Positions 1 through 64,000 of a stretch of 64,000 bases of DNA are shown here, piece by piece (position 1 is the first letter of the stretch; each line of letters begins with the position of its first letter). The notes below the pieces were generated by a model that had not been told where the DNA came from, made no database searches, and worked only from the letters and a program-made list of their open reading frames with translations. The position numbers and the translations under genes are program-made. Source of the stretch: Deltaproteobacteria bacterium. GTDB taxonomy: Bacteria; Desulfobacterota; Desulfobacteria; Desulfobacterales; Desulfobacteraceae. The DNA lies in NCBI GenBank assembly GCA_027858995.1, contig JAQIBP010000088.1, positions 1-64,000 on the forward strand, given 5' to 3'.

Positions 1-1
1 C

Positions 2-205
2 ATGAAAATAAGAATCAGACTGGAGCCGAGTGAAGAAGGTGGATACACCGTTTTTGTTCCAGCTCTCCCTGGATGCATAAGCGAAGGAGAATCACGGGAA
101 CAGGCTCTGGAAAATATTAAAGAAGCGATCCACCTCTATTTGGAACCGATTGAAGATGACCAAACTTTTTATGAAGGTTCTGAAGAGTTGGAAATTGCAA
201 TATGA
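2..205 (+). CDS. hicB: HicB-family antitoxin
   Basis: This is a 67-residue protein with the HicB partial RNase-H-like fold: a beta strand at MKIRIRLEPSEEGG, the YTVFVPALPGC core and an EGES-x-EQALENIKEAI helix. HicB proteins neutralise the HicA mRNA interferase and often repress their own operon. The stop overlaps the start of hicA by 4 bp, so the two are translationally coupled. There is no obvious C-terminal DNA-binding domain, so it is a short HicB. The ATG is at base 2 of the window, so an upstream start cannot be excluded. Confidence 0.85.
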   Translation: MKIRIRLEPSEEGGYTVFVPALPGCISEGESREQALENIKEAIHLYLEPIEDDQTFYEGSEELEIAI

Positions 206-429
206 CAAAAACTCCCAGTCTAAATTTCAATAAAGTCATCAGTGCATTGCGCAGAGATGGATGGATTGTTGTAAGACAAAGAGGCAGTCATATTCGGCTG
301 CAAAAGACACTGCGAGATGATACACTGAAAATAACAATACCTGCCCATAAACCAATCAAACGTTCTACTCTTTCCCATATCCTGAAACAAGCGCATCTAA
401 CTGTTGAAGAGTTGAACACCCTTTTATAA
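202..429 (+). CDS. hicA: HicA-family mRNA interferase toxin
   Basis: This is a 75-residue dsRBD-like toxin. The family signature is visible as an N-terminal helix (KVISALRRDGW), a beta strand, and G-S-H-I-R-L carrying the catalytic His, followed by ITIPAHKPIKRSTLSHILKQA. HicA cleaves mRNA and is held inactive by HicB. It overlaps hicB by 4 bp. The order antitoxin then toxin is the reverse of the E. coli hicAB order but is common. The gene looks intact. Confidence 0.88.
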   Translation: MTKTPSLNFNKVISALRRDGWIVVRQRGSHIRLQKTLRDDTLKITIPAHKPIKRSTLSHILKQAHLTVEELNTLL

Positions 430-585
430 ATATAAAGTATAAAAGGCGAGATTTGAAATTTTTTTCAAAATGAATTAAAAAAATATCATTCTAAAAAAAC
501 ACAGCTCATTTATTCTTTTATTCTCCTATACCCAAAGAGGTAGATGAAACACCGCAATATATAGAGCATATGCAAACACCCCTTA

Positions 586-632
586 TTGACATTTTTTGTT
601 TGATAGCACATACTGATATCATAATGACATCA
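586..632 (+). promoter_or_regulatory. Putative promoter and operator of the vapBC-like pair
   Basis: A TTGACA box lies at 586-591. About 22 bases further is a 19-bp near-perfect palindrome, TGATATCA-taa-TGACATCA (614-632). It sits 30 bp upstream of the antitoxin start, where RHH antitoxins usually bind for autoregulation. The -10 box is not clear; CATACT at 608-613 is the best fit. AGGAG at 651-655 is the ribosome-binding site. Confidence 0.5.
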
Positions 633-661
633 CAAAATAATTTCGAATACAGGAGAAAACT

Positions 662-922
662 ATGAAAGCTATCACAATCAGAGGTGTTGAACCTGTTGTA
701 GCTGAAAAACTTAAATTAACAGCAGCAAAACAGAATAAAAGTCTGAACCAGCTTGTCCTTGAATTTATAAAAAAAAATCTTGGAATGGAAAAAGAAAAAA
801 AATATTCGCGAGACTATGATGATCTTGATCATCTTTTCGGCAGCTGGGATGAAGATGAGTTTGATGCCATTCAAAAGAAGATAAGCCAGGAGAGACAAAT
901 TGATCAGGATCTCTGGGTATGA
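662..922 (+). CDS. Ribbon-helix-helix (FitA/VapB-type) antitoxin
   Basis: The 86-residue protein opens with an RHH domain: strand MKAITIRGV, helix EPVVAEKLKLTAAKQN, turn and helix SLNQLVLEFIKKNLG. Its acidic C-terminal tail (RDYDDLDHLFGSWDEDEFD) is typical of the toxin-wrapping segment of FitA-like antitoxins. It overlaps the PIN toxin by 4 bp. AGGAG lies 6 bases before the ATG. It probably represses its own promoter through the palindrome at 614-632. Confidence 0.82.
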   Translation: MKAITIRGVEPVVAEKLKLTAAKQNKSLNQLVLEFIKKNLGMEKEKKYSRDYDDLDHLFGSWDEDEFDAIQKKISQERQIDQDLWV

Positions 923-1305
923 AAAAAGTATTGATTGACACCAATATATACTCCCTGGCTATGAGGGGAGATAGACATGTCACTGATGCTTTGAAAAAAA
1001 TTGATCAGATAGGAATATCTGCAATAAGTATTGGTGAACTTTTTTCAGGATTCAAAGGCGGTAATTTTGAAGAGAAAAATAAAACAGAGCTTAATATTTT
1101 TTTAGATTCACCAAGAGTGATGATCTTTCCAATTGATGTGGAAACCGCTGATTTTTATGTTTCGATCTTGAATAATTTAAAGAGCAAAGGCACCCCGATA
1201 CCAACAAATAATATCTGGATTGCTGCTGTAGCTTTTCAAAATGGATTTAAACTTTTTTCCAAAGATAAACACTTTAATGTTATACCCGGATTAATACAAT
1301 TGTAA
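919..1305 (+). CDS. vapC: VapC-type PIN-domain ribonuclease toxin
   Basis: The 128-residue PIN domain has the first acidic motif at IDTNIYS, the conserved Glu in AISIGELFSG and a late Asp in FSKDKHF. VapC toxins are Mg-dependent RNases that cut tRNA or rRNA. The residue before the I-W-I-A-A helix, usually Asp in this subfamily, is Asn here (T-N-N-I-W-I-A-A), so the third metal ligand may be altered. It is cotranscribed with the RHH antitoxin. Confidence 0.82.
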   Translation: MKKVLIDTNIYSLAMRGDRHVTDALKKIDQIGISAISIGELFSGFKGGNFEEKNKTELNIFLDSPRVMIFPIDVETADFYVSILNNLKSKGTPIPTNNIWIAAVAFQNGFKLFSKDKHFNVIPGLIQL

Positions 1306-1390
1306 TTTGTTTTTTTGAATTAAACGTAAAAAAATATCATGCTTAGATGAACTGCCCCAGCTGTTTAATGTTTCCTGGATGTAAAGTATA

Positions 1391-1450
1391 TTGACAACTG
1401 GTCACACAAGCTATATAAATATATCATAAAATAACCTTATGATATATTTA
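1391..1450 (+). promoter_or_regulatory. hipBA promoter with 14-bp inverted-repeat operator
   Basis: A strong sigma-70-type promoter is visible: TTGACA at 1391-1396, a 17-bp spacer and TATAAA at 1414-1419. Directly over and downstream of the -10 is a perfect inverted repeat, TAAATATATCATAA (1416-1429) and TTATGATATATTTA (1437-1450), with a 7-bp spacer. Its position fits HipB autorepression. No good Shine-Dalgarno precedes the hipB ATG at 1459. Confidence 0.75.
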
Positions 1451-1458
1451 ACTATCAA

Positions 1459-1809
1459 ATGAAAAACAAAAAAACAATTTTGCTCCCTCCGGGCATACGA
1501 AACTCTCTTAGCGAGCTTGGAGATCTCATCTCCTGCGCCAGAAAAGAGAAACAGTGGACACAGGAGGAACTATCTAAACGCATAGGAATTAACCGTATGA
1601 CTTTGGGACGTATGGAAAAAGGTGCCCCCGAAGTATCAATTGGCTGCTATCTTACCGCAGCATGGCTTCTTGGTCTTCCAATTCTGACCTGGCAGACTAT
1701 GGATAAGGGCGATAACGACACCTTTATCAGCAATTTGTTAATAAAACTAAAAAAAAATCTGCCGGACAGAGTAAGAGCACCGGGGAAAACAATAGATAAT
1801 GACTTCTGA
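1459..1809 (+). CDS. hipB: HipB-like XRE-family antitoxin/repressor
   Basis: The 116-residue protein has a Cro/C1-type helix-turn-helix at about residues 20-70: LGDLISCARKEKQWTQEELSKRIG followed by INRMTLGRMEKG. The C-terminal extension is about 45 residues. It overlaps the downstream hipA by 11 bp. HipB binds DNA as a dimer and sequesters HipA; the palindrome at 1416-1450 is the probable operator. Confidence 0.85.
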   Translation: MKNKKTILLPPGIRNSLSELGDLISCARKEKQWTQEELSKRIGINRMTLGRMEKGAPEVSIGCYLTAAWLLGLPILTWQTMDKGDNDTFISNLLIKLKKNLPDRVRAPGKTIDNDF

Positions 1810-3007
1810 GGTATACATCTGGATATGGCTGCCAAATGAATATAAGCCTGTGATTTGTGGTAAGCTGGCAGCTGACAATTCCACATACCGCTTTGTTTAC
1901 GGTCGCAGCTATTTGCAAAGAAAAAATTCCATAGCTCTCGATCCTTTTGAACTTCCCCTGAAGGAAGGTGTTTTCTCCCCTTCCTATGGAACTATGCACA
2001 GTGTAATCAGAGATGCTGCTCCCGATGCATGGGGTCGTAGAGTTTTGATCTATAAATCCGGCGGGCAGGTTCTCACGGAAATAGACTACCTCGTTCAAGC
2101 GGGAAGAGACAGGATAGGAGCACTGGATACAAGTCTTGAATCAACAAATTGTCCAGCCATTCAACCCGAGAGACAGGCATCCATGGTAGATCTTATTAAC
2201 GCTGCAGACAAAGTAGAGACGGGTCAGCCTCTGCCTGAATCACTGGCAAATGCTTTATTACACGGTTCCAGTGTTGGTGGAGCCAGACCAAAGTCACTAC
2301 TTACCGATAAAAATGATAAATGGATCGCCAAATTCTCATCCAGCACTGATCATTATCCAGTGGTAAGAAGCGAATATGCTGCCATGTGGCTGGCTGGTCA
2401 ATGCGGTATCAAAATACCGGTCATAAAGCTTATAAAAAAACTGGGCAGGGATGTATTGCTGGTAAAACGTTTTGACCGCAAGCTTATTAACGACCAATGG
2501 CAGAGACATTTTCTCATCAGTGGTCTCACTGCCCTGCAACTACATGAGACTGAAGCAGTGCTGGCTTCATATCCCGAACTTGCCTCATTTATCCGTCGAT
2601 CCAGCATGCATTATCCTGCTGATGCACATCAATTGTTCAGAAGGATGGTAGTCAATATTCTCATAGGCAATACAGATGATCATGCCCGCAACCATGCTTT
2701 TTTCTGGGATGGACTTTATCACAGTCTTACTCCTGCATATGATATCTGTCCTATGCTCCGGGCAGGTCAATCAGCAAATCAAGCTATGATTGTTGGAAAT
2801 GCAGGCAGAGAAAGCAGCATTCGTAATGCCCTGAGCCAATCTGAACAATTTGCTTTGAGCCATTCGGAAGCACAGGCAATTCAGGAAGAACTACTTGAAA
2901 CCATTCAGGAGAAATGGGATCAGGCAACCGAACATGCTTCTTTAAGTAAAAATGAATCCAATATCTTGAGACGAGCAACAATTCTTTCACCTGCCTGTTT
3001 TTATTAA
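1799..3007 (+). CDS. hipA: HipA-type serine/threonine kinase toxin
   Basis: This is a full-length 402-residue HipA with the N-terminal subdomain-1 and kinase core fused, unlike the split hipS/hipT pair 5 kb downstream. Visible motifs are the Gly-rich loop GSSVGGARPKS, the substrate-side Lys in W-I-A-K-F, L-L-V-K-R-F-D-R, the catalytic GNTDDHARNH and the metal-binding YDICPM. HipA kinases of this class phosphorylate aminoacyl-tRNA synthetases such as GltX and induce persistence. It overlaps hipB, which should neutralise it. Confidence 0.9.
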   Translation: MTSEVYIWIWLPNEYKPVICGKLAADNSTYRFVYGRSYLQRKNSIALDPFELPLKEGVFSPSYGTMHSVIRDAAPDAWGRRVLIYKSGGQVLTEIDYLVQAGRDRIGALDTSLESTNCPAIQPERQASMVDLINAADKVETGQPLPESLANALLHGSSVGGARPKSLLTDKNDKWIAKFSSSTDHYPVVRSEYAAMWLAGQCGIKIPVIKLIKKLGRDVLLVKRFDRKLINDQWQRHFLISGLTALQLHETEAVLASYPELASFIRRSSMHYPADAHQLFRRMVVNILIGNTDDHARNHAFFWDGLYHSLTPAYDICPMLRAGQSANQAMIVGNAGRESSIRNALSQSEQFALSHSEAQAIQEELLETIQEKWDQATEHASLSKNESNILRRATILSPACFY

Positions 3008-3020
3008 TTCAAGAATAGTA

Positions 3021-3087
3021 ATAATAGGGGATCAGGTAATGGGAAAACACAGGCTCTACCTGTTAAGGAAGCTGTAAATCTCCTATT
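3021..3087 (+). terminator. Imperfect hairpin after hipA
   Basis: AATAGG (3023-3028) and CAGGTA (3033-3038) pair with TACCTG (3057-3062) and CCTATT (3082-3087), giving a broken long hairpin 14 bp after the hipA stop. There is no U-tract, so it may stabilise or separate transcripts rather than terminate intrinsically. Confidence 0.3.
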
Positions 3088-3134
3088 GAGCCTATCCAGG
3101 AACATATGATCACCTTTGAGCTTTAAATATCAGG

Positions 3135-3161
3135 TTGACATAAATATAAAGCTGGTATAAC
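3135..3161 (+). promoter_or_regulatory. Putative promoter of the RHH-PIN pair
   Basis: TTGACA at 3135-3140 is followed by TATAAC at 3156-3161 with a short 15-bp spacer. It lies 110 bp upstream of the antitoxin start. A small inverted repeat ATCAA-c-TTGAT at about 3193-3203 lies in the leader. Confidence 0.45.
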
Positions 3162-3272
3162 TTATATATACAATGTCTTTAAAGGTTCATCTATCAACTT
3201 GATGAGTGTATTAACAACTTGTTCAATATTTGTGCTGAAAAAATAACTTATAACAGAGGAGGGGCAGTAGCC

Positions 3273-3521
3273 ATGACAACACAAATGATAATAAGAGTTG
3301 AACAAAGCTTAAAAAATAAAATCACTCAACTTGCCAAATCTGAAGGGAAAAATTTAAGCGAATTGGTAAGAGAACTCCTTGAAAAATATACTAAAGAGAG
3401 AGATATGAGCATCTATATTGATACCCTTTGGGACAAAATTGGTAACGAGTTGTCAGAAAATCATATAACCCAGCAAAATATTGAAGATGCAATAAAACAG
3501 GTACGATCAAAAAATGGTTAA
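3273..3521 (+). CDS. RHH/CopG-type antitoxin
   Basis: The 82-residue protein has a clear RHH domain: strand TQMIIRVEQ, helix SLKNKITQLAKSEGK, helix NLSELVRELLEKYTK, then an acidic tail. The ATG at 3273 is chosen because GAGGAGGGG (3256-3264) sits 8 bases upstream. A longer reading from 3219 would include non-conserved residues and lacks a ribosome-binding site. It overlaps the PIN-domain gene by 8 bp. Confidence 0.78.
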   Translation: MTTQMIIRVEQSLKNKITQLAKSEGKNLSELVRELLEKYTKERDMSIYIDTLWDKIGNELSENHITQQNIEDAIKQVRSKNG

Positions 3522-3960
3522 AGTTGTAATTGATACCAATATATTCATTTCTTCTTTTTTGGGTGGCATCCCGAGAGAAATTATCAATCTTTGGAAAACT
3601 GAAAAAATTAAATTATGTCTAACACAAGAAATTATTGAAGGGTACCTTAAGGTTCTGAATCGGTTAGGAGTGAAAAACAGACAAGAAATAAATAAGCTTA
3701 CTCAGTTATTTGCAGAGGGCTTTAGCTCAATTTTCACTACTAAAACACCAAGGTTAAAAATTGTAGAAGATGATCCAGATGATAATAAATTTATTGAATG
3801 TGCCGTTGCTTTGAATTGTAAAATAATAATTTCAGGAGACAAACACTTAAAAAATATTAAAAAATATGTTGATATCGAAATCATGTCACCAAGAGAATTT
3901 ATAACTTTACATAACAAAAATAATGATCACTCCCTTATAAGAGTTGATCCGAAAAAATAA
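3514..3960 (+). CDS. PIN-family toxin (COG1569-type)
   Basis: This is a 148-residue PIN-domain RNase of the 'putative toxin-antitoxin system toxin component' type. Acidic residues are in VIDTNIFISSFLGG, a mid-domain Glu in TQEIIEGYLKVL, the hallmark EDDPDDNKFIECA, and the late SGDKHL. It is coupled by overlap to the RHH antitoxin. Its stop codon abuts the 104-bp direct repeat that is also found at 5560. Confidence 0.8.
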   Translation: MVKVVIDTNIFISSFLGGIPREIINLWKTEKIKLCLTQEIIEGYLKVLNRLGVKNRQEINKLTQLFAEGFSSIFTTKTPRLKIVEDDPDDNKFIECAVALNCKIIISGDKHLKNIKKYVDIEIMSPREFITLHNKNNDHSLIRVDPKK

Positions 3961-4064
3961 AAAAACAGACAATACTCCTTATTAGTTGATGATCAAATTA
4001 GACGCAGTATATAATGGCTGAAAGATAAGTTTCTGCCCGGGCAGTTCCTCATAAGGTTTTTGAG
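3961..4064 (+). repeat. 104-bp direct repeat, copy 1 (remnant of an ATPase 3' end)
   Basis: This stretch matches 5560-5663 with three mismatches. Copy 2 includes the last codons, read in reverse, of the minus-strand ATPase gene ending at 5581. Copy 1 has no gene attached, so it looks like a left-behind 3' end of a second ATPase copy. The plus-strand ATPase at 4213-5529 lies between the two copies. Confidence 0.85.
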
Positions 4065-4127
4065 TCAAGGTTGTGCAACGGTCTGAATTCCTGATCTGAT
4101 AATTGCTTAAAATGCTATTCAAAAAGG

Positions 4128-4203
4128 TTGACTATATACCATTAAACTGGTAATACTTCTTACCAGTTTAAAGATTTTTAGGTAAAGAATATTACCAGTT
4201 TTA
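4128..4203 (+). promoter_or_regulatory. Operator-like triple repeat upstream of an AAA ATPase
   Basis: A perfect inverted repeat TTAAACTGGTAA (4142-4153) and TTACCAGTTTAA (4160-4171) is followed by a third half-site, ATTACCAGTTTTAA (4191-4204). A TTGACT box at 4128-4133 precedes it. The -10 would fall inside the first half-site. The layout suggests a repressor or self-binding site controlling the ATPase at 4213. Confidence 0.55.
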
Positions 4204-4212
4204 AGGGAAGCT

Positions 4213-5529
4213 ATGCTTGAAATATTAAAAGAAATCATCCTCGATTTTCAGGAAGAGGCCTTAGAAACAGGCATTAAAAGACATTTGCCATATAAGTATC
4301 TGCCGGGCAAGGCATTTGTATGTATTGGTGTTCGGAGATGCGGGAAATCGACACTTTTATATCAAATCATTGCTGATTTAGAAACACAAGGCGTTAAAAG
4401 GGAGAATATTCTCTATCTCAATTTTTTTGATGACCGGCTGCATGAGATTAAACAGAATAATATTTCGCTGGTGCTTGAAGCCTATTTTTCAATATATCCT
4501 GAAAAAAAAGGCTCTGAAAAAATATACTGTTTTTTTGATGAACTGCAGGAGGCTGCTGACTGGGAGCCTTTTGTTGATCGAATTTTACGAACAGAGAAGT
4601 GCAGCGTCTTTATCAGCGGTTCTTCTGCAAAAATGCTTTCCAAAGAGATTGCCACTCAAATGCGGGGCAGATCTCTGACATGGGAACTGTTTCCCTTTTC
4701 TTTCAAAGAATTTTTAGATTTTAAAAGGATTGACTATGAAAAGCTGACTTCCAGAAACAGATTGATAATACAAAAATACTTTAATGAGTATCTTATTAAA
4801 GGAGGTTTTCCTGAAGTCAGTGATGTTGAGGATAAAATCCGCAGCATGATATTGCAGGAGTATTATAAAACCATACTGCACCGGGATATTATCAACAGGT
4901 TTGATGCCATCCATCCCCAGGCGGTTGTCCAGGCCGGATTCAGGCTGATAAGCTCCATATCCAGCCTTTACTCCATTAACAGGATTACCCACCATCTGAA
5001 ATCCATGGGGTATAAAGTCAGCAAGACTTTTGTAAGTTCCTGTATAAGCTGGTTTGAAGATGCCTACTTTCTTTTTTCTGTACCTATTTTCAGCCCATCA
5101 GTTTCCAGGCAGACAGCAAATCCAAAAAAAATATACTGCATTGATCACGCCCTTGCCGGCTCTGTAAGTCATAAAATTCTTGCTGACAAAGGCCATATAC
5201 TTGAAAACTTGATATTCGTACATTTACGAAGAGAGTCTGAGGAAATTTATTATTATAAAACCGGCAGAAATCATGAAGTTGATTTTGTTATGATTGATTC
5301 AAACAAAAACAAACATCTTATCCAGGTTTGTCTATCTATGGGCAAGCCTGAAGAAAATGCCGGGACATTTAAACGGGAGACAAGAGCCCTGTTCAGTGCT
5401 ATGCCAGAGCTTGGTCTTGATAAAGGTACCATCATCACCATGAATGAAGAGAGCGTTTATAAAGAGCATGGCCGAACAATAAACATTATACCTGCCTGGA
5501 AATATTTACTTCAGGGAATCAGCAGATAA
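4213..5529 (+). CDS. AAA+ ATPase with DUF4143 C-terminal domain
   Basis: The protein has 438 residues. The Walker A motif is GVRRCGKST near residue 38-46, Walker B is YCFFDELQ near residue 105-112 and sensor-like FISGSSAKML follows. The C-terminal part carries the EVDFVMID ... IQVCLS strand pair typical of DUF4143 proteins, related to the PD-(D/E)xK fold, but the usual final Lys motif is weak (Q-V-C). The biological role of this family is unsettled; it is common in genomic islands. It faces a second family member at 5581-6885. Confidence 0.8.
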   Translation: MLEILKEIILDFQEEALETGIKRHLPYKYLPGKAFVCIGVRRCGKSTLLYQIIADLETQGVKRENILYLNFFDDRLHEIKQNNISLVLEAYFSIYPEKKGSEKIYCFFDELQEAADWEPFVDRILRTEKCSVFISGSSAKMLSKEIATQMRGRSLTWELFPFSFKEFLDFKRIDYEKLTSRNRLIIQKYFNEYLIKGGFPEVSDVEDKIRSMILQEYYKTILHRDIINRFDAIHPQAVVQAGFRLISSISSLYSINRITHHLKSMGYKVSKTFVSSCISWFEDAYFLFSVPIFSPSVSRQTANPKKIYCIDHALAGSVSHKILADKGHILENLIFVHLRRESEEIYYYKTGRNHEVDFVMIDSNKNKHLIQVCLSMGKPEENAGTFKRETRALFSAMPELGLDKGTIITMNEESVYKEHGRTINIIPAWKYLLQGISR

Positions 5530-5559
5530 AAGAGTTTTTAAAAATTTTGGTTTTAAGAC

Positions 5560-5663
5560 AAAAACAGACAATACTCCTTATTAGTTGATGATCAAATTAG
5601 ACGCAGTATATAATGGCTGAAAAATAAGTTTCTGCCCGGGCAGTTCTTCATAAGGTCTTTGAG
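5560..5663 (+). repeat. 104-bp direct repeat, copy 2
   Basis: About 97% identical to 3961-4064. It covers 21 bp of intergenic DNA plus the last ~27 codons of the minus-strand ATPase gene. Together the two copies flank the plus-strand ATPase, so recombination between them could excise 1.6 kb. Confidence 0.85.
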
Positions 5664-6885
5664 ATAAAACATATGCTTTGGTTATCTCGGGATAGGTTTT
5701 TAATAACAGATGCAGACTTTTAAGCCTTCCTGCTGATCCGCTTTTAACTTCAACCGGTAAAATTTTACCACTGTTTTGAACAAGATAATCAACTTCGGCA
5801 CTGCTGCTTTTTGCATCCCGTGACCAATAATAGAGCTGATTTCTACTGTGCGCCACTAATTCCTGCCCTGCAAACTGCTCTGCCAGGGCTCCATTATAAA
5901 TATTTAACAGATCTTTTTTATATATCTCTTCATTGATATTCAGCCCGCACAGGTATTGCATTAATCCGATGTCAACCAGTAAAGCCTTGAATTTTTTGTC
6001 TGAAGCCAAAACACTTAGAGGGTATCCGGCTGGTGATGCAGAAGGTATTTTATATATTATCCGTGCCATACTCAAAAGGTCAAAAGCCTTTTTATTGGTA
6101 GGCTGAGTAAAATCATCAGAAAGACGGGTATATTTTATCTGTTGACCGGAAAAACGGGCAGTATTTGTAAGAACTGAATTTAAGCATCTTTTATCTGAAT
6201 AAGCTGCATATTTGGAAAAATCAGCTCGATATGCTTCAATTAATCCTTCTTGAATATCTGATACTCTTTTTAATTTATTGAAATCTCGATATGTTTTTAC
6301 ACATTCCGGCATCCCGCCGATAAAAAAATATAAACGAAGCTGCTCAAGAAACATTTGATGAATATTTTCTGAAAAATCTTTGGAGCCTGAAATAAGAGTA
6401 TCAGCCATCATATCCTTACCAAGTCCATATAAAAATTCTGTGAAAACCATGGGATACATATCCATGAACTGAACTCGTCCTACAGGGAAAGAAATCTCTT
6501 TAAGGGCAAATTCCAAAAGAGACCCTGCTGCAATCACCTTAAGCTCCGGCAAATCTTCATAAAAATAGCGTAAAGCCATTATTGCTCTGGGACAGCTTTG
6601 TATTTCATCAAAAAATAAAAGGTCTTTGTCCAAAATTATTGACTTGTTTAATAACAGCTCCAGTTCAGATATAATTCGTTTCGTTTCCAGATTCTTTTCA
6701 AATACTCTATGCCAGTCAGGATGTTTTTCAAAGTCAACAATATGGATTCTATTATTTAAATGCTGCGCTGCAAATTTTTTAACAGCCCAGGTTTTGCCAA
6801 CCTGGCGGGCACCGCGCAATATCAGGGGTTTAGGTTTTATACTACCATGCCAATGTAATAATTTTTCTATTATAAATCGTTTCAT
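5581..6885 (-). CDS. AAA+ ATPase with DUF4143 C-terminal domain
   Basis: The protein has 434 residues. Walker A is GARQVGKTW (about residue 25-33), Walker B is LLFFDEIQSCP, and the C-terminal nuclease-like signature is SSAEVDYLVQNSGKILPVEVKSG. This copy keeps the complete E-V-D ... E-V-K signature, unlike its convergent neighbour. A Shine-Dalgarno AAGGA lies 7 bases before the ATG. Upstream are two direct operator-like repeats. Family function is unknown; the two ATPases are distant relatives, not recent duplicates. Confidence 0.82.
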   Translation of the reverse strand: MKRFIIEKLLHWHGSIKPKPLILRGARQVGKTWAVKKFAAQHLNNRIHIVDFEKHPDWHRVFEKNLETKRIISELELLLNKSIILDKDLLFFDEIQSCPRAIMALRYFYEDLPELKVIAAGSLLEFALKEISFPVGRVQFMDMYPMVFTEFLYGLGKDMMADTLISGSKDFSENIHQMFLEQLRLYFFIGGMPECVKTYRDFNKLKRVSDIQEGLIEAYRADFSKYAAYSDKRCLNSVLTNTARFSGQQIKYTRLSDDFTQPTNKKAFDLLSMARIIYKIPSASPAGYPLSVLASDKKFKALLVDIGLMQYLCGLNINEEIYKKDLLNIYNGALAEQFAGQELVAHSRNQLYYWSRDAKSSSAEVDYLVQNSGKILPVEVKSGSAGRLKSLHLLLKTYPEITKAYVLSQRPYEELPGQKLIFQPLYTASNLIIN

Positions 6886-6898
6886 TGCAAATCCTTAT

Positions 6899-6948
6899 TT
6901 TTTAAAATACAAGGTTATTTTAAAAGATTCCTTTTTAAAATACAAGGT
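6899..6948 (-). promoter_or_regulatory. Tandem operator-like repeats upstream of the minus-strand ATPase
   Basis: Read in the gene's direction, ACCTTGTATTTTAAAAA occurs twice (6899-6915 and 6932-6948). The spacing is 33 bp, about three helical turns, and a partial ATTTTAAAAG lies between. The repeats lie 14-63 bp upstream of the start. The pattern (ACC ... TTTAA) is loosely like the half-sites before the other ATPase. Confidence 0.5.
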
Positions 6949-7117
6949 GAAATTAATGATTTCAATCTAAAAGCAAGATATCCACAGTAAAAAAATGAAT
7001 TTTAGCATATATTTTCATAAAATAATAAGAAAATATTGTATTATCGCATAGAAATATTATATTTTATATGTAATAATAGAATAATTTACAAATATTTTAT
7101 TTGCTGATGGAGATTTT

Positions 7118-7402
7118 ATGAGTATTGATGAGCAGCTTGAAATAATTCAAAAACAGTACAATCATCTTGCCGGCAGACTTCATCAATCTGAGAAACTTAA
7201 GAATGTTGCCAAAATTGACGAAATTGGAGATGTTATCAGAACTGCAAGAAAAAACCAGGGACTGACCAGAAAAAAATTGTGCGACTTATGTGGCATTTCA
7301 TACACCACATTAAACAAGATTGAAACAGGGTCGGTATCGGTACGTCTTGATATCGTAATTAATGTTACAAACTCCCTGGGGTTGAATTTATGGATAGGAT
7401 AG
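7118..7402 (+). CDS. hipB: HipB-like XRE antitoxin of a tripartite HipBST module
   Basis: The 94-residue protein has an N-terminal coiled segment and an HTH (about residues 37-90): IGDVIRTARKNQGLTRKKLCDLCG, ISYTTLNKIETG. TGGAGA lies a few bases before the ATG. It overlaps the next gene by 13 bp. In HipBST systems HipB acts as the DNA-binding component and augments neutralisation by HipS. Confidence 0.83.
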   Translation: MSIDEQLEIIQKQYNHLAGRLHQSEKLKNVAKIDEIGDVIRTARKNQGLTRKKLCDLCGISYTTLNKIETGSVSVRLDIVINVTNSLGLNLWIG

Positions 7403-7707
7403 GCAGGGTTTATTTTAATAAAAAATTTGCTGGAATTTTAAAACAGACTAAAAACGGATACAGTTTTCAATACGATATTTCATATCTTAGTTTTGGAACA
7501 CCCTTAAGCTTTAATCTTCCATTGCAGGAACAAAGTTTTAAAAGCATACATCTGTTTTCATTTTTTGAGAACCTGGCTTCTGAGGGGTGGTTAAAAGAGT
7601 TGCAGTGCAGAGTGCAAAGGATTGATAAAAAGGATGTATTAGGGCTTATTCTCGAGAATGGTAAAGATCTGGCAGGCGCTGTTACAATCTTAAAGGAGCA
7701 GCAGTGA
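7390..7707 (+). CDS. hipS: HipS-like protein (stand-alone HipA N-terminal subdomain)
   Basis: The 105-residue protein corresponds to HipA N-subdomain 1 only: GRVYFNKKFAGILKQTKNGYSFQYDISYL, PLSFNLPLQEQSF, FFENLASEGW, ending with GKDLAGAVTIL. In the E. coli O127 HipBST system this separate piece is the antitoxin that inhibits the kinase. It overlaps both flanking genes by 13 and 4 bp, which supports translation as a three-gene unit rather than a broken hipA. Confidence 0.85.
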   Translation: MDRIGRVYFNKKFAGILKQTKNGYSFQYDISYLSFGTPLSFNLPLQEQSFKSIHLFSFFENLASEGWLKELQCRVQRIDKKDVLGLILENGKDLAGAVTILKEQQ

Positions 7708-8690
7708 CATATTGCAACATCAGCCTTAAGCCGATTAAGGGTAAATCAAAGTATAAAAACTATATTGATTCTGAATTTAGAAAATTGTTTCAAAGTCTGA
7801 AAATTAATCCTGTTCTTTCATTTACGCGAAAAGAATTTTTCAGACAAAGCCCTTCCAAATCCAGGGGTATGTCCATATCAGGTGTTCAGCAGAAACTTTC
7901 TCTTAAAATCAATAAAAAAAATGAATTGGAAATAACACAAACTGCCGGGGAATACATACTCAAACCCAGCCCGGAAGCCTTTCCAAACGCTTCTGAAAAT
8001 GAGCATTGCGCCATGCTGACAAGCCAGTTTTTTGGTATCAAAAACGCTCTTTGCGGATTAATCTATTTTTCTGATGGGGAGCCTGTATACATCACTAAAC
8101 GGTTTGACCGGGAAAGCAATAACAAGATCCACCAGGAAGATCTTGTCCAGGGTTTTGGAATAAAAAGAGAGGAAAAATACAGCCGCAGCTATGAAGAAGC
8201 AGGCAAACTGGTTCACGCCCTGACAAATGGCAAGGCTGTTGTTGTTTTTGATTTTTTCTGTCGCGTTATCCATGCCTATATTATTGGCAATGATGATATG
8301 CATTTAAAAAATTTAAGCCTGCAGAAATTAACAGGAAATACAAGTCTCTATTATGATTGTTTGACACCTAACTATGATTGCCTTTTTACCGAGGCGTTTG
8401 ACACATCTTCCAGGTCTGACTTTTTAGCGCTTGACCTTCTTGATGATGAAAAGAACGGTGTTTTTTCAAGTGCATATGAAAAATATGGATTTTATACTGG
8501 ATATGATTTTAAGGTGTTTGGGCAAAAATTAGGACTGAGAGAAAAACTTATTACAAAATTTATGAAAACTGTCAGGGAAAAAGAACCCATAATCATGGAT
8601 TTCATAAACTGCAGCAAGATGCCTGTTGAGATGAAATCAAAAGCAGAATCAATGATTTCTGAAAGAATGAAAGCACTGAGTTTTGAATAA
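7704..8690 (+). CDS. hipT: HipT-like serine/threonine kinase toxin
   Basis: The 328-residue kinase core lacks the N-subdomain. Motifs are the Gly-rich SISGVQQKLS loop (the Ser pair is the autophosphorylation site in HipT), the Lys in YILKPS, ITKRFDR, the catalytic IIGNDDMHLKNLSL and the metal-binding TPNYDCL. In the described system HipT phosphorylates TrpS; the target here is unknown. It is the distal gene of the hipB-hipS-hipT operon. Confidence 0.87.
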   Translation: MTYCNISLKPIKGKSKYKNYIDSEFRKLFQSLKINPVLSFTRKEFFRQSPSKSRGMSISGVQQKLSLKINKKNELEITQTAGEYILKPSPEAFPNASENEHCAMLTSQFFGIKNALCGLIYFSDGEPVYITKRFDRESNNKIHQEDLVQGFGIKREEKYSRSYEEAGKLVHALTNGKAVVVFDFFCRVIHAYIIGNDDMHLKNLSLQKLTGNTSLYYDCLTPNYDCLFTEAFDTSSRSDFLALDLLDDEKNGVFSSAYEKYGFYTGYDFKVFGQKLGLREKLITKFMKTVREKEPIIMDFINCSKMPVEMKSKAESMISERMKALSFE

Positions 8691-8801
8691 ATTTCAGCTT
8701 GGAATCAAATTATTGATTTTCAGTATAAATGTTTAAAAACAGCAATTAGAACTTGTAAGCTAAAAAAAAATCTATGAATATGTAAATATTTTTGATTTTG
8801 C

Positions 8802-8831
8802 TTGACAAAAAACAGGTTTTTATCCTATATT
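8802..8831 (+). promoter_or_regulatory. Strong promoter for the lasso precursor transcript
   Basis: TTGACA (8802-8807), an 18-bp spacer and TATATT (8826-8831) form a near-consensus sigma-70 promoter. The predicted transcript starts near 8838, about 220 bases before the lasso precursor start, and runs through the Gly-rich reading frame. Confidence 0.7.
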
Positions 8832-8876
8832 TTGTAGTTTATAAAAAATAATGACCTTGACGCTCTGACGCTTATT

Positions 8877-9041
8877 TTGAAGAGGATTGTGGAACCTGCT
8901 TTTACAGGTCAAAATGGAGATGACGGCACCGGTGATGATAGTGGAGGCGCCGGTGGCACCGGCGGAAATGGCGGTGGTGCCGGAGGCGATGGAGATGATT
9001 CCGGCGGTGGCGGTGGCGGTGTCGTAATAGTTATAATATAA
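8877..9041 (+). CDS. Possible small Gly-rich peptide upstream of the lasso precursor
   Basis: An open frame of up to 67 codons follows the stop at 8835-8837 and ends at 9041. It has no ATG. TTG at 8877 or GTG at 8889 are candidates, and neither has well-spaced Shine-Dalgarno support. The product would be a short basic start (RIVEPAF) followed by some 35 residues of Gly with Asp, Ser, Thr and Asn, and a hydrophobic end VVIVII. The stretch is strongly GC-rich in a low-GC region and ends 17 bp before the lasso precursor. It could be a second peptide, a decayed gene or a structured leader. Confidence 0.3.
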   Translation: MKRIVEPAFTGQNGDDGTGDDSGGAGGTGGNGGGAGGDGDDSGGGGGGVVIVII

Positions 9042-9058
9042 AAAGGAGGGTGCTGAAT

Positions 9059-9226
9059 ATGAAAACAAATAAAGAATCAAACAACAAGTTTACCAGCAGG
9101 AAGAAAAAACAATGGCACAAGCCGCAGATACAACGGCTTGATGTGCAAGAGACGTTGGGCGGAGCTTGGGATGCTAAAACCGAGGGAAGCTGGTGGTTTT
9201 TCTCCTGGGGGCCACAACCCTCATGA
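9059..9226 (+). CDS. Lasso-peptide precursor (A protein)
   Basis: This is a 55-residue peptide with an excellent ribosome-binding site (AAGGAGGG) before the ATG at 9059. The basic leader contains the lasso leader motif as W19-H-K-P22-Q-I24 and ends T32-L33. Thr at the penultimate leader position is the hallmark read by B and C proteins. The predicted core starts G34-G-A-W-D-A-K-T-E42, so Gly1 and Glu9 can form a 9-residue macrolactam, leaving a 13-residue loop and tail rich in Trp/Phe plug candidates and ending in Ser55. It lies convergently just beyond the cyclase gene. The P-to-T spacing is two residues shorter than the textbook motif. Confidence 0.85.
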   Translation: MKTNKESNNKFTSRKKKQWHKPQIQRLDVQETLGGAWDAKTEGSWWFFSWGPQPS

Positions 9227-9243
9227 CAAAAGTTCAAAATTTC

Positions 9244-11136
9244 TCAATCCTCCTGCTTTTCTGAAAGCATTATTGTTAACAGTGTACCGGCCTCTGACAG
9301 TAAGCACATATCATAAAACTCATGATATTTTAGGGAACGAGCTAACTGGTTCTGCAAAACATCCAGATTCCCATATCTGGAGTCCTTTTTATTTTTCACT
9401 CGCAACTCTGAAACAACAGTCCTGAAAGTGGAATGACTCATCTGCAACAAACGCTCAATCCGCTGCTCCTCCCTTTTGGTATTTGCCCATAGTATCTCTT
9501 CCACAAGGAGCCCTTTTGCTGCAACACGAAAAAGATAACGCCCCACACCATCATGCATAAAATATTCAGCAGGAACTCCAAGGATAAACTCCACAACTCT
9601 TTTATCAAGCAGTGGATACATATACTCCAAACGGTTTACCACGGCGGAAGCTGCCCATGATTCAAGACGGGCCTGCAAATGACCATGTTGTAAATACGCC
9701 TCCATGTGGGTTCGAATACGCGGTTGCGGCTGCATACCGAGTACAGACTCTTTATCTTTTTCCTTCTGTAAAATATCTGTAAACTCCTGTTTGACAAAAG
9801 AGGGAGAATGCTCAGGATTATTTCTATTGCGGGGCATAAAACGGTATAAGCGCCTGGGTACAAGAGGCAGGAAGACACCTTGATACAGAATAGATAGAAT
9901 TGCACGCAGGATCTGTTTTCTCTTTCTCGCTCTTTGCATCACTTCATGAAAAAGAAGTCGCCACTGTCCTGAAATAAACAGATCAGAAAAATAAGATTGA
10001 CCATGGTACGTTGATAATTCATCCCCACCCCAACCAGAGAGAATCGTTCTTGATCCCTTTTTCCGGCTGGCGGATCGAACAAAATACTCATACCAGAAAC
10101 CGGCACTATCACCATGGACAACATTATGGTTCATCATCTTCTCGTATATATCATCCTCATTAATATATACATAGGAGTGATCAATCCCCTCAACCTCTGC
10201 AATATCCCTGCTGTGGGCAAATTCATAATGATCAGGGTCATCACCCTCACCCGGCTCATGCAGCCAGTTAAACGCAAGCAGTGTTTCGCCCTTTTCCTTT
10301 AACTTGCGGGCAGCAAGGATCGCAATGGTTGAGGAGTCAATTCCGCCACTGAGATGTGAGGTAATAGGGTAATCTGAACGCATTCTGGCATAGACTGACT
10401 GCTCCAGTAACCGGCGCAGTTTATCGGCATAGGCTTTAGCATTTGCCAGTTTTACTTTTGGTACATCTTGTGGATGCCAATAACAATCCATATCAAACAT
10501 AGACGACGTTACCGTTAAACAATGTCCAGCAGGTAGTTTCAGGACACCCTGCATAAGGGTTTTCGTTTTATGGAGCAAAAGAGCATTGACCATATAATTA
10601 GCAACAGCTTCGTCATCCAACCGGGTGGATATCTCAGGATGCTTTGCCATGGCTTTAAGATCATTGCCGCAAAAAAAGAGATCATCTGTCACATGGAAAT
10701 AAAAAGGTTTAATGCCAAGATGATCACGGACACAAAATAACTCCTGCTTTATGGAGTCCCAGATCACAAAAGCAAAATCACCCAGTAAATATTGAGGGCA
10801 CTCCTGTCCCCAATGGGCATAGGCAGCAAGAATCAGATCACTGTCTGTTACAGTGGATCTGTCCACTTTATGAACGGTTAGTTCTTCCTGCAACTCCTCT
10901 CTATTATCCAGACGAATATCACAGGTGATCACGCCATTTTTATGTACAACAGGCAGGTGTTCAAATTTAGATTCAGGAGTATTCCACAGCATAGCGTGGG
11001 ACAGAGCAACATGCCGGTCACACCACATTTTCTGATTATCCGGTTTCCAATACCCTAAACCTTCATCAAGTTGTGTCAGAAGAGCCGGGTCAATGGATTG
11101 ACCTCTGCGTTGCAACAGGCCGTAAAAAGTACTCAT
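9244..11136 (-). CDS. Asparagine-synthetase-like lasso macrolactam synthetase (C protein)
   Basis: The 630-residue protein has an AsnB layout: an N-terminal glutaminase-like domain to about residue 200 and an ATP-pyrophosphatase domain with SGGIDSS near residue 263. The glutaminase nucleophile Cys2 is absent (the protein starts M-S-T-F-Y-G), as expected for lasso cyclases that adenylate the ring Asp/Glu rather than use glutamine. It would close the Gly1-Glu9 lactam of the peptide encoded at 9059-9226. It overlaps the kinase gene by 4 bp, the last gene of a four-gene minus-strand operon. Confidence 0.9.
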   Translation of the reverse strand: MSTFYGLLQRRGQSIDPALLTQLDEGLGYWKPDNQKMWCDRHVALSHAMLWNTPESKFEHLPVVHKNGVITCDIRLDNREELQEELTVHKVDRSTVTDSDLILAAYAHWGQECPQYLLGDFAFVIWDSIKQELFCVRDHLGIKPFYFHVTDDLFFCGNDLKAMAKHPEISTRLDDEAVANYMVNALLLHKTKTLMQGVLKLPAGHCLTVTSSMFDMDCYWHPQDVPKVKLANAKAYADKLRRLLEQSVYARMRSDYPITSHLSGGIDSSTIAILAARKLKEKGETLLAFNWLHEPGEGDDPDHYEFAHSRDIAEVEGIDHSYVYINEDDIYEKMMNHNVVHGDSAGFWYEYFVRSASRKKGSRTILSGWGGDELSTYHGQSYFSDLFISGQWRLLFHEVMQRARKRKQILRAILSILYQGVFLPLVPRRLYRFMPRNRNNPEHSPSFVKQEFTDILQKEKDKESVLGMQPQPRIRTHMEAYLQHGHLQARLESWAASAVVNRLEYMYPLLDKRVVEFILGVPAEYFMHDGVGRYLFRVAAKGLLVEEILWANTKREEQRIERLLQMSHSTFRTVVSELRVKNKKDSRYGNLDVLQNQLARSLKYHEFYDMCLLSEAGTLLTIMLSEKQED

Positions 11137-12017
11137 ACAAGCTCCAGACTGTGTTTACAAATGGTATCATGAACCTCGGGTAACCTCTTAAAATCCCGGG
11201 GTACAGTAACATTAAAGAAAGGGACAGAATTAAGAAGTCTGGACAGATATAACAGTCGTTTTTTTTGCAAAAAGTGAAAATTATACAAATAGTTAGGAAA
11301 AAAAGTGTTAAATTTAGCAGCACCAAGGATCTCAGAAAGTGTAACCCCTCCATCTGCACCAACAGATTCTAAAGCGTAAAAGGCCCGGATAGGATTAAAC
11401 GTCGAAATAAAATTGTCAACATGATAACCCAATTCCTCAAAACGTCGATGGGGACGATGATAAGGATGAGAACCTCCAGCAAAAAATTGACCATCCTCAA
11501 TAACGGTTGGTACCTTATCATCAGAAATAAGCCCATGCCCCTGCTTAATAAAAAAATCGGTTAAGGTTGACTTACCTCCCATGGAAGGGGCAATAAACAT
11601 AATTGTTCTCCCGTTCACATCGACACAACCGGCATGGAGAAAATCATAGACACCTTCAAAACTTAAAAATAACGGCAAAACAAGATGGATAAACCAGAAA
11701 CTGAGCAGATTAACATCACCATGCTCTGCCAATTCATAATAGATATTCTTTTCACCGCTGCGCCAATAAAAACTCATCACATCCTTGACTTCATAACACC
11801 AGGGTTGACCCGTTTCATTACCATCAAATATGCGGTCACTATATAAGTAAACTTTGCGGCCATGGGTAGAATAGAATGGAAAACCGCAAATGACAGCCCG
11901 CCTTAATTCTGCAGGAACAGATGACAACAACTGCAGACGATGCCCCATTGAAGGAGCCACGGGAAGATTGAGCGGAAAATCAACATCACTGACAATTTCA
12001 ACACCATAGATATTCAT
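11133..12017 (-). CDS. HprK-like lasso-peptide kinase
   Basis: The 294-residue protein has an HPr-kinase-type P-loop, APSMGGKST, near residue 143-151, preceded by the conserved FLHAGCVDVNG strand and followed by GLISDDKV with acidic metal ligands. In the paeninodin lasso cluster a homologous kinase phosphorylates the C-terminal Ser of the precursor. The precursor here also ends in Ser, so the same modification is predicted. It overlaps the genes on both sides by 4 bp. Confidence 0.85.
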   Translation of the reverse strand: MNIYGVEIVSDVDFPLNLPVAPSMGHRLQLLSSVPAELRRAVICGFPFYSTHGRKVYLYSDRIFDGNETGQPWCYEVKDVMSFYWRSGEKNIYYELAEHGDVNLLSFWFIHLVLPLFLSFEGVYDFLHAGCVDVNGRTIMFIAPSMGGKSTLTDFFIKQGHGLISDDKVPTVIEDGQFFAGGSHPYHRPHRRFEELGYHVDNFISTFNPIRAFYALESVGADGGVTLSEILGAAKFNTFFPNYLYNFHFLQKKRLLYLSRLLNSVPFFNVTVPRDFKRLPEVHDTICKHSLELV

Positions 12018-12490
12018 GACCCTCCCCAGGTAAAAACCGAAATTATAGTAAAGTTTTCATGCCCTTTCCCGCCGGTTATAATCGTATCACCCGCTTGTGC
12101 CCAGGCATGGGCTTCAAGGGGGTCAGCTCTCTCAGCATCTTTACGAAGACCAAGATATAACTGCCCGGGCACCCCCCGTCTCTGTAACATTCGATAAGCT
12201 GTCAACGCCTGGGGAAGACACACGCTCTGCCAGGGGGTATGGGCTGCAGCCTGACGAATAGAACAGGCAACAATGGACAACATGGATTGTTGCTGAAGAT
12301 TAAGTAACTTAATAACAACATCTGATTCAGCAGATTGAACCAGAGAATGAGTAAGCCATCTAAAGGGAAGTGTTAAGATAGCAAACCTTATCACTCCAAG
12401 AAGAACATATGCTTCAATAAATGCAATTTTATGTATTCGATTTAAGGAAATAAATTTTCTAATAAGGTTTATCAAACAAAGGTCTCTCAA
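12014..12490 (-). CDS. Transglutaminase-like lasso leader peptidase (B2 protein)
   Basis: The 158-residue protein has the lasso B2 layout: an N-terminal helix (IEAYVLLGVIRFAILTLPFRWL) and a Cys-His-Asp protease domain with SVCLPQALTAYRMLQRRG (Cys91), LEAHAWAQ (His128) and Asp135. It removes the leader after the Thr-Leu end of the precursor. The start is TTG at 12490 overlapping the B1 stop (TTGA); there is no ATG in the conserved N-terminal region. Confidence 0.87.
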   Translation of the reverse strand: MRDLCLINLIRKFISLNRIHKIAFIEAYVLLGVIRFAILTLPFRWLTHSLVQSAESDVVIKLLNLQQQSMLSIVACSIRQAAAHTPWQSVCLPQALTAYRMLQRRGVPGQLYLGLRKDAERADPLEAHAWAQAGDTIITGGKGHENFTIISVFTWGGS

Positions 12491-12765
12491 TGTACTACGA
12501 TAAATCCACCATCCACGAGTTCAGATAAGAATTCTTGTAAATCATCCAAACACTGTTGTGATTCAACATCATACTCTAAAAAAATTTCATTAAGTAAATT
12601 TTGAAGTGAGATACCTTCCTCAATCAAACTCCAGACAAAGGTGCCAATATCATCAAGACCAACATACACACCTGATTCCATATCAAGAATTACTGTTTCT
12701 CCATCGATCTCTGTGGATATTTTTCCATCAGCCCTTGATATAATATTTTCTAAATTTATTATCAT
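12487..12765 (-). CDS. PqqD-like RiPP recognition element (lasso B1 protein)
   Basis: The 92-residue PqqD-family protein has a winged-helix leader-binding fold. The strand pair ETVILDMESGVYVGLDDIGTFVWSLIEEG is followed by the helix EYDVESQQCLDDLQEFLSELVDGGFI. In split lasso systems B1 binds the leader and hands it to B2. It is the first gene of the minus-strand operon. A TATACT element (12789-12794, read in reverse) is the best -10 candidate; the -35 is weak. Confidence 0.87.
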   Translation of the reverse strand: MIINLENIISRADGKISTEIDGETVILDMESGVYVGLDDIGTFVWSLIEEGISLQNLLNEIFLEYDVESQQCLDDLQEFLSELVDGGFIVVH

Positions 12766-12823
12766 ATTATCTCACTTTACTTTAACAAAGTATACGCTCA
12801 AAACCTAACAGACTCTTATCAGC

Positions 12824-12850
12824 TTGACAAGAAGCAATCACTGTTATAAT
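12824..12850 (+). promoter_or_regulatory. Promoter of the radical-SAM RiPP operon
   Basis: TTGACA (12824-12829) and a perfect TATAAT (12845-12850) are separated by 15 bp. It reads toward the kinase gene at 12928. The 162-bp gap holds divergent starts of the two RiPP operons, so shared regulation is possible. Confidence 0.6.
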
Positions 12851-12927
12851 TATGATAAAAATACAATTTAATAAAATAATTAAATATTACCCGTTGATAA
12901 AACCATCTTTAATATTACAAGCAGATA

Positions 12928-13827
12928 ATGAATTCCCATACAAAATATTTTAAAATTGGAGGTTTTACAATTGAAGTAAACTCTGAACTTCCCTTTAAAT
13001 CTGATACTTTTCATCCAAAAATAAAACAATTTGAAATAGATAATCCTGAAAAAATCAATATAGTGATCAATCACCATTTTAAGGATAAAATCAGTGCTCA
13101 TGGGCTGATTAAAGATAGAATCTATTATAAAAAGCCTTTGGCAATTTTCAAAAACAAAGACAGTTTGATCTATGAATGGATAAATGACTACTCCCCGTAC
13201 AGGGCATGCCATAGGAAAATAATCACAAATATCGAGCATACGAAATTTGATACATATAATGATAGACAATTAACAAATTCTTTTTTACAAGGTCAACTTA
13301 CTGAAATTTCTCTGCTGCCTACTGATCAAATTTTTCTTTGCAGAGCTTTAGCATACAGCCGCAACCAGGGATGCATCATGCACTCAATGGGATTGATTCA
13401 CAACAACAACGGATATCTGTTTCTCGGGCATTCTGAGGCGGGCAAATCAACAATGGCCAGAATTATGAAAGACTATTCAACCATCCTTTGTGATGATAGA
13501 AATATTATTAGAAAATACAATAAAAATTATATATTATCCGGAACATGGCGGCATAGTGATTTTACTGAAATATCTTCTTCCTCTGCCAAGCTTAAAGCTA
13601 TTTTTTTTCTCAATCAATCAGCAACAAATCAAATTGAACGCATAACTGATAATAAAATATGTTTTAAAAAACTTTTAAGCTGCCTGACTAAATCTGTTAC
13701 AACTGATGCATGGTGGGATTTATCCATCGACTTTTTAGATACTCTTTCCAGATCTGTAGAGTGCTGGGATTTAAAATTTGACAAAAGCGGCAAGATAAGA
13801 GAACATATAACAAATTTATATAATTAA
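12928..13827 (+). CDS. HprK-like kinase of the radical-SAM RiPP cluster
   Basis: The 299-residue protein is distantly related to the lasso-cluster kinase. The P-loop is GHSEAGKST (167-175), preceded by MHSMGLIHNNNGYLFL, matching the HprK 'H-x-x-x-V-x-x-x-G' strand, and followed by TILCDDRNII with acidic ligands. The C-terminal half carries TDAWWDLSIDFLDTL and KFDKSGKI. It is the first gene of a plus-strand operon. The target of phosphorylation is unknown; a role on the peptide at 15800 is inference. Confidence 0.75.
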   Translation: MNSHTKYFKIGGFTIEVNSELPFKSDTFHPKIKQFEIDNPEKINIVINHHFKDKISAHGLIKDRIYYKKPLAIFKNKDSLIYEWINDYSPYRACHRKIITNIEHTKFDTYNDRQLTNSFLQGQLTEISLLPTDQIFLCRALAYSRNQGCIMHSMGLIHNNNGYLFLGHSEAGKSTMARIMKDYSTILCDDRNIIRKYNKNYILSGTWRHSDFTEISSSSAKLKAIFFLNQSATNQIERITDNKICFKKLLSCLTKSVTTDAWWDLSIDFLDTLSRSVECWDLKFDKSGKIREHITNLYN

Positions 13828-13869
13828 TATTTACTATTATCCGTATATACGCATTGAGGAAAAGATGAG

Positions 13870-14175
13870 ATGCAAATAGAATTAAACAAAATTTATATAC
13901 CTTCTAAAAAAATAGTTTCAAGATTAATTGACGACACACTGATTATCGTTCCTGTTGAAACTGGTACAGGATCTGTTGATTTTGATGAATCATTGTATTC
14001 ACTCGAAGAGACAGGGAAAAAAATTTGGGAAAAACTCAACAGTCATATAACCATTCAACAATTATGTTCTGATCTTGCCAATGAATATAACGCATCTAAA
14101 GAAACAATAACCAAAGATGTTACAGATCTTATGCAAGATCTTTTAAAAAAGGGGCTTATTGTTGAATATCAATAA
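13870..14175 (+). CDS. PqqD-like RiPP recognition protein
   Basis: The 101-residue PqqD-family protein contains DDTLIIVPVETGTGSVDFDESLYSLEETGKKIWEKL, then ITIQQLCSDLANEYN and VTDLMQDLLKKGLIVEY. Such stand-alone recognition domains bind leader peptides for radical SAM maturases. GAGG lies about 10 bases before the ATG. Its stop overlaps the next start by one base. Confidence 0.83.
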   Translation: MQIELNKIYIPSKKIVSRLIDDTLIIVPVETGTGSVDFDESLYSLEETGKKIWEKLNSHITIQQLCSDLANEYNASKETITKDVTDLMQDLLKKGLIVEYQ

Positions 14176-14648
14176 TGAATGATTTTATATTAACTGACAG
14201 TTTGTTTTGCAAACTTGTTAAATCAATACCAGCAGATAAAACCATAAACCATATAAAAGTACAGGGTCATGGCAGCAGCATGTCTCCTTTTTTAAAAAAT
14301 AATGAGACTTTATTTATTAAACCGGTAAAAAAGAAAACAGAAATCAAAACTGGAGATATTATTGCTGTTACTGATAAAAATGAAGAAAAGATAATTGTTC
14401 ACAGGGTAATAAGTCAAAAAAAAAATATATGTCTGCTTAAAGGTGACAACTGTAAAAAAAAGGACGGCTGGTTCACAAAAAAACAGGTGCTTGGAATTAT
14501 TACCCAAAAAAAAAAGCAATCTGGAAAAATTATCTGTTTTTTCAGATGGGAGAGCATCTTAATTGCTTTTCTTTCAAAAACTGGATTTTTAAATTCTATT
14601 TTACTTCCCTTTGGAAGATTATTGAAAATCAAATTGCAAAGATTTTAA
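14175..14648 (+). CDS. Signal-peptidase-like S26B protease, probable RiPP leader peptidase
   Basis: The 157-residue protein carries the S24/S26 box HGSSMSPFL (catalytic Ser35) and IIVHRVISQ, where the general base is His76, not Lys. That Ser-His arrangement is the ER/SipW type (S26B). Acidic GDN follows at residues 86-88. A C-terminal hydrophobic segment (ESILIAFLSKTGFLNSILLPFG) may anchor it to the membrane. It sits between the PqqD-like and radical SAM genes, so leader removal is the likely job. Confidence 0.72.
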   Translation: MNDFILTDSLFCKLVKSIPADKTINHIKVQGHGSSMSPFLKNNETLFIKPVKKKTEIKTGDIIAVTDKNEEKIIVHRVISQKKNICLLKGDNCKKKDGWFTKKQVLGIITQKKKQSGKIICFFRWESILIAFLSKTGFLNSILLPFGRLLKIKLQRF

Positions 14649-14651
14649 AAT

Positions 14652-15752
14652 ATGGCAAAGACGCTGACATTCTCAGACTTTCATCTCTTTAAAAATGCAA
14701 AACAGCAGCGCCGTCTGCTTGATCTTACGCTGGAGTTAACAGCAAGGTGCAACAATAATTGCAATCACTGCTATAATAACCTACCCCAAAATGATTTAAA
14801 AGCCAAAAAAAAAGAACTTACAACCAGCAAAATAAAGGAGATTATAGATCAGGCATTTGATTTAGGTGTTCTAAGAGTGCTTTTTACAGGCGGCGAAGCT
14901 CTTTTAAGAGACGATTTTTTTGATCTGTATAAATACACTAAAAAAAAGGGCTGCCTTGTGTCGGTTTTTACAAATGCAACTCTGATTTCTGAAGATCACA
15001 TTAAACTATTTAAAAAATATCCACCAAGAAGATTGGAAGTCACCGTTTATGGTACTTCAAAAGAGCAGTATGCAAAAGTTACAAAAACAGATAATTTTTC
15101 AAAGTTTAAATCAGGACTTGACAGACTTTTTTCAGCATCAATCCCTGTAACGTTAAAAGCCATGGTGTTTCAATCAACTCTTGCTTTTTTACAGGATATA
15201 ACCCAATTCAGTACAAAGATTTCACACACAAATTTCAGATATGATCCTTTTTTAACCCTTAGAACAGATAAAGATCCAAAAAAAAATCTTAAAATCATCA
15301 AGGAAAGGCTGTCTGTAACGGATATTATAGAATTGGAAAAACATGATTCAGCACGGTTAGAAGCCGTCAAAAAAAGAGGATTTAATATTTCAAAAGAGCA
15401 AAAGCAGTCAACTTCTCCTGAAAGACTTTTTAAATGCGGGGCTGGCCAATTTGGCTGTTTTATAAGTTATGACGGTTTTCTCAGATTATGCGGATCATTA
15501 GTCAACAAAAAATGCGTATACGATTTAAAAAAAGGTTCTTTAAAATATGCATGGGAAGAATTTATTCCTGAAGTACTGATGATGACTTCTAAAAAACAAT
15601 CCTATATTGAAAACTGCGGCATTTGTAAAATCCGGGATATTTGTATGTGGTGTCCGGCATCTGCGGAACTGGAAACTACAAAACTGAACGAGCATGTACA
15701 ATATTTTTGCGATCTTGCAAAACAACGGTATGAGTTTTGCATTCAAAATTAA
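14652..15752 (+). CDS. Radical SAM/SPASM peptide maturase
   Basis: The 366-residue protein has the radical SAM motif ARCNNNCNHC (Cys33, Cys37, Cys40, CX3CX2C), GGEALLRDDFF for SAM binding, and a C-terminal SPASM-type Cys-rich region: FKCGAGQFGCFI, LRLCGS, ENCGICKIRDICMWCPAS and YFCDLA. SPASM enzymes install C-C, thioether or related crosslinks in peptides. A short gap of 3 bp follows the protease gene. The product should act on the peptide encoded just downstream. Confidence 0.88.
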   Translation: MAKTLTFSDFHLFKNAKQQRRLLDLTLELTARCNNNCNHCYNNLPQNDLKAKKKELTTSKIKEIIDQAFDLGVLRVLFTGGEALLRDDFFDLYKYTKKKGCLVSVFTNATLISEDHIKLFKKYPPRRLEVTVYGTSKEQYAKVTKTDNFSKFKSGLDRLFSASIPVTLKAMVFQSTLAFLQDITQFSTKISHTNFRYDPFLTLRTDKDPKKNLKIIKERLSVTDIIELEKHDSARLEAVKKRGFNISKEQKQSTSPERLFKCGAGQFGCFISYDGFLRLCGSLVNKKCVYDLKKGSLKYAWEEFIPEVLMMTSKKQSYIENCGICKIRDICMWCPASAELETTKLNEHVQYFCDLAKQRYEFCIQN

Positions 15753-15799
15753 CAAACAGAATAAAAAAACAGAATATATTAAAACAAAGGAGATATAGT

Positions 15800-15926
15800 A
15801 TGAAAAAAAAAAGAGTGGAAAAAACCAGAACTGATAATCATTAAACGAGATAAACCTGAAGAAAATGTTCTGTTGAGTTGTAATATTGTGGATGAGGACG
15901 GCTGTACACAAGCCAATCAATACTGA
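15800..15926 (+). CDS. RiPP precursor-like peptide with a +1 shift in an A10 run
   Basis: AAAGGAG precedes an ATG at 15800 that is followed by ten A residues. In the ATG frame the peptide ends after 14 codons. If one A is removed, the frame continues through E-W-K-K-P-E-L-I-I-I-K-R, D-K-P-E-E-N-V-L-L-S-C, N-I-V-D-E-D-G-C, T-Q-A-N-Q-Y and stops at 15924-15926, about 41 residues with two Cys in the core. This is a typical leader (W-x-K-P-x-L) and core layout directly after the maturase. The shift could be a sequencing error, transcriptional slippage, phase variation or inactivation. Confidence 0.65.
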
Positions 15927-15964
15927 CAGCATTTTCATACAACCCATAGGGTGTTGTAGTAATT

Positions 15965-16123
15965 GTTAAAAAATTCAAATATTTATTAATATTCTTAATC
16001 TTTATTTATCCTGTAGCAGCCTTTGCAGCACCCATTGCTTCTCTCTCAACCTATGCAGCAGGAAAGAGCGATATGGATGGAGTGTTGGTTGATATTGATT
16101 TGTTAATAATCCTTAGGATATGA
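15965..16123 (+). pseudogene. Secreted-protein fragment without a start codon
   Basis: A 52-codon frame encodes a good signal peptide (VKKFKYLLIFLIFIYPVAAFA) followed by APIASLSTYAAGKSDMDG and stops at TGA 16121-16123. No ATG, GTG or TTG is in frame after the upstream stop. It resembles the start of an exported protein that has decayed. The same frame stays open for 22 codons after the TGA without a recognisable motif. Confidence 0.4.
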
Positions 16124-16415
16124 CCGGTCTGGAATGCAGAGCATTATCTTACAGCAACTGCCATGAGTCTGTCGGTGATCATAGGCTGTATAAGGTGACT
16201 GCCACCAAAGGGATAAAACCATTGTGAAAAAGTTTTCTTAGAATATTATATTTTTTCTATATAGTTACATTAATAGCCAATTTGATGACAGTTTTTTTAT
16301 TGATAATTCTTTCTCATAAAAATCTTATGTAATAACCTCCCTGTAGTAAATTGGCAGACAGGAATGTTATCCTCCAAGTAAGTTGAATTTCACCTATTCA
16401 ATTTTAGTAAGTAAT

Positions 16416-16505
16416 AAATGTAATGAAACTATGTAAATAAATACATAACGATATGTAAAAAATGTAATGAACTATGTAAATAAATACATAATAATATGTA
16501 AAAAA
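16416..16505 (+). repeat. Two-copy 44-bp tandem repeat with internal palindromes
   Basis: AATGTAATGAA(A)CTATGTAAATAAATACATAA... occurs at about 16417 and again at about 16461, with one A less in the second copy. Each unit holds ATGTA/TACAT inverted repeats. The surrounding 15927-16691 interval has no intact gene; apart from the decayed fragment and this AT-rich repeat nothing else was recognised. Confidence 0.6.
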
Positions 16506-16691
16506 TATAATAATTCTTGTTTTTTTAAGTTCCTTAAAATTGCTAATTTAATTTTGTAAAAAAGTTTATAGACAAGATATTCAGACAGTTAGAGTGTATT
16601 ATAAATATAAATATTATCTATGGCACCCAAAATGCATAACAAGTATACAGATTACGAATTCTATTAAAGCAATTGTAGAAAGGAGTCAAAA

Positions 16692-17312
16692 ATGAAAAAA
16701 TTATTAGTGCTGATTGGATTTTTATTAATTTGCTTGGTTTCTAATCCTGTATCGGCGAGCATAATTGATGTTGGGTCTCATGTAAGTACTTATACAGGCA
16801 AGACACGTGGTTTCTGGTTCACGGCCCCTGCAGATTTTATAATAACAGGATTGGGGCTTCCGACAGATGCAAGTTCTGAAAACTTTGATGTTTCCGTATT
16901 GCATTTTAACGGAGTTCCCCAACAGTGGCCGGTGGAAACTTCTGACTTTGATACATTATTTCTTTCTCGTGATAATGTTGGATCTAATTTATTGAGTACA
17001 GACATACATATATTTAGTGGTGATATGATTGGGATTTTGGGATCTCGTGGCGCTAATTCCACAAATTCGTATGGCACAAATTATCTAACTGATATTTTAG
17101 GGTTTGATGTCACATTAAACCGTTTATTAATGCAGGATGATTTACGCAGTTACGATCCTGTTACTATTGGAGTCTCCAGTAGTGCGATCCATACTATTGG
17201 TCGAGTTCTTATGGATACTGAATCGCCAATGCACACTCCTGAGCCGACAACAATTCTCCTCTTTGGCATTGGCCTTCTTGGCCTTGCAGGAGTTAACAGA
17301 AAGAAACAATAA
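16692..17312 (+). CDS. PEP-CTERM sorting-signal protein
   Basis: The 206-residue secreted protein has an N-terminal signal peptide (MKKLLVLIGFLLICLVSNPVSA) and a classic PEP-CTERM tail: PEPTTILLFGIGLLGLAG followed by NRKKQ. Such tails are recognised by an exosortase at the inner membrane during export, usually tied to exopolysaccharide. AAAGGAG precedes the ATG. The middle region is Ser/Asn/Thr rich with no domain I can name. No exosortase is in this window. A terminator follows. Confidence 0.85.
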   Translation: MKKLLVLIGFLLICLVSNPVSASIIDVGSHVSTYTGKTRGFWFTAPADFIITGLGLPTDASSENFDVSVLHFNGVPQQWPVETSDFDTLFLSRDNVGSNLLSTDIHIFSGDMIGILGSRGANSTNSYGTNYLTDILGFDVTLNRLLMQDDLRSYDPVTIGVSSSAIHTIGRVLMDTESPMHTPEPTTILLFGIGLLGLAGVNRKKQ

Positions 17313-17334
17313 TAAATTAAAATAGTCGAACCGC

Positions 17335-17369
17335 AAAGCAGGGTCATTCATTTGGCTCTGCTTTTTTTT
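17335..17369 (+). terminator. Rho-independent terminator after the PEP-CTERM gene
   Basis: AAAGCAG (17335-17341) pairs with CTGCTTT (17358-17364) and runs into T8. It follows the stop by 22 bp. Confidence 0.75.
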
Positions 17370-17416
17370 GTGTAAAACAGGAAATCAAATTTTGGAATAA
17401 GAACTTTTTTATCCGG

Positions 17417-19288
17417 GTGATGCACCTGTTTTTTTCTCTTATTTTGTGTATACTGTTTTTCGTGGAGGCAAATTCTTTAAATACAAAACTTAAAAATGCT
17501 GTCAGGATTGATCGGGCTCTTAAATTTGTCTATCAGGCAGCGCCTCTCTACTCAATATTTTCAGCATGTGTGGTAATTGTTCTCGGTGTGCTGCCCCTTG
17601 TCTCTTTATACTTGATAAAACTGATTATTGACTCTGTTACAGGGCTTGAATTCGGAGCTGAAACCGGTCTGCTTGATCACGATTTCTCAAAGCCACTTTT
17701 GTATATTGGGATGGCGTGTGGCATCGGACTTTTAACAGCTTTTTTCAATTTTTTGTCTGATTATTTGAAAAAGGCGCAATCACTGGCTGTTGCTGATTAT
17801 ATGTTCTCTGTGCTCCATGAAAAATCGATTCAGGCTGATCTTGAGTTTTATGAATCATCAAAATACAGAGATACCTTGTTCCGGGCGCAAAGTGAGGGGC
17901 CATATAGGCCCACAAGCATTGTAAACGGCCTGTTTGCAGCGGGTCAGAGCGCTGCCTCTTTTGCTGCAGTTTTCTGGCTGCTGTTCATGTTTAATCCTCT
18001 GCTCCCTGTTATCATGGTTGCAGCATCAATCCCGGGAGTGCTGCTGCGCTTGAAATACTCTGAAAAAATATATTCATGGCAGGAGAAGAGAACCGAAGAT
18101 GAGCGCCGTGCTTATTATTTTCACAGGATGCTTACTGGAGATGAACACGCAAAGGAGTTCAGGCTCTTTAATCTTGGCAGACATTTTATTGATCAGTTCA
18201 AAACCATAAGGGCTGTATTGAAAAATGAAAAGCTCTATTTTGAAAAACGAAGAGCTTTTGGTGACTTTATTGCCCAGTCAAGCGCTACTGTGACTGTTTT
18301 TGCCTCTTTTGTCTATATTGCTTTTAAAACTGCACAGGGTACAATCACACTTGGGGATATGGTCATGTATTTTCAAGGTTTTCAAAAAGGACTCGGGTTT
18401 CTGAAAACCCTTCTTGAAAGCGGGGCTCAGATGTATGAAGACAATCTGTTCTTGTCCCATCTTTATGAATTTCTTAAATTAGAACCTGATATAAAAGATC
18501 CTGCATCGCCTTTGAAAATTCCCGACAAAATAAAACAGGGTATTGAATTTAAGGGTGTGAATTTTTTTTATCACAATTGTAATAAAAATGTTATCAATTG
18601 TCTGAATTTTCACATAGGCAAAGGAGAAATTGTTGCACTTGTCGGTGAAAATGGATCTGGAAAATCAACAATCGTAAAACTGCTTTCAAGACTTTACGAT
18701 CCGCATAAAGGTGAAATTTTACTCGACGGCCGGAATATTAAAAATTTTAAGATCAATGATTATAGGAAAAAAATCAGTGTTGTTTTCCAGGATCATATAA
18801 AGTATCAACTGTCAGTAAAGGAAAATATCTATCTTGGAGACATCGGACAGAAAGATAATCTATCTGAAATTAAAAAAGCTGCAGCAAAGGCTGGAGCAGG
18901 TAAAAAAATTTCTGACTTTGCTTCCGGATATGATACAATTCTGGGCAGGTGGTTCAAGGATGGTGAGGAATTGAGCATGGGGCAGTGGCAAATGATGGCA
19001 ATTTCAAGAGCTTTTTTCAGAGGGGCTGAATTTGTTATTCTTGACGAACCTTCAAGCGCACTTGACCCTGAAACTGAGATGAATATTTTTTCCAGGCTTA
19101 AAAAACTTATAAAGGGCCGTTCAGCTTTGATAATCAGCCATAGATACTCTACTGTTAAAATGGCAGATAAAATTATTGTTCTTGATAAAGGAGAGATTAT
19201 TGAACAGGGAACGCATGCGCAATTGATAGAGAAAAACAAAAAATATGCAGGACTGTATCGCACTCAGGCTATGGGTTATAAGGTGTGA
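17417..19288 (+). CDS. ABC exporter (fused TMD-NBD)
   Basis: The 623-residue half-transporter has an N-terminal membrane domain to about residue 340 and an ATP-binding domain with Walker A GENGSGKST, Q-loop VVFQDH, signature LSMGQWQ (a variant of LSGGQ), Walker B FVILDEPSSALD and switch IISHRYST. There is no C39 peptidase domain. The start is GTG 17417 or ATG 17420, neither with a clear ribosome-binding site. It could export one of the RiPP products encoded just upstream, but it is separated from them by 1.6 kb and a terminator. Confidence 0.82.
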   Translation: MMHLFFSLILCILFFVEANSLNTKLKNAVRIDRALKFVYQAAPLYSIFSACVVIVLGVLPLVSLYLIKLIIDSVTGLEFGAETGLLDHDFSKPLLYIGMACGIGLLTAFFNFLSDYLKKAQSLAVADYMFSVLHEKSIQADLEFYESSKYRDTLFRAQSEGPYRPTSIVNGLFAAGQSAASFAAVFWLLFMFNPLLPVIMVAASIPGVLLRLKYSEKIYSWQEKRTEDERRAYYFHRMLTGDEHAKEFRLFNLGRHFIDQFKTIRAVLKNEKLYFEKRRAFGDFIAQSSATVTVFASFVYIAFKTAQGTITLGDMVMYFQGFQKGLGFLKTLLESGAQMYEDNLFLSHLYEFLKLEPDIKDPASPLKIPDKIKQGIEFKGVNFFYHNCNKNVINCLNFHIGKGEIVALVGENGSGKSTIVKLLSRLYDPHKGEILLDGRNIKNFKINDYRKKISVVFQDHIKYQLSVKENIYLGDIGQKDNLSEIKKAAAKAGAGKKISDFASGYDTILGRWFKDGEELSMGQWQMMAISRAFFRGAEFVILDEPSSALDPETEMNIFSRLKKLIKGRSALIISHRYSTVKMADKIIVLDKGEIIEQGTHAQLIEKNKKYAGLYRTQAMGYKV

Positions 19289-19602
19289 AAAATTACTTGT
19301 GATACGGGTGGCCGGGCTGGATTTTTTTTGATATCTGTCATTTTTTGTCACAAAGAAGCAAAAAATGTCATTTTACAGTTGAAATAGTGATTTTTTATAT
19401 ATATAGTACGAAACTATTTTTTAAATTGAAGAGGCTGCAATGAAAGTAAGACAGGCGATAATGAGAATTCAAAAGATGTGCTGGAACTTTTAAAAAATGG
19501 GGTTGCCTATCTGGCATACTATTTGCTGTAATCCTTTAGCTAAACAGTCTTTTAAATACTGAATACTAAAATATATACATAATCTATGAACAGGAGAAAC
19601 AG
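19289..19602 (+). other. Gap with a decayed small reading frame
   Basis: ATG at 19440 is preceded by GAAGAGG and opens a 17-codon frame. A +1-shifted frame through 19460-19531 reads NENSKDVLELLKNGVAYLAYYLL, as if a small gene had lost frame. Nothing else is recognisable apart from AT-rich DNA. Confidence 0.25.
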
Positions 19603-20142
19603 ATGAAGAATTTATTTTTAACAAGCCTATTTTTAATAATCGGGATAGGTTTTTTTGTCAGCCCGGGTTTTGCAGAAGAAAATAATAAGGCATGGGTGCC
19701 GGAATATATAAAAGCGCTTCAGGAAGGAAAGGCAATGATCAAATCAGGCGGCCTTTCTGAAGAGACCGTTCTCGCAGAAGCTGTCAAACAGGCAATAGTA
19801 ATTAACAACGCCCCGGCATACCAGGCAATGAAAATTGCTGTTGATCTTAAATACGACCCATACTTTGTTATTAAAAACATCTTCAGCCACGGCGGTGATA
19901 TAGATCTGAATCAGCTCTGTCTGTATGCAACTAAATATGGAATCAATAAGCTTATCTTTATAAAGGCAAGTAAGGATGCTGTATCTCCCCTTGGAGAACC
20001 TGTATTTTCCAGAGACGAACTTGCTCAATGTAAATGTATGCAGGAGATAGGCCTTGGATATCATGAACCTGTTGCCGAAATGCCGGATGCTGTAACACCG
20101 CCACCTAAACCAGCACAATTTTCAAAATCAAGCCCGACATAG
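19603..20142 (+). CDS. Secreted protein of unknown function
   Basis: The 179-residue protein starts with a signal peptide (MKNLFLTSLFLIIGIGFFVSPGFA). The mature part is mostly helical, with EEYIKALQEGKAMIKSGGL-like and AVKQAIVINNAPAYQAMKIAVDL segments, a CKC pair near residue 145 and a Pro-rich end (TPPPKPAQF). AGGAG precedes the ATG. I do not recognise the family. It lies directly before the polysaccharide export operon and has its own terminator. Confidence 0.7.
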   Translation: MKNLFLTSLFLIIGIGFFVSPGFAEENNKAWVPEYIKALQEGKAMIKSGGLSEETVLAEAVKQAIVINNAPAYQAMKIAVDLKYDPYFVIKNIFSHGGDIDLNQLCLYATKYGINKLIFIKASKDAVSPLGEPVFSRDELAQCKCMQEIGLGYHEPVAEMPDAVTPPPKPAQFSKSSPT

Positions 20143-20207
20143 ATAGAAACATATTCCCTGCTGAGAGTAATATTGGTTATCTTCTCAACTACGAGATAAA
20201 TTATAAC

Positions 20208-20243
20208 AAAAAAGGTTCTGCGATATTTTTCAGGACCTTTTTA
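20208..20243 (+). terminator. Rho-independent terminator
   Basis: AAAAAGGTTCTG (to 20220) pairs with CAGGACCTTTTT (20231-20242), with a G-T wobble. It ends the transcript of the secreted protein gene. Confidence 0.7.
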
Positions 20244-20273
20244 TTGACAAACCCTGCAACACAAAGATAGTAT
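20244..20273 (+). promoter_or_regulatory. Putative promoter of the polysaccharide export operon
   Basis: TTGACA at 20244-20249, immediately after the terminator, with TAGTAT at 20268-20273 at an 18-bp spacing. It lies 43 bp upstream of the barrel gene start. Confidence 0.5.
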
Positions 20274-20315
20274 CATCATTCACTTTTTAATTTTATATGG
20301 AGAGTAAAAACAAAA

Positions 20316-21641
20316 ATGCAATATAAAAGAAATTTAAAGAGGTTTTTTCTTACTGTTTTCTGTATATTTTTTTTAAGCCAGTATTTATATGCTGCAGACG
20401 ATATAACTGTGGACCAGCCAAAATCAAAAGATGACTCTGTTACCATACCCGCAGGTCAATCAAAAAAAGGAATTGATGCAGATGTTTTTGGTAAAAAAGC
20501 AGGCAACTATCATCCGTTTTTGCTTTTTGAAGAACTCTACACTGACAATATGTTTGCAACCGAGTCAAATGAGCAGAGCAGTTTTATCACAACCATTGCT
20601 CCAGGACTCTGGCTTGCTTTTCCTGCGAACAGAGAAAAAATGCTATCTGTTGAGACCACGACTGCATCCCCCGGCGGACTACAACTGAGCCGTCTCAATA
20701 AAAAAACCACAAGGCAGTATCAAGTTTATGCTTTATACTCTCCTGAACTTGTAACATATTCTGATTCTTCTGGAGACGACCATGTAAATCACAGGGCAGA
20801 AGCTCTTTTTCAATATAATTTCGATTCAGGTCTATCTTTTGATTTTATTGATCTTTTTAACGATAAAGAGGAAATCGCAGGCAATGGTATTACAGAAACA
20901 TTTTACAAGTATCAAGATAATCTTTTTGACTTTATAACAACTTATGTTACGCCATCTGACAAGTTGAAACTGCAGCTGCAATATTCAAATTACAATCTTG
21001 ATTGGAACCAAGAGGAGATTCAATACAGGGACAGGCAGGATAATTCCATTGGAGTATCTGTTTTCTATAAATTCTGGCCCAAAACTTCTCTGTTTGCAGA
21101 ATATGAGTATTCAGATATTGATTTTGATTCCGGCTCAACATTTGACAGTGAAGAAAACCGATACTATGGCGGCATAAACTGGGATGTGACAGCCAAGACA
21201 AGAGGCACTGTTAAACTGGGTTATATTGATAAAGAGTTTGACCTGTCAAATGCAAACGATCAGGACTCTTTTTCCATGGAAGTTCAAACCCACCATAATT
21301 TAACCGAGAAGCGGGAGCTGCAGATAGACGCATATAGAAAATTTCATGAATCAGATATTGAGGCTGCATCAAGTTTTCTTTCAACAGGTATGACTATAAG
21401 TCTGGTGCAGCGTTTCACTGAAAAATGGTCAGGCACTCTGAATGCTTCATATGAAAATAATGACTATAATGGTGTTGACAGGGAGGATGATTTATATGGG
21501 ATCGGCCCGGCACTGAGTTTTGAAGCCAAAAAATGGCTCAAATTTAATCTTGGATATTTTTACTATAACAATGATTCAGATATAAACTCTTTTTCCTATA
21601 CACAGAATAACCTCTTTTTAAGGGCAGCCATGCAGTTTTAA
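20316..21641 (+). CDS. Outer-membrane beta-barrel protein of an exopolysaccharide locus
   Basis: The 441-residue protein has a signal peptide (FFLTVFCIFFLSQYLYA), a short disordered stretch and many alternating amphipathic strands (for example FQYNFDSGLSFDFIDLF, LKLQLQYSNYNLDW). It ends in ...LFLRAAMQF, with the terminal Phe used by the BAM machinery. Barrels of this type (PEP-CTERM-associated BBP2-like) accompany Wza/Wzc export genes. It is separated from the Wza gene by 5 bp. Confidence 0.75.
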   Translation: MQYKRNLKRFFLTVFCIFFLSQYLYAADDITVDQPKSKDDSVTIPAGQSKKGIDADVFGKKAGNYHPFLLFEELYTDNMFATESNEQSSFITTIAPGLWLAFPANREKMLSVETTTASPGGLQLSRLNKKTTRQYQVYALYSPELVTYSDSSGDDHVNHRAEALFQYNFDSGLSFDFIDLFNDKEEIAGNGITETFYKYQDNLFDFITTYVTPSDKLKLQLQYSNYNLDWNQEEIQYRDRQDNSIGVSVFYKFWPKTSLFAEYEYSDIDFDSGSTFDSEENRYYGGINWDVTAKTRGTVKLGYIDKEFDLSNANDQDSFSMEVQTHHNLTEKRELQIDAYRKFHESDIEAASSFLSTGMTISLVQRFTEKWSGTLNASYENNDYNGVDREDDLYGIGPALSFEAKKWLKFNLGYFYYNNDSDINSFSYTQNNLFLRAAMQF

Positions 21642-21646
21642 CAATA

Positions 21647-22441
21647 GTGAAACACTCTTTTTTTAAATACTTTATAACTCTTTTTTTACTTGCCGCGCCT
21701 CTGACATTGTGGGCAGAGGAATATACTATTGGCAAAGGTGATGTGCTGGATATTCATGTATATGAAAATGAAGATCTGTCAACAACTGTAAGAGTGAGCT
21801 CTGACGGGGCTATAAGGGTTCCCCTTCTTGGAGAGATCAATGTAAAAAATTTAACAGTTTCACAAGTCTCATCAAAAATTGAAGATCTGTTTGCAGATGG
21901 ATATCTTGTAAACCCCCAGGTAGATGTTTTTATTTCTGAGCATAGAAGCAAAAAAGCAATCATTCTGGGGCAAATCAAAAAAGCCGGCCAATATGAATTA
22001 AGGGGCAGAATAACTTTTTTAGAGTTGATATCCACGGCAGGTGGTTTAACACCTGATGCAGGTTCAACTGCCACCATCAAACGCACCATTAGTGCAGATA
22101 AAAAACCAGAGCAGATAATACTTGATCTTGAAAAACTTGTTAAAAAAGGAGATACTTCACTGAATATCCTGATTCAGGATAATGACAGCATATATATAGA
22201 CAAAGCCAGAACATATTATGTGTCAGGTGAAGTTAAAAAACCTGATGCCTATAAATTTGAGCAGGATATTACTGTTATTAAAGCAGTCGCAATGGCAGGA
22301 GGCTTTTCCAAAATAGCAGCAAAAGGCAAGGTTAATATTATAAGGCTTGTAAATGGTGAAAAACAGGTATTGAAAAAAGTTGATATGGATAAACCCATAC
22401 TTCCCGATGATGTAATTGTTGTGCCGGAAAGCTTCTTTTAA
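21647..22441 (+). CDS. Wza-like polysaccharide export protein
   Basis: The 264-residue protein starts at GTG 21647. A signal peptide (FFKYFITLFLLAAPLTLWA) precedes a Poly_export domain (YTIGKGDVLDIHVYENEDLSTTVRVSSDGAIRVPLLGEI, in short segments) and two SLBB-like repeats (AIILGQIKKAGQYEL, TYYVSGEVKKPDAYKF). It forms the periplasmic/outer-membrane translocon for polysaccharide. There is no lipobox, as is usual for the short deltaproteobacterial type. It is 4 bp from the Wzc gene. Confidence 0.87.
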   Translation: MKHSFFKYFITLFLLAAPLTLWAEEYTIGKGDVLDIHVYENEDLSTTVRVSSDGAIRVPLLGEINVKNLTVSQVSSKIEDLFADGYLVNPQVDVFISEHRSKKAIILGQIKKAGQYELRGRITFLELISTAGGLTPDAGSTATIKRTISADKKPEQIILDLEKLVKKGDTSLNILIQDNDSIYIDKARTYYVSGEVKKPDAYKFEQDITVIKAVAMAGGFSKIAAKGKVNIIRLVNGEKQVLKKVDMDKPILPDDVIVVPESFF

Positions 22442-22445
22442 AAAT

Positions 22446-24635
22446 ATGGATGAAAAAGAGATTCACTTAAGAGATTATCTGCAGGTTATAAGCAAACGTA
22501 AAGGCATGATTTTTACATTTTTTGTTATAACTCTGCTGACAGTAATCATTGCAACTTTTACTGCCACCCCCATGTACAAATCTGCTGCCAAGGTAATGAT
22601 AGAGAAAAATACAGCAAGAGAATTTACAGGCGGTTACAGATACAGATCATATGACCCTGAATTTATTGAAACCCAGACCCAGTTGATAAAAAGTGCTGCT
22701 GTAATAAAGCAGGCAGTTGAAAATCTCAACCCTGATAAGATATATGATTCATTTTTTATCAACAAAGAAGAGAAAAAATCATATCTTGGCGCTTTACAAG
22801 CCTGGATCAAGGATCAATATCTTGCTCTTAAAAGTGCAGTGGGAATAGAAAAAATTTTCTCCTCTTCAGATAAAACCATTAAAAAAAAAATACCGCAGAA
22901 TAGAGTCCCTTTAACAAAAGCACAAGAACTCGAAAATATAATAAAGGGAGGAATATCTGTAGAGCCTGTTGAAAATTCAAAAATCCTTCAGATTGGTTAT
23001 ATATCTGACAACCCTGCCCTTGCCCAAAAAATTGCCAATTTTGTTGCACAGGCATACATTGATGAATTGATTGACATGCAGATGGAGGTTTCCGGATACA
23101 GCATTGGATGGATGAGAAAAAAGGCTGAAAGCGAGAGAGTAAAACTTGAAGAGTCTGAAAAAGACCTGCATGCATATAAGAAAAAGCACAATATTGTTAC
23201 CATAGAAGACAAGATTACTGTGCTGCCTGAGCGGCTCTCTGAGCTATCCTCCAAGCTTACTGCTGCAGAGACAAAAATGAAAGAACTCATGGCAGTGTAT
23301 AACCAGATTATAAATGCCAAGCAGAACCAGCTTGAAACCATCCCTGTGATTGTTCAAAACATATCTGTGGATTCAATCAACAAAAAAATACTTGCTGTAG
23401 ACCAGAAATTATCAGAACTCTCCAAAAAATACGGCAATAAGCATCCTAAGATGATTGCAGCAAAAGATGAACTTCAAACTCTGAAGAACAAAAAAATCAG
23501 CGAACTTCAAAGAGCTGTAAAAACAATCAAAAACGAATACCTGCTTGCGAAATCCAATGAAAGGGATTTGAGAAAACTTCTCGGCCAGAGCAAATTTGAA
23601 GCAGCAAGATTTGAAGAAAAATCTATCCAACTTGGAATACTTAAGAGAAGGGTGGAGACAAACCGTTATCTTTACGATGCACTTGTTAAAAAAATGAAAG
23701 AGCGCGGCATTACAGAAAAGAGCCAGGCTGTAAATGTTTGGATCATAGAGCAGGCAAGCTTCCCGGAAATACCATCATCGCCGAGAAAAAAACGAAATAT
23801 CCTGCTGGGAATAATCTTAGGTCTTTTTGGCGGTATAGGGCTTGCCTTCTTTTTTGAATACCTTGATAATACTGTTAAAACCCCTGAAGATGTTGAAGAA
23901 AAATTTAATATCCCGGTTATAGGAACCATTGATATTTTAAAAAGCAGCGAAGAGACAATTGTTGAAAATATACTGGGGCAGGCAGGCTCCGCGATTTCTG
24001 AAAGTTTTAAAGGTATCAGGACATCTATTTTTCTATCTTCTGCTGATACCCCCCCCAAAATACTTTTAATTACCAGTGTAGCGCCAGGCGAAGGTAAGTC
24101 ATCCATCAGTGCCTGTCTTGCTGCTGCCATAGCTGAAACCGGAAAAAAAGTCTTATTAATTGATGCTGACATGAGACGTCCTGTCCAGCATAAGAATTTT
24201 AACATTGAAAACGCTATCGGTATCAGCTCTTTTCTTGCCGGTATTTCTAAAAAAAATGAAAACCGTAAGCAAACTTCTACTGAAAACTTAGATATTATTA
24301 CTGCCGGTCCTGTGCCACCCAACCCTTCTGAACTTTTAAGCTCCATGCGGCTTAAAGATATGCTCAAAGATTATTCCAATGAATATGATATGATAATTAT
24401 TGACACTCCTCCCCTTGCAAGTGTCACAGATCCGGTTATTTTAAGCAGCCGTGTGGATGGAGTTATACTTGTAACATGGGCTGGCAAAACAACCTATGAA
24501 ATGCTTGGCAAGGGGCTAAAGCAGTTAAAAGAGATAAATGCTCCTGTCACAGGAGTTGTGTTGAACCGGTTCAATGCAAAGAGAAGCGGTTATTATTATA
24601 ATTATGGTGATTATTACTATTCATCAGACTCATAA
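22446..24635 (+). CDS. Wzc-like chain-length regulator with BY-kinase domain
   Basis: The start at ATG 22446 (M-D-E-K-E-I) is chosen because it lies just after the Wza stop; a longer frame begins inside Wza. The 729-residue protein has an N-terminal Wzz domain with TM1 (GMIFTFFVITLLTVIIATFTA), a long coiled coil (about 200-440), TM2 (ILLGIILGLFGGIGLAFFFEYL) and a CpsD/CapB-type kinase with Walker A APGEGKSS, Walker A' LLIDADMRRP and Walker B DMIIIDTPP. The tail is a Tyr cluster (YYYNYGDYYY) for autophosphorylation. Confidence 0.9.
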   Translation: MDEKEIHLRDYLQVISKRKGMIFTFFVITLLTVIIATFTATPMYKSAAKVMIEKNTAREFTGGYRYRSYDPEFIETQTQLIKSAAVIKQAVENLNPDKIYDSFFINKEEKKSYLGALQAWIKDQYLALKSAVGIEKIFSSSDKTIKKKIPQNRVPLTKAQELENIIKGGISVEPVENSKILQIGYISDNPALAQKIANFVAQAYIDELIDMQMEVSGYSIGWMRKKAESERVKLEESEKDLHAYKKKHNIVTIEDKITVLPERLSELSSKLTAAETKMKELMAVYNQIINAKQNQLETIPVIVQNISVDSINKKILAVDQKLSELSKKYGNKHPKMIAAKDELQTLKNKKISELQRAVKTIKNEYLLAKSNERDLRKLLGQSKFEAARFEEKSIQLGILKRRVETNRYLYDALVKKMKERGITEKSQAVNVWIIEQASFPEIPSSPRKKRNILLGIILGLFGGIGLAFFFEYLDNTVKTPEDVEEKFNIPVIGTIDILKSSEETIVENILGQAGSAISESFKGIRTSIFLSSADTPPKILLITSVAPGEGKSSISACLAAAIAETGKKVLLIDADMRRPVQHKNFNIENAIGISSFLAGISKKNENRKQTSTENLDIITAGPVPPNPSELLSSMRLKDMLKDYSNEYDMIIIDTPPLASVTDPVILSSRVDGVILVTWAGKTTYEMLGKGLKQLKEINAPVTGVVLNRFNAKRSGYYYNYGDYYYSSDS

Positions 24636-27019
24636 TGGTCATGTCCCTTAAACTTTCAAAAAGTCTGTTTTTCTTTTCTATTATTTTTGCACCCCTGGCT
24701 TTTGGAACAACTGAAACCTGGTCATATGCTGTCATGGAAATATGTGTCAGCCTGTCTCTATTATCATTTTTTATCTATATTTTTAAGCATAATAAAGAGT
24801 TATACCATGTCCCCGGCTTGATCCCTCTGCTTTTGTTCCTTTTATATATCCTTTTCCAGTTAGTTCCGATGCCTTTGTCTGTTATTGAATTTTTATCTCC
24901 CCAGGCCTTTAAAATTTATCAGGAAAACAATGTTCTTGCAGGTGTTAATTCATGGTTCTGCCTCTCTTTGAACCCAAAAGCCACTCTGTCAGAATTCATG
25001 AGGTACTCCACCTATGCACTGTTTTATATATTGACGGTTCAGCTTTTAAAAAACAGAGGGGTTTTCCAGGTTACAATTTTTATAATCGCATTGTTTGGCG
25101 GTCTGTTAGCCTTTTCGTCCATACTTCAATTTTACATGACTCAGGATATGGCATTGTGGTTCAGATATACTCCTGACAACTCTATTGTAGTTGGTCCCTA
25201 TGTAAACCATAATCACTATGCCGGCCTGATGGAATTAATATTCCCTGTGGTGCTCGGGCTTTTCCTTTTTTATAGACCAAGAATAAAAAACACTTCTCTT
25301 ATAAAGGGGATTGCAGAAATATTCAGCCAGGAAAAGGCAAATATTCATATTCTTATAGGGGCATCTGCTCTGTTAATTATTATTTCAATTTTTGTCAGCC
25401 TCTCAAGAGGCGCCATGATAAGCACCTGTCTCTCTCTTACAGTGTTTACAATTTTTCTTATGCAGCGAAAAATCAGCAGAGGCAATACAACACTTATTAT
25501 CGGGGTTATCATGTTGTCAGCCCTGTGTATAGGGTGGTTTGGCTGGGACCAGATTATTGAAAGATTTGCAAGGCTTAAAAATGCCCAGGGTGTTATCTAT
25601 GAAGCAAGGCTTGACTTCTGGAAAGACAGCCAGAAAATCATTGACAGTTATAAACTTACAGGCTCGGGAATAGGGACGTTCCCACATGTTTATCCTCTGC
25701 ACAGATCCCTTAAAAGTGAACTGTTTTTAAGCCATGCACATAATGATTATCTCGAGCTGCTTGCAGAGGGAGGAATTATAGGCTTTGGGCTTGCAGCACT
25801 CTTTTTACTGACTCTTTTTTATAAAACATACAAAATATTTATAACCCGGCGGGATGGTTTTTCCATTTACATATATGCCGGCAGTATTACTGCAATTACA
25901 TCGATTTTACTGCACAGTTTTACTGACTTTAATATGCACATCGGAGCAAATGGATTGTGGTTCTTTTTTATTGCGGGTATTGCAGTAAGTGCTGCAAACA
26001 CAGGTATAAGACAAGAAAGCAGAACAACCAGATTAGAGCCGGTAAAATCAAAAATTCCTAAAACAGGGGCAGCGGTTCTAACCTTTACTCTTTTTACAGG
26101 TATTCTTGTTTATAATATTTCAAATTTATTTGGGCAGTTTTATTATTCAAATATTAAAAATTACACAATGAGCACTGAGACTCCTTTAGAAATAATGAAA
26201 AAATTAAACAATATTGCTGAAACTGCATCAAGCTTTGATCCGTTGCATGCTGATTATAAATATTTTAACGCCAATACTGCCTGGTTTTTAAATGATATTG
26301 AAAAATCACGAAACCTGTTTTTAAATTCTTTAAAGCTTGATCCTCTGAATTCAAGGCATTTGAACAGATTTGCAAATTTTCTTGCAATGCAGAAAGAACC
26401 AAAAAAAGCTGAGCTTGCCTTTAAAAACAGCATGCTATATGACAAAAGCCGCGCAGAATACACTTTTCAATATGGAACCTGGCTATTTGCCAGCAAAAAG
26501 AGTGGTCAGGCGCTGAAATATATCAAAAAAGCCTTGACTCTTGATGAAAAACTCATTGACAGAGTTTTAACTGTAATGATTGTAAATGGTATTACTGCAT
26601 ATGAGATGGAAAAAGCTGTTCCGGATATTCCAGCGGCATCCATTGCCTTTGCACAATTTTTGTATGATACCGGAAAGGTTGAAAAAGCAGTTGATCGATA
26701 TATTGATACACTTGATATGATAGAAAACATGCAGGTTAAGCAGTTCCATTCAAGCAGATCTCAAAATCAAATTACAAGATCATATTTTTTAAAAATCTAC
26801 TGGTTTTTCAAAAAACACAACGATCTTAATAATGCCATGCACGTCATAAAAAGAGCCGAAGCCAAACTTCCCATGGATGCCAGAATCAAAGTTGTATTTG
26901 CCGATCTCTATTATCAACAGGGTATCTTGTATAAAGCACTTGATAAGTATGACCATGCACTATTATTAGACCCTGCAAACCGGAGAGCTTTGAAAATGAT
27001 TAAAAAAATCAATCCGTAA
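24635..27019 (+). CDS. O-antigen ligase/polymerase-like (WzyC) protein with TPR domain
   Basis: The 794-residue membrane protein has about 11 TM segments, the WzyC-type loop SHAHNDYLELLAEGGIIGFG and NHNHYAGLMEL, then a C-terminal TPR region from about residue 510. It would polymerise or ligate the glycan exported by Wza/Wzc. The start overlaps the Wzc stop (TAATGG). No glycosyltransferases accompany the operon in this window. Its 3' end overlaps the convergent HAD gene by 11 bp. Confidence 0.85.
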   Translation: MVMSLKLSKSLFFFSIIFAPLAFGTTETWSYAVMEICVSLSLLSFFIYIFKHNKELYHVPGLIPLLLFLLYILFQLVPMPLSVIEFLSPQAFKIYQENNVLAGVNSWFCLSLNPKATLSEFMRYSTYALFYILTVQLLKNRGVFQVTIFIIALFGGLLAFSSILQFYMTQDMALWFRYTPDNSIVVGPYVNHNHYAGLMELIFPVVLGLFLFYRPRIKNTSLIKGIAEIFSQEKANIHILIGASALLIIISIFVSLSRGAMISTCLSLTVFTIFLMQRKISRGNTTLIIGVIMLSALCIGWFGWDQIIERFARLKNAQGVIYEARLDFWKDSQKIIDSYKLTGSGIGTFPHVYPLHRSLKSELFLSHAHNDYLELLAEGGIIGFGLAALFLLTLFYKTYKIFITRRDGFSIYIYAGSITAITSILLHSFTDFNMHIGANGLWFFFIAGIAVSAANTGIRQESRTTRLEPVKSKIPKTGAAVLTFTLFTGILVYNISNLFGQFYYSNIKNYTMSTETPLEIMKKLNNIAETASSFDPLHADYKYFNANTAWFLNDIEKSRNLFLNSLKLDPLNSRHLNRFANFLAMQKEPKKAELAFKNSMLYDKSRAEYTFQYGTWLFASKKSGQALKYIKKALTLDEKLIDRVLTVMIVNGITAYEMEKAVPDIPAASIAFAQFLYDTGKVEKAVDRYIDTLDMIENMQVKQFHSSRSQNQITRSYFLKIYWFFKKHNDLNNAMHVIKRAEAKLPMDARIKVVFADLYYQQGILYKALDKYDHALLLDPANRRALKMIKKINP

Positions 27020-27428
27020 TAAGACGGCCAGTGTTTTCTTCCACCTGAATACACCGGTCATCATAAATTCTGTGCATATAATAATCTTTTACATTTGTTA
27101 TTTCAATCTCTGGCAATCCATTCTCTTTAAGCCAGTTTCTGATTATGGGCAATTGTTCAGGATCTTGAACCCTTGCAGTAAAAATTTTTACCCTTGTGCC
27201 ATGTTTAATCATTTTTTTAACAAAAGCCATCATTGCGGGCACTGGTTCTCCAATCATATCAGAAGAGGCCGATCTCTCATAATATGCCAGTGTTCCATCA
27301 AGATCTACTCCAGTCCATGGTTTAGTTTTATCTATCTCGTATGACTCATCAGATATCGTTTCTAATGAATATTCCCGAGTTGCTTCCTCTTTTGCCTTTT
27401 TAAAATATTTTTTTATTGAATTTAGCAT
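27009..27428 (-). CDS. HAD-like phosphatase
   Basis: The 139-residue protein from ATG 27428 (M-L-N-S-I-K-K-Y) contains the HAD motif GVDLDGTLAYY, a Thr motif in RVKIFTARVQD and a late acidic IYDDRC. HAD enzymes hydrolyse phosphate esters; the substrate is unknown. An upstream in-frame start at 27464 would add a hydrophobic stretch and is not preferred. It is convergent with the Wzy-like gene. Confidence 0.72.
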   Translation of the reverse strand: MLNSIKKYFKKAKEEATREYSLETISDESYEIDKTKPWTGVDLDGTLAYYERSASSDMIGEPVPAMMAFVKKMIKHGTRVKIFTARVQDPEQLPIIRNWLKENGLPEIEITNVKDYYMHRIYDDRCIQVEENTGRLITD

Positions 27429-27482
27429 AATTATTAATATAATATAAAAGTTTAAATAAAACAAATAATAGGGAATACCATT

Positions 27483-28385
27483 GTGAAAAAAATATCATTT
27501 TTAATTCTAACGTCCTTACTGCTCTGCACAGGCATCTTTGCTCAAACCCAAGAAGAGATATTTGACAATGGTGTTCTTCTTTTTAAGCAGGGCCAATATC
27601 AAAAGGCCGTTGATACATTTTCAAAACTCATTGAAATAGCTCCTGGCCATGCAGATGCATATAAAAATCGCGGTGTTTCTTATATGAAACAGCAAAAATT
27701 TGATCTTGCAATTAAGGATTTTCAAATTGCAAAAGAGTTATTTCCAGAATTAAAAGGTCTGTATAGTAATCTTGGAGTGGCATGGTATTATAAAAAAGAG
27801 TATGAAAAAGCTATTGAAAGCTATGATATTGAACTTGAAATGGCACCGGAAAATTATGTAGCCTATTTTAACAGGGCTTTATGCCTTGCTGAACTTGATA
27901 AAGATGATGAGGCCCTTGAGGACCTTGGAAAAGCACTGAATCTAAAACCCGGTTTTTACTGGGCAATATGTTACAAGGCAGATCTTCTTGTAAAAAAAGG
28001 AGACAATATCCAGGCCATTGAAACCTATGAGGAAGCTATAAAACATGATTCTAAAAATGCCTATGCAAAAGACAAGCTCGCTGAGTTAAATCAGAATATT
28101 CAACAAAAAACAAAAATATCTAAAGTGACAGATCCACAGAATTCTGAATATACAATTCAGGCAGGAGCATTTTTAGATAAAACCAATGCCCGGAAAATGA
28201 AGACAAAATTGATCAATATGGGTTTTGATTCAAGGGTCTTCATTATAAAAGATTCAAAAGATAAAACCTGGTACTTAGTAAGGTCTGGAAATTATGCAGA
28301 TAAAAATGAAGCTCAAAAAGATTCTGCTTTATTAAACAAAAAACTTGGTATTAGCCCTGTTGTAAGACCTGTTGGTGACTGGTAA
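27483..28385 (+). CDS. TPR protein with C-terminal SPOR domain
   Basis: The 300-residue exported protein starts at GTG 27483. It has a signal peptide (MKKISFLILTSLLLCTGIFA), about five TPR units (for example GQYQKAVDTFSKLIEIAPGHADAY, KEYEKAIESYDIELEMAPENYVAY) and a SPOR domain (SEYTIQAGAFLDKTNARKM ... WYLVRSGNY) that binds denuded peptidoglycan. It probably acts in the periplasm at septal or envelope sites. It converges with ychF, leaving only 4 bp. Confidence 0.83.
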   Translation: MKKISFLILTSLLLCTGIFAQTQEEIFDNGVLLFKQGQYQKAVDTFSKLIEIAPGHADAYKNRGVSYMKQQKFDLAIKDFQIAKELFPELKGLYSNLGVAWYYKKEYEKAIESYDIELEMAPENYVAYFNRALCLAELDKDDEALEDLGKALNLKPGFYWAICYKADLLVKKGDNIQAIETYEEAIKHDSKNAYAKDKLAELNQNIQQKTKISKVTDPQNSEYTIQAGAFLDKTNARKMKTKLINMGFDSRVFIIKDSKDKTWYLVRSGNYADKNEAQKDSALLNKKLGISPVVRPVGDW

Positions 28386-28389
28386 AAAG

Positions 28390-29460
28390 TCACACAGAAA
28401 ACCTTATGTTTAAGATATCTCCATCTTCAACAATATAATCTTTGCCCTGGACATAGATCTGGCCATTTTTTTTAAGTTCTGCTTCACTGCCTGATGCAAT
28501 CAATTCATGATATTTGAATACTTCAGCGCGGATAAAACCTCTTTCAAGATCAGAATGGATTACCCCTGCTGCAGTGGGAGCTTTTGCCTCTTTTTTAACA
28601 AGCCATTGCCTTACTTCATCTTTTCCAACCGTGAAAAAAGAGATCAGATTTAAAGATTTCAGGCAAAGCTTTGTCAAACTTTCAAGGGCAGTCTCTTTAA
28701 TACCAAGGTCTTCAAGAAATTCATCTTTCTCTTCCTGGGTATCAAGCATTGCAATCTCGGACTCAACCTTTGCAGAGACAAGCATTACTTCAATATCATT
28801 GGTTTCACAATTTTCTTTAAATAATGAGAGAAGGGTTTTATTTTCAAGGTCATCTTCAGAAACATTTACAGCAATGACAAGTTTTTTCCTTGTAATAAAA
28901 GGATAACTTCTGATCATCTTCTCTTCATCATCTGTCAATTCAATCAGGCGAAGCGGTTTTTCTTCTTCAAGGCGATCTTTTAACTTGTTCATCAATACAA
29001 GCTCTTTTAGCTGATCTTCATCCTTGATTTTTTTGACCATTGCTTCAAGACGTTCAATGCGTTTTTCCACAAACATCTGATCATGCATGACAAGCTCGGC
29101 ATTAACCATTTCAAAATCCCGCAATGCATCCACAGAACCCTGGGCATGGTAGATGGCATCATCTTCAAAAGAGCGGACAATGTGACAGATTGCATCCATG
29201 TCAGCAATATCCTTAAAAATTTCACCTTTGGCTATGGTCTCAGCTTCCATTTTGGGAAGCAGCACAAGTTCTATTCTTGCCCTTACATTTTTTTTTGGTT
29301 CATACATCTCAACAAGCTTATTAAATCTTGAATCAAGAATATCTGCACTGCCTGGCACAGGTTTAAATGCTTTTGAAGATTCTGTGATCTCATGACCTGT
29401 TAAAATCTGAAACAGTGTTTTTTTGCCTGTCTGGGGCAGACCGATAATTCCAACTTTCAT
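28390..29460 (-). CDS. ychF: YchF-family (Obg-like) ATPase/GTPase
   Basis: The 356-residue protein has a P-loop IGLPQTGKKT, the YchF-type NxxE base motif (AVNVSEDD), a helical insert (MVNAELVMHDQMFVEKRIERLEAMVKKIK) and a C-terminal TGS domain (VGKDEVRQWLVKKEAKAPTAAGVIHSD, RAEVFKY, GKDYIVEDGDILNIRF). YchF proteins bind ribosomes and ATP. The P-loop differs from the common GLPNVGKST, marking a diverged subgroup. Confidence 0.85.
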   Translation of the reverse strand: MKVGIIGLPQTGKKTLFQILTGHEITESSKAFKPVPGSADILDSRFNKLVEMYEPKKNVRARIELVLLPKMEAETIAKGEIFKDIADMDAICHIVRSFEDDAIYHAQGSVDALRDFEMVNAELVMHDQMFVEKRIERLEAMVKKIKDEDQLKELVLMNKLKDRLEEEKPLRLIELTDDEEKMIRSYPFITRKKLVIAVNVSEDDLENKTLLSLFKENCETNDIEVMLVSAKVESEIAMLDTQEEKDEFLEDLGIKETALESLTKLCLKSLNLISFFTVGKDEVRQWLVKKEAKAPTAAGVIHSDLERGFIRAEVFKYHELIASGSEAELKKNGQIYVQGKDYIVEDGDILNIRFSV

Positions 29461-29640
29461 TTTTAAATTATTCCCTCATAAAACATAACAAGTATTGAGT
29501 GGTGAAGGATATACTGCCAAAGCTACACACACCTCAAACCTCACACATCATATCCCATATCTACTCGGCAATATATCAAAATTATCAGATTTTAAACAGT
29601 GCAAATAGAGTTCAAGATCTTTTTTCATCTGAAATGGCAA

Positions 29641-29775
29641 TCAACAGAGTATTATGGAGCGGCCGGGCATGTTTGCTGGCACTGTAACCTGTCCTTCCCG
29701 GCAGGTGGCAAGTCCAATGCCCGATGCACCTCCTGTGACAATAACAACCCTTTTTTGGAAATAGCTGTAATCCAT
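29641..29775 (-). pseudogene. N-terminal remnant of a short-chain dehydrogenase
   Basis: ATG at 29775 opens M-D-Y-S-Y-F-Q-K-R, then VVIVTGGASGIGLAT, the NAD(P)-binding Rossmann motif of SDRs. After about 24 residues the homology stops and the frame ends at 29641-29643. It begins 2 bp after the BASS transporter stop, so a former operon gene was deleted here. The rest of the 29461-29777 gap holds nothing recognisable. Confidence 0.7.
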
Positions 29776-29777
29776 TT

Positions 29778-30707
29778 TTATGATATTTTATTCAATTGAT
29801 CTTCTGGCAGTTTTTTAAGATTAAAAATTGCAGCAGTTACAAGTCCTGCAATTATATGCCAGATTCCCCACCATGCAACAAGAATCGCCATGCCGCCCAG
29901 ACCATCAAAAAAGCCGAATACCAGCACAAGACCCAGTCCGGAATTCTGGATTCCAACTTCAATGCTCACTGCCCGGCAGTCTCTCTCATCAAGTCTGGCA
30001 AGTTTTCCTGACCAGTAGCCAAGATTCAGTGCAAGAGCATTATGAATAAAAACTGCCAGCATGACAATTCCCACATATTTCATAAAATACTGCCAGTTTG
30101 CGGCAATTGCGCCGCATACAATGATAATAAAAAAAACAAGGGAAAATATTTTAAAGGGCTTTTTAATTTTTTGAGCAAGATCAGGCAGATAATGCCCCAC
30201 ACTCATGCCAACCATAAGTGGAATTCCAAGGATTAAAAATACAGTAACAAATACATCCCAGGGGTTTAAGCTGACCTGTTTTAAAATAGTTGCTGTTTCA
30301 GGATTCATGGATCCCCAGAAAGAGATATTAAATGGAGTCATGATTATTGCTGCAATGGTTGACACTGCAGTCATACTTATGGAGACAGCACAATTGCCTT
30401 TGGAAAGATATGTCATGATATTGGAAAGGTTTCCGCCGGGACAAGCTGCCACCAGCATCATGCCAAGAGCAATGGAGGGATAGGGTTTAATAATCAAAAT
30501 CAGAACAAATGTTAAAGCAGGCAGTAGAATAAATTGAGCCACAAGCCCTATTAATGGAGCTTTTGGACTTGCAACTACTCTTTTAAAATCTTCAATCTTA
30601 AGCTCCAGGGCAACACCAAGCATCATCAACCCAATTGCTGCATTTATAATTGCAATGCCTGTAGGATTAAAATTAAGTCTCACTTGATCTATAATCACCA
30701 GGTCCAT
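29778..30707 (-). CDS. BASS-family (bile acid:sodium symporter-like) transporter
   Basis: The 309-residue protein has about nine or ten TM helices and conserved segments GLMMLGVALEL, AACPGGNLSNIMTYLSKGN and EVGIQNSGLGLVLV. BASS proteins import organic anions with Na+; actual substrates here may be small carboxylates. It follows the ThDP-enzyme gene on the same strand with a palindromic element between. Confidence 0.82.
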   Translation of the reverse strand: MDLVIIDQVRLNFNPTGIAIINAAIGLMMLGVALELKIEDFKRVVASPKAPLIGLVAQFILLPALTFVLILIIKPYPSIALGMMLVAACPGGNLSNIMTYLSKGNCAVSISMTAVSTIAAIIMTPFNISFWGSMNPETATILKQVSLNPWDVFVTVFLILGIPLMVGMSVGHYLPDLAQKIKKPFKIFSLVFFIIIVCGAIAANWQYFMKYVGIVMLAVFIHNALALNLGYWSGKLARLDERDCRAVSIEVGIQNSGLGLVLVFGFFDGLGGMAILVAWWGIWHIIAGLVTAAIFNLKKLPEDQLNKIS

Positions 30708-30720
30708 GATTCTCCCTCAA

Positions 30721-30860
30721 CAGGCTGTTACAAAACGCTAATTTCTCCAATTTATGCGTTGGAAAAATAAATTTGATCCTCGGAATACTGCATGTATACC
30801 TGTGGTCAAATTTATTTTCCGCCTTGAACTTGAAAAAATTATCTGTTCTGTAACAGCCTG
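30721..30860 (+). repeat. Palindromic intergenic repeat, copy 1
   Basis: The outer arms CAGGCTGTTACA (30721-30732) and TGTAACAGCCTG (30849-30860) are perfect. The inner arms GGAAAAATAAATTTGA (30761-30776) and TCAAATTTATTTTCC (30806-30820) differ by one A. The loop reads TCCTCGGAATACT...TGTATACC. The same loop pattern occurs at 32619-32742 and 40453-40582. Confidence 0.8.
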
Positions 30861-30871
30861 TCAAAATAATT

Positions 30872-32569
30872 TTATGCTTTATATGCACCAATCTCTGCCA
30901 GCATTGTACTCCCTGGACTTACAGTTGTTGGATCTGTCATAACATTAATACAGCACACCTTGTTAGAGGCAAAGGCTTGTTCCAGTGCAGGTTTGATATC
31001 TTTTGGATCTTCAACATAAAAGCCCTTGCCTCCAATGGCTTCCACCATTTTATGATAATCAACCTTACCAATAAATGTTCCATTTTCAATGGCATGACCA
31101 ATGCGAAGTTCCTGGCTGTGTCTTATCATTCCCCAACCAAGATCATTGGAAATCACAACCACAATAGGAAGATTTTTTCTTATGGCTGTTTCAAACTCCA
31201 TGAAATTAAAGCCTACAGATCCATCCCCTGTAACAAGACAGACCCGGCTGTCAGGGTATAAAAGTTTGGCAGCATTTGCATAAGGGATACCAACGGCAAG
31301 GGAACCATAAATTCCATAATCAAGATATCTTCCAGGGTGTGTTATGGTTCTGGTCATTTCCATCCATACAGTATTATCACCACCGTCTGCCACAACAATA
31401 TCACTGCTTTGATTCATAAAATCATCAACTTCCTTTGCAAGACGTAACTGATGGATAGGAGTGTTTTCTGACTGCCAGTTAATCTGAGCCAAATCCCTGC
31501 TCTCCTTGTGTGCAATTGTCAATTTATCTATCCATGGAGCAAATTTTGACTTTAATTCCTTTGAGAGATCTTTATCATCAATAAGCTTGTTACAAACTTT
31601 AAGAAAACCTTTAATATCACTTACGATTGGAAGATCAATACTCCTGTTCCTGCCAATCTCCTCGGCATGAATATCCACCTGTACCATTTTTGCGGCAGGG
31701 TTGAAAATATCTCCAGAAAGATAATAATAACAGACACGTGCACCAAGAAGAATAATTAGATCTGCTTCAAAATCAGCAGTAAATACACATCCGGGCCGTA
31801 CCGGAACAGCACTTTCAAAGCAAAGGGGATGATTATCTGATACCACTCCTCTGCCTGACAGAGATGTAAACAGAGGCATGCCTGATTTATCTATAAGCTT
31901 CTCAAGCTCATCTCCTGCATCAGAATACCAGGCACCACTACCGGCTATTATAACAGGATTATCAGCCTTTTGAACCATCTCAATCAACTCACCAGCCTTA
32001 GAAGTGTCAACATAACTTGATATAACCTTGGTGCTGGTATGTTTTACTGCCTCTTTTTGCACAGGGCTATTTAAAACATTAACCGGAAATTCAAGATAAA
32101 CAGGACCTGGTCTACCGCTCTGGGCAATTCTGAATGCCATATCAATATATTCATTAACCCTTTCCGCCTTATAACAGATTAGGGTCTGTTTCACCATTGG
32201 TTTGATAACAGCCTCCTGAGGCATATCCTGGAGATCAAGTTTCTCTTTATTATCAAGACCGACACATCCGGCAATCATGACAAGTGGTGTATTGGAAAAA
32301 TGAGCACTGGCAACACCTGTTAAAGCATTGGTAAATCCAGGCCCTGCTGTTACCATTGCAACCCCTGCTTTTCTTTTAAGCTTACCAAAGGCTTCTGCCA
32401 TAAAGAGAGCAGACTGCTCATGGCGTGTATCAAAAATCTTAACATCAGACCCTTCAAGGTATTGATAAATAGGTGTAATATGTCCGCCGCTCAATGAAAA
32501 AATATGTTCAATTTTTCTGCTGATTAATGCCTGGGCTACAAGTTCAGCCCCTGTTGTTGTATCTGTCAT
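30872..32569 (-). CDS. Thiamine-diphosphate-dependent enzyme (acetolactate-synthase-like)
   Basis: The 565-residue protein has three-domain ThDP architecture: an N-terminal PYR domain with the catalytic Glu in FDTRHEQSALFMAEAFG, a central domain, and a PP domain with GDGSVGFNFMEFETAIRKNLP. The ATG at 32569 follows AAAGGAG by 9 bases, so the longer start at 32590 is rejected. It resembles acetolactate synthase, oxalyl-CoA decarboxylase and benzaldehyde lyase types; no ilvN-like partner is near. With the SDR and BASS genes it suggests a small catabolic locus. Confidence 0.8.
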   Translation of the reverse strand: MTDTTTGAELVAQALISRKIEHIFSLSGGHITPIYQYLEGSDVKIFDTRHEQSALFMAEAFGKLKRKAGVAMVTAGPGFTNALTGVASAHFSNTPLVMIAGCVGLDNKEKLDLQDMPQEAVIKPMVKQTLICYKAERVNEYIDMAFRIAQSGRPGPVYLEFPVNVLNSPVQKEAVKHTSTKVISSYVDTSKAGELIEMVQKADNPVIIAGSGAWYSDAGDELEKLIDKSGMPLFTSLSGRGVVSDNHPLCFESAVPVRPGCVFTADFEADLIILLGARVCYYYLSGDIFNPAAKMVQVDIHAEEIGRNRSIDLPIVSDIKGFLKVCNKLIDDKDLSKELKSKFAPWIDKLTIAHKESRDLAQINWQSENTPIHQLRLAKEVDDFMNQSSDIVVADGGDNTVWMEMTRTITHPGRYLDYGIYGSLAVGIPYANAAKLLYPDSRVCLVTGDGSVGFNFMEFETAIRKNLPIVVVISNDLGWGMIRHSQELRIGHAIENGTFIGKVDYHKMVEAIGGKGFYVEDPKDIKPALEQAFASNKVCCINVMTDPTTVSPGSTMLAEIGAYKA

Positions 32570-32618
32570 GTATTTTAACTCCTTTAGCAATTATATTTAG
32601 CGCCTGATAGAAAATCCA

Positions 32619-32742
32619 TGTTTGATCGAAAACTTGCCCATATGTGAGGCGCAATAACTTTTGCAACCGGAGTGTACTGTAGTACATGAGGATTGCAAAA
32701 GTTTGAAGCAATGAAGCAGATGGGTGAGTTTACGTTCAAACA
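32619..32742 (-). repeat. Palindromic intergenic repeat, copy 2
   Basis: TGTTTGATCG (32619-32628) pairs with CGTTCAAACA (32733-32742) with one mismatch. AACTTTTGCAA and TTGCAAAAGTT form perfect inner arms. On the minus strand the loop reads ATCCTC...TACT...GTACACTCCGGTT, like copies 1 and 3. It abuts the SDR stop codon. Confidence 0.78.
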
Positions 32743-33579
32743 TTAAAGTTCCATTAGCTGACCGCCGCATATATTCAATGCCTGGCCAGTAATATATGAA
32801 GAAGCATCAGAGGCAAGAAACAAAGCAAGTTCTCCAACTTCTTCGGGAGAGCCTATTCGTCCAACAGGAATAGTGTTACACATTTTTTGTTCCTGCTCTT
32901 CAACACTTGTATTGAAAAATTTTGCCTCCTGTTCAAAGCGCCATTTTTCAAGATCTGTCATGATCTGTCCCGGGCAGATAGCATTGACCCTGATATTAAG
33001 TCCTGCAAGCTCTTTTGCCATGACCTTGGTAAGCATTATAACTCCTGCTTTTGCCACAGAGTATGCACCATTAAACAGCGCCGGGACTTTACCTGCCCGC
33101 GATGCTGTATTGACAATATTACCGCCTTTTTCCTGCATCAAAGGTACAATGGCTTTAGACATTCGAAATACTCCATGTAGATTGACATCAACAGTTCTAA
33201 GCCATGCATCCTCATCATAGGTATGAATACCGTTGGGTACACCAAATGTGGCACCTGCGTTGTTGCACAAGATATCTATAGTATCAAATTGTTCCCTAAT
33301 AACACATATCATTTTTGTGATCTCTTCACTATCAGTCACATCAACATGAACCGCAAGAGTCTTTACTCCATAGTCCTCCTGTAATTCCCGGGTGATTAAT
33401 TGCATCTCACCCATGGAACCTGTTTTCAAATCAGCATTTAGATCTTTTCCCGCTCCATAATCTGCAATAATAATATTGCAGCCTCTTGAAGCAAACTTTT
33501 TTGCAATGGCATATCCTATGCCGGTTTTTTTACCAGAACCTGTAATGAGAGCAGTTTTCCGCTTTAAATTCAAATCCAT
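32743..33579 (-). CDS. Short-chain dehydrogenase/reductase
   Basis: The 278-residue SDR has the cofactor motif TGSGKKTGIGYAIA, NNAGATFG, the catalytic Ser in VNTASRAGKV and Y-S-V-A-K (Tyr-x-x-x-Lys), ending ITGQALNICGG. It oxidises or reduces an alcohol/ketone with NAD(P). It is first in the minus-strand set SDR, ThDP enzyme, BASS transporter. A 12-residue insertion in the early loop (GAGKDLNADLKTGS) is unusual. Confidence 0.85.
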   Translation of the reverse strand: MDLNLKRKTALITGSGKKTGIGYAIAKKFASRGCNIIIADYGAGKDLNADLKTGSMGEMQLITRELQEDYGVKTLAVHVDVTDSEEITKMICVIREQFDTIDILCNNAGATFGVPNGIHTYDEDAWLRTVDVNLHGVFRMSKAIVPLMQEKGGNIVNTASRAGKVPALFNGAYSVAKAGVIMLTKVMAKELAGLNIRVNAICPGQIMTDLEKWRFEQEAKFFNTSVEEQEQKMCNTIPVGRIGSPEEVGELALFLASDASSYITGQALNICGGQLMEL

Positions 33580-33654
33580 TTACTACACCTCTCCTATAAA
33601 TTTATTTGGCACCGACAGACAGTTACAAAACACTATAGAAAAACCATCTGGTTA

Positions 33655-33960
33655 TTAAGCCAATTGAATCTTTTGCTTTTCAGAGTTTTTATTGGGTCGG
33701 TATAAAATAACCACATGTCCAATCATGCCGGCGATATACGATTGTGTAGTTGCTGCGATCTTTTGACTTAAAGAGTTTTTACTCTCTTTATCTTTAAAAT
33801 CATTAAATTTTACTTTGATTAATTCTGCTGCTTCAAGGGCAGTGTCTATCTCTTCAATCAAGGCCTCAGTGAGCCCTTTCTGCCCTATAAAAGCTGATGG
33901 ATTCAAATTATGGGCAAGGCCGCGCAAATATTTTTTTTGTGATCCTTTTAATTCTTTCAA
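33655..33960 (-). CDS. yhbY: YhbY-family RNA-binding protein (CRM domain)
   Basis: The 101-residue protein matches YhbY: LKGSQKKYLRGLAHNLNPSAFIGQKGLTEALIEEIDTALE in sequence order, then ELIKVKF and GHVVILYRPN. The G-x-x-G loop is G-Q-K-G. YhbY binds the pre-50S subunit. The C-terminal SEKQKIQLA is short. It is separate from the SDR gene (75-bp gap with a repeat fragment). Confidence 0.87.
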   Translation of the reverse strand: MKELKGSQKKYLRGLAHNLNPSAFIGQKGLTEALIEEIDTALEAAELIKVKFNDFKDKESKNSLSQKIAATTQSYIAGMIGHVVILYRPNKNSEKQKIQLA

Positions 33961-34141
33961 AATATATCCTTATAAGTTTTATTTGTAAAAATCTTATTAT
34001 ACCACAAAAAGCAAAAATTGGTAATCAGCCATTTTTTAATCTTTATTATATTGACGATGGTATTTTTGATCATTATTATATACTAATATGATATAATAAT
34101 TTGATTTTTTTAGCTTAAATAATTTATAAAGGATGTCAGTT

Positions 34142-34357
34142 ATGAACAACAACAAAGTATCTCTAAATGTAGAAGGCATGAGTTGCGGCCATTGCTCAGG
34201 AATGGTTCAAAAGACACTTGAAGGAATTGAGGGCCTTTCCAATATATCTGTAGATCTTGATGGAAAAAAAGCTTATTTTGAGACCGCAGATGACAACCTT
34301 ATTGAAAAAGCTGTAAAACAGGTGACAGAAGCCGGATACAAAGCATCAAAAGAGTAA
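34142..34357 (+). CDS. Heavy-metal-associated (CopZ-like) protein
   Basis: The 71-residue HMA-domain protein has the metal-binding loop GMSCGHCSG and a ferredoxin-like fold ending TEAGYKAS. The ATG at 34142 is preferred because AAAGG lies 9 bases upstream; ATG 34133 would be only 2 bases from it. Such proteins bind Cu(I) or other soft metals, including Hg(II), through the two Cys. It lies 38 bp upstream of hgcA on the same strand, so coexpression with Hg-methylation genes is likely. Confidence 0.82.
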   Translation: MNNNKVSLNVEGMSCGHCSGMVQKTLEGIEGLSNISVDLDGKKAYFETADDNLIEKAVKQVTEAGYKASKE

Positions 34358-34395
34358 TAAATTTACTCAAGTTTTTAAAATAAAAGGAAAAACCA

Positions 34396-35562
34396 ATGGA
34401 TAAAACAACCCGGTCAGAGAGTAAAATCTCAACTCCAGGTGTCAGTTTGATGTCTTCCATGGAAGAAGTTTCTTTAAGTTGCTCCACACAACCCTCAGAC
34501 CCGAAAGCAGTCTATGAAAAGCCCGGGTACAAATTGTGTTCCTATGTGGACAGATTTATTAAAACCGATGCAGGGTTTATACCAGTCATAAAATCAGAGC
34601 TTGGAAAAGATGACCTTTTTTCAACCTTTTATGTCAGATGCGGCATCAGGCGATATAAATATACAGTGACTCCAGGGTTTTATGGTATTGGTACACCAGA
34701 CAAAAACAGTGAGGTACTTGTTACAGCGAATTTCAAATTAACATTTGATCATTTGAGAAAGGAACTTAATGGTGTCAATGCCTGGATTCTGGTTCTGGAT
34801 ACAAAAGGTGTAAATGTATGGTGCGCTGCAGGCAAGGGCACTTTTTCAACCATGGAGCTTGTAAAAAGAGTGAAGGAATGCTCACTTGAAAAAGTCGTTG
34901 ATCACAAACGTGTCATTGTTCCTCAGCTGGGTGCCACTGGGGTGTCTGCAAGAGATGTAAAAAAACAGTCCGGTTTCAGAGTCATTTATGGTCCTGTCCG
35001 TGCCAATGATATCCCCGCTTTTCTAAAAAACAATAAAAAAGCTGATAAAAAGATGAGGCAGGCAACCTTTACAATTTATGAAAGATTTATTTTAATACCA
35101 GTTGAAATTCAAACCATACTGAAACCAGCTTTTATTACTGCACTTGTGCTCTTAATCATTGCAGGCATAGGCCCTGGAATTTTCTCTTTTTCACAAATAT
35201 GGGAAAGAGTTATGATATCAATACTGGCACTTGTTTCAGGTATCTTATCCGGTGCTTTTCTAACTCCACTACTGCTGCCTTTTATCCCGCCCAGGGAATT
35301 TGCCTTTAAGGGAATTATTGTTGGAAGCATTTTTTCCATCCTCTTTTTAATTGCAGTTTCTTCTTTAATTAATGGCATAGCAGGCTTTCTGGCACTATTC
35401 TTATTCAGTGTCACTATCAGCTCTTTTCTTGCCATGAATTTTACAGGAACAACACCTTTTACTTCTCCCTCGGGTGTTGAAAAAGAGATGAAACGTTACA
35501 TTCCTGCCCAGCTTGGAGCTTTGGTAATTTCATCGGGGCTTTGGATATACTCTGCGTTTTAA
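34396..35562 (+). CDS. hgcA: Mercury-methylation corrinoid protein HgcA
   Basis: The 388-residue protein has the diagnostic HgcA cap-helix motif N140-V-W-C143-A-A-G-K-G, in which Cys143 is the expected cobalt ligand of the corrinoid. Five TM helices occupy about residues 235-388 (for example AFITALVLLIIAGIG, VMISILALVSGILSG). HgcA transfers a methyl group to Hg(II) together with HgcB. AAGGA lies 8 bases before the ATG. The hgcB gene starts 16 bp downstream. Confidence 0.95.
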   Translation: MDKTTRSESKISTPGVSLMSSMEEVSLSCSTQPSDPKAVYEKPGYKLCSYVDRFIKTDAGFIPVIKSELGKDDLFSTFYVRCGIRRYKYTVTPGFYGIGTPDKNSEVLVTANFKLTFDHLRKELNGVNAWILVLDTKGVNVWCAAGKGTFSTMELVKRVKECSLEKVVDHKRVIVPQLGATGVSARDVKKQSGFRVIYGPVRANDIPAFLKNNKKADKKMRQATFTIYERFILIPVEIQTILKPAFITALVLLIIAGIGPGIFSFSQIWERVMISILALVSGILSGAFLTPLLLPFIPPREFAFKGIIVGSIFSILFLIAVSSLINGIAGFLALFLFSVTISSFLAMNFTGTTPFTSPSGVEKEMKRYIPAQLGALVISSGLWIYSAF

Positions 35563-35578
35563 TTTAAAGGATTTACAC

Positions 35579-35875
35579 ATGGAAGATTTGAAACTAAGAC
35601 ATCTTGAAGACGTATCAACTCTGGCGCTTGACAAAGAACAATGTATTGGCTGCAGCCTGTGTACAGAAGTCTGCCCCCAGGCAGTTTTTGAAATGCAAGA
35701 CAATAAAGCTGATATTGTTGATTTCAATGCTTGTATGGAGTGTGGTGCCTGTGTTCAAAATTGTCCGTCAAAGGCAATATCTGTCAGTCCAGGAGTTGGC
35801 TGAGCATCCTATATTATCCAGGTCTGGATAAAAGGAAAAGAGAATGCTTCCTGTGGTGATGGCGGGTGCTGCTGA
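35579..35875 (+). CDS. hgcB: HgcB 2[4Fe-4S] ferredoxin, probable selenoprotein (in-frame UGA)
   Basis: Residues 1-74 hold two [4Fe-4S] motifs, CIGCSLCTEVCP (Cys22/25/28/32) and the HgcB-type CMECGACVQNCP (Cys52/55/58/62), then AISVSPGVG. Codon 75 is TGA (35801-35803). HgcB proteins have Cys here as I recall the family (GVGCA). The frame continues 23 codons, ASYIIQVWIKGKENASCGDG then G-C-C, ending with the vicinal Cys pair at the C-terminus that is known for HgcB, and stops at TGA 35873-35875. I therefore annotate 98 residues with Sec75. If the UGA is only a stop, the product would be 74 residues and lack the C-terminal Cys. HgcB reduces the HgcA corrinoid and may bind Hg. Confidence 0.85.
35801..35831 (+). 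promoter_or_regulatory. Bacterial SECIS-like element in hgcB
   Basis: The UGA at 35801 is followed after 16 nt by the loop AGGUCU (35820-35825), held by a 6-bp stem TTATCC (35814-35819) and GGATAA (35826-35831). The loop is the same as the E. coli fdhF SECIS loop as I remember it, where the spacing is 17 nt including a bulged U. No bulged U is visible here. This hairpin would recruit SelB for Sec insertion. Confidence 0.72.
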
Positions 35876-35907
35876 TTTGTTGTAATATTTGAGATATAGT
35901 TTAAAAA

Positions 35908-36345
35908 ATGGGTAATAAATTAAAGATATTGTTTCTGTGTACAGGCAACTCATGCAGAAGCCAGATGGCAGAAGGGTGGACAAGACATTTAAAAGATAAT
36001 ATTATTGATGCTTTTTCAGCAGGAATTGAAACCCATGGATTAAATCCCCATGCAGTCACAGCCATGGCAGAAGCCGGGGTGAACATATCAAGACAAAAAT
36101 CCAAATTGTTAGATGAACTGCAGCATAATGCATTTGATTATGTCATCACAGTGTGCAGCCATGCCCATGAAAAATGTCCCTTGTTTCCCGGCACAGATAG
36201 AATTATTCATGCTGGATTTGATGATCCCCCAAAAATGGCAAAGCTGTTTAATAATCCAGAACAAAAATTAGATTGCTACAGAAAAATCAGGGATGAAATC
36301 AGGAATTTTGTAATGAATTTACCTGAAAATTTAACAAAACAGTAA
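35908..36345 (+). CDS. arsC: Arsenate reductase, LMW-phosphatase (thioredoxin-coupled) type
   Basis: The 145-residue protein has the P-loop FLCTGNSCRSQMAEGW and the later FDYVITVCSHAHEKCP with the two redox Cys. This matches ArsC of the low-molecular-weight phosphatase family that reduces arsenate to arsenite via Cys cascade and thioredoxin. It starts 32 bp after hgcB; arsenic genes are often near hgcAB. No ArsR or ArsB is adjacent. tilS follows after 4 bp. Confidence 0.88.
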   Translation: MGNKLKILFLCTGNSCRSQMAEGWTRHLKDNIIDAFSAGIETHGLNPHAVTAMAEAGVNISRQKSKLLDELQHNAFDYVITVCSHAHEKCPLFPGTDRIIHAGFDDPPKMAKLFNNPEQKLDCYRKIRDEIRNFVMNLPENLTKQ

Positions 36346-36349
36346 AAAT

Positions 36350-37462
36350 ATGAAAGTAGATACAACATTTAACTCTAATTATTTAAACTCTTCTAAAGAT
36401 ACTTTTTTCTTTAAAACTATTACCAGTACAATCGATGATTTTTCCATGATTAAGAATAGAGATATGGTTCTTGCAGCAGTATCAGGAGGGTCTGACTCTA
36501 TTTCCCTGATTCTTTCCCTGCTGGTCTTAAAAGATAAATATAGAATCAAGGTTGGTATTGCACACCTTAACCACATGCTAAGAGGGGAAGAATCATTAAG
36601 AGATGAAGCCTTTGTTGAAAAATTTGCCAAAAAACTGACACTGCCTTTTTTTTGCAGGCAAGTTGATGTAAAAGGCCATGCAAAAAAACAGGGGTTGTCC
36701 ATTGAAGAGGCCGGACGGGAACTTCGTTATGATTTTTTCCAACACCTGGCAGATAAGCATGGATATACAAAAATTGCCACAGGTCACAACAAAGAGGATA
36801 ATGCTGAACTTGTCTTGATGAATCTTTTAAGGGGGGCAGGACCAAAAGGACTTTCAGGAATCCCGCCCATAAGAGACGACATTTACATCAGACCTATGAT
36901 CAGAATATCAAAAAAAGAGATACTCGGTTTTTTAAAATCCAGAAACCAGAAATTTATGTTTGATTCTTCAAATGATGACATTGCCTATCTAAGAAACAGA
37001 ATCAGATGCAAACTGCTGCCATACCTCCAATCTGAGTTCAACCCTGAAATTATTGATGCCCTGGACAGACTAAGCAATATATTAAAAATCGAAGAGGATT
37101 ATTTTGATAATGAAACCCAAAAGGCGTTTAAATTTTGTCTGCTTAAAACTGATACTTCATCTGTTGCATTTTCAAAAAAAAAACTGTCTGATTTTCATCC
37201 AGCCATTTTAAACAGGGTATTAAGAAAAGCCATTAAAAAAATTAAAAAAAATTTAAACCGTATTACTCTTGGTCATATAAATGACATTGTCCATTTTTCT
37301 TTTACTTCTCTTTCCGGCTCCAGTCTTGATTTACCCGACCGAATAAGAGTTTACAAAGACAATGATACTATTATTTTTAAAAAAGAGAAAAAACCTCTGC
37401 GGGAAATCGGCAAAAAAGATAAACAGAGTGGAGATGACAATATTTTTTTTGACCTACCTTAA
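36350..37462 (+). CDS. tilS: tRNA(Ile)-lysidine synthetase TilS
   Basis: The 370-residue protein has the PP-loop motif AAVSGGSDSISL, then AHLNHMLRGEES, ATGHNKEDNAE and RPMIRISKKEIL. TilS converts the C34 of tRNA-Ile(CAU) to lysidine so that AUA is read. The start at 36350 gives a 36-residue N-terminal extension without a ribosome-binding site; ATG 36464 is an alternative closer to the family start. The C-terminal part is shorter and more basic than in E. coli. ftsH follows, a common pairing. Confidence 0.88.
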   Translation: MKVDTTFNSNYLNSSKDTFFFKTITSTIDDFSMIKNRDMVLAAVSGGSDSISLILSLLVLKDKYRIKVGIAHLNHMLRGEESLRDEAFVEKFAKKLTLPFFCRQVDVKGHAKKQGLSIEEAGRELRYDFFQHLADKHGYTKIATGHNKEDNAELVLMNLLRGAGPKGLSGIPPIRDDIYIRPMIRISKKEILGFLKSRNQKFMFDSSNDDIAYLRNRIRCKLLPYLQSEFNPEIIDALDRLSNILKIEEDYFDNETQKAFKFCLLKTDTSSVAFSKKKLSDFHPAILNRVLRKAIKKIKKNLNRITLGHINDIVHFSFTSLSGSSLDLPDRIRVYKDNDTIIFKKEKKPLREIGKKDKQSGDDNIFFDLP

Positions 37463-37586
37463 GTTTTTCTTGTATATTCATATTTCATGTTTAATATAAA
37501 GAGGTATCTGAATGTTTGATATAACGATCACCCTGGAATGGGTTATATGAGAATAACAACTTTAATTAAAAAAGAGAGGAATTTCC

Positions 37587-39554
37587 TTGAATCATTTTTA
37601 TAAAAATATTTCTTTGTGGCTGGTAATTATTCTGATGATGGTCATGCTTTACAATATCTTTAATCAGCAGCAGCAGGCAGGACAGGTAGATATAGGATAT
37701 TCCCAGTTCCTTGCAATGGTTGAAGAAGGGCGTATTCAAAGCGTTGTGATCCAGGGACAGGATCTCTTTTTAACCGATGGAAAAGGTGCCAGGTATAAAT
37801 GTTTTGCCCCGGAAGATGGAGAACTTATAACTTTTCTGCGCACCAACGGAGTCACCATAAAAGCCAAACCTCCGTCTGAAAATTCCTGGTTCATGTCCAT
37901 TATTATCTCCTGGCTACCCATGATTGTTCTAATTGGTGTGTGGATCTTTTTCATGCGCCAGATGCAGGGAGGAGCCGGCGGCGGCAAGGCCTTATCTTTT
38001 GGGAAAAGCCGTGCAAGGCTGTTGGATGAAAAGGGGGAAAAAGTCACCTTTGATAATGTCGAAGGTATTGATGAAGCCAAAGAGGAGTTAACCGAAATTG
38101 TTGATTTTCTGAAAAATCCAAAAAAATATACCCGCCTTGGAGGTCGTATCCCTAAAGGTGTATTGCTGCTTGGAAATCCGGGCACAGGGAAAACACTTCT
38201 TTCAAGAGCTGTTGCAGGAGAAGCAGGAGTACCGTTTTTTACCATCAGCGGGTCTGACTTTGTTGAAATGTTTGTTGGAGTTGGTGCTTCAAGGGTAAGA
38301 GATCTCTTTGCCCAGGGGAAAAAAAATGCTCCCTGTATTATATTTATTGATGAAATTGATGCAGTTGGGCGGCAGAGAGGTGCAGGCCTTGGTGGAGGAC
38401 ATGACGAGAGAGAACAAACCTTGAACCAGCTGCTTGTTGAGATGGACGGATTTGAATCCAATGAAGGAGTAATCCTCATGGCTGCCACAAACCGGCCAGA
38501 TGTATTAGACCCTGCTCTGCTCCGACCCGGGCGTTTTGACCGTCAGGTTATGGTGGATATGCCTGATATTAGAGGTCGTGAAGGTATTTTAAATGTGCAT
38601 ATGAAAAGAACTCCGCTGGACGACGATGTTGATCCTGTGGTTCTTGCAAAAGGAACTCCCGGATTTTCCGGAGCAGATCTTGAAAATCTCGTAAATGAAG
38701 CAGCTCTTCTTGCAGCCAAGAGGGATCATGAAAAACTGACCATGAAAGATTTTGAAGACTCAAAAGACAAAGTATACATGGGTCTTGAAAGAAAATCCAA
38801 GGTTATCAAGGAGGAAGAGAAAAAGACAACTGCTTACCATGAAGGCGGGCATGCTCTTGTGGCAAGACTCCTGCCAAATACCGATGCAGTCAACAAAATC
38901 ACCATTATCCCGAGAGGCAGGGCTGCCGGTGTAACCTGGTTCCTTCCGGAAGAGGGGGATTTTAAATACAAAGATCAGCTTGAAAATGAACTTGCCATTG
39001 CCTTTGGAGGCCGTGTTGCAGAAGAGATCATTTTCAAACGCATCAGCACAGGAGCCTCCAATGATATCAAGCAGGCCACTAAGCTTGCCAACAGTATGAT
39101 CAGGACATTTGGCATGAGCGACAATTTAGCTCCCCTCTCCTATGAAGACCATAATGACAATATTTTTATCGGTCGTGAAATGACCCAGGCCAAATCCTAT
39201 TCAGAAGAGACAGCCAGGCAGATCGATGCTGAAGTTGCTCTGATAATTAACCGGGCATACAAAACAGCGAAAAAAATCCTTGCAGCGAATATTGAACTGC
39301 TCCATGCATTAACTGATCTCTTAATTGAAAAAGAGACTGTTCTGGGAGCCGAACTTGATGATCTAATTGCATCCATAAAACCGGATTTTGATTTTTACGG
39401 GAAAAAAAATGTGAATAAAAAACCCAGAAAACCGGTTAAACCTGAAAATCGGACCAAATCAAAAGAGGCTGACACTGATAATATTGAAATTGTTGATGAA
39501 ACTGAAGATGATGGGAATGATGCTTCTAATGATAAGGAAGAGGGAGAACCTTAA
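37587..39554 (+). CDS. ftsH: ATP-dependent zinc metalloprotease FtsH
   Basis: The 655-residue protein has two TM segments ([40 protein letters not shown]), an AAA domain with Walker [13 protein letters not shown], Walker [12 protein letters not shown] and SRH region, and the protease motif [13 protein letters not shown] (HExxH variant H-E-G-G-H). It degrades misfolded membrane and regulatory proteins. The start is TTG with GAGAGGAA about 7 bases upstream. The tail is acidic (about 50 residues). It lies between tilS and folP. Confidence 0.95.
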
Positions 39555-39575
39555 AGTGTTTGACCGGAGCATATA

Positions 39576-40442
39576 ATGCAGACATTTACACTCGAATTTG
39601 ATAAATTCTGTCTGAAACTTGGGCCTGAAACCTGCATCATGGGAATTTTAAACGCTACACCAGACTCCTTTTCCGACGGTGGAAAATTCAACACCTTTGA
39701 TAAAGCAGTAAAACAGGGGATTAAACTTGTTGAGGATGGAGCCCATATACTTGATATTGGAGGAGAATCTTCAAAGCCGTTTGCAACACCGGTTTCAGAA
39801 CAGGAAGAGCTTGACAGAGTCATTCCTGTTATTGAAAAGCTGTCAAAAGAGATCACTGTTCCCATTTCCATTGATACAGTCAAATCCAAAGTTGCAAAAG
39901 AGGCGCTGAATGCAGGAGCTTCCATTATCAATGATATTTCTGCTTTTGAAAAAGATCCTGCCATGGCTGATCTTGCTGCCAGGAGAGGTGTGCCTGTTGT
40001 GCTAATGCATATGAAGGGGACTCCAAAAACAATGCAGCTTGATCCTGATTATGATGATTTAATGTTTGAAATTACAAACTATCTCCAATCACGGGCTGCA
40101 TATGCCATGCAAAAAGGTGTCCCAAAAAACAATATCATACTTGACCCGGGAATTGGTTTTGGAAAAACCATTGAACACAATCTGGTCATCATTAATCATC
40201 TTGAAAAAATTATGACTCTGGGTTTCCCTCTTCTCATGGGACCATCAAGAAAATCATTTATTCAAAATATTCTTACAGAAAAAAACAAGCTCCAGGTTGG
40301 GCCGGACAATATAAAGACAGAATACGGGACCCTGGCAGCTGTTGCAGCCTCTATACTGAATGGTGCTCATATTGTCAGAGTCCATGATGTTGCCAAGGTT
40401 AACTCTTTTGCCCATATAATAGATTCAATCAGGAATGCATAA
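39576..40442 (+). CDS. folP: Dihydropteroate synthase
   Basis: The 288-residue TIM-barrel enzyme has both DHPS signatures: MGILNATPDSFSDGG and GAHILDIGGESS, with ISIDTVKSKVAKEAL, LMHMKGTPKTMQ, ILDPGIGFGKTIEHNL and GPSRKSF. It condenses DHPP with p-aminobenzoate in folate synthesis. It follows ftsH after 21 bp. The usual next gene in this neighbourhood, diadenylate cyclase cdaA, is absent; a palindromic repeat takes the gap. Confidence 0.93.
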   Translation: MQTFTLEFDKFCLKLGPETCIMGILNATPDSFSDGGKFNTFDKAVKQGIKLVEDGAHILDIGGESSKPFATPVSEQEELDRVIPVIEKLSKEITVPISIDTVKSKVAKEALNAGASIINDISAFEKDPAMADLAARRGVPVVLMHMKGTPKTMQLDPDYDDLMFEITNYLQSRAAYAMQKGVPKNNIILDPGIGFGKTIEHNLVIINHLEKIMTLGFPLLMGPSRKSFIQNILTEKNKLQVGPDNIKTEYGTLAAVAASILNGAHIVRVHDVAKVNSFAHIIDSIRNA

Positions 40443-40452
40443 GATTGAAACC

Positions 40453-40582
40453 TTTGCATAATACCCACTTTTGCCCAATTGCCACGGAATATGAAAATGA
40501 TAATCCTCAAAATACTCAATGTATTCCTCCGGTTATAATTTTCATCTTCCTTGCACTAAAACAAAATTGAGCATTATGCAAA
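40453..40582 (+). repeat. Palindromic intergenic repeat, copy 3
   Basis: TTTGCATAAT (40453-40462) and ATTATGCAAA (40573-40582) are perfect outer arms. The inner arms GGAATATGAAAATGATAA and TTATAATTTTCATCTTCC differ at two positions. The loop reads ATCCTCAAAATACT...TGTATTCCTCCGGTT. The right arm contains the ATG of the ybbR-like gene. Confidence 0.8.
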
Positions 40583-41502
40583 AATCTCAGATTAAGCTTT
40601 TTTTAATCCTTGCTTCTCTCTTCTGTTTTTCAGGATGTTCATCAGAACCAGTTGAAACAGATCTGCTGCTTCCTGTTAATTTTTCAAATGTACCTGAAAA
40701 CATGATCTTAACCGGTTTCCATACAGATAAAATAGAAATCAGAATCCAGATTAATCCAAAACAGATGGAATTTATTAACAACCAAAATCTCAATTATTCT
40801 GTGGATTTATATACTGATCTTGAATTGGACCCGGCAGGCGCATCTGATTCCATTGAGCCTGGTGCATATTTAATTCCTTTGGAGAAAAACCGGATTCCCA
40901 TGGAGAGTGGTATGAAAATATTGAGCATTAAACCCTCTTATTTGAGTGTTCAACTTGAAAACAAAATAACAAAAACTTTTAAAGTGACCATACCATATAG
41001 GGGAAAACCTGCCAAAGGATATATTGCCTTAGAGCCTGCTGTTAACCCGTCACGTGTACAATTAACCGGTGCAGCTCCTCTGATTAACTCCATAAAGGAT
41101 GTAAAGACAATGCCTGTTGATCTGACAAATGCCAGGGAGAGTTTTAAAAAAAGGGTGCCTTTAAATCTTGATGATCCCACCATTGTTGCCTTATCAGGGC
41201 ATATTATCCTGGTAAATGTTCCAATTCACCAGCAGCTTGTTTCAAGGACAATAGAAGACATTCCCATTCAGGTACAAAATTGTCCTTACCTGGCAAATAT
41301 TGAACCTTCTCAGATCACTATTATTGTTAAAGGTCCTTTTGATACATTGGGTAATAAAGAAATTATAGATCAAATCTATTCATTTATTGATATGAAAGAT
41401 TTAAAACCCGGGGTGTATGCCCGCCATGCATATCTTAATATCCCTGTGGATTTGATAATGACAAATGCTGATCCACAGGTTTTTACCGTAAAAATAGAGT
41501 AG
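40576..41502 (+). CDS. ybbR: YbbR/CdaR-like lipoprotein
   Basis: The 308-residue protein begins with a lipoprotein signal (IKLFLILASLFCFSGC, Cys17 after S-G). It then has YbbR-type repeats such as ILSIKPSYLSVQLENKITKTFKVTIPYRGKPAKGY read in sequence order and a second IEPSQITIIVKGPF unit. CdaR proteins regulate the diadenylate cyclase CdaA. ATG 40576 lies inside the repeat's right arm; a longer frame from 40519 would translate the repeat. There is no good ribosome-binding site. Confidence 0.78.
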   Translation: MQKSQIKLFLILASLFCFSGCSSEPVETDLLLPVNFSNVPENMILTGFHTDKIEIRIQINPKQMEFINNQNLNYSVDLYTDLELDPAGASDSIEPGAYLIPLEKNRIPMESGMKILSIKPSYLSVQLENKITKTFKVTIPYRGKPAKGYIALEPAVNPSRVQLTGAAPLINSIKDVKTMPVDLTNARESFKKRVPLNLDDPTIVALSGHIILVNVPIHQQLVSRTIEDIPIQVQNCPYLANIEPSQITIIVKGPFDTLGNKEIIDQIYSFIDMKDLKPGVYARHAYLNIPVDLIMTNADPQVFTVKIE

Positions 41503-41515
41503 AGGAGAAAACTTT

Positions 41516-42292
41516 ATGCTTCTTGTGATTGATGTAGGAAATACTAATACAGTTATAGGTGTTTATGATGGTGATATCCTTGAACATGACTGGCGGATTC
41601 GGACAATCCGGGATACCACAGCTGATGAATTCAATGTCCTTGCCAACTCTCTTTTTGCAGATAAAGGCCTTGATCGCAAAAAAATAAAAAAAACTATTAT
41701 CTCCTCGGTTGTCCCTTCAGCAGCCCCAATTTTAAACAGATTCTGTGAAAAATACCTTAATTTAACTCCTGTATGGATAAATTCTGACTCTGTAAAAAAA
41801 CTAATGCCCATTCTCTATGATAACCCCAATGAAGTGGGAGCTGACCGGATTGTGAATGCAATTGCTGCTTACAGTCAATACAAAACTTCCCTGATCATTA
41901 TTGATTTTGGTACAGCCACAACCTTTGATGTTATTTCAAAAGAGGGGGAATATCTTGGAGGTGCCATTGCACCAGGTGTCATGATTTCTGCTGACGCTCT
42001 CTTCCAAAGGGCATCCAAACTTCCCAGGGTGGAAATATTCAAAGCACCGGATAGAGTCATTGGCAAAGATACCATTGAAAGTATCAAATCCGGAATTATT
42101 CATGGGAATGCAGCCATGGTGGACGGTATGGTGAAAAGAATAACAAAGGAGATGCATACAACACCAAAAGTTCTTGCCACAGGCGGTCTTGCCAAGCTAA
42201 TTGCAGGGGCTTCCAAAACCATAGAAAAAACAGAACAATCACTGACTCTGGATGGTTTGAAAATCATCAGTGATTTTATTGAAAAGGGTTAA
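41516..42292 (+). CDS. coaX: Type III pantothenate kinase
   Basis: The 258-residue protein has all CoaX motifs: LLVIDVGNTNTVIGVYDG (phosphate 1), EVGADRIVNAIAA, IDFGTATTFDVI (phosphate 2) and LGGAIAPGV. It phosphorylates pantothenate in CoA synthesis; this type is feedback-insensitive. GAGGAGAAAA precedes the ATG. It is 13 bp downstream of ybbR in the same operon. Confidence 0.93.
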   Translation: MLLVIDVGNTNTVIGVYDGDILEHDWRIRTIRDTTADEFNVLANSLFADKGLDRKKIKKTIISSVVPSAAPILNRFCEKYLNLTPVWINSDSVKKLMPILYDNPNEVGADRIVNAIAAYSQYKTSLIIIDFGTATTFDVISKEGEYLGGAIAPGVMISADALFQRASKLPRVEIFKAPDRVIGKDTIESIKSGIIHGNAAMVDGMVKRITKEMHTTPKVLATGGLAKLIAGASKTIEKTEQSLTLDGLKIISDFIEKG

Positions 42293-42330
42293 TTTAGAGT
42301 TGAGATTTGAGAGTTGAGATCCAGCAGGTT

Positions 42331-43569
42331 ATGAAAAATTGTATTTTAATTATATTTTTGATTTCTTTTTTCTGCTCCAATGCTTCTGCCCTTAAGCCGG
42401 AGGAGGTGCTTGTTGTTGCAAACCTGAATGCAGCAAAGAGTAAAGGACTTGCGAGATATTACATGAAACTAAGGCAGGTCCCAAAAAAAAATCTTGTTTT
42501 ACTCTTTATGACAGATAAAGAGACCTGCACCAGGGATGAATATTCTGAAAAGGCCATTCCACCCATAAGAAGATTCCTGGATAAAAACAATCATATAAGA
42601 GCTATTGTTACCATATTTGGGGTTCCTTTGCGAATCTCTTCTCCCGGCAGAACTAAATCTGAAGAGACAAAATTAGACCAGTTTGAAAAAGAGAGACAAA
42701 AAATAGAAAATCAACTGTTTCAGGATGAAACCATTGATAAACAACCCATTAAGGGAGAGTCAGAAAAATTATCAAAAATCAAAAAAACAATCTCTGACTA
42801 TAAAAAAACAATTGACAAAGTGGCCTCCTTTGATTCTGAATTGAGTCTTGTGAAAAAAGAGCATTATGATCTTAATATGTGGTTGCCAAATCCATATTAT
42901 ATAGGGTTTAGAAACCAGGATACTAAAATCAAACGTTCTGAAGTTTTAATGACAAGCAGGCTTGATGGTGCCAATGCAGAGATTGTAAAAAGAATTATCA
43001 ATGACTCTATTGAAGCTGAAAAAGAGGGTTTAAAAGGTTCAGCATATTTTGATGCCAGGTGGAAAGATCCGGGCAGCGAAAAAAAACTAAGCGGTTATGC
43101 TTTTTATGACAGATCCATCCATGGAGCATCACAGCTGCTTTTAAAAGATAACAGAATAAATGTTGTTCTTAATGATGAAAATGCTCTGTTTCAAAAAGAC
43201 CAATGCCCGGATGCTGCGCTTTACTGCGGCTGGTACAGCCTGGCAAAATATATTGATGCTTTTAAATGGACAAAAGGCTCTGTGGGATATCATATTGCAA
43301 GTGCAGAATGCACAACTTTAAAAAGAGAACAAAGTCAGGTCTGGTGTAAAAAAATGCTGGACAATGGAATTGCAGCAACCATAGGTCCTGTGGGAGAGCC
43401 CTATGTTCAGGCCTTTCCTGTACCTCGAATTTTCTTTAATTTTCTCACAGAGGGTTATCTAACTCTTGCAGAATCATATATAATAAGCCTGCCCTATCTT
43501 TCATGGAAAATGGTTCTTGTGGGAGATCCTTTATACAAACTGAACCTGGCTGGTTCATCAAAGCTGTAA
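42331..43569 (+). CDS. TIGR03790-family exported protein
   Basis: The 412-residue protein from ATG 42331 has a signal peptide (CILIIFLISFFCSNASA). The mature region contains EEVLVVANLNAAKSKGLARYYM, VPKKNLVLL, IRAIVTIFGVPLRI, then YFDARWKD and IAATIGPVGEPYVQAFP, which match the TIGR03790 family as I remember it. Its function is unknown. The in-frame TTG at 42307 is not preferred because it precedes the signal peptide. It seems to end the plus-strand operon. Confidence 0.75.
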   Translation: MKNCILIIFLISFFCSNASALKPEEVLVVANLNAAKSKGLARYYMKLRQVPKKNLVLLFMTDKETCTRDEYSEKAIPPIRRFLDKNNHIRAIVTIFGVPLRISSPGRTKSEETKLDQFEKERQKIENQLFQDETIDKQPIKGESEKLSKIKKTISDYKKTIDKVASFDSELSLVKKEHYDLNMWLPNPYYIGFRNQDTKIKRSEVLMTSRLDGANAEIVKRIINDSIEAEKEGLKGSAYFDARWKDPGSEKKLSGYAFYDRSIHGASQLLLKDNRINVVLNDENALFQKDQCPDAALYCGWYSLAKYIDAFKWTKGSVGYHIASAECTTLKREQSQVWCKKMLDNGIAATIGPVGEPYVQAFPVPRIFFNFLTEGYLTLAESYIISLPYLSWKMVLVGDPLYKLNLAGSSKL

Positions 43570-43746
43570 AACATAAAAACACCTCAAATCTTTATGACTA
43601 TGGAAGCGCAGATTTATAGTTTGTATTTTTTTGCAGGACTTACTTTTAGTATTTTATATTTTTCTTCAAAATTGCACGCTTTGTCTCTTGCTGCCATTGA
43701 AAATTAAACAATATAAAGTTTGAATACATTGTTAAACTTTAATAAC

Positions 43747-43783
43747 TTGACTTTATAGTTAGATGTAATTACAATAATTACAT
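43747..43783 (+). promoter_or_regulatory. mazEF-like promoter with overlapping palindromic operator
   Basis: TTGACT (43747-43752), a 17-bp spacer and TACAAT (43770-43775) form a promoter. The -10 is covered by the perfect inverted repeat ATGTAATT (43763-43770) and AATTACAT (43776-43783). This fits autorepression by the antitoxin. Confidence 0.7.
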
Positions 43784-43813
43784 AATGCTTATACAATTTC
43801 AGGAGAACTATCC

Positions 43814-44086
43814 ATGGAAAAACAAATGCGCATAAGGGATATTAAAATCATTCCCATTGGAAATTCAAAAGGAGTCCGCATACCCAAAACACTTCTTCAA
43901 AAATATAATCTTACAGATTCAATTTTACTTGAAGAAACAAATGCAGGGCTGCTGCTTAGAACAAAAGACAGTGGCAAGCTTTCCTGGGCAAACACCTATA
44001 AAGCAATGGCCTCTGAAAAAGAGAACTGGAACGATTTTGATACTGTCATATTTGACGGCCTTGAAGAGGAAGATTTTGAATATTAA
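43814..44086 (+). CDS. mazE: MazE/AbrB-type antitoxin
   Basis: The 90-residue protein has a swapped-hairpin AbrB DNA-binding domain: IKIIPIGNSKGVRIPKTLLQKYNLTDSILLEETNAGLLLR, in order. The acidic tail (DFDTVIFDGLEEEDFEY) is the toxin-binding part. GGAGAA lies 8 bases before the ATG. It overlaps the toxin gene by 11 bp. It should bind the palindrome at 43763-43783. Confidence 0.85.
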   Translation: MEKQMRIRDIKIIPIGNSKGVRIPKTLLQKYNLTDSILLEETNAGLLLRTKDSGKLSWANTYKAMASEKENWNDFDTVIFDGLEEEDFEY

Positions 44087-44402
44087 AAGATATGAAATAT
44101 ATTTTGCAGATCTTAACCCGACAATTGGAAGTGAGATAAAAAAAGTTCGTCCTGTTATTGTAATCAGTCAGAATGAAATGAATAAATACCTGGAAACCAT
44201 TGTTGTATGTCCTTTAACTTCCAGATTACATCCACAGTGGAGAACCCGGCTTCAGATTAAATGTACAAATAAAAAAGCTGAAATAGCTGTTGATCAAATA
44301 CGCACCATCAGTAAACAGAGATTGAAAAATAAAATAGATTCTTTATCAGATGTAAAAGCTGCTCAGTTACGCAAACTTATAACTGATATGTATGGGGAGT
44401 AG
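44076..44402 (+). CDS. mazF: MazF/PemK-type mRNA interferase toxin
   Basis: The 108-residue toxin starts at TTG 44076: M-N-I-K-R-Y-E-I-Y-F-A-D-L, preceded by GAAGAGGAAG. Motifs are GSEIKKVRPVIVIS and VVCPLTS, with AEIAVDQIRTISKQRL. A longer frame reaching back to 43857 is only the shadow of the antitoxin gene. MazF cuts mRNA at short sequence motifs. The gene looks intact. Confidence 0.86.
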   Translation: MNIKRYEIYFADLNPTIGSEIKKVRPVIVISQNEMNKYLETIVVCPLTSRLHPQWRTRLQIKCTNKKAEIAVDQIRTISKQRLKNKIDSLSDVKAAQLRKLITDMYGE

Positions 44403-44540
44403 ATACTCTTCTCTGATCAAATTTCTTACAATCGGGTAGTTTATATCTTCTTGTAAAACTATCCATTTAATGGACCACAATCAATATTTTTTGTTAAAAA
44501 CCATTTTTGGACAATAGTGATTCTCCATATAAAATCACTT

Positions 44541-45358
44541 TTAATGTTGAGAGCGGAAAAATTTATCTTGCATTGTACTCATAAATTCCTGTGCCTCAAG
44601 TAATTGAAGAGGTGATAATTTTTTTTCAGATAATTCTCTAATTTCTTGAGCTAATTCCCTTTTTTTTGAAAAACCTGGGTCATAAACTGGATATGTAGCA
44701 GCCAAACCACACCAAATATAAGCAAATTTATAACTTTGTATAACTCCTATGCCGTCATAATACAACATCCCAAGACTAAATTGAGCATAATAACTCCCCT
44801 GTTTTGCTGAATTTCTCCACCAATATGCGGCTTTTACACGATCTCTTTGTGTTTCAATGCCATCATAATACATATTTCCAAGTTTATATTGTTCTAAATA
44901 GCTACCCTGTTGAGCGGCTTTTGTTAACCAATACAGAGCTCTGACATAATCCTTGGGTGTAGCACCATAACCATAATCCGAAGCATATGCACATGCAAGT
45001 TCACGCTGAGCATCAAGATTGCCCTGCCGAGCAGCTTTTGTTATCCAAAAAATAGCTTTTCCCTCGTCCTTCAAATTTTGATTATATGTTTGGCCAAGGA
45101 TAAATTCATCATCTGCATTTCCTTGTCTTGCTGCTTTTGTTAACCAGTAAATAGCTTTTTTTTATTCTTACGAGCTCCATTCTGTCCATACAAGTATAGG
45201 TGTCCTACAATTGATTGCGAAAAAGCATCTCCTTGTTTTGCTAATTTTAATTGTTTTTTAAAAGAACTATCCAAAAAATAGTCCGCCCCCCGAGCATAAA
45301 AAATAATTAAAGATATAGAAAAGGCTATTAAAGTTGTAGTTATTAGAATCCTCTTCAT
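44541..45358 (-). pseudogene. Sel1-repeat exported protein, frameshifted in a poly-A8 run
   Basis: The 5' part (45358 down to about 45164) encodes a signal peptide/TM (MKRILITTTLIAFSISLIIFY) and the first Sel1 unit. The 3' part (down to 44541) encodes four or five more (AIFWITKAARQGNLDAQREL, ALYWLTKAAQQGSYLEQYKL, AAYWWRNSAKQGSYYAQFSL). Between them lies T8 (45156-45163; A8 in the gene). Removing one A joins the frames as NKKAIYWLTKAARQGNADD. It is either a real frameshift or a homopolymer sequencing error. AAGGA precedes the ATG at 45358. Confidence 0.7.
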
Positions 45359-45426
45359 TAATTTTTCCTTTTTGTATATTTCCATTCAACAAATTTTTTC
45401 ACCGTTAACACCTGCTTAATTCCCTT

Positions 45427-45804
45427 TCAGACTTTATCTGCTGACTTGTTCAGTATGTTCTTGATTTGTGCTTTAAATGCGTCATAAATAAACCATACAC
45501 CTATAAATAAGATGGGAATTCCTATTATCATTGTTGATGCGCCTATGCCAACAAGAATTAGGATAATACCTACACCGATTTTACCGATTTTTGTTTTCTC
45601 TAAGGGTTGCAAAGGTTCTGTATTGACAAGCTCAGAAGATTGTATGGTTTCTTGGTATTTGTAGATGCGCCAGCCTCTGTATGTAAAATATATTCCTATC
45701 GGAATCATAGGAATCCCGATCCCGATTCCAGCAGATACCAAACCAACGCCACCAATAATGATTCCAAATAACAATATTCCGACTCCAAAAATTAAATGTT
45801 TCAC
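45427..45804 (-). CDS. Small membrane protein of unknown function
   Basis: The 125-residue protein has two similar two-helix halves: LIFGVGILLFGIIIGGVGLVSAG plus IPMIPIGIYFTYRG, and IGVGIILILVGIGASTMIIG plus IPILFIGVWFIYDAF. This suggests an internal duplication. The GTG at 45804 is chosen because GAGG lies 5 bases upstream; GTG 45810 would overlap that box. I do not recognise the family. Confidence 0.6.
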   Translation of the reverse strand: MKHLIFGVGILLFGIIIGGVGLVSAGIGIGIPMIPIGIYFTYRGWRIYKYQETIQSSELVNTEPLQPLEKTKIGKIGVGIILILVGIGASTMIIGIPILFIGVWFIYDAFKAQIKNILNKSADKV

Positions 45805-45844
45805 TTTCACCTCAATTTACTAACGTTGTGTTATTCGATCTAAA

Positions 45845-45854
45845 GGGGGGGGGG
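45845..45854 (+). repeat. Poly-G10 tract
   Basis: Ten G residues lie between the small membrane protein gene (35 bp upstream of its GTG) and the decayed DUF4431 gene. Such a run is striking in this low-GC DNA. It can change length by slippage, or may be a sequencing artefact. Confidence 0.7.
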
Positions 45855-45857
45855 TGA

Positions 45858-46307
45858 TTATTTTAATAGTTCTATATTTTTTACAGTTATTAATACTATA
45901 GTGAAATGGCGACTTGCAAACATATGATATAAGGAACCATAGATTTTCACCTTTTTACCCAATAAGGATCTATATAAATCGTATTCATCTGATCCAACAA
46001 ATACCAATTGCATTCTTTTGATTTAATACTCAGGAATATTGATTTCATCCGTATTTTTATTAATACAAATTTCATTATCAAGATGAATGATCCAATATTT
46101 TAGAGCTTCATCGCCTTTTTTGATACTTGAATAATTCGGTGGGCCTGCAAACGTTTCGGGCTGAATAATACCTGTAACTGAAATAATTTCAGGCTCATAA
46201 GCAAGACATTTTGAATTTGCCGTAACTTTGGAGTAATTAAAAATACAAGCAAAAATTAAAATAAATAGAGCAATAGATATCTTCTTAGCAATAGATATCT
46301 TCTTCAT
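45858..46307 (-). pseudogene. DUF4431-like exported protein broken by an in-frame TAA
   Basis: The 5' half (46307 to 46026) has a signal peptide (ISIALFILIFACIFNYSKVTA) and the family-like PEIISVTGIIQPETFAGPPNY and IIHLDNEICIN. A TAA at 46023-46025 interrupts the frame. The same frame then continues IKRMQLVFVGSDEYDLYRS, LLGKKVKIYGSLYH and HFTIVLITVKNIELL to the stop at 45858. The two halves together look like one DUF4431 protein of about 149 residues, so this is a recent nonsense mutation. Confidence 0.65.
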
Positions 46308-46692
46308 TGATTACTTTATTTTGCTCCCTTTAACAAGTATAATCCCTACCATAATACGGTATTAACCAGTTTTAAATATTGATCAATAACGATGAAATAT
46401 CACAACATATTATTTTTGTAAATAAGCATAAATATTTATCTATAAGGCTTAAATTTTTTAAAATTCTTCCATTGAGTGCTTGCTACATCCGTTAATGGAA
46501 GTCAAGCTGCCTGGAACGGGGTATGTAAAATTTCTTATGGTAAATATATAGAGATTAAAAAGGTTTTAGTTAAATTTTGATTGACCTTCCCCTCAATAAA
46601 ATCAATACTATATACAAGCGGCACAGCAAATAATTGATGGTTGGAAAAAGCAGGAAAGTTGAAAATCAGTCTGCAAAAACTTTATATTAATT
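46308..46692 (+). promoter_or_regulatory. Gap with a putative promoter for the ABC exporter pair
   Basis: No gene is seen. CTTCCATT (about 46467-46474) and AATGGAAG (about 46493-46500) form a small inverted repeat. TTGACC (46581-46586) and TACTAT (46606-46611), spacer 19, could be the promoter of the ABC genes. Confidence 0.35.
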
Positions 46693-48420
46693 TTGAAACT
46701 CATCTATCCATATTTTAAAAAAAATCTAAATAAAATACTTCTCGGTATTTTATGCATGATTATTGTTGATGCTGCACAGATAATTGTTCCCCAGATTATA
46801 AAAACTATAATTGATAATCTGACTACAGAATCTTTTGACAGCAAAACACTCTTTTTCCAATGTCTTTTTATCCTTCTCCTTGGTCTTGCCATGGCAGGCT
46901 TGAGATATGGATGGCGTAATCTTCTCATGGGAAGTGCAAGAGATGTTGAAAAAAATATCAGAGATGATCTTTTCAGACGTGTCTTAAGCCTTGATATGGC
47001 ATATCTTGATAAAGTCAAAACAGGCGATATCATGGCGCATGCCATAAGTGACATCAACCATATCAGGATGGCATTCGGGTTTGGATTGATTGTGTTTGTG
47101 GATATTATTCTGCTCGGTGGTGCCACCCTTGCCATCATGGCCGCAACTAATCCAAAACTCACTGCCCTTGCCATGATTCCCATGCCCCTGCTGATCATTG
47201 TCACAAAAACTCTGGGGAAAAGAATGCATACATTCCATACAAGTGCCCAGAAATCATTTTCCGTGTTGACCGAGCTTGTAAGGGAAAGTTTTTTTGGTAT
47301 CCGCATAATAAAAGTATTTAATTTTGAAACTTTAACCGGAAAAAGAGTCAAGGAAGCTTCGACAGATTATTTTAAAAAAAACCTGAAACGGGCTTTTATT
47401 ACAGCATTGCTAAAACCCCTGCTGGGCTTATTTTTCAATTTATCCACACTGATAATCATATTTTATGGTGGTTTTCTTGTAATACAAAAAACTATCACGC
47501 CGGGTGAACTTGCAGCTTTTCTTCAATATCTCGGGATTCTTGCATGGCCCATCATTGCCATTGGATGGATAACTAATCTGTTTCAAAGAGGAATGGCTTC
47601 CCTTCAAAGGGTTAATCTTCTCATTGATGCAAAACCAGATGTAACCTCTCCTGAAAACCCAAGCAGACTTTCAAAAATAAGGGGAGACACTGTTTTTAAC
47701 AATGTCAGCTTTGCCTATGGAAAAAATCAATATGTGCTTAAAAATATAAACTTGAGGATACATAAAGGCAGCCGTATTGGAATTACAGGCCCGCCCGGCT
47801 CCGGGAAAACAACTCTTGTCCAGTTAATTCCAAGACTTTACAATCCAACAGAGGGAAAACTTTCCATAGATGGCATAAATATTAAAAATATTGATCTTGA
47901 TTTTTTAAGAGAGAATATCGCTCTTATGACCCAGGAAGCATTTCTCTTTTCAGGTACAATCAGGGAGAATATTCTCATGGGCAGACAGCCTGAAAAAAAG
48001 CGTCTTGACCAGATTATACATGTCTGCAGTCTTAGCACTACCCTGAAAAAAATGCCCAAAGGCCTTGATACTCTTGTCGGAGAACGTGGTGTTACACTGT
48101 CAGGAGGTCAGAAACAGAGAATTGCCCTTGCCCGCACCCTTATAGAAGATAAACCCATTATTATCTTAGATGACCCCATAAGTCAGATGGATACTGACAC
48201 TGCATCCAAAGTTATTCTCAGGATGAATCAAATGAATCAAGATGCATGTTTAATAATTATCTCCCACAGAATTTCTGCACTTGCACCCTGTAACAAGATT
48301 TATATTATAAACAACGGTGAAATAGAGTCTTCCGGAACCCACAAAGAACTAATTCAAAAGAGTAATTTTTATAAAAAATCCTATGAGGTTCAGCAGTCAA
48401 AAAGGGGTTATCATGTCTGA
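46693..48420 (+). CDS. Heterodimeric ABC exporter subunit 1
   Basis: The 575-residue half-exporter has a six-helix TMD (to about residue 300) and an NBD with Walker A GPPGSGKTT, Q-loop LMTQEAF, signature LSGGQKQR and Walker B IIILDDPISQMD. The residue after Walker B is Asp rather than the catalytic Glu (D-D-P), so this is the degenerate site of an asymmetric exporter. The start TTG at 46693 (M-K-L-I-Y-P-Y-F) fits the family N-terminus. It overlaps subunit 2 by 8 bp. Confidence 0.85.
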   Translation: MKLIYPYFKKNLNKILLGILCMIIVDAAQIIVPQIIKTIIDNLTTESFDSKTLFFQCLFILLLGLAMAGLRYGWRNLLMGSARDVEKNIRDDLFRRVLSLDMAYLDKVKTGDIMAHAISDINHIRMAFGFGLIVFVDIILLGGATLAIMAATNPKLTALAMIPMPLLIIVTKTLGKRMHTFHTSAQKSFSVLTELVRESFFGIRIIKVFNFETLTGKRVKEASTDYFKKNLKRAFITALLKPLLGLFFNLSTLIIIFYGGFLVIQKTITPGELAAFLQYLGILAWPIIAIGWITNLFQRGMASLQRVNLLIDAKPDVTSPENPSRLSKIRGDTVFNNVSFAYGKNQYVLKNINLRIHKGSRIGITGPPGSGKTTLVQLIPRLYNPTEGKLSIDGINIKNIDLDFLRENIALMTQEAFLFSGTIRENILMGRQPEKKRLDQIIHVCSLSTTLKKMPKGLDTLVGERGVTLSGGQKQRIALARTLIEDKPIIILDDPISQMDTDTASKVILRMNQMNQDACLIIISHRISALAPCNKIYIINNGEIESSGTHKELIQKSNFYKKSYEVQQSKRGYHV

Positions 48421-50206
48421 AAATCATTTAGAGGAGAGAGAAATAAAACTTGCTGACCTAAAACTTATAAAAGCTGTCTGGCCTTTTCTCAAACCCTATT
48501 TATGGATGCTTCTCTTTACAACTTTCCTGGTATTGATTGTTACAGCTCTTGAACTTGTCATGCCCATTTTTATTCAAAAAGCTTTTGATCACTTTATTAT
48601 CCCTGTTGCTGAAACAGAGGGTATCACTATCTTTGGCCTCTATATTGGATCTTTCAAAATCTTTTGTCTTATTTTCCTGACAATAATCATTATTGCATTT
48701 ATAATTGATTTTTTTCAAAGCTTTTTCATGGAATACACAGGCCAGAAAATTATTTTGAATTTAAGGTGTGAACTCTTCTCCCATATGGCTTTTTTACCTG
48801 TTGAATTTTATGATAAAAACTCCAGTGGACGCTTAGTATCGAGGGTAACCAATGATATTGAAAATATGAATGAAATGTTCACATCCATCCTGATATTTAT
48901 TTTTAAAGATCTTATGCTCATGACCGGCATTCTTGTGATTTTATTTAACCTTGATATCAAACTTGCACTTTATCTCTCCTGCCTTGTACCTGTAATTATA
49001 GCAAGCATTGTATTCTTCTCAAAAGTTCTGCGGACAACATTTAGAACTATCCGGCAAAAAATAGGTGAAATAAACCACAGTTTTTCTGAAGCTGTTACAG
49101 GTATCAAGATAATCCAGACAACATCAAGCAGCAGCACATTCATGAACAGATTTGAAACTCTTAATTTTGAACACTACACAGCAGCACTGTTTCAGATTAA
49201 AATATTTTCCATATTCATGCCCTTTATAGGCTTTCTCGGTATCGTAAGTACTGCCATGATTATCTGGACAGGAAGTTTTGCGGTTATTGAAAAATCCATG
49301 ACCATTGGTGAACTTATTGCCTTTTTCACATATATGAAACTTTTTTTCCGACCCTTAAGGGATTTATCGGAAAAATTCAATTTTCTCCAGAGTGCACTTG
49401 CCTCGGCAGAACGTATTGTAACAATACTCAATCATGACAAGGCAAGCTTGAGAACCGGGAAAATAGAAAATTATATTGATAAAATACACAGCCTTGAATT
49501 TGATAAAACTGATTTTTCTTATAAAAAAAATGAAAAAGTATTAAACAATATTTCCTTTTCTCTTAAGAGGGGAAAATCAATTGGAATTGTAGGGGAAACA
49601 GGGTCAGGCAAAAGTTCAATCATAAACCTGATCACAGGTTTTTATCAATTAGACAAAGGTAATATTCTTATTAATAATTTAGATCACAGCTCCATTAACA
49701 TCAAAGATATAAGGGATAAAATCGCACTTGTCATGCAGGATCCTTTCCTTATTTCAGGCAAAATAAAAGATAATATTCAACCATCAAGATTAGATATGAA
49801 ATCTGAAGCTCTTGAAAAGGCATTATATGATGCAAACTGTGATTTTCTGTTTAATAAATTCTCAGGCATTGATACATTGATACAAGAGGGAGGCCGTCCC
49901 CTCTCCAGCGGTGAAAAACAGCTTGTCTGCATTGCAAGGGCATTTGCCTTTAATCCGGATTTGATTATTTTTGATGAGGCAACATCTTATATGGATTCAC
50001 AATCTGAACAAAAGGTCCATAATGCCATGAAAAAACTTATGAGAGGGAGACTTGCCATTATCATTGCCCACAGACTCTCCACGGTGAAAAACTGTGACAC
50101 CATTATTCTTTTAAGGGATGGTACAATAAAGGAGAGAGGATCACATCAGGAACTTGTTAAATTAAAGGGTGAGTATTATCATCTTTTAAAAAAAGAGCAG
50201 ATCTGA
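48413..50206 (+). CDS. Heterodimeric ABC exporter subunit 2
   Basis: The 597-residue half-exporter has Walker A GETGSGKSS, Q-loop LVMQDPF, signature LSSGEKQ, Walker B LIIFDEATSYMD with the catalytic Glu, and IIAHRLST. ATG 48413 (M-S-E-N-H-L) lies at the 3' end of subunit 1; the longer frame from 48383 is not favoured. The pair resembles BmrC/BmrD or YheI/YheH multidrug or lipid exporters. Substrate unknown. Confidence 0.85.
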   Translation: MSENHLEEREIKLADLKLIKAVWPFLKPYLWMLLFTTFLVLIVTALELVMPIFIQKAFDHFIIPVAETEGITIFGLYIGSFKIFCLIFLTIIIIAFIIDFFQSFFMEYTGQKIILNLRCELFSHMAFLPVEFYDKNSSGRLVSRVTNDIENMNEMFTSILIFIFKDLMLMTGILVILFNLDIKLALYLSCLVPVIIASIVFFSKVLRTTFRTIRQKIGEINHSFSEAVTGIKIIQTTSSSSTFMNRFETLNFEHYTAALFQIKIFSIFMPFIGFLGIVSTAMIIWTGSFAVIEKSMTIGELIAFFTYMKLFFRPLRDLSEKFNFLQSALASAERIVTILNHDKASLRTGKIENYIDKIHSLEFDKTDFSYKKNEKVLNNISFSLKRGKSIGIVGETGSGKSSIINLITGFYQLDKGNILINNLDHSSINIKDIRDKIALVMQDPFLISGKIKDNIQPSRLDMKSEALEKALYDANCDFLFNKFSGIDTLIQEGGRPLSSGEKQLVCIARAFAFNPDLIIFDEATSYMDSQSEQKVHNAMKKLMRGRLAIIIAHRLSTVKNCDTIILLRDGTIKERGSHQELVKLKGEYYHLLKKEQI

Positions 50207-50278
50207 TCAAATAAAGGTTGATATTTTGACATTAAATTTTTCAGAATCAATCGTATTAAACAAGGATTGCATTGAGAG

Positions 50279-50377
50279 TCAGCCACAATATGTCCGCTCA
50301 GTGTGAATAGAATAATGTTTCAGTCTCATATAATCCTGAGTTTCATCAAGCAGACGTTTGTTATTTTTACTTGACAT
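50279..50377 (-). pseudogene. N-terminal remnant of an integron integrase (intI)
   Basis: ATG at 50377 has GAAGAGGA just upstream and opens MSSKNNKRLLDETQDYMRL followed by KHYSIHTERTYCG, then stops at 50279. L-L-D-x-x-x-D-x-x-R-L-K-H-Y-S-I-x-T-E-x-x-Y is the N-terminal SAM-like core-binding signature of integron integrases. Everything after about residue 32, including the catalytic R-H-R-Y region, is gone. It reads away from the cassette-like genes to its right, as intI does. The rest of 50207-50537 shows no other gene; an attI, if left, would lie at 50378-50537. Confidence 0.72.
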
Positions 50378-50537
50378 ATATTCCTCTTCTCTGTTACTGA
50401 AATTTTGAGTGAAGTAAAAAATAAATTATCAAGTAGTTTATACCTGATAATAACCAATTTTGCAGCTTATCAGGTCAAACAACACTGTGAATAAATGGTT
50501 AGCCTATTGAAATGAAAAGCAGCCAATTTTCAAAGAT

Positions 50538-51239
50538 ATGAAAACTAAAGAAACCAGAACAAATTTTATCAACAGAATGATGGGGCTAGATTTCAAAAGC
50601 ATACAAGGAAAGTATTCTTTTTGTAATGATGAAAGAAGGCAGGTTCTTTTTAGTCTAGATTTGAAACATGGTGAAAATTCTGGTCTAATTCTTAGTCCAA
50701 ATTGGTCCCAAAAGGGATATTCACATTCTATGAAGCATATCGAGAAAATTTTGAATAATGGATATGACCTTCTAGTATACAAAACTAAATCTACAACAAA
50801 AAATGGGGTAACCAAAATAATAGAATATGAGCCCTTGTTGGAAAAAAGAAAATTAATTGTTGGAGAAGGCGGTAAATATCTAGCAGCCCCTACAAATATT
50901 TTTTTTACTGAAGAAATATCTGAAAGTGGTAAACATTACTTCGAGGGCACTAAAAAGAATATAACAATCAATGCTTACGAAAGAAATTCAGAAGCTCGAC
51001 AAGCATGCATTAATGCATTGGGATGTTTATGCAATATTTGTGGGTTCGACTTTGAATCTGCCTATGGTGATAGAGGAAAAGGATTTATTCATGTTCATCA
51101 CATAGTTCCTTTGTCAGAAATAAAAGGTGATTATAAAATTAACCCCTTAAAAGACCTCATCACTGTTTGCCCTAATTGTCATGCAATGTTACATCGAAAT
51201 GGCCATACAATTCCACCAGAAGAATTATTAATAAAATAG
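50538..51239 (+). CDS. HNH endonuclease-like protein (integron cassette)
   Basis: The 233-residue protein has a novel N-terminal half and a C-terminal HNH/zinc domain: CLCNICGFDFESAYG, IHVHHIVPLSEI, NPLKDLITVCPNCHAMLHR. The Cys pairs bind a structural Zn and the H-H/N/H residues form the nuclease site. It resembles McrA-like restriction endonucleases without a partner methylase. Its stop lies 50 bp before the attC site, so it is probably the first cassette of the degenerate integron. The family of the N-terminal half is not recognised. Confidence 0.78.
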   Translation: MKTKETRTNFINRMMGLDFKSIQGKYSFCNDERRQVLFSLDLKHGENSGLILSPNWSQKGYSHSMKHIEKILNNGYDLLVYKTKSTTKNGVTKIIEYEPLLEKRKLIVGEGGKYLAAPTNIFFTEEISESGKHYFEGTKKNITINAYERNSEARQACINALGCLCNICGFDFESAYGDRGKGFIHVHHIVPLSEIKGDYKINPLKDLITVCPNCHAMLHRNGHTIPPEELLIK

Positions 51240-51288
51240 CCTTTCTTAAAAAATATTCCAAGAAAACGCTACACCTGAAACACCAAGG

Positions 51289-51419
51289 GCTAACAAATCA
51301 TTTCACCGGAAAAAAAGAGGTTCGGGGTTTGAGTTGCTTCCCGCCCCGCATCAAGGAAATAGGTGACTCAATACTCCTTGCCGCGCAATCTTTTTTCCGG
51401 TGAATTCAGCCGTTATGTC
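51289..51419 (+). other. Integron attC recombination site
   Basis: The 131-bp imperfect palindrome begins GGCTAAC (51289-51295) and ends GTTATGT (51413-51419), the positions of the R'' and R' core sites. The inner arms TTCACCGGAAAAAA (51303-51316) and TTTTTTCCGGTGAA (51392-51405) are perfect, and TTGAGT/ACTCAA pairs inside. The size matches VCR-type attC sites. Confidence 0.72.
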
Positions 51420-51461
51420 AGGCAATCACAAATTAATTATTATATTTTATAGGAGTTTATA

Positions 51462-52076
51462 ATGTTTAACGCAGAATTCTTAATTACAGCGTTGGTTGTT
51501 GTCCTGATACCAGGGACGGGAGTGATCTATACAGTGTCAACTGGTCTTTTTCTTGGGTGGCGAGCAAGTATTGCTGCTGCTTGTGGTTGTACAGCCGGTA
51601 TCATCCCTCACCTGTCTGCAAGCATTCTTGGATTGTCTGCCATTCTTCATATGAGTGCTGTTGCCTTCCAAGCAGTTAAATATGTAGGCGCTGCCTATTT
51701 GCTTTATCTTGCATGGTCAATGTGGCGTGAAACAGGAGGATTAAAATTTAATTCACCCACCCACAAAAATGGCTTAAAGCAGATTGCAATAAAGGGATTT
51801 TTGATTAACATTCTTAATCCAAAACTATCAATTTTCTTCTTAGCTTTCCTGCCACTTTTTGTCTCGCCAAACACTTCATCACCAATGTTTGATATGCTGA
51901 TTCTGAGTATTGTTTTTATGACCATGACATTAATTGTTTTCATTCTGTATGGTATCTCAGCAAATGGAGTTCGACGACATGTTGTCAACTCACCGAAAGT
52001 GATTATCTGGCTACAACGATCATTCGCCGCCACATTTGCAGCTCTTGGTATTAAGCTTGCTGTGACAGACCAATAA
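51462..52076 (+). CDS. LysE-family amino-acid exporter (integron cassette)
   Basis: The 204-residue membrane protein has six TM segments and LysE/RhtB features: VVVLIPGTGVIYTVSTGLFLGWRASIAAACGCTAG, AYLLYLAWSMWRE, FLINILNPKLSIFFLAFLP. It would export an amino acid or related metabolite. AGGAG precedes the ATG by about 8 bases. It follows the attC directly and has an attC-like fragment after it, so it is a second cassette. Confidence 0.84.
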   Translation: MFNAEFLITALVVVLIPGTGVIYTVSTGLFLGWRASIAAACGCTAGIIPHLSASILGLSAILHMSAVAFQAVKYVGAAYLLYLAWSMWRETGGLKFNSPTHKNGLKQIAIKGFLINILNPKLSIFFLAFLPLFVSPNTSSPMFDMLILSIVFMTMTLIVFILYGISANGVRRHVVNSPKVIIWLQRSFAATFAALGIKLAVTDQ

Positions 52077-52114
52077 CTTAATTTTAGTGAAAATAGAATT
52101 AAGACAAGACAACA

Positions 52115-52297
52115 ATGCGTTCAACGCCGACCAGTGCGACCGAATTACTTGATTTGCGATCCCCAGTCGGTAACAGGCTTGAAAAGTTGAGTGGAAACAG
52201 ACAAGGGCAGCACAGCATAAGAATCAACAAGCAGTGGCGTGTATGCTTTGTATGGTCTGATGAACCATGCGATGTAGAGATAACCGATTATCATTAG
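52115..52297 (+). pseudogene. higB: Truncated HigB-type toxin
   Basis: The 60-residue frame matches only the C-terminal two thirds of HigB: ATELLDLRSPVGNRLEKLSG, NRQGQHSIRINKQWRVCFVW, DVEITDYH. The usual ~35-residue N-terminal part is missing. The DNA before it (CAACAATGCGTTCAACGC, 52109-52126) looks like one end of an attC. A deletion has probably joined that attC end to the inside of higB. The toxin is probably inactive. The true start codon is uncertain (ATG 52115). Confidence 0.7.
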
Positions 52298-52309
52298 GAG
52301 ATACAAATT

Positions 52310-52609
52310 ATGAACAATATGCGACCAATCCATCCAGGAGAAATTATCAAAGAAGAGTACCTTAAACCTCTGGATATGAGTATAAATGCTTTGGCAATTG
52401 CTTTGCGTGTGCCAGCACCCAGAATTTATGATGTGGTAAGGGAAAAGCGAGGTGTCAGTATTGATACTGCTCTTAGACTGGCTACATACTTTAACACCAC
52501 TGCACAATTCTGGATGAATCTACAAGTCAGTTATGACCTCAAAATTGCCCGACAGAATATGAAAAAAATCAAGAATGAGATAACCCCTTTGCAAATTGCT
52601 GTCGCCTGA
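52310..52609 (+). CDS. higA: HigA-type XRE antitoxin
   Basis: The 99-residue antitoxin matches HigA: MRPIHPGEIIKEEYLKPLDMSINALAIALRVPAPRIYDVV, then GVSIDTALRLATYFNTTAQFWMNLQ. It lies 12 bp after the truncated higB. It remains intact while the toxin is broken, a common sign of antitoxin retention. AGGAG lies before the ATG. Confidence 0.88.
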   Translation: MNNMRPIHPGEIIKEEYLKPLDMSINALAIALRVPAPRIYDVVREKRGVSIDTALRLATYFNTTAQFWMNLQVSYDLKIARQNMKKIKNEITPLQIAVA

Positions 52610-52646
52610 TTTATTCAAGTTGCCTGTTACAAAAAAATAGATCATT

Positions 52647-53423
52647 CTATAATTTTATCAGTTTCCCGGGTTGATCAGGCTTTGCAACATGCAGGGTAAT
52701 ATTTGATCCGTTCAAGCCTTTAAAAACTTCTGCAGCAGCTTTTTCAGGACAATTATTCTCTTCACTTAAATGAGCAAGAATAACATGCTTTAAATTATCT
52801 GCCTTAAGCTCTTTAAGTAAATCTCTGGCATCAATATTGGACAGATGCCCGGTTCTGCCTTTGATCCTCTGCTTGAGATGCCATGGATAGGAGCCATTGA
52901 TCAACATTTCAGGGTCATGATTTGACTCAAGATATAAAACAGTGCTGTTTTGCAAATGATCTTTTACAAGGCTTGTTGCAATACCAAGGTCAGTTGCAAT
53001 ACCCAGTTTATGGGTTTCAAATTCAAGGGTCAGTCCAACAGGATCTATGGCATCATGGGAGATTGAAAAAGGATTGATTTTAATTTGATTTATTTTAAAA
53101 GATCTGCCGCATTCAAAAAATTGCAAATTTTTAATTTCACCAAGATTTGAGCAGGCATTCCAGGTTTTTTGTGTGATATAAACAGGAATATTATAACGAC
53201 GGCTCAATATGCCGGCACCTTTGACATGATCTGAATGCTCATGGGTGATTATAATTGCTTTAAGACTTTCAGGCTCAAAATGAACTGCGTTTAAACGCCG
53301 CTGAATTTCAATACCTGAAAGCCCTGCATCAATTAGAATAGAAAAATCATTGCATGAAACAAAAAGGCAGTTCCCCCTGCTTCCACTGGCAAGGGGACAG
53401 ACAAAAAATGAGTTATTTTTCAT
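52647..53423 (-). CDS. yycJ: YycJ/WalJ-like MBL-fold metallohydrolase
   Basis: The 258-residue MBL-fold protein has the T-H-E-H-S-D-H zinc motif, [10 protein letters not shown] at the N-terminus, and HLSNIDA and [10 protein letters not shown] with later ligands. YycJ/WalJ proteins are DNA nucleases tied to double-strand processing or mismatch repair in some bacteria. Its start overlaps the pnp end by 11 bp, so it is the last gene of that minus-strand unit. Confidence 0.82.
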
Positions 53424-55500
53424 CTTCTTTTACAGCTTTATAGCTGAGTTTTATCTTTCCATCTCTTGTAATATCCAGAACCTTTACAGGAATAACTTCT
53501 CCCTCTTTTAAAACATCGGTTACCTTTTTAACCCTGTAATTTGCAAGCTCGGAAATATGTACCAGGCCATCTGTGCCCTGCTTGATATTTACAAAAGCGC
53601 CAAAATCGGTAATTTTAACAACTGTGCCCTGATAAATTGTACCAATCTCAGGATCAAGGGCAATATCTTTTACCATTTGAAGTGCAAGTGCTGAGTCCTC
53701 TTCATTGGTTGCTGCAATTTTAACAATACCTGAGTCATCAACTTGAATAACTGTATTGGTATCAGCCTGAAGCGCTCTTATCACCTTGCCGCCAGGACCT
53801 ATGATATCCCTGATTTTATCAGACTTAATCTGGATACTGACAATTTTAGGAGCATGGGGAGAAACTTCGTCTCTTGTATTTTTCAAAGTTTCAAGCATTT
53901 TACTAAGAATATGTATCCTGCCGCCTCTGGCCTGGTTAAGAGCTGTTTCCATGATATCTTTTGAGAGTTCTTTAACCTTGATATCCATCTGAAGAGCTGT
54001 AATGCCTTCAGCTGTTCCAGCAACCTTAAAATCCATATCACCAAAATGATCTTCATCTCCAAGGATATCAGACAGAACCGCTGTTTTATTTTCGTCTTTA
54101 ACAAGTCCCATGGCAATTCCTGAAACAGGTGCCTTGATTGGAACTCCACCGTCCATCAGGGCAAGAGTCCCTGAGCAGACTGTTCCCATGGAAGAACTTC
54201 CATTGGATTCCAGAACCTCTCCAACAAGACGGATAGTATATTCAAAATCTTCCTGGGCAGGAAGAACTCTTGAAAGAGCACGGCTTGCAAGGTTTCCATG
54301 GCCAATATCACGACGGCTGGGACCTCCAGCTCGTCTGCACTCTCCAACGGAAAAAGCAGGGAAATTATAATGGAGCATAAAAGCCCTTGTCTCATTACCC
54401 ATGAGGGTTTCAACACGCTGCTCATCCATTCCTGAACCAAGGGTTAAAACACCAAGCACCTGGGTTTCACCTCTTGTGAAGAGTGCTGAACCATGTGGTC
54501 TTGGAAGATTTCCAACTTCACAATCAATCTGTCTTATTTCATCAAAGGCTCTGCCGTCAATTCTCTTGTCTTCTTTTAAAACAATATCCCGGCTGACATT
54601 TTTAACACATTTTCCAAATGCCCCTTTTATCTCTTTAATCTGCTCTGGGTAATCTTCACAAAATTGCTCAACAGCTTCATCTTTTAAAATACTCAAAGCT
54701 TTTTGACGCTCAATTTTTGTTTTTATCTGGACTTTTTCATAGATTTTCTCTCTTGAGAATTCAACCACTTTTGCAATGAGTTCTTCATCCTTTGCAGGTG
54801 GTACAAATATGCGTTTCTCTTTTCCAAACTCTTTTTTAAGTTCAACCTGGAGATCAATTAATGGCTGCAGAGCTTCATGTCCAAAAAAGATTGCATCAAG
54901 CATATCTTTTTCAGAAATAATATCAGCCCCTCCTTCAACCATGACAACACCTGTTTTGGAACCTGCCACCATAAGTTCAATGTCGCTTTCTTCCATCTGT
55001 TCAATTTCAGGGTTGACAACAAACTCACCATTGATCCTGCCCACCTTTACACTTGCAATGGGACCTGCAAAGGGAATATCTGAAATTTCAAGGGCTGCTG
55101 AAGCACCCAGCATGGCAAGGGTGTCTGGTTCATTGATTTTATCCATGGACAGAACCGTAGCAATGACCTGGGTTTCATAATTGTAATCATCTTCAAAAAG
55201 AGGGCGGATTGGTCTATCAATCAATCTTGCAGTTAAGGTCTCTTTTTCAGAAGGTCTGCCTATTTCTCTTCTAAAATAATTTCCAGGAATCCTGCCTGCT
55301 GAATAAATTTTTTCCTGATATTCAACTGTTAAAGGTAGAAAACTGATTTCCGGTTTTGGATCTTTTGAGCCAACCGCAGTAACAAGAACAATGGTTTCTC
55401 CGCACTGAACAATTGCTGATCCTGATGCCTGTTTGGCAATTTTGCCTGTTTTAATGGAATACTCTTTTCCATTAATAGTTGTTGTAAATGTTTTTTCCAT
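53413..55500 (-). CDS. pnp: Polynucleotide phosphorylase
   Basis: The 695-residue enzyme has two RNase PH-like domains ([49 protein letters not shown] with small order differences), a helical linker, a KH domain ([19 protein letters not shown]) and an S1 domain ([20 protein letters not shown]). It degrades RNA 3' to 5' with phosphate and can add tails. It is separated from rpsO by a terminator and a palindrome, so it likely has its own promoter as well. Confidence 0.96.
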
Positions 55501-55560
55501 AAATTTTTCCTATAATAAGTAAGGCGAAAATGATAAGGAAATTTCTAAAAATTATAAACC

Positions 55561-55643
55561 CGCATGTCTGACATCAAACCTGATAGTCTTAAAGACCCAA
55601 AATTGTGGCTGCTTAAAATTATGAATTTAATGGCAGGCATGCG
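55561..55643 (-). repeat. Imperfect palindrome upstream of pnp
   Basis: CGCATGTCTGACAT (55561-55574) pairs with ATGGCAGGCATGCG (55630-55643), 11 of 14 positions. It lies 60-140 bp upstream of the pnp start. A fragment like the outer arm of the palindromic repeats (GACAAGCTGTTACAAAA) follows at 55678-55694. PNPase autoregulates through hairpins in its leader in other bacteria; that role here is only a possibility. Confidence 0.45.
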
Positions 55644-55739
55644 AACTTATTTAAAATTCCCCTTAACATTGTCGCTCGACAAGCTGTTACAAAATGCTAA
55701 TCTCTTCATTTTGCAGCAGACAGTCTATTAAAAATAATA

Positions 55740-55775
55740 AACCGGTTCCTGACTAAACATAGTCAAAAACCGGTT
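55740..55775 (-). terminator. Rho-independent terminator after rpsO
   Basis: AACCGGTT (55740-55747) and AACCGGTT (55768-55775) with GACTA/TAGTC inside form a strong hairpin. On the minus strand it is followed by TTATTATTTTTAAT. It lies 11 bp past the rpsO stop. Confidence 0.75.
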
Positions 55776-55786
55776 GTGTTTCATTG

Positions 55787-56056
55787 TTATCGTCTTAATC
55801 CGAGTTTTTCAATCAGGGAACGATATCTGTTTATATCTCTTTTCTTGAGATAATCAAGAAGGCTTCTGCGCCTTCCAACAAGGATCAGCAAACCACGTCT
55901 TGAATGATGATCTTTTTTGTGCTCTTTGAGATGTTCTGTAAGATAAGAAATACGGTGGGTTAAAATTGCAACCTGCACTTCTGGTGAACCTGTGTCAGAA
56001 TCATGAATTTTAAATTTTCCAATCATCTCCTCTTTGTTTTCTGCTAATAAAACCAC
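55787..56056 (-). CDS. rpsO: Ribosomal protein S15
   Basis: The 89-residue protein matches bS15: [44 protein letters not shown], in order, and [13 protein letters not shown]. It binds 16S rRNA early in 30S assembly. The length is as usual. It follows truB with a 153-bp gap. Confidence 0.97.
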
Positions 56057-56209
56057 TTTAAAACTCCTTTATATGGAATAAATAAAATATGGTATTTTTC
56101 AACAATCTGACCTTTTTATGATTTCCTATCCAATATTCCATTCAGAAAAAGAAATGCAGAGCAGACTATTATACCATTACAAAAACATATAACCTTGTAC
56201 AAATACCAG

Positions 56210-57115
56210 TTAAACTGCAAAAACGCAAGAATAATTATACTCCTGCCGATTTTTATTAAGCTGAACTATTGCGAGCAGCTCACTGTTTCCATCAACTAAC
56301 CTTACAGATTGACCAGGTTCTGACAAAGAGGACTTCAGTTCATTGACGAGAAGCTTTTGCCCGAACTTAACCTTTTGGGTTATTGAATGGTTAACTGCAA
56401 TTTTTGGCATAAACTTTAAACAATCTGACATGGGAATAATCTTTTGCATTGCAGCATCTTTATCAAGGCTTTCGAGTTCAGAAAGTTCAATTGCATTTTC
56501 AAGTTTAAATTCGCTGGACTGGGTTCTGCAAAGTTGTGAAAGATGGCCGCCGCACCCGAGCTCTCTTCCAATATCAAAGGCAATACTTCTAATATATGTT
56601 CCCGATGAGCAAAAAACCTCAAGATCACAACAGGGCGGTTTAACCTGCCTGATTTTTATACTGAAAATTTCAATCTGCCTTGGTGGTTTTGTGATTTTCT
56701 TTCCCTGGCGCGCAAGCTTGTACAGTGGCTGGCCTTTATGTTTTAAAGCTGAAAACATTGGTGGCACTTGTTCCTGGACACCTTTAAAAGATTGCACGAC
56801 CTGCTCTATATCCTGTTTTGTCAAAGCTTCCATAACACTATCTGATGCAGTAAACACTGTTTGTCCTGTCAGATCATAAGTATCTGTTTCCCTTCCAAGA
56901 CAGACCCTTGCAAGATATCTTTTGTGCCCTTCAAGAAAAAACTGCGAAATTCGGGTTGCCTTGTTGATTGTGCATAGAAGCAATCCTGTGGCAAAGGGGT
57001 CAAGAGTGCCTGTATGCCCTGTTTTTTTAACTCCAAGGGCTTTTTTAACACGGGCTACTGCACGGGCGGAAGATATACCTTCAGGTTTATTAATTGCTAT
57101 GATACCATTTTTCAT
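56210..57115 (-). CDS. truB: tRNA pseudouridine-55 synthase TruB
   Basis: The 301-residue enzyme has MKNGIIAINKPEGISSARAV, the catalytic Asp in TGHTGTLDPFATGLL, and RVCLGRETDTYDLTG, with a C-terminal PUA-like end. It makes pseudouridine 55 in tRNA. An rbfA hairpin (CGACAGGCTGTCG) lies upstream, between rbfA and truB. Intact. Confidence 0.94.
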   Translation of the reverse strand: MKNGIIAINKPEGISSARAVARVKKALGVKKTGHTGTLDPFATGLLLCTINKATRISQFFLEGHKRYLARVCLGRETDTYDLTGQTVFTASDSVMEALTKQDIEQVVQSFKGVQEQVPPMFSALKHKGQPLYKLARQGKKITKPPRQIEIFSIKIRQVKPPCCDLEVFCSSGTYIRSIAFDIGRELGCGGHLSQLCRTQSSEFKLENAIELSELESLDKDAAMQKIIPMSDCLKFMPKIAVNHSITQKVKFGQKLLVNELKSSLSEPGQSVRLVDGNSELLAIVQLNKNRQEYNYSCVFAV

Positions 57116-57180
57116 ATGTGATTTGTGAGATATTAGGTTTAAGTTATGATCTCGACAGGCTGTCGAATAAAAGAGTTCTC

Positions 57181-57540
57181 TTATTCATCTGATATCCCAA
57201 TGTTAGCAGATCGAATCAGCTCATCCATCCGGGCTGCCTTATCAAAAGAGTCATCATAGGCAAATTTTAAATCCGGCATATATTTGAGTCCTAATTTCGG
57301 AGCAATTCTTTTTTTAATAAAACCTTTTGAATTTTTAAACCCTTCCAGCGCCTGGAAGATTCTCTCCTTATCTCCAAAGATAGTAATATAGACAGTGGCA
57401 ACCCTTAAATCAGTAGTAAGCTTAACACTGCTTATTGTAGCCATCTCAATTCTCGGATCCTGCATCTTTTTACTTAAAAGTTCAGTAATGGCATGTTGAA
57501 TTTTCTTACTGATTCTTTCAGCGCGTGTATAGGGTTTCAT
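57181..57540 (-). CDS. rbfA: Ribosome-binding factor A
   Basis: The 119-residue KH-fold protein matches RbfA: RAERISKKIQHAITELLSKKMQDPRIEMATISSVKLTTDLRVATVYITIFG, read in order, and the MPDLKFAYDDS end. It helps 30S maturation and cold adaptation. It starts 6 bp after infB. Confidence 0.95.
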   Translation of the reverse strand: MKPYTRAERISKKIQHAITELLSKKMQDPRIEMATISSVKLTTDLRVATVYITIFGDKERIFQALEGFKNSKGFIKKRIAPKLGLKYMPDLKFAYDDSFDKAARMDELIRSANIGISDE

Positions 57541-57546
57541 CTTTAA

Positions 57547-60486
57547 TTAATCAGCCTTATACTTTCTCTCTTCAACTTCATAGCATTCAATAACATCACC
57601 CACTTTGATATCATTAAATTTTTCAAGACCGATACCGCATTCAAATCCCTGCTCCACTTCTTTAACATCATTCTTAAACCGTCGCAGAGAGGAAATCTGT
57701 GTATCACGCTTAATAACACCATCCCTTAAAAGTCTTACATTTTTGCCGCGGACAACCTTGCCCTGTGTAATTTGACAACCGGCAATTGTACCCATTTTCG
57801 GAATTACAAATGTATCACGGACATCTGCCTGACCGATGATATTTTCATGGAATGTTGAAGGCATCATACCTTCAAGAGCAGCTTTAATATCATTTATAAC
57901 ATCATAAATAATATCATAGAACCGCATATCCACATTCTCCTCTTTGGCCATTATACGAATCTGTGGATTGGGTCTTACATTAAAACCTACAATAATAGCA
58001 TCGGAAACAGCTGCAAGGGCAATATCTGAATCATTAATAGTACCCGTACCAGAGTGAACGATTTTAACATCAACTTCATCCTTGGCAAGATCTTTTAAAG
58101 ATTCATTTAATGCTTCAATGGAGCCTTGAACATCTGCTTTAACAATGAGTCTAAGCTCCTTGATTTCAGCGGCTCCAAGATTTTCAAACATTTTTGTAAG
58201 GTTAGCCCGGCTTTTCTTGGCAAGCTCCTTTGCTCTCTGCTTTTGCATTCTATGTCCGGCAATCTGTTTTGCATCCTTCTCAGAAGCCACTGCAACAAAT
58301 TCATCTCCAGCATCTGGCACACCATTTAAACCAACAATTTCCGCAGGTGTGCTGGGACCTGCGTTGTCAAATCTGTTCCCGCCATCATCTATCATTGCCT
58401 TGATTTTACCTGAATAAAGCCCGCATACAACAGAATCACCATCTGTTAAAGTCCCCTGTTTCACAAGGACAGTTGCGACTGGCCCCCGTCCTGTATCCAA
58501 CCTTGATTCAACAACATAGCCGGATGCTTTTTTATCAGGGTTTGCCTTGAGTTCCAAAACTTCTGATTGCAGTAAAATCATCTCAAGCAGTTCATCAATG
58601 CCTTCTCCACTCTTTGCCGAGACCTTAACAAAAATTGTATCTCCTCCCCAATCTTCAGGAAGCAGATCAAATTCGGAAAGCTCCCGCATAACCCTGTCAG
58701 GGTCAGCACCCTCCTTGTCCATCTTATTAACGGCAACCACAACCGGTACTCCTGCTGCCTTTGAATGATTTATAGCCTCTTTGGTCTGTGGCATAACTCC
58801 ATCATCAGCTGCAACAACAAGGATAACAATGTCAGTAACCTGTGCCCCTCTGGCTCTCATTGCAGTAAAAGCAGCATGACCAGGAGTATCAAGGAAAGCT
58901 ATCTGCCCGCCGTTTGGAGTTTTAACATTATAAGCACCAATATGCTGGGTAATCCCCCCAGCTTCACCACTGGTGATTTTAGATTTTCTGATAACATCAA
59001 GAAGTGAAGTTTTACCATGGTCAACATGTCCCATGATTGTGACAACCGGAGCTCTTCCAATCTGTTTACCCTCATCGTCATCTCCGCCTACCATATCAAG
59101 GAGAGTCTCTTCTTCAAAAGAGGCTTTCTCCACCTCAAAATCAAATTCTGTAGCAACCAGAACAGCTGTATCAAAATCAATTGTCTGATTCACTGTTGCC
59201 ATGACACCCATACCCATCAACTTGGCAATCATCTCATTTGCTTTAATACCCATACGTTTTGCAAGTTCTGCAAGTTCAATGGCCTCATCTATTTTAATAC
59301 GCCTTTTAATGGCTTTAGGTTTTGTAATCTGGGTCTGTTGAAAATTTCCTTTTTTCCCTCTGGAATCTTTTCTACCACGTTTTTTTCTACCTCGACCACC
59401 CTTGTATAAGGCATCCCCTTCAATAACTGATTTTTTCTTACGCTTTTTTCTTTTTGCAAAAGGTTTATCAGTATCAAATCCAGCTTTTCTTTTGTTACGC
59501 TTGTCATCACCTGGCTTGAGAGGTTCAACAGATGGAATAACAGCGCCAGAGCTCACAGGAGAGGAGGGTTTTACTTGATCTTTCTTTTGAAACTGTTTTT
59601 TCCTTGCACCTGGTTTAGGTCTGGAGCTTTTGGCTTTTTTTCTCTCATCTCCGGGCTTATTTTTTTTCAAATTTTTAAGAACTGAAGGATCTGCAATTTG
59701 TACTATTTTAGCAGGCACAGCTTTTTTCTTTCTCTTTTTTGGCTGTTTTTCTTTTTCCTTTTTCTCTTTTTCTTCTGGAACAGCAGCTGCTTCCTTTTCT
59801 TTTTTTGAGGATTTTTCTTTCTGTTTTTCTGGTTCAGGTTTTTGCTCTTCTGACTTGCTGATTGCTCTCTTCTCTGCTTTTAATTCTGCAACCGCAGCCT
59901 TTGATTTTTTCTTTTTACCAGAAGAGGTGTCTGATTTTTCAGTTTCAGATTCAGGCTCTGACTCAGGTTCAACACTTTCAGTTACAAGAGGTCCTACAAT
60001 TCTGGCAGGTTTGCTCTTTTTCTTTTTTGATTTTGGAGAAACTTTTTCAGTTGCAGAGACTGACGTTTTTCGTTCTTTCTTTTCAACATCTTTTTTAATT
60101 TCTTTTTCGCTCTCTTCTGATGTATCCTCAGACACAACAGCTGGTTTTAATTTTTTTTCTTCTTTTACAGGTTTCTTCTTTTTTACAACTTCTTCCTGCT
60201 CAGGCTTTGTCTCTTTTTGTACCTCAATTGTCTCCTCGATTTCAGGGTCAGCTATCTCTTCTGCAGTTTGTTTTCGCCTGCGTATGACAGGTTGTTTGCT
60301 TTGAACATCTTTCTGTTTTTTTTTGGTTTTCTCCAGACATTTTTTTTTGATTTTGCTGATATCACTATCTTTGAGAGAACTCATATGGCTTTTAACTTCA
60401 ATTTTCAACTCTTTCATCTTATTAAGAAGTGCTTTATTTGTCATATTCAGATCTTTAGCTAACTCATATACTCTGATCTTCGCCAT
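57547..60486 (-). CDS. infB: Translation initiation factor IF-2
   Basis: The 979-residue GTPase has an IF2N domain ([24 protein letters not shown]), a very long Lys/Glu/Ser-rich linker (about 55-380), a second IF2N, then G1 [10 protein letters not shown]3 DTPGHAAF, G4 NKMD and domains II-IV. It places fMet-tRNA on the 30S subunit. The linker has runs such as KKKKSK, typical but long. It follows nusA (86-bp gap). Confidence 0.96.
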
Positions 60487-60572
60487 TTATTGCCCCCACA
60501 TAATACTATTTATTTTCTTTTGTCTGCTATTTTAAATTTTATATAACTTCTGCTTGAATTATCTTAGTTTTC

Positions 60573-61976
60573 TTAAATTCCCTGATCTTCTCCAGATTCT
60601 TCTCCAGATTTTTCTTCAGATTTTTCTTCAAGTTTTTCTTTAGATTCTTCTTCGGGCCTTTCTTTGGATTCTTCTTCGAGCTTTGCTTCAAGTTTTTCTT
60701 TGGATTCTTCTTCCTTCTCTTTCAGCCGCTCTTCTTTATCTTTTGCCAGAATTAATTTTGCCTCATCAACAATTTCTTCCGCCTTGGATTCTTCCAACTC
60801 ACTTACTGAAACAATATCTTCAATGACTGCCTGTGCTATATCTGCAATAGAAGAGTATCCACCTTTGAAAAGTGCTTCTGCCAAAGGTAATCCCACCTCT
60901 GAAAGTCTCATCAGACTGTCATAACCCTGTTTTAATTCACGGCTGTAATCCTCTTCACTGGTTACTTCCAAATGCCAGCCTGTGATTTCACAGGCAAGGG
61001 AGACATTCTGACCGCCCTTACCAATGGCTATTGCAAGATATTCATCATTTACAATAACTTCCATGGATTGATTATCTTCATCAATAATCACCCTTGCTAT
61101 TTCAGCAGGAGAGAGAGCATTACAGACAAACCTGGCTATATCAGGACTCCACTGAACAATATCAATTTTTTCACCACGAAGTTCTTGAACAATGCTTTGT
61201 ACTCTGTTTCCCTTCATTCCTACACAGGCCCCAACAGGATCAACATCAGAATCAGTAGATGATACAGCAATTTTAGCCCTTAAGCCCGGCACTCTTGCAG
61301 CCCCGCGCATAGTTACAATTCCTTCTGAAACTTCAGGAACTTCAGTCTTAAACAATTCAACCAGAAATTCAGGGTGGGTGCGGGACAGAAGAACCTGTGC
61401 TCCCTTTGACTCTTCTAATACATCCAGAACATAAGCTCTTATTCGATCCCCTCTTTTATAATTTTCCCTTGGCATCTGGTCTCTTGGCCTTAAAACTGCT
61501 TCTGTCTGACCCAGATTAACAATTATACTGCCCCGGTCAAAACGCTGAACAATACCATTTATAATTTTTCCTTTTTTATTGATGAAATTTTCATAAACAG
61601 CATTTCTTTCCGCCTCTCTCATTTTCTGAATTATGACCTGTTTGGCTGATTGAGCAGCAATTCGTCCAAACTCTTCTGTGTCAATCCTGATACCAAGGCT
61701 GTCGCCTATCTCACACTCCGGATCATATTCGTATCCCTCTTCAATGGTTAATTCGCTGTCTGCATATTCAACTTCTTCCACCACCTCTTTAAAATGGAAA
61801 ACTTCGACCTCACCACTTTTACCATCATAATGAACCTCTATATCAGCTCTGGCTCCTATTTTCTTTCTTGCTGCTGATACTATAGCCTCTTTCAGGGTAT
61901 TAATAAGAACTTCTGCATCAATACCTTTTTCACGGCTCACCTGGTCAATAACTCTTTTAATATCTGTGATAAACAT
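60573..61976 (-). CDS. nusA: Transcription termination/antitermination factor NusA
   Basis: The 467-residue protein has the NusA N-terminal domain, S1 (INGIVQRFDRGSIIVNLGQTEAVLRP), two KH domains (GMKGNRVQSIVQELRGEKIDIV; AIGKGGQNVSLACEITGW) and an acidic tail. The last 50 residues are a low-complexity array of E-E-S-K-E-K-L/E-R-P units, an unusual addition. It starts 3 bp after rimP. Confidence 0.95.
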   Translation of the reverse strand: MFITDIKRVIDQVSREKGIDAEVLINTLKEAIVSAARKKIGARADIEVHYDGKSGEVEVFHFKEVVEEVEYADSELTIEEGYEYDPECEIGDSLGIRIDTEEFGRIAAQSAKQVIIQKMREAERNAVYENFINKKGKIINGIVQRFDRGSIIVNLGQTEAVLRPRDQMPRENYKRGDRIRAYVLDVLEESKGAQVLLSRTHPEFLVELFKTEVPEVSEGIVTMRGAARVPGLRAKIAVSSTDSDVDPVGACVGMKGNRVQSIVQELRGEKIDIVQWSPDIARFVCNALSPAEIARVIIDEDNQSMEVIVNDEYLAIAIGKGGQNVSLACEITGWHLEVTSEEDYSRELKQGYDSLMRLSEVGLPLAEALFKGGYSSIADIAQAVIEDIVSVSELEESKAEEIVDEAKLILAKDKEERLKEKEEESKEKLEAKLEEESKERPEEESKEKLEEKSEEKSGEESGEDQGI

Positions 61977-61979
61977 TCT

Positions 61980-62468
61980 CTAACATTCTCCATTTTGGTG
62001 ATCTGCAAGTTTTGCCCTGCTGATCACATGGTCTGATATCTCAATCTCTTTTTTATCGACTAACATCATAACAGAATCATCATTAACTGTTTCAAGAATC
62101 CCAACAAACTTTTTTTGTTCTTCAATCAACTCATTGGTCCAAATTTTTACTCTTTCACCCCTGAAACGATGAAAATCTTCTTTTGTATTTAAAGGCCTGT
62201 TGGGCCCGGGAGACGAGACTTCAAGTCTGTAACTGCCAATATGTTCAATTTGTACATCGATTAAATCACCAAGCTGGCGGCTTATATAAACACAATCTTT
62301 CAATGTAATACCGCCTTGCTTATCCATAAAAAGTCTGACAATTTTTTCTTGGTTACTACTGGCAATCTCCAGATGAACAAGCTCAAAATTTTCAGCCTGA
62401 CACAATGGTTGAGCCACCTCTTTAATTTGATCAACCAGCATACTCTTATATTTTTTTTCGTCTCTCAT
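61980..62468 (-). CDS. rimP: Ribosome maturation factor RimP
   Basis: The 162-residue protein has the RimP pattern: LVHLEIASSNQEKIVRLFMDKQGGITLKDCVYISRQLGDLID, then SYRLEVSSPGPNRPLNTKEDFHRFRG. It assists 30S maturation. It is the first gene of the minus-strand unit rimP-nusA-infB-rbfA-truB-rpsO. Confidence 0.94.
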   Translation of the reverse strand: MRDEKKYKSMLVDQIKEVAQPLCQAENFELVHLEIASSNQEKIVRLFMDKQGGITLKDCVYISRQLGDLIDVQIEHIGSYRLEVSSPGPNRPLNTKEDFHRFRGERVKIWTNELIEEQKKFVGILETVNDDSVMMLVDKKEIEISDHVISRAKLADHQNGEC

Positions 62469-62647
62469 CTGTTCTTTTATTAACCATATATTGGTTTCAC
62501 CCTTAAATACAAAAACGGGCAGATGCCCGTTCCTACTACAACATTAACAAAACCTTCACCCCAATTATTAAAGGTTCAGATCATATCTAACTCACATCAA
62601 TGGAACCTAATCTACCATCCAGCTGCTTTACCCCACCTACTAAAAAC

Positions 62648-62723
62648 TGGAGCGGGCAACGAGACTCGAACTCGCGACATCAAGCTTGGGAAGCTTGCAC
62701 TCTACCAGCTGAGTTATGCCCGC
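62648..62723 (-). tRNA. tRNA-Gly (anticodon CCC)
   Basis: The 76-nt cloverleaf reads, on the minus strand, acceptor GCGGGCA pairing with TGCCCGC, D-stem ACTC/GAGT, anticodon stem CAAGC/GCTTG with loop TTCCCAA, and T-arm GCGAG-TTCGAGT-CTCGT. CCA is encoded. It lies between pheT and rimP. Confidence 0.95.
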
Positions 62724-62767
62724 ATAAGCCAGTCAATATACCAAGCCCTATCTTATTTGTCAATTTA

Positions 62768-64000
62768 TTATTCCGGCAAATCTGCATTAAACAGATCAAT
62801 AATAGTTTTGGAAATATTAGTATGCAGCTTTTTAATATTCTTCTCTTTCAGGGTTCTATTTGCAGCTCTGTAAACAACCCTGAAGGATAAAGATTTTTTA
62901 TTTTCAGAAAGAGTTTCTCCTTCAAAAACATCAAAAAGAGAAACTTGCTCAATCAATGATTGCTTTTGTGTAATTTTTTCAAATTGATTCAAAATTGCCC
63001 CAATGGTTACTGATTTCTCCACAATAATTGTAATATCCCTTGAGACAGAGGGAAATTTCGGCAGAAGCATTGCTGTAATATTCCCATGAATCAAAGCCTG
63101 TAAAGCTTTAAAATCCAGGTCAAAAACAAAGGCATCCTGCTTTAATCCATAATTTTTTAAAACCTTTTCATTGATTTGTCCAATAGTGCCAATCAGTGTA
63201 TCACCTGATTTAACCAATGCTGCATATCCATTTTTATAGTATGGGCAGGATTGATCTTCAATTTTTTCAAAACTTAAGTTTCCAATTATAAGTCCTTGCA
63301 AAAGGCCTTCCACCACACCTTTTAAATCAAAAAAATCAAACCTTTTCTTTTTTGAATACCATGATTGATCAGAACGATTCCCTGTTATCAAAGCTGCAAC
63401 AACTTCTCTCTCTTCAGGCAGAGATCCCTTTTGGGTAGCAAAAAAAATTTTACCGATCTCAAATAGCTTCAGTGTGTCTGCCTGAAGGGAAATATTTTTT
63501 TTCATTGTTTCAAGAAGTCCTGGAATCAAAGAACTTCTTAAGACTGACATCTGATCAGAGATGGGGTTTAAAATGGTTTCGACCTCTCTTCTTTTATCTC
63601 TATCAGAGAGGTTCAAACGGTCACATGAGTTTTCATTAACAAAATTATAATTGATAGCTTCAAAAAAAGAGAATCCAGTCATTATTGATCCAATTTTTTC
63701 TCGAAGAGAAACTTTTTTATCCAAAAGCTTACCTTTTGCAGCAGCCATGGGATAACTTGTTTCAATGTTATTATATCCCCAGAGTCTTGCCACCTCTTCT
63801 GAAAGGTCTTCAGGCCTTGTAACATCTACTCTGAATGAAGGTATGCCAACTTTAAGCCATGCTTCATCTGTTTTCTCAACTTTGAAATCAACCGATTCAA
63901 GGATATGTCTGATTTCATGGACATCTAAATGTGTACCCAGCCGGCTGTTAAGGGCATTTGTATTTATATCAATTTCAGGTTGAGCCTGTTTTTGAGGGTA
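62768..64000 (-). CDS. pheT: Phenylalanyl-tRNA synthetase beta subunit (3' part, partial)
   Basis: The frame runs open to the window edge, so the 5' part is outside. Visible domains are B5 (INTNALNSRLGTHLDVHEIRHILE), EDLSEEVARLWGYNNIETSYP, the class-II-like core (NYNFVNENSCDRLNL, LRSSLIPGLLETMKKN, LKLFEIGKIF) and the C-terminal anticodon-binding FDX-ACB domain (PKFPSVSRDITIIVEKSV, SLSFRVVYRAANRTL). It pairs with PheS to charge tRNA-Phe. The apparent internal start at 63793 is not real. Confidence 0.94.
   Translation of the reverse strand, partial: YPQKQAQPEIDINTNALNSRLGTHLDVHEIRHILESVDFKVEKTDEAWLKVGIPSFRVDVTRPEDLSEEVARLWGYNNIETSYPMAAAKGKLLDKKVSLREKIGSIMTGFSFFEAINYNFVNENSCDRLNLSDRDKRREVETILNPISDQMSVLRSSLIPGLLETMKKNISLQADTLKLFEIGKIFFATQKGSLPEEREVVAALITGNRSDQSWYSKKKRFDFFDLKGVVEGLLQGLIIGNLSFEKIEDQSCPYYKNGYAALVKSGDTLIGTIGQINEKVLKNYGLKQDAFVFDLDFKALQALIHGNITAMLLPKFPSVSRDITIIVEKSVTIGAILNQFEKITQKQSLIEQVSLFDVFEGETLSENKKSLSFRVVYRAANRTLKEKNIKKLHTNISKTIIDLFNADLPE

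What the first reader, a model, noticed from the sequence alone, without database searches (positions are those of the whole stretch)
35579..35875. hgcB appears to encode a selenocysteine-containing mercury-methylation ferredoxin
Codon 75 of hgcB is an in-frame TGA exactly at the Cys of the GVGCA segment. Past it the same frame gives 23 more codons ending Cys-Cys, the conserved C-terminal pair of HgcB that is thought to bind Hg. A 74-residue product would lack it. A stop mutation would not keep the downstream Cys pattern under selection. If Sec is inserted, the Hg-binding or electron-transfer site would carry a selenol, which binds Hg far more tightly than a thiol. I know of no described HgcB selenoprotein.
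Basis: partly seen in the sequence, partly recalled or inferred. Interest (0 to 1): 0.93.

Follow-up and report, generated by a model that had tools for sequence, protein, structure and literature searches.

The report
Selenocysteine form of mercury-methylation ferredoxin HgcB
The gene for HgcB, the ferredoxin that works with HgcA to make methylmercury, carries here an in-frame TGA where relatives have an essential cysteine, followed by a conserved hairpin and reading frame, so its protein is predicted to contain selenocysteine at that site; this selenoprotein form is already listed in the literature, and the added point is that it was found in every HgcB-bearing genome searched of one bacterial family.

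Summary
Codon 75 of hgcB (35801-35803) is TGA at the Cys of GVGCA, and the frame continues 23 codons to Cys-Cys-stop. The reading as selenocysteine (Sec) is well supported. In the same family, 55 of 55 genomes with HgcB over cut-off have TGA there; the 110 loci fetched from elsewhere in the phylum, and four further loci, have Cys. After the TGA, amino acids are kept while codons vary, except over a frozen hairpin shaped like a bacterial SECIS. The genome has selA, selB, selD and tRNA-Sec. The site equals Cys73 of strain ND132, essential for methylation (PMC7305189).

The novelty claim fails: a 2026 review lists HgcB 'GVGU' as a selenoprotein, and PMC11588087 cites Haft & Gwadz 2023 for HgcA/HgcB selenoproteins.

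Added here: Sec-HgcB is one clade on the tree and was never seen beside Sec-HgcA (0 of 94 usable loci, against 41 of 100 beside Cys-HgcB). That exclusion rests on one lineage and is only suggestive (P 0.092). Sec insertion is predicted, not shown.

The parts
35579..35875 (+). hgcB, read through the TGA: 98 residues with one predicted Sec; stop TGA at 35873-35875
   Evidence: NCBIfam NF040864 124.4 bits, cut-off 99
35801..35803 (+). in-frame TGA, codon 75, at the place of ND132 Cys73; predicted Sec codon
   Evidence: TGA in 96 and Cys in 114 of 210 loci; the site is residue 73 of 95 in L048 and L050
35807..35836 (+). SECIS-like hairpin: inner stem 35814-35831, loop GGUC 35821-35824
   Evidence: 45 nt: -10.4 kcal/mol, z -2.24; synonymous freezing; same loop position in 41 of 41 distinct stretches
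35867..35872 (+). C-terminal Cys-Cys codons
   Evidence: 54 of 59 distinct TGA sequences end in Cys-Cys
34396..35562 (+). hgcA, Cys form; its N-terminal extension has a lone Cys (SLSCST) where many relatives have Cys-Sec or Cys-Cys
   Evidence: NCBIfam NF040863 426.9 bits, cut-off 275

Best explanation
hgcB has a TGA in place of the codon for its essential Cys73-type residue, followed by a conserved hairpin and coding frame, and is predicted to be translated through it with selenocysteine, giving a full-length ferredoxin whose selenol would likely accept the methylmercury product. Shown by sequence: the TGA/Cys exchange, the conserved downstream frame, the frozen hairpin, and the Sec machinery in the genome. 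Inferred: SelB bound to the hairpin delivers Sec-tRNA to the UGA. Inferred from the published HgcAB model: the C-terminal Cys pair brings Hg(II) to the corrinoid of HgcA and hands CH3Hg+ to residue 73, here a selenol, which binds it more tightly than a thiol (recalled chemistry), until an outside thiol or selenol takes it off. I put Sec insertion itself at about 0.95 and the acceptor role at about 0.6.
For: TGA at the site in 55 of 55 family genomes with HgcB over cut-off and Cys in 114 other loci. Amino acids at codons +10 to +17 kept in 82-100% of 51 distinct sequences while codons vary. Hairpin codons +3 to +9 frozen at synonymous sites: 0.078 (6 codons) against 0.454 (47 upstream codons), p 9.9e-5. 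Core CCAGGNNUGG in 41 of 41 distinct Sec stretches and 3 of 113 distinct Cys stretches. SelB, SelA, tRNA-Sec, SelD over cut-off in the genome; SelA in 52 of the 55 TGA-hgcB genomes. The site is residue 73 of 95 in Pseudodesulfovibrio L048 and L050; Cys73Ala abolishes methylation in ND132, and Cys73 is the proposed CH3Hg+ acceptor (PMC7305189, passages).
Against: No protein-level evidence. The fold is weak in longer contexts: z -1.23 (56 nt), -1.13 (60 nt), -0.44 (101 nt). Cys loci fold at lower mean energy (-12.0) than Sec loci (-10.6) over the same 45 nt. The inner stem does not vary, so there is no covariation to count. No bulged U is predicted in the stem. Rfam gives no relevant match. Three of 55 TGA-hgcB genomes show no SelA (G438, G459, G478; drafts 78-92% complete). 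The acceptor role rests on a computed model in which Cys73 points away from the corrinoid within one HgcAB unit.
Confidence: 0.6

Rival explanations
1. Sec is inserted, but the selenol serves electron transfer from cluster B or protects the site from oxidation, rather than holding methylmercury.
For: The published model places Cys73 about 13 A from the nearest Fe of cluster B (PMC7305189, passages). Many bacterial Sec sites are redox sites (recalled).
Against: The same paper proposes Cys73 as CH3Hg+ acceptor, reachable by the C-terminal Cys pair. Not decisive.
Confidence: 0.34
2. The TGA is a real stop: a shortened 74-residue HgcB, or a decaying gene.
For: A mechanical ORF call ends at codon 74; the 74 residues hold both cluster motifs.
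Against: TGA and never TAA or TAG in 96 loci, with the same frame conserved behind it and 54 of 59 distinct sequences ending Cys-Cys; synonymous change with conserved amino acids beyond the hairpin. The product would lack the residue whose loss abolishes methylation in ND132.
Confidence: 0.03
3. The codon is read through without selenium: a changed genetic code, a suppressor, leaky termination, or a sequencing error.
For: None found here.
Against: hgcB itself ends with TGA in the window, and TGA is the first stop after the site in 43 of 59 distinct sequences. The same TGA in 55 genomes excludes an isolated error. The hairpin freezing and the sel genes would go unexplained.
Confidence: 0.03

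Closest known systems
HgcB selenoprotein form, NCBIfam NF040864, motif GVGU (table of PMC13188914)
   Same: Same family (124.4 bits, cut-off 99), same motif, one Sec at the same Cys.
   Different: Nothing in kind. Added here: 55 of 55 HgcB-bearing genomes of the family, one clade on the tree, the described hairpin, and the contrast with HgcA.
Cys-type HgcB, e.g. D. desulfuricans ND132 (PMC7305189)
   Same: Two CxxCxxCxxxCP motifs, the conserved residue about 12 after the second motif, C-terminal Cys pair; positions shifted by 2.
   Different: Cys73 is encoded by TGA here.
HgcA selenoprotein form, NF040863, motif CU (table of PMC13188914)
   Same: The partner protein; also a predicted Sec, seen here in 41 loci.
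   Different: Sec lies in the N-terminal extension of HgcA; the window's HgcA has none.
Bacterial SECIS, e.g. E. coli fdhF (loop AGGUCU recalled, from no call)
   Same: Hairpin directly after the UGA, apical loop starting GG.
   Different: No bulged U in the predicted stem; different stem letters.

Membership tests
HgcB (NF040864) | Profile match over the curated cut-off | tested here: met
   124.4 bits against 99, profile 1-93 of 93, with TGA read as U
HgcB (NF040864) | Two CxxCxxCxxxCP motifs | tested here: met
   Cys 22, 25, 28, 32 and 52, 55, 58, 62 in the translation
HgcB (NF040864) | Conserved Cys73 site and C-terminal Cys | tested here: met
   Site present as TGA, Cys-Cys at the end; numbering checked on L048 and L050
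HgcB (NF040864) | Gene next to hgcA | tested here: met
   hgcA 16 nt upstream, 426.9 bits against 275
HgcB (NF040864) | Takes part in mercury methylation | not testable with these tools
   Needs a living carrier or purified protein
Bacterial selenoprotein | UGA aligned with Cys of homologues | tested here: met
   TGA in 96, Cys in 114 of 210 loci
Bacterial selenoprotein | SECIS hairpin just after the UGA | tested here: met
   By shape and by freezing of synonymous sites; weak in longer folds; binding by SelB not tested
Bacterial selenoprotein | selA, selB, selC, selD in the genome | tested here: met
   601.2, 350.2, 75.6 and 366.3 bits, all over cut-off
Bacterial selenoprotein | Selenium in the protein | not testable with these tools
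   Needs 75Se labelling or mass spectrometry

The most novel reading that the evidence does not exclude
The methylmercury-making complex uses one selenol, and evolution has moved it between subunits: many lineages carry it as Cys-Sec in the N-terminal extension of HgcA, whereas the ancestor of this family placed it at the product-accepting Cys73 site of HgcB and let the HgcA motif decay. Both sites would then serve the same step, a selenol hand-over of mercury or methylmercury.
Probability: 0.25. Interest if true: 0.65.

Novelty: new member of a known kind. Interest (0 to 1): 0.42.

Why it matters
HgcAB makes methylmercury, a neurotoxin. A selenol at the one HgcB residue whose loss abolishes activity would tie methylmercury formation to selenium supply in a family of sulfate reducers (family name inferred from record titles). 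Such genes are likely to be called truncated by annotation or surveys that stop at TGA. The Cys/Sec exchange is natural evidence that residue 73 acts through its thiol or selenol. If the trade with HgcA is real, it would point to a shared step of the two Sec sites.

Tried and rejected
Truncation, pseudogene, sequencing error and a changed code were considered and rejected (see rivals). Covariation as proof of the hairpin is not usable because the inner stem does not vary; synonymous freezing was used instead. Folding energy does not discriminate: Cys loci fold at lower mean energy. TGA inside the profile match in G226, G039, G213 and G277 looked like Sec-HgcB outside the family, but these loci have Cys at the GVG site; the TGA follows Cys-Cys in G039, G213 and G277 and Cys-Ala-Cys in G226. 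Exclusion of Sec in HgcA and HgcB was tested against tree length: 2.39 changes expected in the Sec-HgcB clade, none seen, P(0) 0.092, not significant. A comparison with the hairpin of the genome's own SelD gene printed nothing. A scan of the window for other TGA read-through frames gave 58 candidates, four with a suitable hairpin, hgcB among them. Of the other three, one (9031-11136, minus strand) was looked up: its matches end before its TGA, so it was not pursued; the other two were not followed. No structure was predicted; a sequence search found no solved HgcA, only CFeSP relatives.

Rows dropped. Of 63 loci, 44 were used; 19 (L053-L071) were left out: lower-scoring matches taken by me for other ferredoxins, and L054, a frame-broken hgcB-like piece. 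Of 115 genomes over the HgcB cut-off, one is the window's own, 108 were fetched (110 loci) and six were not (G042, G077, G083, G102, G103, G172; the call lists no stop inside for five and one TAG for G172); a second over-cut-off match in G352 was not fetched either. For HgcA, eight Cys-HgcB and two Sec-HgcB loci had no usable N-terminus, and six Cys-HgcB loci (L118, L125, L144, L187, L191, L195) were set aside by eye because the TGA lies before a more plausible start. The tree used 143 of 155 distinct rows after thinning by identity; L028 and L209 were skipped for a short HgcA; the 25 loci came later and are in neither the tree nor.

Full report
What is there. The window holds hgcA (34396-35562) and, 16 nt after it, hgcB (35579-35875). 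Codon 75 of hgcB is TGA; the same frame continues for 23 codons and ends Cys-Cys-stop. Read with TGA as Sec, the product matches NCBIfam HgcB over its whole profile at 124.4 bits (cut-off 99), and hgcA matches HgcA at 426.9 bits (cut-off 275). The window lies in a draft genome of 3.98 Mb in 172 contigs. The nearest titled locus is from a Desulfobacula sp. (L009, 91% identical over the first 74 residues), so a Desulfobacula-like member of Desulfobacteraceae is inferred.

Is it real. I read the codon at this site in 210 hgcB loci: the window, 44 of the 63 loci, 110 loci from 108 of the 115 phylum genomes over the HgcB cut-off, and all 55 family matches. One of the 55 is the window again and others repeat records. 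TGA is present in 96 (59 distinct sequences) and Cys in 114. In the family, 55 of 86 genomes have HgcB over cut-off, and all 55 have TGA at the site. None of the 210 has TAA or TAG there.

Selection past the TGA. In 51 distinct sequences the amino acids of codons +10 to +17 are kept in 82 to 100% while the codons vary. That is how coding sequence behaves. Between +3 and +9 the synonymous sites are nearly frozen: mean pairwise difference 0.078 over 6 degenerate codons, against 0.454 over 47 upstream codons, p 9.9e-5, with no upstream run of 7 codons below 0.33. This stretch forms a hairpin, UUAUCCA-GGUC-UGGAUAA, on a short lower stem. The loop begins GG at a constant distance in 41 of 41 distinct 45-nt stretches, and the core CCAGGNNUGG is found in 41 of 41 Sec but 3 of 113 distinct Cys stretches. 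Variation within the loop is mostly at its last base. This fits a SECIS, which in bacteria lies directly after the Sec-UGA (PMC13188914, passages).

Limits of that evidence. The z-score is -2.24 for 45 nt (4 of 200 shuffles fold as well) but -1.23, -1.13 and -0.44 for 56, 60 and 101 nt, and the 101-nt fold does not keep the hairpin. Cys loci have a lower mean energy than Sec loci. There is no covariation to count, and Rfam gives no relevant match.

Machinery. The genome has SelB (350.2 bits), SelA (601.2), tRNA-Sec (75.6) and SelD (366.3, with an in-frame TGA of its own), all over cut-off. At E 1e-60 or better SelA is found in 80 of 86 family genomes, and in 52 of the 55 with TGA-hgcB; G438, G459 and G478 lack a hit and are drafts of 78 to 92% completeness.

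Which residue. In Pseudodesulfovibrio loci L048 and L050 the site is residue 73 of 95, the last two being Cys. PMC7305189 (passages) reports for D. desulfuricans ND132 that Cys73Ala abolishes methylation, that either C-terminal Cys alone can be replaced but loss of both costs 95% of activity, and it proposes that the Cys pair delivers Hg(II) to the corrinoid and then hands CH3Hg+ to Cys73, from which an outside thiolate releases it. The eight cluster cysteines given there (20, 23, 26, 30, 50, 53, 56, 60) and Cys73 all lie two lower than in the window, so Sec75 equals Cys73. The likely consequence is a selenol at the proposed product-accepting site; a redox role is not excluded.

Prior knowledge. 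PMC13188914 (passages) lists in a table 'Mercury methylation ferredoxin HgcB, NF040864, GVGU' with one Sec, and HgcA with motif CU. [quoted passage not shown] That paper is not held and I have not read it. Searches: one paper holds 'HgcB' and 'selenocysteine', three hold 'HgcB' and 'selenoprotein', one of them unrelated by title, and three hold 'HgcA' and 'selenocysteine', two of them unrelated by title.

What is added here. On a tree of 143 rows (HgcA domain plus the part of HgcB before the site; quick search, LG+G4), the 38 Sec-HgcB rows form one clade with SH-aLRT 99, that is one change, while the HgcA N-terminal Sec needs 13 changes. HgcA-Sec was seen in 41 of 100 usable Cys-HgcB loci and in 0 of 94 usable Sec-HgcB loci; with the six loci set aside by eye counted as not Sec it is 41 of 106. 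After 34 of the 41 HgcA TGA codons a hairpin with G at the loop start is predicted; no shuffled control was run for these. In Sec-HgcB loci the HgcA N-terminus has Cys-Cys in 18 of 94, against 36 of the 59 usable Cys-HgcB loci without HgcA-Sec. This looks like a selenol moved between subunits. But it rests on one lineage: scaled by branch length, 2.39 changes would be expected in that clade and none is seen, P 0.092. I did not see this exclusion in the passages read; the 2023 paper may contain it.

Verdict. A well-supported prediction of a selenoprotein that belongs to a described family. The interest lies in its presence in all 55 HgcB-bearing genomes searched of one family, its site, and the possible trade with HgcA.

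Noticed in passing
L182 (genome G265, another family of the phylum): Its HgcB has Cys at the GVG site but TGA further on, PPD-TGA-SDGCGDGPSSPSSCC, at the place of a tail Cys in L168 (aligned by eye). A hairpin of -11.3 kcal/mol follows, and the genome has SelA. Possibly a second Sec position; one genome only.
   Followed up: partly
L029 / L251 (genome G473): A second TGA in the tail of a Sec-HgcB, ASC-TGA-DSGCC; the two loci have the same sequence there. Second Sec, mutation or assembly error not told apart.
   Followed up: partly
L146, L167, L177 (genomes G213, G277, G391): Cys-HgcB whose DNA keeps the core CCAGGNNUGG without the outer stem; they fall outside the Sec clade. Either a relic or a chance result of the shared peptide LQVW.
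   Followed up: partly
window 34133-34357: Small heavy-metal-associated protein upstream of hgcA; weak match to the UxxU metal-binding (seleno)protein family, 44.8 bits against a cut-off of 95, here with Cys.
   Followed up: no
window 35908-36345: Arsenate-reductase-like protein directly after hgcB, 146.2 bits on TIGR02691 against a cut-off of 174.3.
   Followed up: no
L089 (G000:C151:10190-11116): The genome's SelD gene has an in-frame TGA inside its match, likely a Sec form of SelD.
   Followed up: no
L054 (677-870): A frame-broken hgcB-like piece in a Desulfotignum isolate that also has a normal copy, L031.
   Followed up: no
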